From: Halichondria panicea
Lineage: Eukaryota > Porifera > Demospongiae > Suberitida > Halichondriidae
Direction: 5' to 3'
Length of the DNA: 64,000 nt
NCBI RefSeq assembly: GCF_963675165.1
Contig: NC_087387.1
Coordinates: 4,180,990-4,244,989, forward strand
The translations under genes and the position numbers were made by a program. Of the stretch, positions 1-64,000 are shown one piece after another. A model generated the notes under the pieces. It made no database searches. It was not told the origin of the DNA and was given only the letters and a program-made list of their open reading frames with translations. Numbering within the stretch: the first letter of the stretch is position 1; each line of letters opens with the position of its first letter.

Positions 1-3000
1 TCTAATCTGATTGCAACAAAGTTGTAAACAATAGTTGAGGACAATTCCAGTCTTCCCAGTCTCCATTCCTATAAGCTTGCCTATTATACTCCCTTTGCTG
101 ATGATGGCCCTCCAAACTCTACTAAGAGATGCTGAGAAACTAAACAGTAAGTTTGTACACCACACTCTCTAAGTTCAGTTTTTACTTGTGCATGTACTTC
201 CCGTTTGGAGCAAATAGTAAATTGCAAAAAACCACTTGAGATGAGTGTAACAGTTTACACAAGTAAAGCACAATACTATAGAACAAGGTACCAAGTTTAG
301 ATTTTGGAACAGAAGATTCAGATCTTTATGTGGATATAATTATACACCTAGCTATACCTAGTACAGTATTCAGCATAAACTACTATAGTTGGGTAACCAT
401 GAAAAACTAATCCTTATCAAGAGGAGTTAAGTGGCGTAATATGTTATTGTGGCAGAGAATTGGAGACTGGTTCAGCAGCAGGCTGTTAATTTCTCAGTAA
501 GCAATTTTAAAAATAGCTAGACGAACAGGCAGTTTATGTCGTAATCAAGCTACTCCTACAGCCCAAACTTAGTACTTACAGATAGAGATTTGGCAAAGTT
601 GTGGTTTAGCTGTAAACTGTTACACTTAACCTCAAGTGGTTTTTTATATTTTCCAAAACTTCACATGACATAAATAGATGTATACAAACCATGCAGAGGA
701 GTGTTCTGTTACACACAATAAACAAGCAACAAACTACAATTCTACTTTTAATAGAGACCGGTAAAGGATCACCTCAGCTGCAAATGTGTAGCTATACCTC
801 GAATAAAGGTCGCCTGTAGAGCTAATTACAAAAAGACAGAGTGAAAGACACACTAAATCGACAATAACATTATCAAGCGGAGGCATCCGTGCATGCGTAT
901 AATCATGGCGGTCCTTTCAACATGCATGTGTGCTGACTTGCTAAAATCCATCTTTTAAATTGCCCAAGGGACGAAAACTTTACATTCTCAAAATTTCTGA
1001 CAATGTAATCGTTGAACTGCAATGCATGCGCAATCCATATTGCTTTGCTGAAAATCAGCAATAATTTTATTAATAAACTGCTCAAGACAATGGCCACTGC
1101 AAAGAAAACGAAGAAAGAGCTCACAAGACTCGGAGAGATAAAAGACCATTTTAGCTAGCAGCTTCCCTTCTGGCCACAGTAATATCATAATACATGTATA
1201 AAAGTGTCTTCGTTAATGATATTCATAATCAATTCATGACATCCGTTAATCCGGAAATTTCATGTATTCGGATGGGGTCTGGTCCGGCTCTATTCGGATT
1301 AGCGAGGTTCTACTGTACCCGTAATACAACCAATCACCACTCACACTGTAACGTTTAACACTCAACTTAAAAATAAGATCAAGACAATAGTGCATGAGAG
1401 AATATACGAACATGCAACCAGAAAACATGTGAAAAATTATAATCTAATTCAGAGGGCACAATCTCCTACTGGAAGAGGAACGCCTTCGTTACCAAAAAGG
1501 AGATTTCCCATCCACACAACATAACCGAAGAACTACCAACTACCTATAGCCTAATGAAGAGGTACCATGCATAGTGGAACAAAACGAGGAGAGGAGGAAA
1601 AGCTACAACACATGCATGCACAACTGCCACACATGAAAATCAATACTATATACACACGGCCAAGTCCATCATATATACTGCTCATGCCCGAAACGTTTAT
1701 TATAGCCCCAGCTAATCAACTAGAGCACTTTAAAATGCTAACCCTCGGCCGTTGCATGACATGTATAAATAGATGTATACAAACCATGCAGAGGAGTGTT
1801 CAGTTACAAACTACAATTCTACTTTTAATAAAAGGATCGCCTCATGCAGTTGCAAATGTATAGCTCTACCTCGAATAAAGGTCGCGTGTAGAGCTAGCCA
1901 GTTCAAGCTTCTTAACTTTTGCTCACTTTTGTACAAGTAATAACTTATTTATTATTATTGTGTGGAGGCTATCCATGCTGTAAACGCAGTGCTATATGGC
2001 AGCCAAGTGAGCAGGCTCATGAGTCACCAACAAACAAACCGATGGACTGCTAATATACCCATGGCCGGGTAGTTTGTCATCAAAAGCTCTGCACAAACTC
2101 AAGCTCTGCCATGAGAAAGTCACTTCTACCTAGCTAGCTGCTACCGTAGATACCATGGCAGTGTATCAATAGAAGCAAATAATTATGGCGTACAGGGCAC
2201 ACAGGCAGGGCATATGGCATAAGCAATAGCAATAGCAGAGCATTATGCGGGTGCACAAGTATAATGAAGCAAATGAAAATCATTTTGCTACACCCTCCTA
2301 CATGTAGTAAGCAAACTATAGTCACAACTCAAGAACCACGCACCACGCCACAAACCAAAATCCTGGAAACATGACCAGGAGCCCACAGAGAATCTCCAGT
2401 TGCATTTGCATGAGCAACTGTAACAGTATACACGCAGGTGCACTACCAACTACCTCGCTGCACACCGAGGCATAATAATTAGGGCAGGGCAGGGCGTACG
2501 ATAGGGCAATGGTAGGGGCATAGCAAGCTGGGGATGGTATTTAGTACTGTATCATCTATGCTAAAATGATGTTCAAAATAATTTATACCGGGTCTGTATC
2601 ATAGAAATTGGGTGTGGTTTAACTACCATAAACTCTGCATTCCTCATAAACTCCCTTGCCTTGAGAGCGTACTGTACTACATCTACCCAGCCAAAAAGAA
2701 GCTAGACACTTGTTACCAAGGGCATGCATGACAGAAGGGTGGGGTACAACATGCAGCTATAGGGAATGGTGTGAATTGATCAACTGTGATTATTGCTAAA
2801 AAGATTGCCAAAATAAAAAAAAAGTCCATAATTAACTGCTATATACGCATGCTCTCATTGAAACAGTGCAGCCTTGCAGCTCTTTTCCCACTCTTGCAGC
2901 TAGCGTAGAATCTAGTGCAGAGCTAACTATACTCGCAACAATATTAGACTAAGACAAGTTTTGCAACGCACCATTGCGCATGCGAACAAGGCATAATTAT

Positions 3001-3290
3001 CAGTCCCAAACTTTCTGGCCATACGTCTACCGTACCATCGCGAGAATATCCCCACCCTTAGAAGTTTAAGCTTATTAGGGGACTGGGCGTTTAATCGCGA
3101 ACGGCGAGTTTTCATTCGAATATACGCCCACCCGCGGCCTCAAATCGAGGCTTACACTTTGCTCTATGATAATTCTTTATTAGTATTTTCATTTCAATAC
3201 ATAGTACAGTATGAATATTTCATTGTTAATCTCAGCACTCCGAGAAACATATGCTAACATTAAACAATTTCCCCAGGTATATAATGCTCG
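1..3290. other. Gene-free, repeat-derived stretch
   Basis: No coding exon is recognisable here; the open frames are short and have no family resemblance. Two copies of a dispersed repeat are present at about 650-860 and 1,735-1,910. They share the words AAATAGATGTATACAAACC and TCGAATAAAGGTCGC, and further copies lie near 7.2, 18.8, 21.7, 34.1, 37.1 and 37.9 kb. From about 2,150 onward the sequence is near-identical to 12,265-13,900, so this part belongs to the duplicated ankyrin-exon landscape. If the ankyrin gene continues leftwards, its 3' end must lie outside the window or be unrecognised here. Confidence 0.6.
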
Positions 3291-3447
3291 GCACTAAATC
3301 TCTCTTATGATATGCTTTATGATTGATGGCACTAAGTCTCTCCTATAATGATATGGTAATGATTGAGGGCACTAAATGTCTCCTATATAATAATATAGGA
3401 GGTTCTTAATGACTGAGGGTACTAATACTCTCCTATATTACTTTAGG
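3291..3447. repeat. 48-bp minisatellite array, copy 1
   Basis: Units begin GCACTAA and contain CTCTCCTATAATAATATGG. About three to four units are present with small deletions. The same unit recurs at 4.0, 13.4, 19.1-19.6 and 34.5-35.0 kb. Confidence 0.8.
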
Positions 3448-3563
3448 AAGGACCGTAGATACCATGGCAGTGTATTAATATGTGTGGGAGTGATATACCA
3501 TCATGTGGGAATGAATTAAGTACATAAACTCTATACGTACATGTCAATGGGATATGAACTCAC

Positions 3564-3662
3564 ATTGTCCTGATTGTTGACTTGAGCCCCTATAGAAACC
3601 AGTAGTTCCACAACACTGAGATGACCTTCTTGAGCAGCTACCATGAGAGGAGTGATACCATT
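3564..3662 (-). CDS. Single-ankyrin-repeat exon, type A (leftmost)
   Basis: A 99-bp exon encodes one 33-residue ankyrin repeat. It reads [14 protein letters not shown] at the start and LLVSIGAQVNNQ toward the end, which fits the ankyrin pattern of TPLHxAAxxGH then LLxxGAxVN. A CACAG acceptor and a GTGAGT donor flank it, and both ends are phase 0, so it can be added or skipped without changing the frame. It sits 132 bp upstream of a type B exon on the chromosome and would follow that exon in the transcript. I infer that it belongs to the 2A/death-domain/ankyrin gene starting at 45.9 kb, because every repeat exon between is on the same strand and in the same phase. A separate ankyrin gene is possible. 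Confidence 0.75.
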
Positions 3663-3794
3663 CTGTGAGAAGGGGTATACCAAGATTATCTAAACTACAT
3701 TATCATAAGATTATCACAAATTCTATACGTACTTTATCAGACAGTGTTAAATCTATACGTACATAAATTAATACAGAGTAGGATATGAACCCAC

Positions 3795-3893
3795 CGTGTC
3801 TGGAAGGTCAACAATGGCTCCAGCAGTGATCAAATGGTGAGCGACATTTTTGTGTCCATTGAAGCTCGCTATCCAGAGAGCAGTCCGTCCATT
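3795..3893 (-). CDS. Single-ankyrin-repeat exon, type B
   Basis: A 99-bp, phase 0-0 exon encodes one ankyrin repeat that begins NGRTALWIASFNGH and ends HLITAGAIVDLPDT. The acceptor is ATTAATAG and the donor GTGGGT. B exons differ consistently from A exons: TALW replaces TPLM, and VDLPDT replaces VNNQ. A and B exons usually lie side by side about 130-240 bp apart, so the duplicated unit is an A+B dyad. Confidence 0.75.
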
Positions 3894-4014
3894 CTATTAA
3901 TAGTACGTAAAGTCACGTTTTAACGATCACATATCATTATTTTTGTAACTGACAGACGTGTAACCAATAATTTGTAGACACTGAAATGAAACAAAATTGT
4001 GTCTAGTAGCTAAT

Positions 4015-4150
4015 GAAAGCACCGCAAGCTCTCCTATAATAATATGGACAATGCCTAATGTCTGGGGGCACGAAGTCTCTCCTATAATAATATGGGGTAT
4101 GCTTAATATCTGAGGGCACTAAGTCTCTCCTATAATAACTATAGGAGAGA
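4015..4150. repeat. 48-bp minisatellite array, copy 2
   Basis: About three units of the GCACTAA/GCACGAA repeat end in the palindrome CTCTCCTATAATAACTATAG. The sequence then runs into the Ulp1-like pseudogene, as it also does near 19.6 and 35.0 kb. Confidence 0.75.
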
Positions 4151-4246
4151 ATTTATCCTGTTAGCACTAACAACAATCATTAATAATATGCTTCAAATTT
4201 GTATGGTGAAGAAGGGACAATTAAACTAAACTATCAATGTCAAAAA

Positions 4247-4519
4247 CTAATCAAGGCATAGTTCAAGAGGACGTCTTGCTTTCTTTGTCAGGGCACATGC
4301 AGGGAAAGGTAGAAAACTTTCCTGTGTTAAGCAGCTGAATATATGTCCTCGCATCTTCTTCTGGTTAAACAGCAAACTCGAAGGATCTTCCCCATATAAC
4401 AATGACACACAAAAGGCGATTGCAAAGCACCCACAGTCCCTGCTGCCCTTTTGGCGCTGTACATAATTATGGTCTTTGTACCAGGCATTTTCCATAGAGC
4501 GACAGCATCTGCTCTTTTA
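4247..4519 (-). pseudogene. Ulp1/C48-type cysteine protease remnant, copy 1 (transposon)
   Basis: An 82-codon frame carries QRQKGSRDCGCFAIAF followed by LLYGEDPS. This is the catalytic-cysteine block of Ulp1/C48-like proteases that occur in several eukaryotic DNA transposons. The part that should carry the catalytic His and Asp is absent: at about 4,519 the sequence switches abruptly into another repeat (GGCCGCGTGTTGCTTG), also found at 9.3, 20.7 and 36.1 kb. Here the WY codons before KDHNY are intact, unlike the stop seen in copies 2 and 3. I read it as a truncated transposon gene lying in an intron of the ankyrin array. The host transposon superfamily cannot be named from this fragment. Confidence 0.65.
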
Positions 4520-4841
4520 AGGCCGCGTGTTGCTTGTAAGCCCTGCAGCCAAGTTCAAGCTTCTTAGCTTTTATTTGATGCTTTAACATCAAAATGTGCA
4601 ACAACAAAAACTTGTTGTGTGAAGGCTATCCATGCTGTAAACGAACCACTATGGCATCCAGGTAAGCAGACTCAGACAAATAATATACCTGCTGACCGCG
4701 GCAGGGCCATCTTCTTAAAAGGAATCTATACTCCAAAAGTGCATGGAGCATACTGCCATTGAGGTGTGTGTGTGTGTACAGCTATAATTATGTTTGGTTT
4801 ATTTTGTACAATAATTATAACAATTATTATTATTGCTGTTA

Positions 4842-5265
4842 CAGTTGAACCTCCATTACCGACCACCTCCGAAGAGTAACCACACACGATAAAACGGCCA
4901 AGAGCTCAGGTCCGGATTATGATTGCAATGACTTCAATGTAAAGCAACTTCTCAGGAGCGATCACCTTTCTACTCTGTATAACGAGCAGTTTTATAGTCC
5001 CCCAATCATATAGCAATAATGGAAAATAACCTCCCAGAACGAACAGCTACACCCATAATTAGCAGACAATTATTGCTGAGATGGCATTATTTAGCACAAT
5101 TATGAAAACATAACTGTATATATAACTCGTCCCTACAGCCTTTTCAAAGCTTGTATGAGCTATAGAGAAGCGGTTATTAAATCTCCAAGCTTCATTTGCA
5201 GCAAGAATTGATTCAGAACATACCTCTGTTCCCCAATGGTGTCCGTTTTATGGAGGTTCCACTTT
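4842..5265. mobile_element. Terminal-inverted-repeat element (CAGTTGAACCTCC family)
   Basis: The left end is CAGTTGAACCTCCATTA and the right end is an inverted, slightly diverged version (TGGAGGTTCCACTTT). TA flanks both ends, which fits a Tc1/mariner-type non-autonomous element. Further copies lie at about 9,654-10,041 (right end lost), 21,010-21,440 and 36,421-36,851. No transposase frame is present. Confidence 0.65.
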
Positions 5266-5886
5266 TATGAGCGAAATTACGTTACGAAATGAAGGCACTT
5301 CTACGAAAAATTTTAATTTCGCGCTATACAATATTATCCCAACAAAAAGAGACACATGCATATAATGTTGGCACCGCGGGTGCTGATGTCTCGGTGGATG
5401 TGTCAAAGCTACATAACATAACCTACTAGCTATTGCTAATACCCCACAGATATCATAATGTTCTTACGGTAATTTTGCTGCATAATTATAACCACAGGGA
5501 AACTCGAAGAGTGGGAAATGATTGACCATCCCCTCAGCTACACAGCTAAGATGCTTCATTCATTGTAAAAAGAATGTGTCCAAAAAGTTAAGGGAGTATG
5601 GAATTCCTTCTACAGTAACAAACGAGTTTTTGGCTGACATAATTATTATGCCTCGAGGCATAGCCGCAAGAGGGATACGGTAAAGCTGACTGCAGCGTGT
5701 GACAAATAGTTCGTACATAATTGTGTACATTAATTATAGGCACCGAAAAAATCATGTCTAGTATGAAAAAAGGATAGCTATAATTATAAATGGTTTGTAT
5801 ACTTATTCAGCCACAAAGCGATACCGTAACGATGTACACAAATACTTTTAAGAGCCCTACATACACTGCACAAACCAATTGCCTAC

Positions 5887-5985
5887 TTTATTCTGGCTGT
5901 TGACTTGAGCCCCCACAGAAACCAGTAGTTCCACAACACTGAGATGGCCTTCTTGAGCAGCTACCATGAGAGGAGTGACACCATC
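5887..5985 (-). CDS. Single-ankyrin-repeat exon, type A
   Basis: A 99-bp phase 0-0 exon begins [14 protein letters not shown] and ends GAQVNSQNK. The acceptor is CTCACAG and the donor GTAGGC. It differs from other A exons in its last residues. Its neighbour at 6,363 is a tandem copy. Confidence 0.7.
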
Positions 5986-6362
5986 CTGTGAGAAAAGAAT
6001 ATCACGGACAGTGTTTCACTATAATTATGGTACATGGGTTATGACACATACTGAATTTGAACACAGGGAGTATGGAATTCCTTCTACAGTAACAAACGAG
6101 TTTTTGGCTGACATAATTATTATGCCTCGAGGCATAGCCGCAAGAGGGATATACGGTAAAGCTGACTGCAGCGTGTGACAAATAGTTCGTACATAATTGT
6201 GTACATTAATTATAGGCACCGAAAAAATCATGTCTAGTATGAAAAAAGGATAGCTATAATTATAAATGGTTTGTATACTTATTCAGCCACAAAGCGATAC
6301 CGTAACGATGTACACAAATACTTTTAAGAGCCCTACATACATTGCACAAACCAATTGCCTAC

Positions 6363-6461
6363 TTTATTCTGGCTGTTGACTTGAGCCCCCACAGAAACCA
6401 GTAGTTCCACAACACTGAGATGGCCTTCTTGAGCAGCTACCATGAGAGGAGTGAAACCATC
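6363..6461 (-). CDS. Single-ankyrin-repeat exon, type A (tandem copy)
   Basis: This is the duplicate of the exon at 5,887 and is also 99 bp and phase 0-0. It differs by GTTTC for GTGTC in the first codons, giving DGFTPLM in place of DGVTPLM. It keeps the CTCACAG acceptor and a GTAG-type donor. Confidence 0.7.
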
Positions 6462-6546
6462 CTGTGAGAAAAGAATATCACGGACAGTGTTTCACTATAA
6501 TTATGGTACATGGATATTCAGTTAATATAGGATATGAACCCACCAC

Positions 6547-6642
6547 AGTCTTCGGTAGGTCAACAATGGCTCCAGCAGTGATCAAATGGTGAGCGACATC
6601 TTTGTGTCCATTGAAGCTGGCTGCCCAGAGAGCAGTCTCTCC
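6547..6642 (-). CDS. Single-ankyrin-repeat exon, type B, one codon shorter
   Basis: This exon is 96 bp rather than 99 but still a multiple of three. The N-terminal codons read GETALWAASFNGH in place of NGRTALW. The acceptor is ATTAATAG and the donor GTGGTG. It remains compatible with phase 0 splicing, so a codon loss rather than a disabling frameshift best explains the length. Confidence 0.65.
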
Positions 6643-6659
6643 CTATTAATAATTATAGT

Positions 6660-7790
6660 ACTATATAGTTAACAATCACGCATACCGTACATGTATGAGA
6701 GAGCGAATATTTCGAGGCGCTTAATTTCTGCTATGTTCGAGGGATAGCAATCCTCCACGAAAATTAGGTCCACGAAATACTGACAGACGCGACATCTTTG
6801 CATGACCAAAATAGCTTGAATTTACGCTTTTGGAGACAGTTTTACACAAAAAAATCGTGCTACGTATATATGCATGGTATAATTATCATCCCCACAAAAG
6901 TAAGCAACACAGTCATGCATAATTATGCAGCGTGTGACAATAGTTGTTTGCAGGCACTGCAGTGTTGTCTAATGGTGAACATAATTATGACACCTACTGA
7001 ATTTGAACACAGGTATAGAGCGCTTGTTAAAGTGGACAAAGTCAAATTGTCAGATGCTCCACTGACAATGAGTTTCTATCTTGAGAAGGCCTTTACACAT
7101 GAAAGTATAATAATAGTGAGCAGTAATACAACCCCTGAATAGTGGGCGTGTGCTACGTATGACTCAGTTCTGAACTAGAGCACTGAACTGCTAACCCTCG
7201 GCTGTTGACACGAATAAATAAAACCAGAGGAGTGTTCAGTTATAGAAGCAACAAACTACAATTCTACTTTTGATAGAGATCTACCTCGACAGGGTTTCAT
7301 CTAGGTTTTTGGGGGGGGGAGTTCACCCCCCCCCCTGCTCAAGTACCCTCGCGAAAATAAGCCCATCTTGAATAAACTTAATTTGATTATACGCCCACCC
7401 AGAATAAAGAGTGTGCATGCGCAGTTATAATGCTAAATGCCACATGTTTAGTACATGTTCGCGATACACGCTTAATCCGCGAAAATTTATACCCTCAAAA
7501 TTTACCCGCTATACGGTATACTCATGCATTCATTGTTGTTGTCAATGAAATGTCACACTAATATATACTACACTATATAATTATGACACTATAATTATTA
7601 TATAATGTATTGAAATGAAAATACAATTTAAGGATTGTCATAGAGCTAAGTGTAAGCCTCGATTTGAAGCCGCAGGTGGGCGCATATTTGAGTGAAACTC
7701 ACTGCTAGCGATTTAACGTAAGTCTAAACTTTTTGCAGAAAAGGGTGGGTGTATTTTCGCGAGGGTACGGTACCTATACACTCTAAATGA
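6660..7790. other. Gene-free intronic or intergenic repeats
   Basis: No exon is recognisable. It contains fragments of the dispersed repeat with TATAGAAGCAACAAACTAC (about 7,190-7,290), a G-run directly followed by a C-run near 7,310-7,335, and a sequence ending CCGCTATACGGTATA near 7,500-7,522, which resembles the end of the small TA-flanked elements seen elsewhere. Confidence 0.5.
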
Positions 7791-7798
7791 CTTACATT

Positions 7799-7832
7799 GT
7801 TCTGACTGTTCACTTGAGCCCCCACAGAAACC
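7799..7832 (-). pseudogene. Truncated type A ankyrin exon fragment
   Basis: About 34 bp match the 3' end of A exons (forward TTGAGCCCCCACAGAAACCA). The match stops abruptly at 7,832, where unrelated sequence begins. Too little remains to splice as a repeat. Confidence 0.6.
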
Positions 7833-8019
7833 ATGTGGGGATGAGCGCGCATGCGCATTGCATCCACAGGAATAATTAAAGGGTGTGTCCAAAGAGATCA
7901 AGTTCACAATGGCTACTATAGCTAGCAGTTTTAACAGATCTTTTCTGACTCTTGAAGCTAACAAAAAGCTAGCGCTTTAGTGCAAGGCTAACTCACATGT
8001 GTTGAATAGAAAGTTTGCG

Positions 8020-8290
8020 CGAACAGATGATGCTATGAAAGATTCTGAAGAGACTGCAACAGCCTTCAATGTGAGTCAAACTAGCCATAACTCGAGAAAG
8101 AAGCTTTAGTTTGCTAATCCACGAATCAAAATCCAAGAGAACGTGCATGGCTAGAAGCCTATAGAAACTGTTAGTTTTCGTCGCATTGCAACCGTTGATC
8201 AGTTACAGCTGGAATACACACACATACACAGACACAGACACAGTCAGCTTTACTGTATCCCTCGTGCGGCTACGCCTCAAGGCATAATTA
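8020..8290 (-). repeat. Partial copy of the GCATGCGC/GCATCAGCACC dispersed family
   Basis: The stretch matches the middle of the family seen in full at 24,001-24,543, including the words ATAACTCGAGAA, AATCCACGAAT and AGAAGCCTATAGAAACT. It ends in the diverged terminal words CTACGCCTCAAGGCATAATT. Confidence 0.6.
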
Positions 8291-8299
8291 ATTATTATT

Positions 8300-8585
8300 A
8301 GCCTAGTTTTTAGTTTAAACGTTGTTTTGCAGGGGGGGGGGGGGGTCAAATCAATTTTGCTCAGATAAGCAGAGATAAGTCTCAATGCCCTCGAGAACAA
8401 GCTGCTCATGATATCGAGTCTAGCACAAGAGCAAGACTTTTGATTGTATCTCTGCTTTAGAGCAAAATTGACGAAAATATAATTTAATTCCCCCCCCCCC
8501 CTGAAAATAACGTTTTAAACTACAAAATTGGCGAAAATATAATTTAATTCCCCCCCCCCTGCAAATAACGTTTTAAACTAACAGA
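8300..8585. repeat. Homopolymer-bounded foldback and tandem repeat
   Basis: A run of G at about 8,331-8,345 follows GTTTAAACGTTGTTTTGCA. Two direct repeats at about 8,463-8,580 carry C-runs, each followed by TGAAAATAACGTTTTAAACT or a near copy. The G-run side and the C-run side are inverted copies, so the region can fold back on itself. Confidence 0.6.
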
Positions 8586-8668
8586 CACAAAAAACTAGGA
8601 TTGAAATAGTCTGCAAGAGAGTTTAAGAAAACTTAACATTCTCTCAATAACTATACTATGCACAAACA

Positions 8669-8742
8669 AATTGAGCCCCCTTAGAAACAAGTAGTTCCAC
8701 AACACTGAGATGGTCTTTTTGAGAAGCTATCATAAGAGGGTT
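8669..8742 (-). pseudogene. Degenerate type A ankyrin exon
   Basis: About 74 bp align with the A exon consensus (AGTAGTTCCACAACACTGAG is intact), but both exon ends and splice sites are lost and several codons are changed. It reads as a decayed exon copy. Confidence 0.6.
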
Positions 8743-10389
8743 ATAACTGAATAAAGGACGTAAAATAATTATAGATAACTGCATAATTTTCGAGGCGCTT
8801 AATTTTTGCTGTTTTTAAGGTTTAGCAATCCTAAACGAATACTTCGCTAACGGAAAACGCTCCATTTGATCAAATAGGGTGACATTTATTCAACAAAACG
8901 CTTTTAGAGGCACTAGTTTCATCAAAAATATCGTGCTATATGGTATAGCAGTCTGTCCATACTGCGTATACATATCCCCTGAAGTAAAGACAAACTCAAG
9001 AGAGTCATTGACAGAAAACGAAACAACATTGCATGTGTCTAGTTTGAAAAGGACGGCTATAAATAATCATAACTACAGCACTGAGGTGCTAACCCTCGGC
9101 TGTTTACATGAATAATAAAGATCTATAGTAACCGAAAGAGTGTTAATTATATAATTGCTTGCTAAGCAGCAAGTAACAGAAGCTATAGAGACATGCGGAA
9201 ACTTTTGAGAACAGAGTTTTAGCAGTCATGTATGACTAGGATCACAGCAAAAAAAATCTGGAGTCTTAGCAATATGGCTCCTGTGAGGGAGGCTTATTAA
9301 AGAAGCAACATCACCTCAGCCAAAAAAGTGTCTCAAATTAAGGCCGCGTGTTGCTTGTAAGCCCTGCAGCCAAGTTAAAGCTTCTTAGCTTTTATGTGAT
9401 GCTTTAACATCAAAATGTGCAACAACAAAAACTTGTTGTGTGAAGGCTATCCATGCTGTAAACGAACCACTATGGCATCCAGGTAAGCAGGCTCAGACAA
9501 ATAATATACCTGCTGACCGCGGCAGGGCCAATCTTCTTAAAAGGAATCAATACTCCAAAAGTGCATGGAGCATACTGCCATTGAGGTGTGTGTGTGTGTG
9601 TACAGCTATAATTATGTTTGGTTTATTTTGTACAATAATTATTATTGCTGTTACAGTTGAACCTCCATTACCGACCACCTCCGAAGAGTAACCACACACG
9701 ATAAAACGGCCAAGAGCTCAGGTCCGGATTGAACTACAATGATTGCAATGACTTCAAATGTAAAGCAACTTCTCAGGAGCGATCACCTTTCTACTCCGTA
9801 TAACGAGCAGTTTTATAGTCCCCCAATCATATAGCAATAATGGAAATAACCTCCCAGAACGAACAGCTACACCCATAATTAGCAGACAATTATTGCTGAG
9901 ATGGCATTATTTAGCACAATTGTGAAAACATAGCTGTATATAACTCGTCCCTACAGCCTTTTCAAAGCTTGTATGAGCTATAGAGAAGCGGTTATTAAAT
10001 CTCCAAGTTTCATTTGCAGCAAGAATTGATTCAGAGCATACCGTTTTTTGAGGGCAGGCAGAGCAGTTAACTTAAAAATTAAAACCGGGATAAACTCCCA
10101 CGCACTGGCATGCAAGCTATTGGTGGGTGTGGTTTCCTGGCATAGAAACACGAATATTAAAAGCCACGCTAAGGGTAACGCGAAAATTTTTCGCTACACA
10201 TGCAGTGTGTCACAAATAGTTTGTATATAATAATTATTATAGGCACTGAAAACATCATTACTCTCGGTACTCTGAGAAACATAATGATGCTATACCCTTG
10301 CTAGCTACACGAACCAACAACATATATACCCATTACCGCAACGCTCCTTGGAGGGTGAGCCAGACCATGACTGATGACTGTTAATTATA
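8743..10389. other. Gene-free repeat block
   Basis: No exon is recognisable. About 8,750-9,335 corresponds to 20.06-20.68 and 35.46-36.08 kb. About 9,335-10,045 duplicates 4,519-5,230 and includes a right-truncated copy of the CAGTTGAACCTCC element from 9,654. A GT microsatellite lies at about 9,585-9,602. Confidence 0.55.
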
Positions 10390-10650
10390 GGGTTAGGCAT
10401 CCCCTCTAATTAACTAGAGGAATGCAACCCCGCTGGTTAAATAACAACTAGGCATTTCTAATAATTATAATTATTGCTCCCCTAATTAAGTAATTGGAGG
10501 TAAAGACGTGGCCTAGCCACCAGTCATAGCCCATCGGACGAAAGTCCTACTCCCAAGGAATTGAAGCATGAACACATCAAGTGAGCGCTATGGCACGAAG
10601 TAAAGATACTGGGGAGGATTGACGAATTGTCCAACCCCTGCATTAGCACG
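10390..10650. repeat. Dispersed repeat with GGACGAAAGTCC hairpin
   Basis: The repeat runs from GCAACCCCGCTGGTTAAATA to about GGATTGACGAATTGTC. It recurs at about 17,210-17,460, 25,190-25,435 and 32,440-32,700, and inverted at about 41,560-41,720. It contains a short perfect hairpin, GGAC-GAAA-GTCC, preserved in the plus-strand copies (the 25.2 kb copy has one change). Confidence 0.6.
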
Positions 10651-10652
10651 TT

Positions 10653-11164
10653 GGCAAGCCATGTGGTTCAAAAATAGAAAGCACAAAACGTACTGTTATT
10701 GTGCCTAAAAACGTACGTGTTTTGGCTATAAACGTACGTGTTTTATTATACCGCTACGTCTTCCTGCAACGTAAGGTGTTTTATTATAAACGTACGTGTT
10801 TCAATAAACGTACGTGTTTCAATAAACGTACGTGTCAGGTTATATCTAGCCTCGAATCCAGGCCGATATTTTAATCGGCCTGGTCTCGAGGCTAGGTTAT
10901 ATCTGAAACACCTAGCTAGTGACAGAGTAGCCTCAATTCAAGGCCGCCTGGAATCGAGGCTAGTGACAGAGAGACTTGCACAAAAAGCTAAAATGAAACA
11001 CGTACGTTTATAATGAAACACGTACGTTTATAATAAAACACTTTATGTTGCAGGAAGACGTAGCGGTATAATGAAACACGTACGTTTATAGCCAAAACAC
11101 GTACGTTTTTAGGCACAATAACAGTACGTTTTGTGCTTTCTATTTTTGAACCACACGGCTTGCC
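10653..11164. mobile_element. Foldback element with ACGTACGT-rich inverted arms
   Basis: Two arms of roughly 160-175 bp are inverted copies of each other (about 10,653-10,830 and 10,990-11,164). They begin GGCAAGCCATGTGGTTCAAA and end TTTGAACCACACGGCTTGCC. Both arms repeat AAACGTACGTGTTT several times. The centre carries a second hairpin around AGCCTCGAATCCAGGCCGAT. There is no coding frame. The structure fits a foldback transposon or a long palindrome. Confidence 0.75.
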
Positions 11165-11179
11165 ATAAGCACGCTGCAT

Positions 11180-11767
11180 AATAATTATTATGCCTCGGTG
11201 CGCATGCGCAAGCGAGGTATACGGTAGTGTGTTTGTGTGTCTGTGTGTCTGTGTGTCTGTGTAGACCGCTACAGCTGCTCAAGGATGAATCAAGTGCAAG
11301 TAAGAGTTTCTATAGGCTTCTAGTCATGTTTACTTGGATTTTAATTCGTGGATTTGCAAAATAATGCTTCGTTCTCGAGTTATGCCTAGTTTTGCTTACT
11401 TGGAATGCTATTGCAGCCTTTTCAGAAGAGTCCGTAGCAAAACTTGTTCACCGAGTGTTACTACTCTACTTAGTAGTTAGCTCTGCACTAGAACGCTAGC
11501 TATTGGTAGCTGCTGAGTGCAAGAGTGAGCAGAGAGCTGGAGTTGCAAGGCTCTGCTGACTTGCAGCCATTAATTTTAGACTTGAACTTTTGGCATCAAT
11601 CGTTTTTAACAACAATCATGGTCGATCATTACCCACTATTCAGTTGATTGCATGCAGCAAAATTCATCATAATCAATGTGTGTATAATAAAAGCTAGCTA
11701 TTAGTAGTTTTATGTTATGTAGCTTTGGCACCTCCACCGAGGCATCAGCACCCGCGGTGCTTTCATT
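11180..11767 (+). repeat. Full copy of the GCATGCGC/GCATCAGCACC dispersed family
   Basis: The copy starts ATAATTATTATGCCTCGGTG then CGCATGCGCAAGCGAGG and a GTGTGTCT tract, and ends GCATCAGCACCCGCGGTGCT. Related copies lie at 24.0 kb (inverted), 42.6, 57.7 and 62.8 kb, with fragments at 8.0, 27.1 and 38.7 kb. No protein is encoded, so it is probably a non-autonomous transposon. Confidence 0.7.
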
Positions 11768-11984
11768 GATTGAGGCAAACTGAAGTAATAGCAAGATTAG
11801 TGTCAGCAGAGAGTTGTACAATAGTAAGGTCCTTGACCGAGCGGATCCTGGCGCTATGACCAGCGTAATGTAAGCCCCCCAGGAAAGTTCCTTACGAAAC
11901 TGTGAGGACAAATCGAGTACAGGGCAATGTGTGCTCACCGCGTGACTCTATGTCAGAGTGGAATTCGCTACTGATGCATGTGTC

Positions 11985-12200
11985 GCTGTATAGAGCAGTA
12001 CATTATAGAGCAGCCTCAGCAGGGCAGTATATTACAGAGCAGAGCAGAGCAGTACATTATAGAGCGCAGTATATTATAGAGCAGAATATTATAGAGCAGA
12101 GCAGAGCAGAGCAGTATATAGTACAAGCCGTGGGCACAGGGCAGGGGGCAGAATATTATAGAGCGGTATATATTATAGAGCAGAGCAGTATATTATAAGC
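11985..12200. repeat. TATTATAGAGCAGAGCAG minisatellite
   Basis: Short, imperfect units of TATAGAGCAG and GAGCA alternate across about 215 bp. A shorter form sits at the same place in the duplicated copies near 17.69 and 32.94 kb, so this array has expanded relative to those. Confidence 0.75.
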
Positions 12201-13576
12201 CGTATAGGCACCGGGCAGGGCAGGGCATTAGGGAGCATAACACTAGATGGCATAGGCCATGCATAAGCAAATAATGATGGCCTTCAGGGCACACAGACAG
12301 GGCATATGGCATAACCAATAGAGCATTATGCGGGTGCACAAGTATAATGAAGCAAATGAAAATTCATTTTGCTACACCCTCCTAGTAAGCGAACTATAGG
12401 CACAACTCATAGGCACAACTCGAGATCCACGCACCATGCCACAAACCAAAATCCTGGAAACATGACCAGGAGACCACAGAGAATCTCCAGTTGCACTTGC
12501 ATGAGCAACTGTAACAGTATACACGCAGGCGCACTACCAACTACCTCGCTGCGCACCGAGGCATAATAATTAGGGCAGGGCAGGGCGTACGATAGGGCAA
12601 TGGTAGGGGGCTAGCAAGCTGGGGATGGTATTTAGTACTGTATCATCTATGCTAAAATGATGTTCAAAATAATTTATACCGGGTCTGTATCATAGAAATT
12701 GGGTGTGGTTTAACTACCATAAACTCTGCATTCCTCATAAACTCCCTTGCCTTGAGAGCGTACTGTACTACATCTACCCAGCCAAAAAGAAGCTAGACAC
12801 TTGTTGCCAAGGGCATGCATGACAGAAGGGTGGGGTACAACATGCAGCTATATAGGGAATGGTGTGAATTGATCAACTGTGATTATTGCTAAAAAGATTG
12901 CCAAAATAAAAAAAAAGTCCATAATTAACTGCTATATACGCATGCTCTCATTGAAACAGTGCAGCCTTGCAGCTCTTTTCCCACTCTTGCAGCTAGCGTA
13001 GAATCTAGTGCAGAGCTAACTATACTCGCAACAATATTAGACTAAGACAAGTTTTGTAACGCACCATTGCGCATGCGAACAAGGCATAATTATCAGTCCC
13101 AAACTTTCTGGCCATACGTCTACCGTACCATCGCGAGAATATCCCCACCCTTAGAAGTTTAAGCTTATTAGGGGACTGGGCGTTTAATCGCAAACGGCGA
13201 GTTATCATTCGAATATACGCCCACCCGCGGCCTCAAATCGAGGCTTACACTTTGCTCTATGATAATTCTTTATTAGTATTTTCATTTCAATACATAGTAC
13301 AGTATGAATATTTCATTGTTAATCTCAGTACTCCGAGAAACATATGTTAACATTAAACAATTTCCCCAGGTATATAATGCTCGGCACTAAATCTCTCCTA
13401 TAATAATATGGATAATGTGTAATGATTGAGGGCACTAATACTCTCCTATATTACTTTAGGAAGGACCGTAGATACCATGGCAGTGTATTAATATGTGTGG
13501 GAGTGATATACCATCATGTGGGAATGAATTAAGTACATAAACTCTATACGTACATGTCAATGGGATATGAACTCAC

Positions 13577-13675
13577 ATTGTCCTGATTGTTGACTTGAGC
13601 CCCGACAGAAACCAGTAGTTCCACAACACTGATGTGGCCTTCTTGAGCAGCTGCCATGAGAGGAGTGTTACCATC
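13577..13675 (-). CDS. Single-ankyrin-repeat exon, type A
   Basis: A 99-bp phase 0-0 exon has CTCACAG acceptor and GTGAGT donor. It reads DGNTPLMAAAQEGH, then LLVSVGAQVNNQ. It differs from the 3,564 copy at a handful of sites, including a change to ACATCAG in the middle. It starts the 8.8-kb duplicated block. Confidence 0.7.
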
Positions 13676-13803
13676 CTGTGAGAAGGGGTATACCAAGATT
13701 ATCTAAACTACATTATCATAAGATTATCACAAATTCTATACGTATTTTATCAGACAGTGTTAAATCTATACGTACATAAATACAGAGTAGGATATGAACC
13801 CAC

Positions 13804-13902
13804 TGTGTCTGGAAGGTCAACAATGGCTCCAGCAGTGATCAAATGGTGAGCGACATCTTTGTGTCCATTGAAGCTCGCTGTCAAGAGAGCAGTCCGTCCA
13901 TT
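13804..13902 (-). CDS. Single-ankyrin-repeat exon, type B
   Basis: A 99-bp phase 0-0 exon carries one base change that turns the conserved TALW into TALL (CTCTTG in place of CTCTGG). The acceptor reads TTTACTAG and the donor GTGGGT-like. The same TALW-to-L change is seen at 26,817, so those two copies are probably close relatives. Confidence 0.7.
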
Positions 13903-16900
13903 CTAGTAAAGTCACGTTTTAACGATCACATATCATTATTTTTGACAAAATTAATAACTGACAGACATTCAGTGTGTAACCAATAATTTGTAGACACTGA
14001 AATGAAACAAAATTGTGTATTGGATTACGGTCCACCTCAGAAATATACCATCATGTGAGAATGAAGTATAAATTCATTTTGCTACACCCTCCTAGTAAGC
14101 GAACTATAGGCACAACTCAAGAACCACGCACCATGCCATAAACCAAAATCCTGGAAACATGACCAGGAGCCCACAGAAAATCTCCAGTTGCACTTGCATG
14201 AGCAACTGTAGCAGTATACACACAGGTGCACTACCAACTACCTCGCTGCGCACCGAGGCACAATAATTTGGGCAGGGCAGGGCGTATGGTAGGGGCATAG
14301 CAAGCTGGGGATGGTATTTAGTACTGTATCATCTAAGCTAAAATGATGTTCAAAATAATTTATACCGGGTCTGTATCATAGAAATTGGGTGTGGTTTAAC
14401 TACCATAAACTCTGCATTCCTCATGAACTCCCTTGCCTTGAGAGCGTACTGTACTACCAGCCAAAAAGAAGCTAGACACTTGTTGCCAAGGGCATGCATG
14501 ACAGAAGGGTGGGGTACAACATGCAGCTATAGGGAATGGTGTGAATTGATCAACTGTGATTATTGCTAAAAAGATTGCCAAAATAAAAAAAAAGTCCATA
14601 ATTAACTGCTATATACGCATGCTCTCATTGAAACAGTGCAGCCTTGTAGCTCTTTTCCCACTCTTGCAGCTAGCGTAGAATCTAGTGCAGAGCTAACTAT
14701 ACTTGCAACAATATTAGACTAAGTCAAGTTTTGCAACGCACCATTGCACATGCGAACAAGGCATAATTATCAGTCCCAAACTTTCTAGCCATATGTCTAC
14801 CGTACCATCGCGAGAATATCCCCACCCTTAGAAGTTTAAGCTTATTAGGGGACTGGGCGTTTAATCGCGAACGGCGAGTTTTCATTCGAATATACGCCCA
14901 CCCGCGGCCTCAAATCGAGGCTTACACTTTGCTCTATGATAATTATTTATTAGTATTTTCATTTCAATACATAGTACAGTATGAATATTTCATTGTTAAT
15001 CTCAGTACTCCGAGAAGCATATGCTAACCTTGCTAACTACACGTACAAACTTATATCCCATTACCGCAACACTCCTTGGAGGGTGAGCCGGACCATGACT
15101 GATGACTGCGTTAGCATGTTGCATAATAATTATTGATCGAGGCAAGTGATAACCAATATAGGAAGCAAGGATCAGTGTCAGCATGCACCTAGATATTTTA
15201 ATACGATAGTAAGGTCCTCGACCGTGCTGATCCTAGTGCTATGACCAGCCCTCAGGAAAGCACATTACGAAATTGGGAGGTAAACCGGGGCAAATTGAGT
15301 ACAGGGCAATGTGTGCTCGCCGCGTGACTCCTTGTCAGAGTGGATTGGCTACAGATATGTTTCGCTGTGTAGCCGCTCAGAGCATAATGTGAGCCAAGTT
15401 AACAGCGTTAATTTTACGAGAACGTATGCTGTGGGATTGGGCAGTATCGGATCCTAGTAAAAAACGCATTGCCGGGCGGCTTAAGATTTTTGGTCCAAGC
15501 AGGGGATGTCTGAGGCGGATCCAGGAATTTTGAAAAGGGGGTGCAGTTTGAAGAAAATGTTCACTAAAAAAAAGGTCAACAGTTTTTTTAAAGCCCAATC
15601 AGTGTAGCTTTTCTGATCATGGATTGATTGATGACAGTATGACATACATAGTAGCAGGAGATAGCAGAAATAGACGATATCATATTGCTCTTCAAAAGTC
15701 TACAACTAGAGATCTTCTGCTATTCTGCATTCTGCTATAATTGATTGCTGCTCCTGCTTCTCTAAGCCACACCCACTTCTTGAGCTAGTTTTATTCGAGC
15801 TGGTCAGAAAGGGGGGGGAGCACATTCCCCTTGTGCCCTGCACTGGATCCGCCACTGGATGTCCAGTGTGGAGATCGTTATAATTATCAGGGATTAGAAA
15901 CGGATAGAGCACCATCAAAGTCGAGGCTGTGCTGTAATATAAATAAAGTTCAAACTTCCTTTTAGACAGTAAACTTTCACTCTTGGTCCACAAGCAACAT
16001 CAAACCACGAATAATGACCACGCGACTTATCTAGCCACTGTCTCTATACCACGCGACTTATCTAGCCACCAGGGAACCACTATAACTCGTACTGACCCCA
16101 CGAAGATGCACATTATGTTTGCGGCAAAAATGTCCCGGTGGTTTACCTCAAATGCACGAGGTAGTACTGTAGTAAGGGTTATCGCAGCAGCTGAGTAAGC
16201 GCTATTATGGCTAGTGAGAAGATCAAGGGTTGATGACTACTGCCGTCCACATTCGGGATGGGCCTCACTATAAATTATTGTGTGTGTCAGTATTGCAGAT
16301 TTTCTCTCTAAATTTATTCATAGGAAGCTGTTTAGCTCGTCTGGTTCTTTCAAGAACTCAATAGAACTTCCTACAAAATGTATGCATCAAGATCTTTCAG
16401 CCAAGCCTGTGGTCAAACTCGTTTCCCGTTTCCACTAACAGTGTATGTCGAACGTAGACTCGCTAGCCAGCCCTTCCTTGGGATAAGGGACTGGTGGATT
16501 GCCTACATGTATCTGAGAGTTGTGCCGATGGAATTTTAATGAGTTGCATGACATCATGTATGACATCATCCTATGGTTTGTATTTTACCAATGTCTGACG
16601 TGAGTGGGTTGCAAATAGTTACAAATAAGCTCTCCTTGCTTAGTTTGTGGCAAAGAAACCTAGAAATCATCAGAACTGGTAGTATAAGGCTACTGTCCAT
16701 CCCCACATACTCTAGATTTCAAAAATAGCAATGTAAGCCGGATCAAGACAAGTGGTGCAAATCATCTGCATACTAAAAGTTTTGCTAAGCTTGCCGTCAC
16801 TGCTTGCTCATTTCATTTTGCACTAGCACAGTCTTGCTCATTGATTGATTGTCATACATTCTACCACAAAGAAACTAACAGTGGGCGTAAGAATGTCACA

Positions 16901-19104
16901 TGACATTGATACTGCACTCTGATTGGTCATTACTAGATACAGGTAACGGCAAAATTCTTAGATAGGCAATCCACCAGTCCCTTACCCCAAGGAAGGCGAG
17001 TCTATGTCAAACGGCCTAGACTTTTATGCTGTTCTTTTAGGTGTGCCATGGTGTTTGTTGGCCGAGCAGAATATGTGATCCGTGTGGCCATGGGCAATGT
17101 ACTATTGGCCAGTTTGCCTTGAAATTTGCTTGTTTAATGAGATATGGCATGTGAGAAACAGCGAATGCCTATATACTCTTGCGTTTGTGAGGGTTGCGCG
17201 GTGTTACGTATCTAATTAATTAGAGGAATGCAACCCCGCTGGTTAAATAATAATAAGACATTTCTAATAATTATATTGCTCCCCTAATTAACTACTTGGG
17301 GGTAAAGACGTGGCCTAGCCACCAGTCATAGCCCATCGGACGAAAGTCCTACCCCCAAGGAATTGAAGCATGAACACATGTACAGATCAAGTGAGCGCTA
17401 TGGAACGAAGTGAAGATGCTGGGAAGGATTGACGAATTGTCTAACCTCCTGCATTAGCCTGCTGCATAATAATTATTGATTGAGGCAAAGTAATACCAAT
17501 AGGGAGCAAGATCAGTGTCAGCAGAGAGTTGTATAATAGTAAGGTCCTCGACCGAGCGGATCCTGGCGCTATGACCAGCGTAATGTAAGCCCCCCAGGAA
17601 AGTGCCTTACGAAATTGTGAGGGCAATGTGTGCTCACCGCGTGACTCCATGTCAGAGTGGAATTCGCTACTGATGCATGTGTCGCTGTATAGAGCAGTAC
17701 ATTATAGAGCAGCCTCAGCAGGGCAGTATATAATTATGGCGTACAGGGCACACAGACAGGGCATATGGCATAAGCAATAGCAATAGTAGAGCATTATGCG
17801 GGTGCACAAGTATAATGAAGCAAATGAAAATCATTTTGCTACACCCTCCTACATGTAGTAAGCAAACTATAGGCACAACTCAAGAACCACGCACCACGCC
17901 ACAAACCAAAATCCTGGAAACATGACTAGGAGCCCACAGAGAATCTCCAGTTGCACTTGCATGAGCAGCTGTAGCAGTCTACACGCAGGCGCACTACCAA
18001 CTACCTCGCTGCGCACCGAGGCACAGATGGGTGGGGTTTGCTAAACACCAGGAATTAAGGCTGGAAAATGGGTGGGGCTCACATTGCTTGGATAGAAGCT
18101 TAGTAATGTCTACAAGCTATACAAACAAACTTGCCGTTCTGTTAGCTAGTTCTATCCAAGGTGAGGTATAGCTTTGGTAACAATTGTTTTTCATTTCAGT
18201 GGGTATAATTATAACACTTATAGTCCACTACATTCGAATTTATGGCAACGTAAATCTTTGGCCTCAGAGGTTTACTGCCATAAAGTATAATTATAGTGGA
18301 AACAATATTACATAAATATGGTTTGTACATGTAGGAATAAACAACGTGATGAAAATTAGGATATGTTTACATTTTTACTGCATTTTGGGGTAACTGTCTA
18401 AGTCTTATTGTATTAAGCAAAATCTATGAAGTACCCGTAATAATTATGACCTAATCACCACTCACACTGTAACGTTTGACATCCAACTTAAAATAAGATC
18501 AAGACAATAGTACATGAGAGAATATACGAACATGCAACCAGAAAACATGTGAAAAAAAATTCATAATCTAATTCAGAGGGCAAAATTTCCTACTGGAAGA
18601 GGAACGCCTTTGTTACCAGCAAAAATATTTCCCACCCACACAAGATAACCGAAGAACTGTCAACTCTCTATAGCCTAAGAAAAAGATACATATATACCCC
18701 CATGCATGGCGGAACAAAACAAGGAGAGGAGGAAAAGCCAGAACACATGCACAACTATATAACACTCCTCTACATACATCTATAGATGTATACAAACCAT
18801 GTAGAGGAGTGTTCATATACACAATAAAGAAGTAACAAGCTACTATTCTACTTTTACTAGAGACCGGTAAAGGATCACCTCAGCTTCAAATGTGTAGCTT
18901 TACCTCGAATAAAGGTCGCGTGTAGAGCTAATTACACGGTACTTACACAGAAAGACAGAGTGAAAGACATTATCAAGCGGAGGCTTGGTTAAGGCCGTTT
19001 CACAAATATTAGTCATAAATGAGAGTGCATTGCTCATTGTCTATTTATTGTCATTGTGTAATGGTTATTCGAGTCCGGATAATAATTATGTCACTAAATG
19101 AAAA
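13903..19104. other. Gene-free interior of block U1
   Basis: About 5 kb lacks recognisable exons. It contains a C-rich tract with GGATCCGCCACTGG near 15,845, the GGACGAAAGTCC repeat at 17.21-17.46 kb and a short GAGCAG minisatellite near 17.69 kb. Open frames are short, and their translations show no conserved domain. Confidence 0.55.
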
Positions 19105-19612
19105 AAGTGCCCCAAATATATAGGAGAGCTTTAATGCTCGTCGGCACTATATCTTTCCTATATTATACTATGAGGCATTTTTATAATACATGTGCATTAA
19201 ACAATTTCCCCAGGTATATAATGCTCGGCACTAAATCTCTCCTATAATAATATGGATTATGTGTAATGATTGATGGCACTAAATCTCTCCTATAATAATA
19301 TGGATCATGTGTAATGATTGATGGCACTAAGTCTCTCCTATAATAATATGGGAGGTTCTTAATGACTGAGGGCACTAATACTCTCCTATAATTATTACTT
19401 TAGGAAGGATGCAATGCCCCTTGCATTAAACCTTTCCTATTATCAGATATGACTATAGGAATAATATGGTGTGCCCAGCACTAAAGCTCTCCTATAATAA
19501 TATGGACAATGCCTAATGTCTGGGGGCACGAAGTCTCTCCTATAATAATATGGGGTATGCTTAATATCTGAGGGCACTAAGTCTCTCCTAAATAACTATA
19601 GGAGAGAATTTA
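19105..19612. repeat. 48-bp minisatellite array, copy 3 (long)
   Basis: Units start at 19,228, 19,276 and 19,324, giving an exact 48-bp period. On the minus strand they translate to a repeated peptide containing PYYYRRDLVPSIITH. Outer parts contain TATAGGAGAG and CTCTCCTATA in opposite orientations. The array ends just before the protease pseudogene. Confidence 0.85.
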
Positions 19613-19719
19613 TCCTGTTAGCACTAACAACAATCATTAATAATATGCTTCAAATTTGTATGGTGAAGAAGGGACAATTAAACTAAACTATCAATATGTC
19701 AAAAACTAATCAAGGCATA

Positions 19720-20058
19720 GTTCAAGAGGACGTCTTGCTTTCTTTGTCAGGGCACATGCAGGGAAAGGTAGAAAACTTTCCTGTGTTAAGCAGCTGAATA
19801 TATGTCCTCGCATCTTCTTCTGGTTAAACAGCAAACTCGAAGGATCTTCCCCATATAACAATGACACACAAAAGGCGATTGCAAAGCACCCACAGTCCCT
19901 GCTGCCCTTTTGGCGCTGTACATAATTATGGTCTTTCTACCAGGCATTTTCCATATAGAGCGACAGCATCTGCTCTTTTAACTTCAGGTCAAGCTCCTTT
20001 GGCAGAAGGGAATCGAAGAGGAAGACGATGCCACTGCTAAGACTTGACAGTGCCCAAT
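19720..20058 (-). pseudogene. Ulp1/C48-type cysteine protease remnant, copy 2 (transposon)
   Basis: This copy is longer than copy 1. The catalytic-like order is visible: a His in HWALSSLSSG, an Asp in FLFDSLLP, then the Cys in RDCGCFAIAF. The frame runs from the His block to the Cys block, but a TAG stop replaces the Tyr codon after ENAW. Relative to copies 1 and 3 it carries two extra bases (ATAT for AT) near 19,956 that keep the blocks in one frame. The three copies therefore carry different lesions and descend from an intact transposon protease. Confidence 0.7.
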
Positions 20059-22239
<2,181 letters not shown>

Positions 22240-22281
22240 TCACTCTATACGTAATACATACAGAGTAGGATATGAACCCAC

Positions 22282-22380
22282 CGTGTTTGGTAGGTCAACA
22301 ATGGCTCCAGCAGTGATCAAATGGTGAGCAACATCTTTGTTTCCATCGAGGCTGGCTGTCCAGAGAGCAGTCCGTCCATT
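22282..22380 (-). CDS. Single-ankyrin-repeat exon, type B
   Basis: A 99-bp phase 0-0 exon reads NGRTALWTASLDGN, then HHLITAGAIVDLPNT. It is more diverged in the loop than other B exons (SLDGN for SFNGH). The acceptor is ATTAATAG and the donor GTGGGT. Confidence 0.7.
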
Positions 22381-22537
22381 CTATTAATAGAATAGAATAT
22401 AATAGCTAAGATGCTTTATTCATTGTAAAAAGTATGTATTGTATGTATTGGATTACGGTCCACCTCAGAAATATACCATCATGTGAGAATGAAGTACATA
22501 AACTCTATACGTACATGCCAATGGGATATGAACTCAC

Positions 22538-22636
22538 ATTGCTCTGATTGTTAACTTGAGCCCCCATAGAAACCAGTAGTTCCACAACACTGAGATGGCC
22601 TTTTTGAGCAGCTACCATTAGAGGAGTGAAACCATT
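22538..22636 (-). CDS. Single-ankyrin-repeat exon, type A
   Basis: A 99-bp phase 0-0 exon reads [14 protein letters not shown], then LLVSMGAQVNNQ. It has a CTCACAG acceptor and a GTGAGT donor. Its partner B exon to the right is truncated at 22,767. Confidence 0.7.
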
Positions 22637-22741
22637 CTGTGAGAAGGGGTATACCAAGATTATCGTAAACTCTATATACGTACATTATCAGACAGCGTTC
22701 ACTCTATACGTACATACATACAGAGTAGGATATGAACCCAC

Positions 22742-22767
22742 TGTGATTGGTAGGTCAACAATGGCTC
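22742..22767 (-). pseudogene. Truncated type B ankyrin exon
   Basis: Only about 26 bp at the donor end of a B exon remain (forward GGTAGGTCAACAATGGCT). The rest is replaced by sequence that leads 18 bp later into the foldback element at 22,785. The exon cannot contribute a repeat. Confidence 0.65.
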
Positions 22768-22784
22768 GGTAGAATCAAAGCTAC

Positions 22785-23328
22785 ATCCGACTAGAAAAAC
22801 ATTTGCAATGTGAAAAATTGCTAGGATTGGCCAGGGGAACCACAAAAAAGCGTGGAAACAAGAAATCCGACGAGAGCATAACTCCAATCCGTTACAACGT
22901 CAATCACATGTACTGGTAGTTTTCCATGTTTTCCCGGCCAATATAATATAAATACGCAATTTTTACTGGTGGGGTGATGACCAATCCTTTTATTATACAT
23001 CCATTTTGGAATGTGCGGGCATATAATCATGATGATTTGTGATGAATTGATGTTCCTAATACTGCAGTGTTGAGCACAGGTACACACAGTCCATCCATGC
23101 GTAGTAACATGCACGGACCGTACTGGTGACCTGCATGGAATGATGTGGTGGATGGAAGCTGGTAGATGGATCTGGAACACAGTCTATATACTATGTATTG
23201 TACATGTTCATGACGTTGTAACGGAATGGAGTTATGCTCTCGTCGGATTTCTTGTTTCCACGCTTTTTTGTGGTTCCCCTGGCCAATCCTAGCAATTTTT
23301 CACATTGCAAATGTTTTTCTAGTCGGAT
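22785..23328. mobile_element. Foldback element with about 120-bp inverted arms
   Basis: The left arm begins ATCCGACTAGAAAAACATTT and the right arm ends AAATGTTTTTCTAGTCGGAT. The arms are near-perfect inverted copies over roughly 120 bp, including CCAGGGGAACCACAAAAAAG. The centre is about 300 bp of non-coding sequence. It abuts the truncated B exon. Confidence 0.8.
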
Positions 23329-24000
23329 TCCCTTTCTTTTTCAGTACAAGTGGAACGTCAAGAGGCAGTACAGAAGTTCAAGAAGAGAAGACAGGACTAA
23401 TTAGATATCTTCTCGAATATCTCTGGACTAATAATTATAGTAATGATGCTTGATATGTTGAATTTGTGAATCAGTATTAAATGACAGCCATTTTAAGAGC
23501 ATGATATATAGCCAGTGCATATAGCATGCTTGTCAGAGAAAGGGAGCTAGAGCTGAACAGTGTGAAGAAAAGCAACACGTACCTCAGGCTCTGGAAAAGC
23601 ACTGCACTGATTTTAGGCACACGGTTTCTTAGCCACGCCTATCTATTTTGACCACAACGCAATTGCTGAGTCATTAAAGATGGCGAAATTGTCTAGGTAA
23701 GAGAAATCGAGACTGAGAGGTCATCTGCCTCGTGGAAGCAATCGCAAATCTGAAGAAGCGCTTTGTAATCCAGGTTGTAGTCGTTTGGAAACCCTGTACA
23801 GAATGTCCTGGAGAGGGCAGTACTTGGAGTAAATGCTGGGCAAGAAACTTACTCACTCACTCACTTACTTACTTACTTAGTCAGTCAGACAACGAGCGGT
23901 GAAATGTAGAAATAGTGCAATTTTTAAAATGACAATATTCATACATTTAAAACATTCATGGATTATGAAATGAGAGATACAAAGAGGGAAAAGGCTAATT
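23329..24000. other. Gene-free spacer with ACTC/ACTT microsatellite
   Basis: No exon is recognisable. A tetranucleotide tract (ACTC, then ACTT) lies at about 23,848-23,880. Nothing else stands out. Confidence 0.5.
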
Positions 24001-24543
24001 AAATGAAAGCACCACAGGTGCTGATGCCTCGGTGGAGATGCCAAAGCTACATAACATAAAGCTACTAATAGCTTTTATGCACATGATAAAACAATTTAAT
24101 TTTGCTGCATGCAAAAACTCAGAGAGTGGGTAATGATCGACCATGATTGTTGTTAAAAACGATCGATGCCAAAAGTTCAAGTCTAAAATTAATGGCTGCA
24201 TTAGCAGAGCCTTGCAGCTCTCTTCTCACTCTTGCAGCTACCAATAGCTAGCGTTCTAGTGCAGAGCTAACTACTAAGTAGAGTAGCAACACTCGGTAAA
24301 CAAGTTGAGCTACGTGGGCTGCAATGGCATTCCAAGTAAGCAAAACTAGGCATAACTCGAGAACGAAGCTTTATTTTGCAAATCCACGAATTAAAATCCA
24401 AGAAAACATGACTAGAAGCCTATAGAAACTCTTACTTGCACTTCATTGATCCTTGTGCAGCTGTAGCAGTCTACACACACACACAGACAGACACACAAAC
24501 ACACTACCATATACCTCGCTTGCGCATGCGCACCGAGGCATAA
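24001..24543 (-). repeat. Full inverted copy of the GCATGCGC/GCATCAGCACC family
   Basis: The copy begins AATGAAAGCACCACAGGTGC and ends TGCGCATGCGCACCGAGGCA, the reverse of the copy at 11,180. It has an ACACAC/ACAGAC tract next to the GCATGCGC end. Confidence 0.7.
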
Positions 24544-24871
24544 CTATCTGTCCATTCAGTTTCTTGATGTGGCCTTTCCCTGTAGAGATAGAACAGTTTG
24601 AACACGAGTCAAAATAAGTGAAATATTGCTAAACACGGGCAAACCCACTGACAATCCTATGTAAAACCTACTGGTTTTACTAATAAAATAAAGCTACTAC
24701 GTAGCTATCGCTAATACACACAGGTATATTTTTACTGCATGCTAATCTGTTAATCACAAATTCAAAGAGTGGGAAATAATCGACCCATGGTTTATGCTAA
24801 AAAGGATGCCGAGAGTACAAAGTCTAAATTAATGGTTGCTGCATCAGTACAAAAGTGTCTGGAGCACTTAC

Positions 24872-24970
24872 TTGTTTTTGTACATGAACATCTGCTCCAC
24901 TGTCAATGAGTTGCTGCACTATCTTGAGATGTCCTTTACTACTAGCCAAGTAGAGAGCAGTAGCACCTTT
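24872..24970 (-). CDS. Single-ankyrin-repeat exon, divergent third type
   Basis: A 99-bp phase 0-0 exon reads KGATALYLASSKGH, then QQLIDSGADVHVQKQ. It has GTTAACAG acceptor and GTAAGT donor. It fits the ankyrin pattern but belongs to neither the A nor the B subfamily. A truncated relative lies at 27,453-27,512. It is probably an older single exon that has not expanded. Confidence 0.7.
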
Positions 24971-26589
24971 CTGTTAACCAGTGCAGTGTATTGGTAATAG
25001 TTGGCAATTATATTTTTCGCTACAGCGTGTGACAAATAGTTTGTATAATATTATAGGCACTGAAAACATTCTCGGTACTCCGAGAAACATAATGATGCTA
25101 TACCCTTGCTAGCTATACGAACAAACAACATATATACCCATTACCGCAACGCTCCTTGGAGTGTGAGCCGAACCATAACTGATGACTGTTAATTATAGGA
25201 TCAGGCATCCCCTCTAATTAACTAGAGGAATGCAACCCCGCTGGTTAAATAATAATTATGCATTCCTCTATATTGCTCCCCTAATTAACTACTTGGGGGT
25301 AAAGACGTGGCCTATAGCCACCAGTTATAGCCCATCGGATGAAAGTCCTACGCCCAAGGAATTGAAGCATGAACACATGTACAGATCAAGTGAGCTCTAT
25401 GGAACAAAGTAAAGATGCTGGGAAGGATTGACGTATTTAATATAATAGCTAAGATGCTTTATTCATTGTAAAAAGTATGTATCCATTGTATTGTATGTAT
25501 TGGATTACGGTCCACCTCAGAAAAATATACCATCATGTGAGAATGAAGTACATAAACTCTATATGTACATGCAAGGGCATATACAGAGAAGAGGGCATGC
25601 AACTCACTATGTACCCTACGTACTCATCCGACTTCGTATCAGAGACCGGATATGCTAAAAATAAAATCCAGTATACGGACGTGAACAAGTGGGCAGTGTT
25701 ATTTACGGAGTTATAATTATGGGCGTGTACATCAGAGCTGCCTTTGCTAGCTAGATAGCTAGCTAACAGTGAAGTAGAGAAGTGTCATGACCAGTCCTAG
25801 TCCAGCCAGGCCCTTCGAGCGGGAAGTTAAGTGCTTGGCGCATTGTTAAGAAGTACTAGAGACTCAGGAAGACAGGTTTATTGTACCTAGGTTTCATCTT
25901 CCTGGAGTTGCAACTGTTGGATGGCTTGCCTTTGCCTTTGACACTGCTAGTACGAGCCATACTGCTGCTGACAACTAGTTTTTCTATGCTGCAATCGAGC
26001 TAGCTAGCAGTACCTGCAGATATATATACCGTATATGCTTGATCAGGAGCCGCGGCTACTAAATGTTTCATTTTGCTGGAAGAGGAGGCTACAATTCAAG
26101 AGAGGCCACTGTTCAAGAGCGGCGTTTATTAGCTCCAGATAATTTAGTTTGTCATCAAAAGTTGTTTTCACCTGCATAAACTTGAACTCTGCCATGAGAA
26201 AGTCTTTGTGAAGCACTAACAAGCTGCTACTTGTAGCTACATACATGTAGCTAGCTGCTAGCAATAATTTTTGTTGGCTGCCACGTACGTGCAGAAATGC
26301 TAGAGTTAAAGTTCACTGAGGCTACTATTTGAGAGCGGCTACTAAATGTTTAATTTTGCTAGCAAGGGAGGCTACTATTTGAGTGCGGCCTTTATACAAG
26401 AGCGGCCTCTGATCGAGCATATACGGTACTTTAATTTACCTTGTGCGGTCAAAGGTTACGCGTGGGCGTTTTTGTGGGCAGTTCTAAAAATAGCTCAATA
26501 CGAAGTCGGATGATTCTGAGAATAGGGTGAGTTGCATGCCCTCTTCTCTGTATACGCCCTTGGTACATGCCAATGGGATATGAACTCAC
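24971..26589. other. Gene-free spacer
   Basis: It holds a copy of the GGACGAAAGTCC repeat family at about 25,190-25,435 and a segment at about 26,050-26,430 rich in GAGCGGC and GAGGCTACTATTTGAG words, with two similar halves. No exon is recognisable. The region 25,560-25,640 and the region 26,500-26,575 share an inverted sequence (AGAGAAGAGGGCATGCAACT), a small inverted repeat about 900 bp apart. Confidence 0.5.
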
Positions 26590-26688
26590 ATTGCTCTGAT
26601 TGTTGACTTGAGCCCCCATAGAAATCAGTAGTTCCACAACACTGAGATGACCTTCTTGAGCAGCTGCCATGAGAGGAGTGGTACCATC
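26590..26688 (-). CDS. Single-ankyrin-repeat exon, type A
   Basis: A 99-bp phase 0-0 exon reads DGTTPLMAAAQEGH, then LLISMGAQVNNQSN. The acceptor is CTCACAG and the donor GTGAGT. It forms a dyad with 26,817. Confidence 0.7.
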
Positions 26689-26816
26689 CTGTGAGAAGGG
26701 GTATACCAAGATTATCTAAACTACATTATCATAAGATTATCACAAATTCTATACGTACTTTATCAGACAGTGTTAAATATATACGTACATAAATACAGAG
26801 TAGGATATGAACCCAC

Positions 26817-26915
26817 CGTGTCTGGAAGGTCAACAATGGCTCCAGCAGTGATCAAATCGTGAGCGACATCTTTGTGTCCATTCAAGCTCGCTGTCAAAAG
26901 AGCAGTCCGTCCATT
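26817..26915 (-). CDS. Single-ankyrin-repeat exon, type B
   Basis: A 99-bp phase 0-0 exon has TALL for TALW and a Leu for Phe change near the N-terminal loop (SLNGH). It has Asp for His near the middle (AHDLITAG). The acceptor is ATTAATAG and the donor GTGGGT. Confidence 0.7.
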
Positions 26916-27051
26916 CTATTAATAGTACGTAAAGTCACGTTTTAACGATCACATATCATTATTTTTTACAAAATTAATAACTGACAGACATTCAGTGTGT
27001 AACCAATAATTTGTAGACACTGAAATGAAACAAAATTGTGTCTAGTAGCTA

Positions 27052-27286
27052 ATGAAAGCACCGCAAGTGTTGGTGCACCTCGTAGATGTATCAAAGCTAT
27101 ACATAACATAAAGCTACTAGCTATAATATTATTGTCCACACAGGTATCTATAATCATAATGTTCTTACGGTAATTTTACTGCATGCTAATCACAGTGAAA
27201 CTTGAAGAGTGGGAAATAATCGACCATGGTTGATGCTAAAAAGGATGCCAGGAGTACAAAGTCTAAAATTAATGGCTGCTGCATCA
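27052..27286 (-). repeat. Fragment of the GCATGCGC/GCATCAGCACC family
   Basis: It begins AATGAAAGCACCGCAAGTGT and includes ACATAACATAAAGCTACTAG. It stops where AACTGGGATAAACTCCCACG begins, a word repeated at 27,646. Another short fragment of the family lies at about 38,698-38,775. Confidence 0.6.
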
Positions 27287-27452
27287 ACTGGGATAAACTC
27301 CCACGCACTGGCATGCAAGCTATTGGTGGGTGTGGTTTCCTAGCATGGAAACACGACTATTAGAAGCCACGCTAAGGATAAATAGCGAAAATGTGCACTC
27401 GTGAAAATTTTTCCGGGCAGGGTATTAGGGATCCGAGCATAACAATAGATGC

Positions 27453-27512
27453 CCTATCTTGAGATGTTCTTTACGACTAGCCCAGTAGAGAGCAGTAGTA
27501 CCTTCCTGTTAA
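27453..27512 (-). pseudogene. Truncated relative of the 24,872 ankyrin exon
   Basis: About 60 bp match the acceptor-side half of the third-type exon, including its GTTAACAG acceptor. The donor-side half is missing, so it could not encode a full repeat. Confidence 0.6.
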
Positions 27513-27952
27513 CCAGTGCAGTGTATTAGTAATAGTTGGCAATTATATGGAGAGACAAACTAATACCCTATAGCGGGAAATTGAAAGAGGTGCAAAATTT
27601 CGCGTTTTTTGAGGGCAGGCAGAGCAATTAACTTAAAAATTAAAACTGGGATAAACTCCCACGCACTGGCATGCAAGCTATTGGTGGGTGTGGTTTCCTG
27701 GTATAGAAACACCAATATTAAAAGCCAAGCTAAGGGTAAATATCGAAAATGCGCACTCGCGAACATGCAGCGTGCGACAGTATATAATATTATAGGCACT
27801 GAAAACATCATGTCTAGCTAGTATGAAAAAAGGATAGCTATAATTTATATTATAGGTTTGTATATACTTAATTTAGCCCTAAAGCGATACCGTAACGATG
27901 TACACAATTATTTTTAAGAGCCCTACATACATTGCACAAACCAATTGCTCAC

Positions 27953-28051
27953 TTTATTCTGATTGTTGACTTGAGCCCTCACAGAAACCAGTAGTTCCAC
28001 AACACTGAGATGACCTTGTTGAGCAGCTGCCATGAGGGGAGTGAAACCATC
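27953..28051 (-). CDS. Single-ankyrin-repeat exon, type A
   Basis: A 99-bp phase 0-0 exon reads DGFTPLMAAAQQGH, then LLVSVRAQVNNQNK. The usual Gly of VGAQ is replaced by Arg. The acceptor is CTCACAG and the donor GTGAGC. Confidence 0.7.
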
Positions 28052-28131
28052 CTGTGAGAAAGGAATATCACGGACAGTGTTTCACTATAATTATGGTACA
28101 TGGATATTCAGTTACTAGGATATGAACCTAC

Positions 28132-28230
28132 CGTCTCTGGTAGGTCAACAATGGCTCCAGCAGTGATCAAATGGTGAGCGACATCTTTGTGCCCATTGAA
28201 GCTCGCTGTCCAGAGAGCAGTCTGTCCATT
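28132..28230 (-). CDS. Single-ankyrin-repeat exon, type B
   Basis: A 99-bp phase 0-0 exon reads NGQTALWTASFNGH, then LITAGAIVDLPET. The acceptor is ATTAATAG and the donor GTAGGT. Confidence 0.7.
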
Positions 28231-29846
28231 CTATTAATAGTACATAAAGTGACAAAATTAATAACTGACAGACATTCAGTGTGTAACCAATAATTTGTAG
28301 ACACCGAAATGAAACAAAATTGTGTATTGGATTACGGTCCACCTCAGAAATATACCATCATGTGAGAATGAAGTATAAATTCATTTTGCTACACTCTCCT
28401 AGCTAGTAAGCGAACTATAGGCACAACACAGGTGCACTACCAACTACCTCGCTGCGCACCGAGGCACAATAATTAGGGCAGGGCAGGGCGTATGGTAGGG
28501 GCATAGCAAGCTGGGGATGGTATTTAGTACTGTATCATCTATGCTAAAATGATGTTCAAAATAATTTATACCGGGTCTGTATCATAGAAATTGGGTGTGG
28601 TTTAACTACCATAAACTCTGCATTCCTCATGAACTCCCTTGCCTTGAGAGCGTACTGTACTACCAGCCAAAAAGAAGCTAGACACTTGTTGCCAAGGGCA
28701 TGCATGACAGAAGGGTGGGGTACAACATGCAGCTATAGGGAATGGTGTGAATTGATCAACTGTGATTATTGCTAAAAAGATTGCCAAAATAAAAAAAAAG
28801 TCCATAATTAACTGCTATATACGCATGCTCTCATTGAAACAGTGCAGCCTTGCAGCTCTTTTCCCACTCTTGCAGCTAGCGTAGAATCTAGTGCAGAGCT
28901 AACTATACTTGCAACAATATTAGACTAAGACAAGTTTTGCAACGCACCATTGCGCATGCGAACAAGGCATAATTATCAGTCCCAAACTTTCTAGCCATAT
29001 GTCTACCGTACCATCGCGAGAATATCTCCACCCTTAGAAGTTTAAGCTTATTAGGGGACTGGGCGTTTAATCGCGAACAGCGAGTTTTCATTCGAATATA
29101 CCCTCGGCCTCAAATCGAGGCTTACACTTTGCTCTATGATAATTCTTTATTAGTATTTTCATTTCAATACATAGTACAGTATGAATATTTCATTGTTAAT
29201 CTCAGTACTCCGAGAAACATATGCTAACCTTGCTAACTACACGTACAAACTTATATCCCATTACCGCAACACTCCTTGGAGGGTGAGCTGGACCATGACT
29301 GATGACTGCGTTAGCACGTTGCATAATAATTATTGATCGAGACAAGTGATAACCAATATAGGAAGCAAGGATCAGTGTCAGCATGCACCTAGAGATTTTA
29401 ATACGATAGTAAGGTCCTCGACCGTGCTGATCCTAGTGCTATGACCAGCCCTCAGGAAAGCACATTACGAAATTGGGAAGTAAACCGGGGCAAATTGAGT
29501 ACAGGGCAATGTGTGCTCGCAGCGTGACTCCTTGTCAGAGTGGATTGGCTACAGATATGTTTCGCTGTGTAGCCGCTCAGAGCATAATGTGAGCCAAGTT
29601 AACAGCGTTAATTTTACGAGAACGTATGCTGTGGGATTGGGTAGTACCGGATCCTAGTAAAAAACGCGTTGCAGGGCGGCTTGAGATTTTTGGTCCAAGC
29701 AGGGGTTGTCAGGGGCGGATCCAGGAATTTTGAAAAGGGGGTGCAGTTTGAAGAAAATGTTCACTAAAAAAAAGGTCAACAGATTTTTTAAAGCCCAATC
29801 AGTGTAGCTTTTCTGATCATGGATTGATTGATGACAGTATGACATA

Positions 29847-30180
29847 AGCCCCGTTTACACGACACCTAATCCGGGTCGAATCCGGGTCAGATTTTTCTGA
29901 GTAGTGGGCATAGTCAAATGATCACTAATTTCATTTGCGCAAACATTGGACTGATAGGAAGCTACAGGCTTACTCTAGAAACACCCACGAACATGTACAA
30001 CACCTCAGAATTAGCCCTTTGTGCTTACTCACAGCTAAACCGCTTCTGACACAATCTGAACCACCTCCAAAGGTGGGTTGGCTAATCCGGATTAGAACCC
30101 CGATAAGGGCCGTTTACACAAACGCGGTTAGGTTTAATCCGGATTCCAACTCGGATTAAAGGCCTCGTGTAAACGGGGCT
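29847..30180. mobile_element. 334-bp element with 16-bp perfect inverted ends
   Basis: The ends are AGCCCCGTTTACACGA and TCGTGTAAACGGGGCT. ATA flanks both sides, and the equivalent site in U1 (near 15,650) reads GACATACATAG without the insert, so the 3-bp ATA is a target-site duplication. The interior repeats TTAATCCGGATT-like words. No transposase is present, so this is a MITE. Confidence 0.85.
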
Positions 30181-30383
30181 ATACATAGTAGCAGGAGATA
30201 GCAGAAATAGATGATATCATATTGCTCTTCAAAAGTCTACAACTAGAGATCTTCTGCTATTCTGCATTCTGCTATAATTGATTGCTGGTCCTGCTTCTCT
30301 AAGCCACAACCACTTCGTGAGCTAGTTTTATTCGAGCTGGTCGGAAAGGGGGGGGGGAGCACATTCCCCTTGTGCCCTGCACT

Positions 30384-31062
30384 CTCAGGGGCATTAAGGA
30401 CTGTCCAAATTAAAATTACAAGGAATTTTGTTATAATGATATTCATACACAAGTGTCATCGCATTGGAATGTTTATCACGTGCGTGGGTGGAAAACATCT
30501 GCAATTACTAGTGGGGGTGGAGCTTCAGTCACATGACACTGTACTTAGCTTTCTGAAGTTGACCGTAGCTAGTTGATCGTGTAAAACTCTGAAAAACTAT
30601 TTGTTGTAAGCTACCTAGTAGTTATTAAAGGCCTTAACTAAGACTATTAGATAGTAGAGAACTTGTTTCCTGCTGCGCAAGACAGAGTGCAACAAAAATG
30701 TTAGGAGATCTCGGGGACAATTTAGGTAAATCTTAGCATGTTGTTTGTGTAGACCATGATTACCTATGAATCTGCTTTTGCGCAGCAGGATTTCATCAGT
30801 ATATGATATGTACATCAGGATTCCAAGAAAAGATAGGATCTAACTAAGCTGGAACAAATGGTTTTTTTATAATTTAGTTTTACAAGGAAATTTCATGTTA
30901 ATTGGTCACATGATAGTCACATGATCTTTTTTTCATTAAGGAAACTTAAATTATTATGACAAAACAAAATGTGCAATTACTATGTTTAATATTGAATACT
31001 TTTTGATATAATTATGTGACGTTGGCTGTTCTTGATTCTGGACGTGCCTTAATACACCTGAG
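30384..31062. mobile_element. 679-bp element with CTCAGG inverted ends
   Basis: The ends are CTCAGGGGCATTAAGG and its inverted near-copy CCTTAATACACCTGAG (14 of 16 positions agree). The empty site in U1 near 15,841 reads GCACTGGATCC. The filled site has CT on both sides, which suggests a 2-bp target duplication. No coding frame resembles a transposase. Confidence 0.75.
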
Positions 31063-34000
31063 CTGGATCCGCCACTGGATGTCCAGTGTGGAGATCGTTA
31101 TAATTATCAGGGATTAGAAACGGATAGAGCACTCTCAAAGTCGAGGCTGTGCTGTAATATAAATAAAGTTCAAACTTCCTTTTAGATAGTAAACTTTCAC
31201 TCTTGGTCCACAAGCAACATCAAACCACGAATAATGACCACGCGACTTATCTAGCCACTGTCTCTATACCACGCGACTTATCTAGCCACCAGGGAACCAC
31301 TATAACACTGACCCCACAAAGGTGCACATTATGCCAGATAATTTTGCGGCAAAAATGTCCCGGTGGTTTGCCTCGAATGCACGAGGTAGTACTGTAGTAA
31401 GGGTTATCGCAGCAGCTGAGTAAGCGCTATTATGGCTAGTGAGAAGATCAAGGGTTGATGACTACTGCCGTCCACATTCGGGATGGGCCTCACTATATTG
31501 TGTGTGTCAGTATTGCAGATTTTCTCTCTAAATTTATTCATAGGAAGCTGTTAAGCTCGTCTGGTTTTTTTAAGAACTCAATAGAACTTCCTACAAAATG
31601 TATGCATCAAGATCTTTCAGCCAAGCCTGTGGTCAAACTCGTTTCCCGTTCCGTTTCCACTAACAGTGTATGTCGAACGTAGACTCGCTAGCCAGCCCTT
31701 CCTTGGGGTAAGGGACTAGTGGATTCCCTACATGTATCTGAGAGTTGTGCCGATGGAATTTTAATGAGTTGCAGGACATCATGTATGACATCATCCTATG
31801 GTTTGTATTTTACCAATGTCTGACGTGAGTGGGTTGCAAATGGTTACAAATAAGCTCCTCTTGCTTAGTTTGTGGCAAAGAAACCTAGAAATCATGAGAA
31901 CTGGTAGTATAAGGCTACTGTCCATCCCCACATACTCTAGATTTCAAAAATAGCAATGTAAGCTGGATCAAGACAAGTGGTGCAAATCATCTGCATACTA
32001 AAAGTTTTGCTAAGCTCGCTGTCACTGCTTGCTCATTTCATTTTGCACTAGCACAGTCTTGCTCATCCATTATTTTGATTGATTGTCATGCATTCTACCA
32101 CAAAGAAACTAATCGTGGGCGTAAGAATGTCAAATGACATTGATACTGCACTCTGATTGGTCATTACTAGATTCAGGTAACGGCAAAATTCTTAGATAGG
32201 CAATCCACCAGTCCCTTACCCCAAGGAAGGCGAGTCTATGTCAAACGGCCTAGACTTTTATGCTGTTCTTTTAGGTGTGCCATGGTGTTTGTTGGCCGAG
32301 CAGAATATGTGATCCGTGTGGCCATGGGCAATGTACTATTGGCCAGTGTTTGCCTTGAAATTTGCTTGTTTAATGAGATATGGCATGTGAGAAAGAGCGA
32401 ATGCCTATATACTCGTGCGTTTGTGAGAGTTGCGCGGTGTTACGTATCTAATTAATTAGAGGAATGCAACCCCGCTGGTTAAATAATAATAAGACATTTC
32501 TAATAATTATATTGCTCCCCTAATTAACTACTTGGGGGTAAAGACGTGGCCTAGCCACCAGTCATAGCCCATTGGACGAAAGTCCTACCCCCAAGGAATT
32601 GAAGCATGAACACATGTACAGATCAAGTGAGCGCTATGGAACGAAGTAAAGATGCTGGGAAGGATTGACGAATTGTCCAACCCCCTGCATTAGCCTGCTG
32701 CAAAATAATTATTGATTGAGGCAAAGTAATACCAATAGGGAGCAAAATCAGTGTCAGCAGAGATTTGTACAATAGTATGGTCCTCGACCGAGCGGATCCT
32801 GGCGCTATGACCAGCGTAATGTAAGCCCCCCCAGGAAAGTGCCTTACGAAATTGTGAGGGCAAATCAAGTACAGGGCAATGTGTGCTCACCGCGTGACTC
32901 CATGTCAGAGTGGAATTCACTACTGATGCATGTGTCGCTGTATAGAGCAGTACATTATAGAGCAGCCTCAGCAGGGCAGTATATAATTATGGCGTATAGG
33001 GCACACAGACAGGGCATATGGCATAACCAATAGCAATAGCAGAGCATTATGCGGGTGCACAAGTATAATGAAGCAAATGAAAATCATTTTGCTACACCCT
33101 CCTACATGTAGTAAGCGAACTATAGGCACAACTCAAGAACCACGCACCACGCCACAAACCAAAATCATGGAAACATGACTAGGAGCCCACAGAGAATCTC
33201 CAGTTGCACTTGCATGAGCAGCTGTAGCAGTCTACACGCAGGCGCACTACCAACTACCTCGCTGCGCACCGAGGCACAGATGGGTGGGGCTCGCTAAACA
33301 CCAGGAATTAAGGCTGGAAAATGGGTGGGGCTCACATTGCTTGGATAGAAGCTTAGTAATGTCTACAAGCTATACGAACAAGCTTGCCGTTCTGTTAGCT
33401 AGTTCTATCCAAGGTGAGGTATAGCTTAGGTAGCAATTGTTTTTCATTTCAGTGGGTATAATTATAACACTTATAGTCCACTACATTCGAATTTATGGCA
33501 ATGTAAATCTTTGGCCTCAGAGGTTTACTGCCATAAAGTATAATTATAGTGGAAATTATACTGGACAATATTACATAAATATGGTTTGTACATGTAGGAA
33601 TAAACAACGTGATGAAAATTAGGATATGTTTACATTTTTACTGCATTTTGGGGTAACGGTCTAAGTCTATTGTATTAAGCAAAATCTACGAAGTACCCGT
33701 AATAATTATGACCTAATCACCACTCACACTGTAACGTTTACATCCAACTTAAAATAAGACCAAGACAATAGTACATGAGAGAATATACGAACATGCAACC
33801 AGAAAACATGTGAAAAAAAATTCATAATCTAATTCAGAGGGCAAAATCTCCTACTGGAAGAGGAACGCCTTTGTTACCAACAAAAATATTTCCCACCCAC
33901 ACAACATAACCGAAGAACTGTCAACTCTCTATAGCCTAAGAAAGAGGTACATATACCCCCATGCATGGCGGAACAAAACAAGGAGAGGAGGAAAAGCTAG

Positions 34001-34454
34001 AACACATGCACAACTGCCACACATGAAAATCAATACTGTATACAAGTCGATCATATACTGCCCATGCCCGAAACATAACAAGGCGTTTATAGAGCACTAA
34101 AGTTCTAATCCTCGGCTGCATGACATAAATAGATGTATACAAACCATGTAGAGGAGTGTTCATACACACAATAAAGAAGCAACAAACTACAATTCTACTT
34201 TTACTAGAGACCGGTAAAGGATCACCTCAGCTTCAAATGTGTAGCTTTACCTCGAATAAAGGTCGCGTGTAGAGCTAATTACACGGTACTTACACAGAAA
34301 GACAGAGTGAAAGACATTATCAAGCGGAGGCTTGGTTAAGGCCGTTTCACAAATATTAGTCATAAATGAGAGTGCATTGCTCATTGTCTATTCATTGTCA
34401 TTGTGCAATGGTTATTCGAGTCCGGATAATAATAATTATGTCACTAAATGAAAA

Positions 34455-35010
34455 AAGTGCCCCAAGTACGTATATAGGAGAGCTTTAATGCTCGTCGGCA
34501 CTATATCTTTCCTATATTATACTATGAGGCATTTTTATAATGCATGTGCATTAAACAATTTCCCCAGGTATATAATGCTCGGCACTAAGTCTCTCCTATG
34601 ATAATATGGATAATGTGTAATGATTGAGGGCACTAAATGTCTCCTATAATAATATGGATAATGTGTAATGATTGAGGGCACTAAATCTCTCCTATAATAA
34701 TATGGGAGGTTCTTAATGACTGAGGGCACTAATACTCTCCTATATTACTTTAGGAAGGATGCAATGCCCCTTGCATTAAACCTTTCCTATTATATCAGAT
34801 ATGACTATAGGAATAATATGGTGTGCCCAGCACTAAAGCTCTCCTATAATAATATGGACAATGCCTAATGTCTGGGGGCACGAAGTCTCTCCTATAATAA
34901 TATGGACAATGCCTAATGTCTGGGGGCACGAAGTCTCTCCTATAATAATATGGGGTATGCTTAATATCTGAGGGCACTAAGTCTCTCCTAAATAACTATA
35001 GGAGAGAATT
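34455..35010. repeat. 48-bp minisatellite array, copy 4 (longest)
   Basis: It is the same family as 19,105-19,612 with one more unit of the CACGAAGTCTCTCC type. It ends in the palindrome around CTCTCCTAAATAACTATAGG and leads directly toward the third protease pseudogene. Confidence 0.85.
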
Positions 35011-35101
35011 TATCCTGTTAGCACTAACAACAATCATTAATAATATGCTTCAAATTTGTATGGTGAAGAAGGGACAATTAAACTAAACTATCAATGTCAA
35101 A

Positions 35102-35456
35102 AACTAATCAAGGCATAGTTCAAGAGGACGTCTTGCTTTCTTTGTCAGGGCACATGCAGGGAAAGGTAGAAAACTTTCCTGTGTTAAGCAGCTGAATATA
35201 TGTCCTCGCATCTTCTTCTGGTTAAACAGCAAACTCGAAGGATCTTCCCCATATAACAATGACACACAAAAGGCGATTGCAAAGCACCCACAGTCCCTGC
35301 TGCCCTTTTGGTGCTGTACATAATTATGGTCTTTCTACCAGGCATTTTCCATAGAGCGACAGCATCTGCTCTTTTAACTTCAGGTCGAGCTCCGTTGGCA
35401 GAAGGGAATCGAAGAGGAAGACGATGCCACTGCTAAGACTTGACAGTGCCCAATGA
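35102..35456 (-). pseudogene. Ulp1/C48-type cysteine protease remnant, copy 3 (transposon)
   Basis: The block order His (HWALSSLSSG), Asp (FLFDSLLP), Cys (RDCGCFAIAF) is visible as in copy 2. The TAG stop after ENAW is shared with copy 2. The two extra bases seen in copy 2 are missing, so the His/Asp part and the Cys part are in different frames. It lies at the equivalent place in block U2. Confidence 0.7.
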
Positions 35457-37606
<2,150 letters not shown>

Positions 37607-37681
37607 CTAAACTCTATACGTACATTATCAGACAGCGTTCACTCTATACGTACATAAATACAGAGTAGGATATGAACCCAT

Positions 37682-37780
37682 CGTGTCTGGAAGGTCAACA
37701 ATGGCTCCAGTAATGATTAAATAATGAGCGACATCTTTGTGTCCATAGAAGCTCGCTGTCCAGAGAGCAGTCTGTCCATT
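37682..37780 (-). CDS. Type B ankyrin exon with mutated splice donor
   Basis: The 99-bp frame is intact (NGQTALWTASFYGH, then AHYLIITGAIVDLPDT), but the donor that reads GTGGGT in other B exons reads ATGGGT here. The acceptor is also changed (GTTCATAG). Strict GT-AG splicing would skip this exon, without frame loss because it is phase 0-0. It also has more replacements than its neighbours, which fits relaxed constraint. Confidence 0.6.
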
Positions 37781-38263
37781 CTATGAACAGTACGTAAAGT
37801 CGCGTTTTAACGATCACATATATTATAACGTTCTTACGGTAATTTTGCTGCATATGCATTGCGTTTATTATAGCCCCAGCTAATTTAACTAGAGCACTAA
37901 AATGCTAACCCTCGGCTGCATGACATAAATAGATGTATACAAACCATGCAGAGGAGTGTTCAGTTACACACAATAAAGAAGCTATAATTCTACTTTTACT
38001 AGAGACCGGTAAATGATCACCTCAGCTGCAAATGTGTAGCTCTACCTAGAATAAAGGTCGCGTGTAGAGCTAATTACAAGTGAAAGACACACTAAATCGA
38101 CAATAACATTATCAAGCGGAGGCATCTGTGCATGCGTATTAATCATGGTGGTCCTTTGAACATGCATGGGTGCTGACTTGCTAAAATCCATCTTTTAAAT
38201 TGCCCGAGGGATGAAAACTTAACATTCTGACAATGTAATCGTTGAACTGCAATGCACGCACTA

Positions 38264-38437
<174 letters not shown>

Positions 38438-38480
38438 TCACTCTATACGTACATAAATACAGAGTAGGATATGAACCCAC

Positions 38481-38579
38481 CGTGTTTGGTAGGTCAACAA
38501 TGGCTCCAGCAGTGATCAAATGGTGAGCGACATCTTTGTGTCCATTGAAGCTGGCTGTCCAGAGAGCAGTCCGTCCATC
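38481..38579 (-). CDS. Single-ankyrin-repeat exon, type B (first after the multi-repeat exon)
   Basis: A 99-bp phase 0-0 exon reads DGRTALWTASFNGH, then HLITAGAIVDLPNT. The acceptor is ATTAATAG and the donor GTGGGT. It is the nearest repeat exon downstream of the 654-bp ankyrin exon, which ends in phase 0, so the join keeps the frame. This is the best link between the 5' part of the gene and the array. Confidence 0.72.
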
Positions 38580-39521
38580 CTATTAATAGTACATAAAGTC
38601 ACGTTTTAACGATCACATATCATTATTTTTGTAACTGACAGACGTGTAACCAATAATTTGTAGACACTGAAATGAAACAAAATTGTGTCTAGTAGCTAAT
38701 GAAAGCACCGCAAGTGTTGATGCACCTCGTAGATGTGTCAAAGCTATACATAACATAAAGCTACTAGCTATATTGTCCTAATTAAACTCTTCAAGTTGCC
38801 CCAAGATTAGACGTTACATACGGTACTTTCAGTGGTCATGGGGGGATTATAGCTAAAATTGCATTTACTAAATAATTCTCACAATAAAAATCTCTTTTTA
38901 AATGGTTCGTACATGTCAGCCCCAGAACGATACGATCTACACAATTTAATGGGGGTATGCAGAAATCTGCACGTGAATCGGGCAAGACAGCAGATTGACA
39001 ATTTTGCAAGTATTTGGCAGATAAATGGATAAGAGCTCTTATATACATACATTGCACAAACCAATTGCAAATGAAATTTTTTACTTACGAAAATAGCTAT
39101 TCAAGTTACTTTTTGCTCCACGAAAATTACCAGCTAATTACGGCAATTAAAAAAAGGGGGTGCTGCAAAGATGTCAGAGTTCACAAGGGCTGCTGCTTCT
39201 GGCAGTGTACATTTTGCAGCTCTTTTTGACTATAGCGCCAATGCTAACTCGAATAGTGAGTAAAAATTAATGATGCTACAAAAGATTCTGAAGATGCGAG
39301 TCAAACCAGCCATAACTCGAGAAAGAAGCACATCAAAATCCAAAGGAACGTTGCTAGAAGCCTACTGTCTCATACAAGAGATTAGATTTCCCCGCATTGC
39401 TTGAGCAGTTACAACTGCAATACACACACAGACACTGACAGACCCATATGGCCAGCTTATAAATTCCCGTATTCCTCGTGGGGCTACACCTCGAGGCATA
39501 CACACAGCTAATCCATCTTAC
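38580..39521. other. Intronic spacer
   Basis: It is about 940 bp between two exons of the ankyrin gene. It contains fragments of the GCATGCGC/GCATCAGCACC family at about 38.70-38.78 and 39.25-39.50 kb and no coding signal. Confidence 0.55.
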
Positions 39522-40175
39522 CTCAGTTTGACAGTTAACATCACATGGTCCTAGAGAGGGAGTATCACCTTGGAGGAGATTGCCAGTGAGAAGATAACTA
39601 ATCAGCTCAGAATTCCCAGAGAAAGCAGCATAATGAAGCATTGTCCACCCATTAGCTGTTTGCTCATTAACATCCACGGGCTGATGTTGCTGACTCTCGT
39701 ACATTAGGTACTTTACAGTGTTTAAATCACCACCTCGACAAGATTTATGCAGTGGTGAAGATAGATAGTTGTCCAGAACAAGTGGGTCCACTTGCTGGGT
39801 GCCAACAAGATACGTCACAATGTTCAAGTGTCCATTGAAAGCAGCATGATGAAGAGGTGTTTCACCATTAATAGATTCAGTTGCTGCATTGACTAGCCTA
39901 TCTTCAATCATGTACTTCAAACTTATTACATCACCAGTAGCTGCTGCAGTGTGAAGAGCCGTGTTGCCTTCTCTATTAACAGCTAGAGGACTGCAACGAA
40001 ACACTTCAACTAGAAATCGTAGTTTAGTCCTTTCTCCATTAAACGCAGCAGAATGAACTTTTAAGCTTGCTACCTTCACCGAGGGAGGTGGTTCATTAGA
40101 TTGTAGTTTCAGAGCACTCAAGTCTGCATTAAAATCTTGTAGCATCTCTTCATTTCCAGCACCAAAAGTGTCTAC
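39522..40175 (-). CDS. Ankyrin-repeat exon with five repeats (exon 6)
   Basis: A 654-bp exon (218 codons, phase 0 at both ends) has TCTACAG acceptor and GTAAGA donor. About 50 residues of linker are followed by roughly five ankyrin repeats, with recognisable heads NTALHTAAATGD, ETPLHHAAFNGH, SSPLHKSCRGGD and WTMLHYAAFSGN. Ankyrin repeats are protein-binding modules. This exon looks older than the single-repeat exons because its repeats differ from one another. It joins exon 5 upstream and the A/B exon array downstream, both in phase 0. I infer that it is the ligand- or partner-binding part of the death-domain protein. Confidence 0.85.
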
Positions 40176-40454
40176 CTGTAGAAATATTGTTATAGTACGT
40201 GTCAGTGAAATAATCATGAGTTTACAGTAAAGCGGTATCAGTATGTCTTGGGTGCTAGTACGTTCGTATGTGTGTTTGAGAGATTGAAAAAAAAATCAAT
40301 TTTGGGTGCATATCTGTCCGCTGAGACCTTGCTGACTCATATCATTTCAAAAATTCAAGATTTCTCAAACAGGAAGATGACTGATTTTCAGTCCATAGAA
40401 TATATACATACCATGTTATTTGTAAATGTAGTGCAGTCCAACAAAATTGGTTTA

Positions 40455-40751
40455 CCGTACTTATTCCAATTAAAGCAACCCTCCAAATATGCAACACCCT
40501 CGATCTTTTTCAATTTTCTGACCTCTAAAAGTAGCGACTGCAGCATTCACGTTATGTCGCGTCCTAAATAGAGGTAATCACAGCCTCGATTCCAGGCCGC
40601 AAGGATAGTAGCTAGAGTAACCTCCAATTAGATGTGACCCTCTATAAATATGCGACACCAGGACTTCAACATAATTTTTCAACCTCCAAAAAAAACGACC
40701 TTTGGCTTCGTAATTATTTAAAAAGTGTCGCTTTAAATCGAATAAGTACGG
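40455..40751. mobile_element. 297-bp TA-flanked inverted-repeat element
   Basis: The left end CCGTACTTATTCCAATTAAA and right end TTTAAATCGAATAAGTACGG are inverted near-copies with TA on both sides. It belongs to the same family as 55,243-55,491. It is non-coding. Confidence 0.75.
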
Positions 40752-42604
40752 TAAATTTTGTCTTACGCTGTGTCTTATTAATGCTGAGAAGAAATATTCG
40801 TATTATAGCTAAACACCTTAGAGCAGTAGTTATAGTTAAATACATTGGAATAGCAACTGGGGGTAGCTAAATGTACGACCTTGAGAATCGGAAACGGTGG
40901 GTTAAAGATCTTTCACACGTCTAGCACATTCCCAGTTGCATATTTTAATAGCAGCCACATTATAGTTATAGTTATTATTGTAACTTGTTACAATATGTTG
41001 TGCTGTTGTGACTTAAAAAGTAAAAGAACAAAATAATTATAACATATATATAATTATTATCTCAGTTACACATATACAGGTTTAGAATTGTAGGAGAAAT
41101 AATTTGTACAATTACTAAGTACATGTATGCTGTTTAGGCTTCAATTATACACTCTAGAATGCTAGTATGCACAATATTCGTTTGCTTACTGCATAGTTGA
41201 TTTCTGCGCCATTTTGTGTTTAAGTTTTCCATGTGCTTTTTGGGATCACATGATCCTTTATTACCCGAGGCGCGCGTGGGCGGCCACGGGTATAGTAGTC
41301 GTTTGGTTTGTCTGTTTGTCTGTTTGTAATTTCTGGGTCTGCTCACCTAGCTGCCACAGCACTGCGTTTATAGCATGGATAGCCTTCACACAGTAAGTTA
41401 CACAGAAGCTTGAACTTGCACGGTTGGCAGCTAGCTAGCTAACTACACGCGGCCTTTATTCGAGGCAACCTCCGTATTTACAGCTGAAGTGATCCAGTAC
41501 CAAAAAAACAGTGGAAAAGAATAGAAAGCTAGAATTGTGACTTGTTTGTTGTCTATGACTGTTGGCTAGGCCACCTCTTTACCCCCAAGTACTTAATTAG
41601 GGGAGCATCATAATTATTAGAAACGCTTCATCATTATCTGATTAGCGAGGTTGCACCCCTCTAATTAATTAGAGGGGCTTCCTATCCATATTAACGGCCT
41701 TCAGTCATGGTACGGCTCACCCTCCAAGGAGCGTTGCGGTAATGGGTAGCTGTACTCATCACTTGCAGCAGTACCTAGAGTGACATATAACTTCGTAGTG
41801 GTAATGGTATCTAATTGGGCGCATGGCTTGCATGTTTATTACTTGACGTACAGTAGATTAAATGATGTTTAGGGTAGTTAAACAAGGTTAATCGATGTAC
41901 TCCGCTTGCCCCGCCTACTGCATTATGTACTGCCCAGCATGCATCTACGCGCATGCGTAATTATCTCTACACCTACCTCGTGCTCGATTATAGCTACCTG
42001 AGCTTATAGCTGACTCTGGGATCCGACTCTATCCAAGAGTCATACTTCTCTGAGACTCCAGGCTTCTTTGCTGTGATCCTAGACTAGGACCTAGTTCACC
42101 TCATGTACAACTAAAACTCTGTTCTCAATGTTTCATGCCTCCAGTCTGGTTTAGTTTTATTGCTCCCGAGTTGCTGTGCTAGACAGCTCAGTCATACATC
42201 ACTACATGCATGCACTGCATTATATCAATCTTCTGGTATCACTCTTCTGGTTTCTTTATAATCATGTCACCAGCCAAGGGTTTGCACTTCAGTGCTCTAG
42301 TTTTAGCTATTTATTGTTGTGATGCTCTTATCACGTGGATACTGTGTAAAACTGCAGGGGCTCCGCTGGGGTGTCGTGTTCTTTCAACCTGCATGGTGGT
42401 TATATTGTGTTGTATTGGTAGCTGGTTGAGAGAAGCCATAGACTATGCCCACACTTTTGGACCACTAAATATTTTTTGGTATTTTGGTTATTCGGCATTT
42501 TGTTAACAAACTTTTTGTATAGATATTGTGTGTCTGTGAATGGGTTAGTTTTATATTGGTAAATGCAAAATATTTTGGTTCTCTCCTTGCAGGCATTAAA
42601 TAGA

Positions 42605-43196
42605 TACCAGTGTGTGTGTGTGTGTGTGTGTAGACTGCTATACAGCTGCTCAAGGATCAATGATTAAGAAGTGCAAATAGGAGTTTCTACCGTATAGCGC
42701 GAAATTTTCGAGGCACTTATATTTCGTGGATTGGCCTGCACAATGTTCGCGGAATGACTGCTAACCGGAAGCCACGCCTTAAATCTTTGCACGTTATAGC
42801 AGGTAATTTAACAATTTTCGTGGACTTATTTTCGTGTAGAATTCTAACCCACGAAATCCGTGAAAATTAAGCCCCTCGAAAATTTCGCGCTATACGGTAG
42901 TCATGTTTTCTTGGATTTTAATTCTTGGATTTGCAAAATTTCTAATTTGTTTCGCCTACAAAAGTAAAACTTGTAATTTTGGAGTGTTGCTACTCTACTT
43001 ATATATATATAGCGGTTAGCTCAGCACTATAGAACGCTAGCTATTGGTAGCTGCAAGATGCAAGGCTCTGCTGATGCATTTTGACTTTTGGCAGCATCAA
43101 TCATGGTCAATCATTTCCTGTGCATGCAGTAAAAATTAATTAGCAATAGCTAGAGCTTTATGTTATGTAGCTTTGACACATCATCAGCGCTTATAG
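42605..43196 (+). repeat. Copy of the GCATGCGC/GCATCAGCACC family, interrupted
   Basis: It begins with a GT tract at about 42,609-42,631 and the words AGACTGCTATACAGCTGCTC, and ends near the diverged CATCATCAGCGC. The family is interrupted by the 208-bp element at 42,690-42,897. Confidence 0.65.
42690..42897. mobile_element. 208-bp TA-flanked element with CCGTATAGCGCGAAA ends
   Basis: The left end CCGTATAGCGCGAAATTTTC and the right end GAAAATTTCGCGCTATACGG are perfect inverted repeats of at least 24 bp. TA flanks both sides as a target duplication. It is inserted into the dispersed-family copy, so it is the younger of the two. The terminal word CTATACGGTA recurs at many places in the window. 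Confidence 0.85.
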
Positions 43197-43220
43197 TCTC
43201 GAGTCCCCATATACAATTAC

Positions 43221-43471
43221 CTCAGTAAGATATGATTTAATAGTCCGAGCTCCTCTCTTGCTTCTCACAATCCCAGAGTCAGAATTAGAAAGCTCTCCTT
43301 TTTTGTTGACTGTCGGGCCCTCTAAGAAACGGTGCATTTGGAACGTCTCTAAGTAATCAGTAGCAACAGATTTGTACTCAGAATGAAGAGTACTGGCCAA
43401 TCCTTCATCAGAATCTGAGTGACCAGAAGTACAGTACAATAATACACTTAAGCTGGTCACGGCACTTATTT
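43221..43471 (-). CDS. Exon 5 of the 2A/death-domain/ankyrin gene (linker)
   Basis: The exon is 251 bp, entered in phase 1 and left in phase 0. It encodes about 84 residues, EISAVTSLSVLLYC to TIKSYLTE, rich in Ser, Asp and Lys/Arg in its second half (SNSDSGIVRSKRGARTIK). I recognise no domain. The phase agrees with exon 4 upstream and exon 6 downstream, which supports its place in the gene. Its role may be a flexible linker between the conserved region of exon 3 and the ankyrin repeats. Confidence 0.65.
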
Positions 43472-43658
43472 CTTGCCAAAATGGTAGGTTAAAATCGATT
43501 AACATAAGTTGACATTATACGCACGTATACAATATAGCCTTCCCCTAATCTCATAACACACACCATCAAGTCATGAATTATTTCAAATCATGGTAATTTT
43601 ATTACGCATGTAAAATGATACCTCCATCAACAATACCACGACACAGGTTTTAAGTTAC

Positions 43659-43701
43659 CTGAACTGGACCAGGATGTATTATCTCCTTCATCGGATCGAC
43701 A
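43659..43701 (-). CDS. Exon 4, 43-nt small exon
   Basis: A CCCAATAG acceptor and GTAACT donor bound 43 nt. Entered in phase 0 it reads CRSDEGDNTSWSSS and leaves in phase 1, which is exactly what exon 5 needs. No domain is recognisable. It is predicted only from splice sites and phase. Confidence 0.5.
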
Positions 43702-43860
43702 CTATTGGGAATAATGAGACATGCATGAATGATCGACACATTGGGACATGCATGAATATACATATCATGATACTTTTTTTTTACTCGCTGTATGAATGAT
43801 AAAACACTAGCGGCTACATGTAATTAGACAAGACTAATCAATGTACATTAAAATTAATAC

Positions 43861-44567
43861 CTCAGCTGGATAATGAACATCCCCACAGTGTAGCTGTAAC
43901 ACCCCTTGACTATGCAGAGCACGTTCTTGATCACTTGACAGTGGAAAGATGTCACTTGTTATGAAAGAGGGCAACAGAAATGTTAGCTCAATACAACCAT
44001 CATCAATCTTGCAAAGTTTTAAAACACCATCGTTCAGGTTCAAGATGGAACTTAGATTCCATTCGAATAACTTCAGTCGACTCATTTCACAATTGTCGTA
44101 CGAAGAATCAAGCTTTACAATCATAGTGACGGTATCTTCTCTGGAGTCTGAACTAATTTTCCCTTTCTCTAGTACACGCTTAGCATACCCGATAAACTTT
44201 GTTTTGTAGAGTTTCATGTTTTCTTTGTCCACATCCGTTCCAAATCGTTTAGTGATCAGCTCTACCATATCATAGTCAAAGAAAGAGAAATAATCAGCAA
44301 TAATTTGCCAAACCTCCGCAATTGTTGAACATTGACAGAGTTTGTCTCTTTGATCTCTGAAAACACACTGATTTCTACTATCGAACACCTTATTTAAACA
44401 GTTAAACCCCATTAATCCAGCAACTAAGGAGTCTTTTGAAATTGTTCGAATTTCAAGCGATTGGCATAGTTGTGACACAAGATCACCGAACTGGATTTCC
44501 ATTTTCATTGAAGATAATCTTAATTCTTTTATACGTGGAGGCATGAGAACAAGTTGACTGCTTGTAC
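43861..44567 (-). CDS. Exon 3: conserved region next to the death domain
   Basis: The exon is 707 bp, entered in phase 1 (completing a Ser codon) and left in phase 0. About 236 residues form two parts. The first is helical, with CQCSTIAEVWQIIADYFSFF and ITKRFGTDVDKENMKLYK; it resembles helical modules that recur beside death domains in cnidarian and sponge proteins, a resemblance I recall rather than have measured. The second contains WNLSSILNLNDGVLKL, DDGCIELTFLLP and PLSSDQERALHSQGVLQL, a pattern also seen in such proteins. No nucleotide-binding motif (P-loop) is present, so this is not a classical NLR NACHT domain. It probably mediates assembly or regulation of the death-domain protein. 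The acceptor is CCTGCAG and the donor GTATTA. Confidence 0.8.
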
Positions 44568-44814
44568 CTGCAGGAAAATAATATCGTGCAACTATCGTAC
44601 ATTATAGGCACAAAATTAATCCACACAAAATGAAGTTGCTTGCGTATCACATGATTGTACAATCTAATTATGTACGTGCACATAATTATGTATATAGAAT
44701 GCTGTAACTAACACGGTATAATTACATGTATGATACGTACGATACACACTCTCCTTGCTACCAGCAGATAGCTAAGCATTGATAGACTAGTGTTAGTATT
44801 AATATAGCTTATAC

Positions 44815-44851
44815 CGTCTGATGTCTCTCTTTCCTCGATGCTTTGAGTTAT
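44815..44851 (-). CDS. Possible 37-nt micro-exon
   Basis: A CACAG acceptor and GTATAA donor bound 37 nt. Entered in phase 0 it reads ITQSIEERETSD and leaves in phase 1, completing a Gly codon with exon 3. Exon 2 ends in phase 1, however, so this micro-exon cannot follow it directly: either an unseen exon lies between, or it is used from an alternative start, or it is chance. Confidence 0.3.
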
Positions 44852-45146
44852 CTGTGTGTATAGATTAGATTTTGATTATATAAAAGATCATCATAATTAT
44901 ATACGTGCGTGTAATTATGGTGATTAAAAACGTTGAGCACCAGAGTGGAAAGTGTGTACGGGCGCAACTAGCACCTGGAGTAGTAAAAACTATTCTGTGG
45001 TACATAGATCTTCGAATAGGCGCCACGAAAATTCATGCTCAAGGGGATTTACCTCAACTTCTTGTCTCTCTTTATCTGTAAACATGTGTGCATTCAATGC
45101 ATGCATGACGTAGGTATTTCAACGACAAAATTATTCAGTCACTCAC

Positions 45147-45431
45147 TTGGAACTAAGATTTCTTCTATCTTCACAGCTAGATCATTTCTTGCCACTGTAG
45201 AGTGCCTGAGAGCAGTACACATACCTCCCCAAGTTAGAAGATCATCTGACTGCAGTCGACGAGCTAGGGCCTCACGCAAACACACATCATTGTCACCACG
45301 ATACTTATCATGAAAGTTTGTTAAGTCGATATAGCTCAGCTTCAACGCAAGTCCCAGGTTGAACCAGTTCGGACTAGCACTCCTCACCTTCTCATACACC
45401 TCAAGTATGTCAGAGAGAGTCAGAACAGTAT
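45147..45431 (-). CDS. Exon 2: death domain
   Basis: The exon is 285 bp, entered and left in phase 1. It encodes a six-helix-type death domain of about 90 residues: ILEVYEKVRSASPNWFNLGL, then DVCLREALARRLQSDD, then LTWGGMCTALRHSTVARNDL ending AVKIEE. The spacing of Trp, the Leu-rich core and the TW...L..AL......LA..IE block are typical. Death domains form homotypic complexes in innate-immune and apoptotic signalling. The first codon (Asp) is split across the intron with exon 1 and reads cleanly, which places the domain directly after the 2A site. The acceptor is ATGCAG and the donor GTGAGT. Confidence 0.88.
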
Positions 45432-45479
45432 CTGCATGACAATGATAATTCTATAGTGAAATATACAGGAAGTACATAC

Positions 45480-45909
45480 CCAGTCCAGGTCCAGGGTTTA
45501 GCTCTACATCTCCGGCCAATACCAGGAGAAGAGAGACGAAGACAAGTATTGCTCCTATTAAGATCAGGGTGAGGCCAATACAAATACTTGACAAGTAATT
45601 GCGGCTATGGTTAGTAGTGAATGTCACTGATTCTTTTTTCTTTTCAGGAACCACATCTTCATGACAGTTACTGGGAGGAGCTTTGTCTGTTGCATTATTT
45701 AGTACTGATTCAACGACACACTTATCACGATGGCTGGTGGTATCTTCAGCCTGGAGGGTGCTACACTGTGTCCGTAACGCCATTGTGACTATGATAGTAA
45801 CATCACACTGTAGCTTCTGGTGAGCCAGGGAAGCTTTACGTGGCCGCCCTCCTCTTCCACCATTGAACAACCCAATACGAGCTCTCCACAACTCCACACC
45901 AATGCCCAT
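45480..45909 (-). CDS. Exon 1: leader with transmembrane segment and 2A ribosome-skipping motif
   Basis: The ATG at 45,909 is the first in-frame Met after an upstream TAG. The exon encodes 143 residues and leaves in phase 1 at a GTATGT donor. A basic N-terminus (MGIGVELWRARIGLFNGGRG) is followed by a polar region and a hydrophobic stretch at about residues 108-131. AGDVELNPGP follows at residues 132-141. The D(V/I)ExNPGP consensus of 2A peptides is complete, so translation is expected to break between Gly140 and Pro141. That would release a 140-residue protein with a C-terminal membrane segment, apart from a death-domain/ankyrin protein starting with Pro. 2A-like sequences are known in sea-urchin and sponge innate-immune genes and in some non-LTR retrotransposons. 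The leader could derive from such an element. Skipping activity itself is not shown by the sequence. Confidence 0.85.
45487..45516 (-). other. 2A ribosome-skipping site
   Basis: These ten codons encode AGDVELNPGP. All eight residues of the DxExNPGP core are present. The site lies 7 nt before the exon 1 donor, so every transcript that uses this first exon would carry it just ahead of the death domain. Confidence 0.85.
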
Positions 45910-47100
45910 TATGAAGAAGATCTAATAGAATAATAATAATAACACTTTAGAATAATAATAACACTTTAGTTCATTGTATGTTACGTATAATTATTATAAT
46001 ACATGTAACAGTGAGGATTATAACGGTCGGATATCGATCAAAAACTGATCAGTATATAGCTAGAAGACAGACTAGAGGCTCCAACGTTCAGTCACAAGTT
46101 GACTGGGAACATGGCTTGTGTTCGAAAAGTCATGTTTAATAAGATTTAAAACGAGAAATATCATGTGATCGATTAAAACCAGTGCATATGCTAGTGATAG
46201 AATTATAATAAGTCAGTGCTTGAAGGGATGGCCAAGAGTATAGCATCGAGTACAAGTACTTCAAGTGATAGCTCTAGCAAGAGACAATTTACTGCACGGT
46301 TATAGAGAAGGACTGCATATTTCAACTTCTTGACTGACCATATTTTTGTGCTACATGTATGGTCTGACATTTGTCAGTTCACTTAATAATCCTCACTGAT
46401 GTACGTACCCCATGCATTTAATGGGAAATCAGCACACGTATAACAATTAAGTGACCGTGCAGAGGGAGACATTTCAAGTCATTCACAAGACAGAAACTAG
46501 CAAAATTCACCCGTTTTTTTCTCCGTAGAAGGATACTGTATTTACTTGATTAAACGTCCGGGCGTTTATTCTCTAGCAGTATCTGTAGAGGGGGTGTTTA
46601 AACGAGATGGGCACTTATTCGAAACGGGCGTTTATTGTTTAGTCTACTTCAAACTTTGCTCATCAGCAGTTATTATGCTCTTTTTGGCTGCTGCCACAGC
46701 TCTCAGCTTCAATCTTAAGTCGTATATAGGAGTGGTGTTTCTCCCTCTGTGTCCTCTCTGCCATCATAATTATATGCTGCCATTGTTTCAGCTGGTTCCA
46801 CGTGCTAATTCAGCTCCACCCACAGTGCCACGCCCCATACATGGGCGATTATTTAAGAGTGGCGTAAAGACAGCTTTTATCATCGGCGTTTAAACGAGAT
46901 GGGCGTTTAATCTAATCAAGGAAGGCGTTTAATCAAGTAAATACAGTATACATAATTACGATGAGTTTATATGAATAATGCGCTAAAATTCATTTTGCTT
47001 TTTTCTGGCTCCGTAAATGTAGGTGTACCGCAACTTTCAAAGCAAGTTGTTTAGCAAGGCCTCAGGTGATGAAACGCATTCCATATACTTTGAGAAAACG
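45910..47100. other. Upstream region of the ankyrin gene
   Basis: This is the presumed promoter side of the minus-strand gene. No core promoter can be pinned down. It contains a transposon-like element at 46,536-46,946 and no coding exon. Confidence 0.5.
46536..46946. mobile_element. 411-bp TA-flanked element with CTGTATTTACTTGATTAAACG ends (copy 1)
   Basis: The left end CTGTATTTACTTGATTAAAC and the right end GTTTAATCAAGTAAATACAG are perfect inverted repeats, flanked by TA. Internal words GGGCGTTTATT and AAACGAGATGGGC repeat. A second copy at 60,540-60,942 lies in the opposite orientation inside a dynein intron. The frame inside is not a recognisable transposase. Confidence 0.8.
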
Positions 47101-48429
47101 AAGGTCAAACTTCACCATAAATGATTGAGCGCAAACTTTTAATGAGCACAAGCCTCTACCGTACAAGTCTCAGAGGAATCTGGGTCGAAATGCAGACCTC
47201 AAATAAACAGTTCCCATTGCGTTTCCGTTGCAAGCAATTCTTATCACATGAAATAGGATGTGCATTCCATTGGCTCTGGCAACATTCTGCTACAGCACAC
47301 GAAAATACTGCAAGAGTCTACAAACCTAACCCTAGCTCTACTTGACTTTGCCCCCGAGATACTAGGTCTGGCCCCCAGACTAGCAGTGCAGCAAGCCAGT
47401 ACATCAAAATGTATACCCCAGCCGCAGAAGGCTAATTTTCCATATCTTGTATAATAGTTTTAAAGAATGCAATAAATTAATGGTCAAAGGTTGCAATTAA
47501 ATCTTGGATTCAAGTTTGTCTAGGGTGCAATAGCTCAATCGATTTCTGTGAACTCAGTTTTAGCCATGTGGTGTTTTAGTTTTGACCCTAGCATTCCTCT
47601 TCTGGTCTCCCCTGCTATACGGACTGCTTGCGCATGCGCGAAATTATTGGATATTTTTTCCCATAAGATGTCCTATATAATATCACGAAAATATCCTGAC
47701 ACCATCCGCCGGTATCTGGCGGATCCGGATAACAACGTTCATGGTCAGTAAAACTATGAAGTCACAACGAACAAAGTAGATAGAAGGTTCAATTGAAGGT
47801 TTCTAGCATGACAGCTATACCCCTAGCCTGCTGCAACAGTGTGGTTGATAATGGAGTGAAAGCTGACAAGATTGAACAGGCCACGCCCATCAAATACTAA
47901 CTTTGGTGAAACGTCTACTATACTACTGCTACTGACTCTATCCGAAAGAAAATAGCTGTACAACAAACCTACATCTCTGTCTCTAGCTTAGCTCTGTGTA
48001 TGACTTTCAATACGTTTTAGCGCATGCGCAAGCAGTCGATACCAGGCCCACTCTTCGAGGAAGTGCGGCCTGGGATCGAGGCTAAATGAGTGCAACTCTC
48101 TACTGTAAAAGTCTCAGGAATCTGGGTCAAAATGCTGGACTATGCAGAAATTACAGTAGAGTCAAATAAACAGTTCCCGTTGCGTTTTCGTTGCAAGCAG
48201 CGTTCTCGTTTCTAAAAATCAAATCACAAATAGGATATGCATTCCATTGGCTCTGGCGACATTCTCTAAACCTAATCCTAGCTCTACTTGACTTGGCCCT
48301 CGAGATATTAGGTCTGGCCCCCAGACTAGATCTATCCAGTGCAGCAAGCCAATTAATACATCAAAAATGTATACCCCAGCCGCAGAAGGCTAATTTTCCA
48401 TATCTTGTGGTTTCGAAGAATGCAATAAA
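47101..48429. repeat. Repeated non-coding segment
   Basis: Sequence near 47.2-47.5 kb (CATTCCATTGGCTCTGGCAA and the CCCCCAGACTAG region) is repeated near 48.2-48.5 kb at an offset of about 0.96 kb. No coding exon is recognisable. Confidence 0.55.
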
Positions 48430-50890
48430 AAGTCAAAGGTTGCAATTAAATCTTGGGTATCTTCTCTCAAGTTTGTCCGGGGTGCAATAGCTCAACTGAT
48501 TTCTGTTGTGATGGATCAAGCCCAGGGGTGAACTCAGTTTTAGCCAAGCCACGTGGTGTTTTATCCTCTGGCTAGCCATGCCATGCGAACGTGCACATTC
48601 AAGCTTCTTGGCTTTTATTCGAAAATGAAGCCACTATTAAACTAATATCAACTTATTGTGTGAATGCTGCATCCAGTTGAGCAACAGACCATATATAATA
48701 TAGCGTGTATATTTCAAGGGTACCTGCTAATTCAATATAGCATGCATGTATGCTGCAAGCATGCAGAAAGGTTGCTATTCCACGAACGGTCATTCCGCGA
48801 AAGTTTATACCCCCGCTAATACCATATTACTAGAATATTTTGCGGATGAAAAACCTTTACGAATGATCAGAAAAGTTGCGATCTGCGTTCTGGCAAGGTA
48901 TTTACTAGGTTTTGCGATTGAATTGATCAACCCTCGCAAAGTTCGCATGTATAACGCAAGGCCGCCCACGCCCCTCGCGTTAATTATCCGCTATACGGTA
49001 AACTACGGTAGTACATCTGCGTATAATCACAAAGCCAGATTGATCGGAGGTCAACAATTATGTGGAGGGTGCTCTACGTAGTCTACTTGCCTCGTAAAAA
49101 CATGTGAACTAGAATCGAGGCTAAGGTGTGGCTACATTTATACCTCCATTTAGGATGCGATATTATTGTCAACACAGCGCAGCTATAGCTGTCACTATTT
49201 TTAGAGGTCAAAAATTTTTTATTTCTATTTGGAGGGTTGCCTTTAATACTTAGAGGTTTAAACTCTTAGGGTAAGTCTAGATCTCTATATAATTATTTGA
49301 AGACACATGCACTTCTAGATTCATTTTTATGTCATCTGTTTGCTTCAACTCATATAATTATACTGCATGTACCTGTATGAACCTTCTCTTGTCTGTCTAT
49401 AGCAATAGCAGTTTAAAAGAGTTGAGGGCCTGCCAACAACTCTCTCATGCTCAGTGACCATTAAATTGTGCATGTGGAGGAGGGGACTGTTTAATACAGT
49501 ACAGTGTACACACAAGATGAGGAAGAGCTAAATTCCTGATTGCATACTTTGTTAATGTTATTCATGAATATCATTTTCCAAATAACTGAACGGGGTAAAC
49601 AGAATACTAAGTCCACAAAATAAAAAGTTTGTAACTTCGACAGTCCAAGATGAAGGACCATCCCGATGGCCATCTTGTGCCAGGTGCTCTAAAAGGTCAA
49701 AGGTTTTAATTAAATCTTGGGTATTTTCTCTCAAGTTTGTCTGGGGGGCGATAGCTCAACTGATTTCTGTTGTGATGGATCAAGCCCAGGGGTGAACTCA
49801 GTTTTAGCCAAGCCACGTGGTGTTTTAACCTCTGGCTAGCCATGCCATGCGAATGTGCACATTCAAGCTTCTTGGCTTTTATTCGAAAATGAAACTAATA
49901 TCATGCAACTTATTGTGTGAATGCTGCATCCAGGTAAGCAACAGACCATAATATAGCGTGTATATTTCAAGGGTACCTGCTAATTCAATATCGCATGCAT
50001 GCATGCTGCAGAAAGGTTGCTATTCCACGAACGGACATTCGGCGAAAGTTTATACCCCCGCTAATACCATATTACTAGAATATTTTGCGATGAAAAACCT
50101 TTACGAAGGAGCAGAAAAGTTGACCTTTTGCGATCTAACTATCGCGTTCTGGCAAGGTATTTACTAGGTTTTGTGATTGAATTGATCAACCCTCGCAAAA
50201 TTAGCATGTATAACGCGTGGCCGCCCAGGTCCCTCGCGTTAATTGTCCGCTAAAATACGGTAGTACATCTGCGTATAATTACAAAGCCAGATTGATCGGA
50301 GGTCGAACAATTATGTGGAGGGTGCTCTACGTAGTCTACTTGCCTCGTAAAAACATGTGAACTAGAATCGAGGCTAAGGTGTGGCTACATTTATACCACC
50401 TCCATTTAGATACTATTGTCAACACAGCGCAGCTATAGCTGTCACTATTTTTATATAGAGGTCAAACTTGCTATTTTTCTATTTGGAGGGTTGCCTTTAA
50501 TACTTAGAGGTTTAAACTCTTAGGGTAAGTCTAGATCTCTATATAATTATTTGAAAACACACTTCTAGATTCATTTTTATGTCATCTGTTTGCTTCAACT
50601 CATATACTACTGTACCTGTATGAACCTTCTCTTCTCTTGTCTGTCTATAGCAATAGCAGTTTAAAGGAGTGAGGGCCTGCCAACAACTCTCTTGTGCTCA
50701 GTGACCATTAAAATAATTGTACATGTGGAGGAGGGCACAGTGTATACACAAGATGTATAATCTAAATTCCTGATTGCATACTTTGTTAATGTTATTCATG
50801 AATATCATTTTTCATAGAACAGTCACTGATAAAAAGTTTGATTTATTACTTGACAGTCCAAGGACTATCCCGATGGCCATCTTGTGCCGG
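48430..50890. repeat. About 1.26-kb tandem duplication
   Basis: The sequence from 48,431 recurs from 49,693 with the same order of words (AATTAAATCTTGGGTAT, CAAGCCCAGGGGTGAACTCA, AGTCTAGATCTCTATATAAT). The second unit ends near the 3' end of the DUF4139 exon remnants with CCCGATGGCCATCTTGTGCC, which is also at the end of the first unit. Part of that gene's 3' end was therefore probably copied. No intact exon is seen. Confidence 0.8.
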
Positions 50891-51525
50891 GTGCTCTACA
50901 CTGTAGATTGTGAGACTTGTTGAGTTGAACGTGACCAAACGAGAGAAGACACTTCTCATCCACCTTCCTCACAGTAGGGTCAACCACACTGACCTGAAGA
51001 GAGATCAAGAGTGCCTATGTATCAGTACACTCAAAATTGCAAATACACAATGCACAGTGTACATCAGCATGTACAATACATGCAGTGCATGTAAACACAG
51101 AGGTGTGGGGAGAGCAGTGAACAACCAATATCTAATGGATAGTGTTAATTACTGTTGAGAGGACGTCGCTCATAGCAAATAGTTTGCATGTTAGTCTGAC
51201 AGTTGCTAGGCAAAACATTATGACACTGAATGAAAACACCAGCTGACTAGGCCACAGTTGCTGTACCTTGATTCTATTGTCAGTACTGAGAGGCACTTGG
51301 CGTTGCTCTGAGACCCAGAGTTACTTCTGGTGCTCTTGAAAATGTGAGTGTAGGTGATGGTGTTTGTCTTTGCCCCTCCCAGCATGGCAGTGCGAGTGTT
51401 GTGTACTGTGGCCACTGGTCTCACGATGATGCCGACTGACTGGTCTGCTCCCAGGGAGCTCACAAACTCCTCCCTCAGAGACACACCACTCATCGTCGAC
51501 TGTGGAGGGGAGAAACATACATTTA

Positions 51526-51941
51526 CAGTAGACTTTCATTAATCCGGTCACCCTTGGGACCATGCAGCTTGGCCGGAATAGCGAGGTGGCTGTATTTCGG
51601 GAAATAGCCGCGGCTTAAAAACGACTTTACCTTGAATCTAATGACTAATTTTGCGGTTTTTGTCTCGAGGATAATGAAGGATAATAAATCGTCCTGTTCT
51701 GTAATTCAATTTTATTTGCTAAACCACACCCAAAACGTCATATCCGGCCGTAATACATGTATAAAATTACATTGAAAACCTTGTTTGGGACAGCCAGCAC
51801 TGGCTGGTATACGGAATAGCGAGTGCATGGCCGTACCTAGGGTGAGTTTTGTGCAGTAAACATAATTATAGCTAGCATTCCGTGCCAAGCCAAATGGTCG
51901 GTATATGAGATGGCCGTACTTTAGAGAGCGGGAATCTACTG
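51526..51941. mobile_element. 416-bp TA-flanked element with CAGTAGA ends
   Basis: CAGTAGACTTTCATTAATCC at the left and GAGCGGGAATCTACTG at the right are an inverted pair with TA on both sides. Internal words such as GGAATAGCGAG resemble the ends of Tc1/mariner-type non-autonomous elements. It lies between two exon remnants of the DUF4139 gene, in an intron. Confidence 0.65.
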
Positions 51942-53508
51942 TATATACTAGCATCTACTCTTGATACTAGATATATACAAGAGACACAAATAAGTTAATT
52001 TGTTATAGCTATACGATCGTCGACTGTGGAGAGAAGAAACAAATTGCGTACTATAGATGTACGTATGGGACAAAAGAAATAAATGAGTTAAAGTAATGAA
52101 GCTATAATATAATATACGATCCTAGCCACAAGTTATCTATTACCTGGTCACCTACTTGAAGCTGTACATGAGAGTGCTAGCGGATTGTAAAAACAAAATA
52201 GCTCGCTGTAAGCAGATAAAAATAACTAAATAGCTCATCTAGTAAGTGAAATATTGCATGTTCACCTTAGTGATAAAGTTGTTATCCAGGAAGACGTTGG
52301 CTGGTCCAGCCAGGATGGTGTAGGGTGAGGAGTTGGTGGCCTTGGCTTGCAGGAAGGAGTGAGGGTAGAGTTGAGGAACAGAGCTGTATGTCAGCTCAGG
52401 GACCAGGTCAACCAGAGCTATCAGCACCTGTGTACAGTAGGTACCAATCCAGTGTTGTTGATATATACATTATCTGCTTTTAGTGTGGAAACAGAGTGTG
52501 CGGGGAAACTATTTTAGAAAGTTACTTCAGGCCACCAATATACGTCGTGATTTGACTGTACTTACAATGCATACAGCTACGATTCCAAATGCTATACATG
52601 TACATCATACACAACCGGCCACCTTGTGCTCAGTACTGTCAGCTGGATGGTTGTGCTCATACGTTGTGTAGAACAATCCAGCAGTCACCTGTTAAAGTAA
52701 AATTAATGTTGCAGGCTGGTTTAGAAATTGTTCCATGCAGGAGAGACTATAGGCTTCCAGATCTACTTGATCATTACTGTAGTCCTATAAATTGGCATGA
52801 GTCATGTATAGTCTAGTTTTAATGAGCAGAGGGGGAATAAGCTCCTCCCTTTGGATTCGACCCTGTCTAGGTGGGGTCGAGAATAATTATACCATATAGT
52901 AGGTAATTTTCTATGTCCAAATGTTCGCATGAACTACCAAATTTAAATATTTGGTATTATAAAAATATTCCTACAGCTAAGAATGGCGATGTGCGTACAT
53001 AGAACCTACTGCGCATTAATTTTCGGATGATGCCCACAATAAAATGTCCACCATATACAAATAACCCGCTATACGGTAGTCTCAGAGAAGCTCCTTTTAT
53101 AACATCCAGCTAGATCACAAAGCTGACTCAATTATTTATCAACTACAGTACCAAATATTTGGAACAGCTTCAAAACCTCACTAATTAATAATCGTCAGTG
53201 TACCTTAGCTACAGCAACCTCCAAAAGATCGATCCTTTTCCCCTGATGACTCTACACAGCTTGCTCTAGCCAGTGACAGAGGAGCCATAACTCATCCAAA
53301 CTCTTCATCATCAGAGCTGTTGCAATAGGAATCTTCCTGTGCGTATGGTGGGAACACAAGTGAACTACATGCATATAATAACAAAATAATGAACAAAACT
53401 AAACAACTAAATAATAAGCCTTGGATTTGAACAATGAGTCTTTTTTGCACATGTATCTATACGCAGTGCTATCATAAGACTCACATTAATTGCTTGGGAA
53501 ATGTGGTA

Positions 53509-53679
53509 CCGTAAGCAGGTAATTTTCGTCGATGCAAGTTTTTGTACGAACGACACATCGTATTTTAATTTAATTTTTGTATGGCTCAGGATAGTGACGT
53601 TGCGGTAGAATAACTGCGTAGTTTTAATTTGTTTGATGCTCTTTAAACGAACATTTCCACCATACAAGCCGCTATACGG
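53509..53679. mobile_element. 171-bp TA-flanked element with CCGTA...TACGG ends
   Basis: CCGTAAGCAGGTAATTTTCG at the left and CAAGCCGCTATACGG at the right, with TA on both sides. It is related to the CCGTATAGCGC element at 42,690 by its terminal word. Confidence 0.6.
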
Positions 53680-54225
53680 TAACACTCGGTAATGAATACA
53701 GTGCCTCACATACGTACCATCACTCAATCAGATTGTGCAGTTACAGTTGGCCAAAATAGGACAATGATTTTGCTGAGGTATAACAGAACGTCAAATTATA
53801 AAGAGTTCACACACTAAGATAATATTATGTGAAGGTAAAAGGATGAGAAGCTGGCTCAACATAGTGCACAAACAACATACAGTACACCAGTCCACACCTT
53901 GATGCGTTTAAGCTCCTCTTTACTTCCAGTGGTTGTTAGTTCATCATTGGAGCTCTCCTTTGACGAGTATATCACATCAGTGATCACAGCCTTGCCCTGT
54001 AGCTCCCTGTGGAGAAAGTGAATTTTATAATTAGTCAAACAACCTCATGCAAATGATAGAAGCCATTTGGTGAGGTCTACTTTCATTGTAGTTTATAGCT
54101 AAGGCATTGGCCATCCGCAAAAAACTTTGCCATGCACCATACCATAGAAGTGTATATAATTAATGACCACCCCCTATATATAATTATAGGCTATAAGTAG
54201 CAAGCCAGACTCTGGATCGAAACTA

Positions 54226-54429
54226 CCGTATAAGCTCTATTTAAGGCGCAACATTAAAATAATTACGCTGGCTGTATTCAGAGGTGGAAAATTAGTTTTG
54301 AGGTTGGATGGCATTTTTTAAAGGGCCGCCTTCTAATTGCGTAAAAACACAGCTTTTCCAACCTCCTAATACGGCCACCTTTACCAGCGTAATTATTTTA
54401 ATGTGGCGCCTTAAATAGAACTTATACGG
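54226..54429. mobile_element. 204-bp TA-flanked element with about 45-bp inverted ends
   Basis: CCGTATAAGCTCTATTTAAG at the left is mirrored by CTTAAATAGAACTTATACGG at the right. The inverted repeat continues inwards through AACATTAAAATAATTACGCT, giving arms of about 45 bp. TA flanks both sides. Confidence 0.85.
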
Positions 54430-55242
54430 TACCCTGTAAGCTCATGTGTAATCAAAAACCAACCCAACCGCTAGATTTAGACACTGCACAACTTCAACTC
54501 GTTGTATTGCACTCACAGAACACAAGATACCCACAACTAAACACACACCTGACAGAGTTCTGGTACATGGTCGACACTAGTCTGTCAGGTCAGAGGAGCC
54601 GAGTTAAGTTGAAAAATACGGCCTGGTATTGATTGTATCTGGGCGTGGTAGGAACCCATTCTCTCCAGTAGATCTAGCAAGATGAACTGACAACCTCTCT
54701 TGACCGTCGGCACGATCTTGGTAGACTACCACCATAGATGATACAGTACTGTATCATCTATGCTACCACAGAGTCGATGGGCAAGTCTCACTTTAGTCTC
54801 GATCATCTGAACACCTGAAGTATCTCTAGATCGATGCTATTACAAGTCCAATGGCTAATATAATATGATACTGGTATCACAGTTTACTGAGAGGAGGTTT
54901 CACTGCAACAGGTGAGTCCTGTGAGTTCTGTGAGTTGGAGTGAATGTGATTCTTAAGAATTTGGTAAAGATCACTTCTGACAAAATCGTCATCTTAGTCT
55001 AAGTCGTAGAGTCTTTGGACCCCGCTAGCGCTCTGCACATGTGGGTCAGCTGTGTATATCTAGTATGGAGTCAAGCTGGCCTCCTCAAGCTCAGTCAGTG
55101 GATCAGAGGTATTCCAGATGCAATTCAGTTGTGTAGACCATGCAGAATGTTTCTAAGAACACAACATTTATGGCTCTTTCAAAAATGTACATATCAAGTC
55201 CCCCATGCCGGATCAGTTTGTGAATTTGCATTCTTGTCGCTA

Positions 55243-55491
55243 CCGTACTTATTCGATTTAAATGAAGCCAGAGGTTGTTTCGTTTGGAGGTTGAAGAATT
55301 GTGTGAAGTCCTGGTGTCGCATATTTAGAGGGTTGCATCTAGCGACCTGGAATTGAGGCTATGGTTTGATCTCTATTTATAGGACACGACATAAAAAAAT
55401 TATTGTCAACGCAGCAGTCGCTACTTTTTAGAGTGCCTAAGATCGAGGGTATCGCATATTTGGAGGGTCGCCTTAAATCGAATAAGTATGG
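55243..55491. mobile_element. 249-bp TA-flanked element, second member of the 40,455 family
   Basis: The left end CCGTACTTATTCGATTTAAA and the right end TTAAATCGAATAAGTATGG are inverted copies with TA at both sides. The internal words GTCGCATATTTAGAGGGTTG and TCGCATATTTGGAGGGTCG are shared with the 40.5 kb copy. Confidence 0.75.
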
Positions 55492-55743
55492 TAAGCCTCT
55501 TTCCAAGGCCGAGTGTTTTCTTTATTGTTGTGCTAGTGCCAGTACAAATACACGCATAAAGGGAAAAATTTGGCGAATAAGCCATTTGAACCAAATTCTA
55601 CTATTTCAATTACGTATGTACGCCGCTTAAATTTCATCCATGTCCAACAATGCCATCACGATATATAGTAAATTTGGTGTAGAATCCGCCAAATCACTCG
55701 CCAAATTTCCCCTTATACAGTTTTTGTGCTACGTATAATTATA

Positions 55744-56044
55744 CCATCTTTCTTCTAATTACAGCGCCACTAAAAATTAATTATGATTTTCTAGTGGCGC
55801 ACAAATAGAACATGAAAAACTGTAATTCCAGTTTGGCGCTTAGCAATATAGAACGTAGAGTACTAGTAGCTGTTTCCATGAGGCTATCATAGATCAGTTG
55901 TACGTAGCACCTCGATTAAAGGCCGCGGTATAACTAATTACCTAAGCACCAGCAAAAGTAAAAGTTACTTGGCGCTCAATTGGATAATTATTTTGTGAAC
56001 TTGGCACTTCTATTAGAGTGGTGCTGTAATTAGAAGAAAGACGG
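55744..56044. mobile_element. 301-bp TA-flanked element with CCATCTTTCTTCTAATTACAG ends
   Basis: The left arm CCATCTTTCTTCTAATTACA and the right arm TGTAATTAGAAGAAAGACGG are inverted near-copies. A second inverted pair (GCGCCACTA and TAGTGGCGC) is nested inside the left half. It ends about 85 bp before the first dynein exon remnant, next to the point where the dynein homology stops. Confidence 0.75.
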
Positions 56045-56128
56045 TACTACCGTACTCACCCGAAACTACGCCCCCCCCCCCTTTTTTTGCAGAACTCTTA
56101 TTTGGGGGGGCTTAACTGTTTCATAAAG

Positions 56129-57483
56129 TGTGGATGTGGAGCCCAAGAGGAAGGCACTGGCTGCAGCTAATGCTGAGCTGGCAGCAGCACAGGAGAAACT
56201 CTCCAAGATAAAGGGAAAATAAAGGGAGACAAGTTGATCATTGACAACTACTTTAGTGTGTGCTTACTTACAATGTATGTATAATATGTAATTATATTAT
56301 AGCCACTAGAATGAATGTGGGTGTATACATTTATCCTCACTGTAGGATTTAGATGACAACCTGGCTGAGCTGACGAAAGAGTTTGAAGAGGCAACTTCTG
56401 CAAAGCTGAGATGTCAGCAACAGGCCGAAGCCACTGCCAGCACTATCTCACTAGCTAACAGGTGCGTACATTTTTGAAAGCACTGCGGATGCTGATGCCT
56501 CGGTGGATGTGTCAAAGCAATCTAAATCCCACTAAAAAGCGATGTAAAATTGTTTACTGCTCAGCTTTCCTTTTGTATTAAATTCGTTCTCTTTGTTGCT
56601 GTACATTGTTTTATAGTGTGGGCCTAAAGGTTATTGTTCCCTCCCTCTCTACAGACTGGTCGGTGGTCTTGCCTCAGAGAAAGTGCGATGAGCGGAGTCT
56701 ATTGAGAAGTTTAAACAAGAGGCGATGACATTGGCTGGTGACGTGCTCCTAACGTTATCCTATCTGTCGTATGTAGGCTGTTTTGGACGCAACTATCGTA
56801 CTTATCTACTGGAGACAAAATGGATGAGTGCCTCAAGACTATACAGGTACGTGTGTTGTGTGAGTGTCAGTATGGTCAAGTATGTTCACATTGGATTGGA
56901 TAGCCTGCCATTCCTATGACTGAGGATCTGGATGTCCTCTTCCTGCTCACTGATGGTGCCACAATCGCTCGTTGGAACAATGAAAAGCTGCCCAGTGATC
57001 GAATGTCTGTCGAGAATGCCACTATCCTCACAAATGCAGAGCGCTGGCCACTCATGATTGATCCCCAGCTACAAGGCATATCAAATGGATCAAGACACGA
57101 GAGGGGGATCAATTGCAGATTGTCCGACTTGGACAGAAGGGGTACGTAAGAAAGTTTTAAGATTGCTAGACTATAGTGTGACATACCATATAAAGAGGCA
57201 TTCCAATAAGTTAACTGACTTTGTTTTGTTTTCGAAATCCCACTACAACTAGTGTGAATACCCAATCAGTTGAGCTTTCTTATGTGTATTCCTAACCAGC
57301 TACCTGGATACCATTGAGCGAGCTGTGAGCAATGGTGACTGTCTCCTACTAGAGAATATTGGTGAGTCAGTGGACCCAGTGTTGGACCCTCTACTGGGAC
57401 GACTCACTATCAAGTAGGGCAAGTATATCAAGATAGGTGACAAGGAGATTGAATGTCATCCTAACTTTAGGCTCATTCTACAA
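56129..57483 (+). pseudogene. Damaged 5' dynein exons (stalk end and AAA5)
   Basis: There are five exons: 56,129-56,219, 56,346-56,461, 56,655-56,846, 56,904-57,141 and 57,300-57,483. Exon 2 keeps LDDNLAELTKEFEEAT with intact splice sites. In exon 3 the conserved Trp of ASENVRWAE is replaced by TGA, and the exon leaves in the wrong phase for exon 4; the expected LKTIQ is found one frame over. In exon 4, two bases are out of step between PQLQGI and KWIKTREGDQLQIVRLGQK. In exon 5 a Lys codon is TAG in LTIK-GKYIKIGDKEIE. Confidence 0.75.
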
Positions 57484-57675
57484 GTGAGAGCACAAGATCA
57501 CTTAACAGTGTAAACTAGTTACCGTAACAAAACATGTTATCATTTCACTTTCGTACGTGCACCCGTTTGTTCGAATTTTTCTGAAGATAATCAATGCTAG
57601 TTTTTGTATTTACGCTTCTAGTTCTAGTGTGAGAGTAAATGTGAGGATGCTGAGAATTAATGCCTTGCATGGTGT

Positions 57676-58019
57676 CATTGTGCGCATGCGCAAGCGAGGT
57701 ATAGTGTGTGTGTCTGTCTGTTTGTCTGGCTGCTCACTGACCAATGAAGTGCAAGCAAGGGCTTATAAAGAGAAGGGTCAGGGCCCTTGGTACAATTAAG
57801 AGAAGTGCTATAGGCTTTAGGAATGTTTTCTTATATCAATTTGGATTTTCAGCTGAAAAAGTGAGAAAAGAGCTGAAAAAAGCTGCACCTGCAGCAAGCC
57901 AGTGGATTTTGAACTCCTTTTTAGCAACTATCATGTCGATCATTTCCCATGATGCATGCAGTATAAATGTTGCAGGCAAATGTTCAGGTGGAGGCATCAG
58001 CACCGGTGGTGCTCTTATT
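57676..58019 (+). repeat. Shortened copy of the GCATGCGC/GCATCAGCACC family
   Basis: It begins TGCGCATGCGCAAGCGAGG followed by GTGTGTCTGTCTG and ends GGCATCAGCACCGGTGGTGC. The middle is about 240 bp shorter than in the 11,180 copy. It lies in a dynein intron. Confidence 0.65.
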
Positions 58020-58137
58020 ACTAGAATATTTTGAGAGTATCAAACATGCTTATGTGAACTTTGCGAGTGGTACAGTAGATTATCGGCCCCCCATTATCCG
58101 GAACCTCAATTATCGGCCTGGCAATTTTTCTGAAAAT

Positions 58138-58197
58138 CTGCTATACAGTATGCGCATTAGAGGACACACGTCCCTTGATGCGCATACTGTATAGCAG
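58138..58197. repeat. Perfect 20-bp-arm hairpin
   Basis: The arms CTGCTATACAGTATGCGCAT and ATGCGCATACTGTATAGCAG are separated by a 20-base loop. It lies in the dynein intron next to AT-rich sequence resembling the CTATACGGTA-type elements. Confidence 0.8.
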
Positions 58198-58526
58198 ATT
58201 ATTTTCGAGGCACTAAATTTTCCACGGATTAATTACCCAAATGATAACATTTCGAGGATTTTATTTTCGGAGAATAGTGGTTCAAATGACACACCCCTAC
58301 TGTAGAGAGGTTCCAATACCAGATGTAAACCAATTTTCGAGGCACTAACTTTTTGTTTTTCTGGGTCAATCCTCGAAAACTCGAAAATATCGTACCTCGA
58401 AAATAACCAGCTAGGCCTGTCTATGGATAATCGAGGTTTTACTCTAATGGTTTCGCTAATATAAGATTGTGAGATTAAGATATACTGTCAAAACATGAAC
58501 TTTTTATTTGTTTCCCCACACCAAAG

Positions 58527-61500
58527 ACCAAATTGGCCAATCCTCACTACAAGCCTGAGATGCAGGCCCAGGCCACACTCATCAATTTCACTGTGACCAA
58601 GGACGGACTGGAGGAGCAGTTACTGGCTGAGGTGGTTGCCACTGAGAGACCTGATCTCGAGAGAACTAAGGTGTGACACGTTAACATGTTGTATGTAAAA
58701 TAGATTTTAGCACGTAATAATTCAAACTACATCATGTAATATTATGCAACGATGATGGGTCGTTTTGTATGAAGCCAAGATGTACAGCTACACTCAAATT
58801 GCGTATAGATCGATTAACAGCACTGTATGCCCTTTTAATCGTGAATGGCACTCTTGCGTTTAGTGGTTTGGACAGCATTTAATTCACACATCCGTTGTTT
58901 ATTTAAAAGCCCCTAACTTATTATTTACTATTTCTCTTTTGTGCCTATTATTACTGTGTGTTGCTGTTTTGTATATATACTCAGGCGGAGTTGACAAAGC
59001 AGCAGAACGACTTTAAGATCAAGCTCAAAGAGTTAGAGGACTCTCTGCTTTCTCGTCTATCTTCTGCTGGAGGTAACTTCCTTGGTGATACGGCACTTGT
59101 GGAGAACCTGGAGACCACTAAGAGGACTGCTGCTGAAATAGAGCAAAAGGTATAGTGCTACATTCTCATACGTACTGTCGAAAGCGTAGTCTACCATGTG
59201 CATTACAACAGATAAAAGGCTGTGGTTTATTGACTCTAATTTAGTTTATAAACTAACCTTCCTCTATTGTTTTTAAACATGGGATTGTAGCAAACGTCTT
59301 CTTGTGTGTGTGTAGGTTGCTGAAGCTAAGGTGACAGAGAAGAAGATCAACAAGGCGAGAGAGAACTACCGACCAGCTGCAGCCAGAGCCTCACTTCTTT
59401 ACTTCATACTTAATGATCTAAATAAAATCAACCCTCTCTACCAGTTCTCACTCAAGGTACTTGCACACAGGTCTTTCTAAGCAGTTGTATATACAGTATG
59501 ACACATTGTACGTGCTATGCATAGCCTAGTTCAATTTACTTTGCGCTCGTTGCTTGCAAGCTTTGTGAAGTCCTGTTCTTTTTACGCTTTTCTCTACTTC
59601 CATTACAGACATTCAGTGTGGTATTTCATAAAGCTATTGAGAGAGCTGAGGAATCTGATGATGTTAAGCAGAGAATACTGAACCTCATTGACAGTATTAC
59701 GTACTCTGTGTTTGTGTACACCACCAGAGGCCTATTTGAGAGGGACAAGCTCACCTTCACCTCTCAAGTCACATTCCAGGTACAAAGATGATCATGTATT
59801 AGAGGTTTCAAGGCTAGGCTTAATATCTTTATAGTATAAGCATTCCTTGTAAAGTTTATTCATGTACCTACATATACAATCTTGTGCATAATTATTATAG
59901 CGTAAAATAATACCGTACTGTATGCAGGTGCTTTTGATGAACCATCAGATTGATCCTTTAGAGCTGGACTTCCTCCTGCGATTTCCTGCAGTCCCCAATG
60001 TGACCAGCCCCGTCGACTTTCTCTCTAACTTCTGCTGGGGAGGAATCAAGGCTCTGTCAAACTTGGAACAGTTTAAGAACCTCGACAGGGACATTGAGGT
60101 GTGTACGCTGTCTACCTGCATGTTGTTTAATGTTGTGTGGTACCTTTATTTAGCAAAGCCAGTTTACTACAACCAGCAGCTTTATACGTATGTAGTCTTC
60201 CCCCCGGAGAAAATAATTATAAGCAGGAGGATTTAAAAGCGGCTAAGCCATCCAGGAGGGTGGAGCTGGAGGGGAATGTTCCCCCTACGACCCCACCATA
60301 GGAGATCATTTTTGGCATAGAAGGCATAGAATTTCATATACACATTTGAATTGAGCTGCACTAGGTATAAAAAGGCTAGCTACCAGGATTCTGTTTTGAC
60401 AGTCCTTTCTGTATGCTAAGGACCACACCTACTTTGTGTGGTAAAGGGGGACGCATTGCCCAACTTTCCTGCTTTAGGAGAAGCACTGATTTATGATTTT
60501 AAGCTCTCTACATTTCACACACAAAACTACATGTATGTACCGTATTTACTTGATTAAACACCCATCTCGTTTAAACACCCATGGTAAAAGCTGTCTTTCT
60601 CAATAAATGCCCCTCTTAAATAATCTCCCATGTATGGGGCGTGAAACTGTGGGTGGAGCTGAATTAGCACATGGAACCGCTGAAACAATGGCAGCGCATA
60701 GAATAACCGTTTATGATGGCAGAGAGGACACAGAGGGAGAAACACCACTCCTACGACTTAAGATTGAAGCTGAGAGCTGTGGTAGCAGCCAAAAAGAGCA
60801 TAATATAACTGCTGATGAGCAAGAGTTTGAGTAGACAAAACAATAAACGCCCGTTTCGAATAAGCGCCCATCTCGTTTAAACACCCCCTCTACAGATGCT
60901 GCTAGGAAATAAACGCCCGGACGTTTAATCAATTAAATACGGTATGTAACTTTGTGTTATAGTACAGATCAGACGATAAGTTTAATGCTAATCACTCGCG
61001 AGGTCCCCGCGAACACTCTGAGTAAGGTGCCAGTCATCTCAACCATAGTTTTGTCTGAGGTATATTCCTCGCCATTTCTTGAGTTCTTGAGGCTTCTTGT
61101 GTTAGCTTGCAGAGTGGTCAACACTATAACTATGGTTTTTCTTTCTGACTGAGTGAGCACTGCAGCCGTATACACAAAGAAGAGCTATGTCTTTGCAGTT
61201 AAGACTTCAGACTTTCACAACTTGCACAAGGGCAATATCGTGACCTCGTGAGCACACAAATTTCACTCGAGTAAACTTTCGTCTGATCTGTACTGTACAC
61301 TACGAATGAGGGACATGGGGCATGTTGAACAAGTCCTGTCTGGCTTTGTGTATTGTCTACCATCTATTATATTCTCTCATTCATTTTAGGGTTCTGCCAA
61401 ACGTTGGAAGAAGTTTGTGGATAGTGAGTGTCCAGAGAAAGAGAAGTACCCTCAGGAGTGGAAGAATAAGAATTCCCTACAGAAACTCTGTATGATGCGG

Positions 61501-63696
61501 GCATTAAGGCCTGACAGAATGACCTACGCTGTCACGTAAGCTTCGTTTTCTGGCAACTAAAACTTAATTATTATGCCATTATACTATGCCTGGTAGTTAG
61601 ACATACAGTCAATGCATGTCTAAACTAGTGAGATTTGATAAGGAAGCATAGAAATTTTGGATTGGACCATAAGACATTGAGTGTTAGCCTAAAGAGTTTT
61701 AATTGAACATACAAAATACTGATTTTTAGCCCAGTTTGTTCTTCTCTGACAGCGCCAAACATTTATTTTCCACCTTCACCACAGATTGTATGTTGAGGAG
61801 CAACTTGGTCACCGGTATATTGAGAAGCGAACCATCCCATTCGAGGTGTCCTACGAAGAGACTAGGCCTGCCACACCTGTGTTCTTCGTGCTCAGTCCTG
61901 GGGTGAACCCGCTTAAAGATGTGGAGGCTGTTGGGAGGAAGCTCGGGTTCACTCTAGACAATGGCAACTTCCACAATGTCTCCCTCGGGCAGATGAGGGG
62001 ATAATCATGAGAAGCCCAATATTTGCATACCATGCATTAAAGTGATTTACAGAATCTGAGCTACGATGCAGGGCTCGCGCTAAAAATATTAGAATGACTG
62101 TCAACATGTCAGTCCAATTAATGTTTTGATCTGACAACATGTAATTTTGCTCTGACATGCAAGGCTATACAATTTCTATATTCAAAATCATGCACACAAG
62201 TCATTGGTTCTTGTGCATGAGGCTGGCAGCATGATCTTCGAAGTTGGACTCTCGAATATTCCTTGAGCCATCAATAAACTCGTTCAAGTTTCTTAGGCCT
62301 GATAGCTTATCATGAAACGTTGTAGAGAAAGACCCACCAGCCAAAGAGAGAGAGAGACCATTCAGCCAGAGAGAGATAATAAACTAAGAACTTCAGAGAC
62401 AGTTCGCTTGCTCTCAGCTAGCTAACTACATTCAATGTACAGCCATGAGGCAATTTGTAATTCTTGGTCATTTTCACTGATCCATTTATCCACACTTCTT
62501 GTTCTGAGCTACAAGAACTCTGATAAGGGCTCTTACTAGTGCTAGAATAGCTAACCCCGGCCTATATAGCGATCTCTGGCTAGCTCTAGCTCTACATGTA
62601 TGCTCCGACAAAATGTCTGACTAACACGTGCAATGATCGGACACGTGCACATAATGACCGGATTTTGTCAGGTGTCAGACTGTAATTTCGAGCCCTGATG
62701 CCGATGGCATAGAGTTCTTTCTGCATAAAGTCTTTTTATGTTACTTCGCTTACATAATTATGCCTTGGTGCGCATGTGCAAGCGAGTTATACGGTAGTGT
62801 GTTTGTCTGCCTGTCTGTCTGTGGAGACTGCTACAGCTGCTCAAGGACCAATCAAGTGCAAGTAAGAGTTTCTATAGGCTTCTTGGATTTTAATTTGTGG
62901 ATTTGCAAAATAATACTTCGTTCTCTAGTTTTGCTTACTTGGAATGGCATTGAAGCCTTTTCAGAAGAGTGCGTAGCAAAACTTGTTCACTGAGTGTTGC
63001 TAATCTACTTAGTCATTAGCTCTGCACTAGAACGCTAGCTAGCAAGAGTGAGAAGAGAGCTGCAAGGCTCTGCTCTTCTGATGCAGCCATTGATTTTAGT
63101 CTAGAACTTTTGGCATCGATCGTTTTTAACAACAATCATGGCCGATCATTACCCACTCTTCAGTTTCCCTGTGATTCTGGATTCTTCCTGCTTGCAGCAA
63201 AATTAATTAATGTAAAATCTTCATAATGTGTGTATAAAAGCTATTAGTAGCTTTATGTTATGTAGCTTTGGCATCTCCGAGGCATCAGCACCAGGTGCTT
63301 TCATTATGTCAGTATTTACATGTATGTGGCCGGGAGATTCAATTAATTTTGATTTTAGGGCCAAGAGATAGTCGCTGAAAATGCTCTGGACATAGCATCA
63401 AAGGAAGGACACTGGGTTATCCTGCAGGTATGTTCAGATCTTTCGTTGGTTTTACAAAATATTCGTAAGGCAATTTTAATGGTGTTGCTGCTATGCATGC
63501 TTAAATGGAAAATTGCAAATGGAGGAAATCTATAATTATGTTTATGCCATCTCCGTAGAACATTCATCTGGTGGCCAAATGGCTCTCTAAACTGGAGAAG
63601 AAACTAGAGACGTACAGTGAGGGGAGTCACTCTGCTTATCGTGTCTACATGTCTGCTGAACCAGCACCCACTCCAGACTCGCATATCATTCCTCAG
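58527..63696 (+). CDS. Well-preserved 3' dynein exons (AAA5-AAA6)
   Basis: Nine exons, all open and in matching phase: 58,527-58,670, 58,985-59,149, 59,316-59,456, 59,609-59,779, 59,928-60,098, 61,390-61,535, 61,785-61,992, 63,359-63,427 and 63,559-63,696. Each has an AG acceptor and a GT donor except 61,785-61,992, which is followed by ATGAGG where CAG|GTGAGG is expected (GQ at its end continues as [11 protein letters not shown] in the next exon). The introns contain a TA-flanked element (60,540-60,942) and a copy of the dispersed GCATGCGC family (62,757-63,306). Intact reading here and clustered damage upstream suggest either recent inactivation or local assembly error. Confidence 0.8.
60540..60942. 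mobile_element. 403-bp TA-flanked element, copy 2 of the 46,536 family (inverted)
   Basis: CCGTATTTACTTGATTAAAC at the left and GTTTAATCAATTAAATACGG at the right are inverted near-copies with TA on both sides. The interior matches 46,536-46,946 in reverse orientation (AAACACCCCCTCTACAGAT against ATCTGTAGAGGGGGTGTTT). It sits in an intron of the dynein remnant. Confidence 0.8.
62757..63306 (+). repeat. Copy of the GCATGCGC/GCATCAGCACC family in the last long dynein intron
   Basis: It begins TTATGCCTTGGTGCGCATGT and ends GGCATCAGCACCAGGTGCTT. It ends 53 bp before the exon at 63,359, so the insertion accounts for much of this long intron. Confidence 0.7.
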
Positions 63697-64000
63697 GTAT
63701 GCCCTCACATGTACAGTTGATGTAGTGCACTTGCAACGGTTAGAGAAAATTGCTGAACAGCAAAACCATGTGCTATTACGTAGATTACCATACTCATATC
63801 ATGTGTCTAGCTGAAATTTCGTACGTTAGAGTTAAGTTTACTGCCAGACACCTCTGTTGCAAGTGCACTGCAATCAACTGCACACTGAAACTAGCCTTCT
63901 TTTCTTTGTTTTTGTTACAATCGTTCAATAATATAAAAACGGTATTACTGATTGGAATAAAGATATGTTAAGAAAGAGGAGAGCCTGAATGGAAAGTCGC
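63697..64000. other. Start of the next dynein intron, to window end
   Basis: The exon ending PDSHIIPQ is followed by a GTATGC donor. The next expected dynein exon is not recognisable in the last 300 bases, so it presumably lies beyond the window. Confidence 0.5.

Follow-up and report, generated by a model that had tools for sequence, protein, structure and literature searches.

A predicted 2A/StopGo leader exon joined to a death-domain/ankyrin gene in the sponge Halichondria panicea

The window analyzed here is a 64-kb stretch of DNA from Halichondria panicea, and it contains a predicted gene of 10 exons on the minus strand (45909 to 38279; all features below lie on this strand). This model was derived from the sequence only, and its exons have GT/AG ends and compatible phases. 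Exon 1 (45480..45909) begins with an ATG that is preceded by an in-frame TAG (45924-45922), and encodes a leader of 140 residues to NPG, followed by Pro-Gly-Leu and by the initial nucleotide of an Asp codon that the intron divides, with GTATGT as the donor. The N-terminus of the leader (MGIGVELWRARIGLFNGGRG...; 45805..45909) carries a WR[AV]R[IT]G element that recurs in other leader types, a hydrophobic, membrane-like stretch recognized by hydropathy occupies leader residues 107-132 (45514..45591), and the 2A/StopGo core octapeptide DVELNPGP, found by motif pattern, is located at 45487..45510. The predicted skip point falls between GGA (45492-45490) and CCT (45489-45487). Intron 1 (45432..45479) is a phase 1 intron of 48 nt with an in-frame stop inside, and its equivalents in three paralogs modeled by NCBI are 54, 88, and 128 nt long.

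Exon 2 (45147..45431) encodes a domain assigned as a death domain by profile and predicted fold. Between it and the ankyrin exons, the model places four small exons, namely, exon 3 (45053..45075, 23 nt), exon 4 (44815..44851, 37 nt), exon 6 (43659..43701, 43 nt), and exon 7 (43221..43414, 194 nt), together with exon 5 (43861..44567), a conserved companion region defined by the gene model and its relatives. Ankyrin repeats are encoded by exon 8 (39522..40175), exon 9 (38481..38579), and exon 10 (38279..38377), all supported by the gene model and domain matches; exon 10 lies past the interval of the initial annotation. That annotation had placed the leader, 2A, hydrophobic stretch, split Asp codon, death domain, companion region, and ankyrin repeats correctly; its division of the gene into exons 1-6 gives way to the finer model of 10 exons. 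The domain search gave no NACHT match for the protein modeled here, which thus lacks the domain expected of an NLR, and the initial description of a death-domain/ankyrin protein with an in-frame 2A leader exon and without NACHT agrees with the gene model and this search. Further ankyrin exon pairs were observed farther down the minus strand, past exon 10.

A Pfam search assigned no family to the exon 2 domain itself, and 5 of the 12 aligned members matched Pfam Death (best 2.6e-5). A profile of the 12 relatives matched the death domains of PIDD (0.0011), FADD (0.0064), and also CRADD. The predicted fold has a pLDDT of 92.7, and its top Foldseek matches are the death domains of PIDD-RAIDD, FADD, and RIPK1 at probabilities of 0.97-1.00, with E-values of 0.047 or weaker and none at or below 0.001. 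Profile and modeled-fold similarity together place the exon 2 domain among the death domains. The first in-frame Met in exon 2 does not occur before residue 71 of 95, and the lack of an early Met implies that this exon needs a 5′ coding exon. For the companion exon, the structure model is less confident (pLDDT 75.0, pTM 0.51); no Foldseek match with an E-value at or below 0.001 was found for this region, and TM-scores were low.

The pattern GAYGTNGARNNNAAYCCNGGNCC matched once in the window and in none of 100 shuffles. Genome-wide, it gave 91 exact matches versus 0 for the reversed control; the site-by-site statistics below refer to the 81 distinct 2A sites examined. The window core fits (D/G/C/N)(V/I)ExNPGP and is preceded by the hexapeptide LLVLAG. 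At all 81 sites, the hexapeptide before the core, whose residues were left free by the search pattern, is L-rich and ends in (A/S/C)G, and 16 different hexapeptides are represented. An L-rich (A/S/C)G class of StopGo sequences has been described, and a motif-6 example was active when tested (PMC12846837). Judged by its residues, the upstream context of the window 2A belongs to this known functional class. As viral StopGo classes 2 and 6 (L-rich) are described in that source, DVELNPGP with LLVLAG fits their core and (A/S/C)G context, whereas the predicted 2A here is located at the end of an exon in a cellular multi-exon gene.

It is very improbable that the 2A lacks recoding activity, as a relic or a peptide arisen by chance, in a gene that makes one fusion protein or uses alternative 5′ ends. 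Such a reading is consistent with the absence of the window gene's own fusion protein from the protein database (among shared-word candidates of about 471-1957 aa) and with the broken state of 4 of the 29 leader loci that a protein similarity search identified. The empty reversed control and the correct upstream class at every site argue against it. Conservation points the same way: the 2A core shows 0.014 nonsynonymous versus 0.095 synonymous changes per site in pooled pairwise comparisons of seven leader-A copies, is far more conserved than the remainder of the leader, and is identical across several leader types. Of the 29 loci, 25, including that of the window, keep an open frame that runs through an intact D[VI]ExNPGP core. 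Among public gene models, the NCBI proteins P0001, P0002, and P0003 are paralogs in which leader, 2A, and death domain are joined at the predicted donor, and P0003 (annotated as "tankyrase-1-like") aligns to the window model through the companion and ankyrin parts as well. The protein searches (shared-word candidates in a set length range) found H. panicea proteins only.

The association between 2A sites and death-domain exons extends across the genome. With five death-domain queries, a match was found within 1.4 kb downstream of 62 of the 81 sites and upstream of two (L034 and L035); the match begins within 500 nt downstream at 56 sites, and the same queries gave 0 antisense matches on both sides of the 81 sites. 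When the 150 scored death-domain matches were compared with the exact motifs, at least 41 of 91 had one within 1.5 kb downstream on the same strand and none had one upstream. A NACHT match lies within 4 kb downstream of at least 11 of the 91 exact sites (21 of 102 NACHT matches compared). Since the genome also has genes of the 2A-death domain-NACHT type and other 2A genes, the arrangement is not peculiar to death-domain/ankyrin genes. Behind other 2A sites, two further domain kinds look CARD-like or death-domain-like by eye; Pfam gave no CARD- or death-domain-type match for the pieces submitted, and a PDB sequence search gave either no match or repeat proteins, a methyltransferase, and one weak designed-protein match.

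A donor-like GT lies exactly 7 nt past the Pro codon at 59 of the 81 sites. Of the 76 sites with a donor-like GT within 40 nt, 74 have it in phase 1; at L082 and L083, the GT scored is probably not the true donor. The window leader exon is in phase 1, like nearly all 2A exons here, and could therefore be joined to any phase 1 death-fold exon.

Odon and colleagues reportedly described non-LTR retrotransposons bearing 2A in 2013. The H. panicea genome has one 2A of the retrotransposon type (L073, at C6:6716505), with which the window shares the 2A core, and this site lends some plausibility to the view that exon 1 is a retrotransposon ORF spliced in by the model only. We hold that view to be extremely improbable, as the leader copies precede death-domain exons rather than endonuclease-type ORFs and the NCBI paralog models include such leaders. 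Among the best 150 of 616 candidates, no reverse transcriptase was found within 5 kb downstream on the same strand of leader-A or leader-B copies, and likewise none beside L073. A retrotransposon origin of exon 1, which the initial annotation had named as a finding that would overturn its proposal, is unlikely on these two grounds, the death-domain exons that follow the leader copies and the lack of reverse transcriptase matches among the 150 of 616 candidates scored.

In the window leader, 19-residue Kyte-Doolittle windows above 1.6 begin only at residues 104-122, with a maximum of 3.12, and the hydrophobic stretch ends 8 residues ahead of the skip point. The predicted released leader thus has the lone hydrophobic stretch near its C-terminus that is expected of a tail anchor. 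Across the 81 sites, a 19-residue window with a mean hydropathy of at least 1.6 was found within 45 residues before the core at 56, and the membrane stretch is therefore more evident in some families than in others. The WR[AV]R[IT]G element lies N-terminal to the hydrophobic part and is common to four leader types; its DNA pattern occurs at 46 genomic sites, of which 30 are less than 600 nt upstream of a 2A. Among leader-A copies, pooled pairwise pN/pS is 0.67 for the leader versus 0.45 for the death domain, and the first 35 leader residues have a pN of 0.048 and a pS of 0.042. Given this weak constraint over its whole length, the role of the leader may hardly go beyond that of a membrane spacer.

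The reading we favor, and consider fairly probable, is that one spliced mRNA would yield two proteins by a 2A skip, a leader and a cytosolic death-domain/ankyrin protein, with the membrane partner made in step. The 2A/StopGo at the end of exon 1 would free the leader of about 140 residues with its C-terminal membrane-like stretch, and the ribosome would continue to make the cytosolic death-domain/ankyrin protein with an N-terminal Pro. Skipping is expected to be mostly efficient because the context is L-rich with (A/S/C)G and a member of this class works in rabbit reticulocyte lysate. The initial annotation had made its two products conditional on a working skip; the motif class and the NCBI paralog models suggest that the skip is likely used. 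The length of the ribosome tunnel implies that the hydrophobic stretch would still be inside it at the skip, so that the leader would be freed as a tail-anchored protein and inserted post-translationally. The pairing probably couples synthesis of the death-domain protein to that of a membrane partner made in step, and the gene likely belongs to an immune or cell-death pathway.

Ribosomes that do not skip would produce a fusion whose death domain would probably be carried into the secretory lumen, away from cytosolic signaling. In the window leader, residues 1-108, ahead of the stretch, have a net charge of +4 and residues 133-140, behind it, one of -2, the latter explained by the D and E of the core itself. 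The leader side is net positive at 61 of the 81 sites, and at 75 its charge exceeds that of the 2A side, a pattern that predicts an N-in/C-out orientation with a lumenal death domain, with charge bias alone being a weak predictor of topology. A lumenal position agrees with the secretion reported for the sea-urchin NLR 2A (PMC4981915). These predictions bear on the suggestion in the initial annotation that the 2A acts as a signaling switch between soluble and membrane-tethered forms, in which, when skipping fails, the death-domain/ankyrin portion stays tethered facing the cytosol. A fusion could in principle form, with the hydrophobic stretch immediately preceding the 2A, but the charges at the window leader and the prevalence of positive leader sides predict that an unskipped death domain is lumenal or outside. 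We therefore doubt the switch, and a tethered cytosolic form appears improbable.

The same charge pattern is compatible with another interpretation, in which the leader is an ER-targeting signal as in sea urchins, partial skipping sets the shares of cytosolic and secretory death domain, and the released leader serves no separate function. In the sea-urchin system, as described in PMC4981915, an N-terminal 2A of 26 aa recodes at about 80% and the uncleaved product enters the exocytic pathway. The bias toward positive N-terminal flanks and the weak constraint on the leader also speak for this dual targeting, which we regard as rather unlikely overall. A leader of 140 residues with a WR[AV]R[IT]G element is superfluous for a plain signal sequence, and the 2A context class includes an efficient tested member; both observations speak against dual targeting.

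The closest precedent is the sea-urchin NLR 2A signal sequences. According to PMC4981915, SpNLR2A of Strongylocentrotus purpuratus likewise has a 2A core N-terminal to death-domain immune-type proteins and hydrophobic residues immediately before the 2A, and its leader is parted from the downstream protein, which was measured in the sea urchin and is predicted here. As reported there, the sea-urchin leader is 26 aa long and its target is a NACHT-containing NLR; in contrast, the window protein has neither a leader of about 26 aa nor a downstream NACHT NLR. Its 140-aa leader has a shared N-terminal element and its own exon, and is followed by a death domain, companion region, and ankyrin repeats. 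Sponge NLRs of Dysidea avara, as presented in PMC12909245, are also death-fold immune genes with transmembrane segments and are regarded as putative membrane-bound receptors, whereas NPGP and ribosome skipping are absent from the main text of that paper. No paper on sponge 2A was found in the literature searched; in the one candidate paper, "2a-like" belongs to gene names and NLR occurs in the references. In 2025, Rao and colleagues reportedly surveyed the 2A sequences of eukaryotes and viruses systematically, and their survey may already list sponge cases.

A broader proposal, which we offer tentatively and consider possible rather than probable, is that StopGo is a general N-terminal module of the death-fold genes of this sponge. 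With portable phase 1 leader exons, dozens of death-domain, NLR, and death-domain/ankyrin genes would encode two proteins apiece, each gene supplying a small tail-anchored membrane protein, of several WR[AV]R[IT]G families, in step with a cytosolic sensor or adaptor, and this could explain some annotated transmembrane sponge NLRs.

According to PMC12846837, StopGo is frequent among RNA viruses and seldom found in cellular genes. The present analysis counts 91 exact 2A sites in a single animal genome, and a death-domain match begins within 500 nt downstream of 56 of the 81 sites examined. If active, these sites would represent cellular, gene-family-wide ribosome skipping that co-produces a membrane protein and a death-domain protein. 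Activity would also carry a warning for annotation, as a single chain would not be the main form of proteins such as the "tankyrase-1-like" P0003, and some of the transmembrane segments reported for sponge NLRs may be part of a different product.

The window, which lies at C11:4180990-4244989 in the genome of the sponge Halichondria panicea, contains a single copy of the 2A core pattern, and none of 100 shuffles matched it. We modelled the gene around it as ten exons running from 45909 to 38279 on the minus strand, with GT/AG ends and compatible phases; the layout proposed in the initial annotation holds, and its exon count (exons 1-6) does not. Exon 1 begins at the ATG at 45909, with an in-frame TAG 12 nt upstream, and ends 7 nt past the 2A proline codon. 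As had been claimed, the model joins it to the death-domain (DD) exon by a split Asp codon (G/AT), here across a 48-nt intron 1 that contains an in-frame stop. The first Met of exon 2 is residue 71 of 95, so the whole exon could not be translated without a 5' coding exon. Pfam matches the ankyrin repeats of the model strongly (Ank_2, 8.7e-45), and the protein model gave no match to NACHT, in line with the absence of this domain noted earlier. Near-identical ankyrin exon pairs recur on the minus strand past the modelled exons, at 37779-37479 and down to about 3567, so the gene may run further in the 3' direction; the copy at 37779-37681 has AT in place of the other copy's GT donor, so some of these copies look decayed.

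We take exon 2 to encode a divergent death domain. Pfam gave no match for the window's own exon 2 domain and matched five of its 12 aligned relatives (best 2.6e-5). The profile of the 12 aligned members matched PIDD (0.0011), FADD, and CRADD in the PDB. For the predicted structure of exon 2 (pLDDT 92.7), Foldseek ranks the death domains of PIDD-RAIDD, FADD, and RIPK1 highest, at probabilities of 0.97-1.00 but with E-values of 0.047 or weaker.

Genome-wide, the pattern has 91 exact 2A sites, and its reverse has no match. The 81 distinct sites examined comprise nine of DIE type and 72 of DVE type, the latter representing 75 of the 91 exact matches after three were merged as near-identical (the other 16 lie outside the set); these sites are duplicates within several families, and counts are therefore not independent. 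The hexapeptide before the core, on which the search pattern imposed nothing, is L-rich and ends in (A/S/C)G in all 81 sites, with 16 different hexapeptides represented. Such hexapeptides are those of the published L-rich StopGo class (motifs 2 and 6), and one motif-6 sequence proved active when tested in reticulocyte lysate (PMC12846837).

The predicted junction of the window gene is found in its relatives. In 59 of the 81 sites, a donor-like GT is positioned exactly 7 nt past the proline codon, and phase 1 applies to 74 of the 76 sites with such a GT within 40 nt; at L082 and L083, the GT chosen by script is probably not the true donor, and a likelier one lies further on, by reading in phase 1 as well. 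Three paralogous NCBI protein models from H. panicea, P0001 (uncharacterized protein LOC135334925 isoform X3), P0002, and P0003 (tankyrase-1-like isoform X5; 1302 aa), have a leader with an intact 2A that is spliced to a death domain at the predicted donor. The introns at this junction measure 54, 88, and 128 nt, and the leaders are identical to H. panicea genomic loci. Isoform-X names denote NCBI RefSeq models, which are usually transcript-guided. P0003 has the order of the window gene (leader, 2A, DD, companion, ankyrin), and both sequences align. The window gene's own fusion protein was not found in the protein database within the length range searched. At three loci (L011, L014, and L015), the post-2A intron is open in frame (open frames of 262, 257, and 273 aa), so a retained intron would keep the death domain linked to the leader; retention in the window copy would bring a stop.

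Using the best 150 of 527 DD candidates, a same-strand match was found within 1.5 kb downstream of 41 of the 91 exact sites and upstream of none. With five DD queries, 62 of the 81 sites have a match within 1.4 kb downstream (starting within 500 nt in 56 and within 250 nt in 53), two have one upstream (L034 and L035), and none has an antisense match on either side. The match at L020 is partial, with a stop. Of the 19 sites lacking a DD match, two have a long leader with many hydrophobic stretches (NACHT lies 1.8 kb downstream of one of these two) and one is the retrotransposon-type L073, leaving 16 others. From 21 of 102 NACHT matches, at least 11 of the 91 exact sites are followed by NACHT within 4 kb; seven of these are on contig C14, where the distance is 1.1-2.0 kb. 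The DD and NACHT matches thus place 2A leaders ahead of DD/ankyrin, DD/NACHT, and other genes.

By eye, L073 (C6:6716505) is of non-LTR retrotransposon type: the open frame after its 2A is PHD-like and endonuclease-like. L063-L066 and L081 have 2A in an open frame and look as if another gene piece preceded it; in most, the upstream part resembles an EHD/dynamin-type GTPase fragment (L063 piece: Dynamin_N 4e-4, below cut-off). L072, L084, L085, and L087 each have 2A inside a single long exon frame, where hydrophobic stretches precede it and a Ser/Thr-rich part follows. A tandem group of 11 2A sites occupies C2:7744905-7837796, with QCGDVESNPGP in all five distinct copies examined, and L074 and L075 are two sites with QLAGDVETNPGP; helical-looking domains come next after 2A in both sets. 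At L007, a DD match lies further downstream.

Seven leader-A copies, including the window's, align over their full length with 64-100% identity, and an eighth aligns across its second half only; about 22 leader-B loci carry the same N-terminal element. Among leader loci L009-L037 (n=29), the frame is open to an intact core in 25 and broken in L017, L019, L033, and L037. In pooled pairs of the seven copies (the pairs are not independent), the leader has a pN/pS of 0.67 and the death domain one of 0.45, and the 2A core has a pN of 0.014 versus a pS of 0.095; the first 35 leader residues show few differences, nonsynonymous or synonymous. A DNA pattern for WR[AV]R[IT]G, which also allows some Ser codons in place of Arg, matches at 46 places in the genome, and 30 of these lie <600 nt upstream of 2A (21 DVE and nine DIE) in four leader types; since the reversed pattern has 26 sites, the remaining 16 may be broken copies or chance. 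In our reading, the leader is translated, is under mild constraint as a peptide, and has a common N-terminal element.

The sequences show the layout, its recurrence in the genome, and the junction in relatives; 2A activity, membrane insertion, topology, and an immune role are inferred. The hydrophobic stretch of the window leader stops some 8 residues short of the skip point; only 56 of the 81 sites attain a mean hydropathy of 1.6 ahead of the core, so a membrane stretch is not equally clear in every family. The ribosome exit tunnel takes roughly 30-40 residues. With the ribosome pausing at NPG, the stretch would still be inside the tunnel, and the skipped leader would therefore be a tail-anchored protein; if skipping failed, the stretch would emerge and be taken for a signal anchor. 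Net charge on the leader side of the stretch is positive in 61 of the 81 sites, and this is the only informative count: the leader side also exceeds the 2A side in 75, but the -2 of the 2A side is mostly due to the D and E of the core itself. The net-positive pattern predicts an unskipped fusion oriented N-in with its death domain in the lumen, which speaks against the tethered signalling form in the soluble/tethered switch that the initial annotation envisaged. This prediction agrees with the sea-urchin NLR 2A, whose uncleaved product is reported to be secreted (PMC4981915).

N-terminal 2A sequences in death-domain immune genes are known from sea urchin (PMC4981915). Compared with that system, the H. 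panicea leader is long and exon-encoded, it is used before DD-ankyrin genes without NACHT, and 2A is spread across several gene classes in one genome. No sponge 2A case was found in the literature searched, with Rao et al. 2025 outside that search. Sponge NLRs have been described with transmembrane segments and interpreted as putative membrane-bound receptors (PMC12909245); these segments may in part be 2A leaders.
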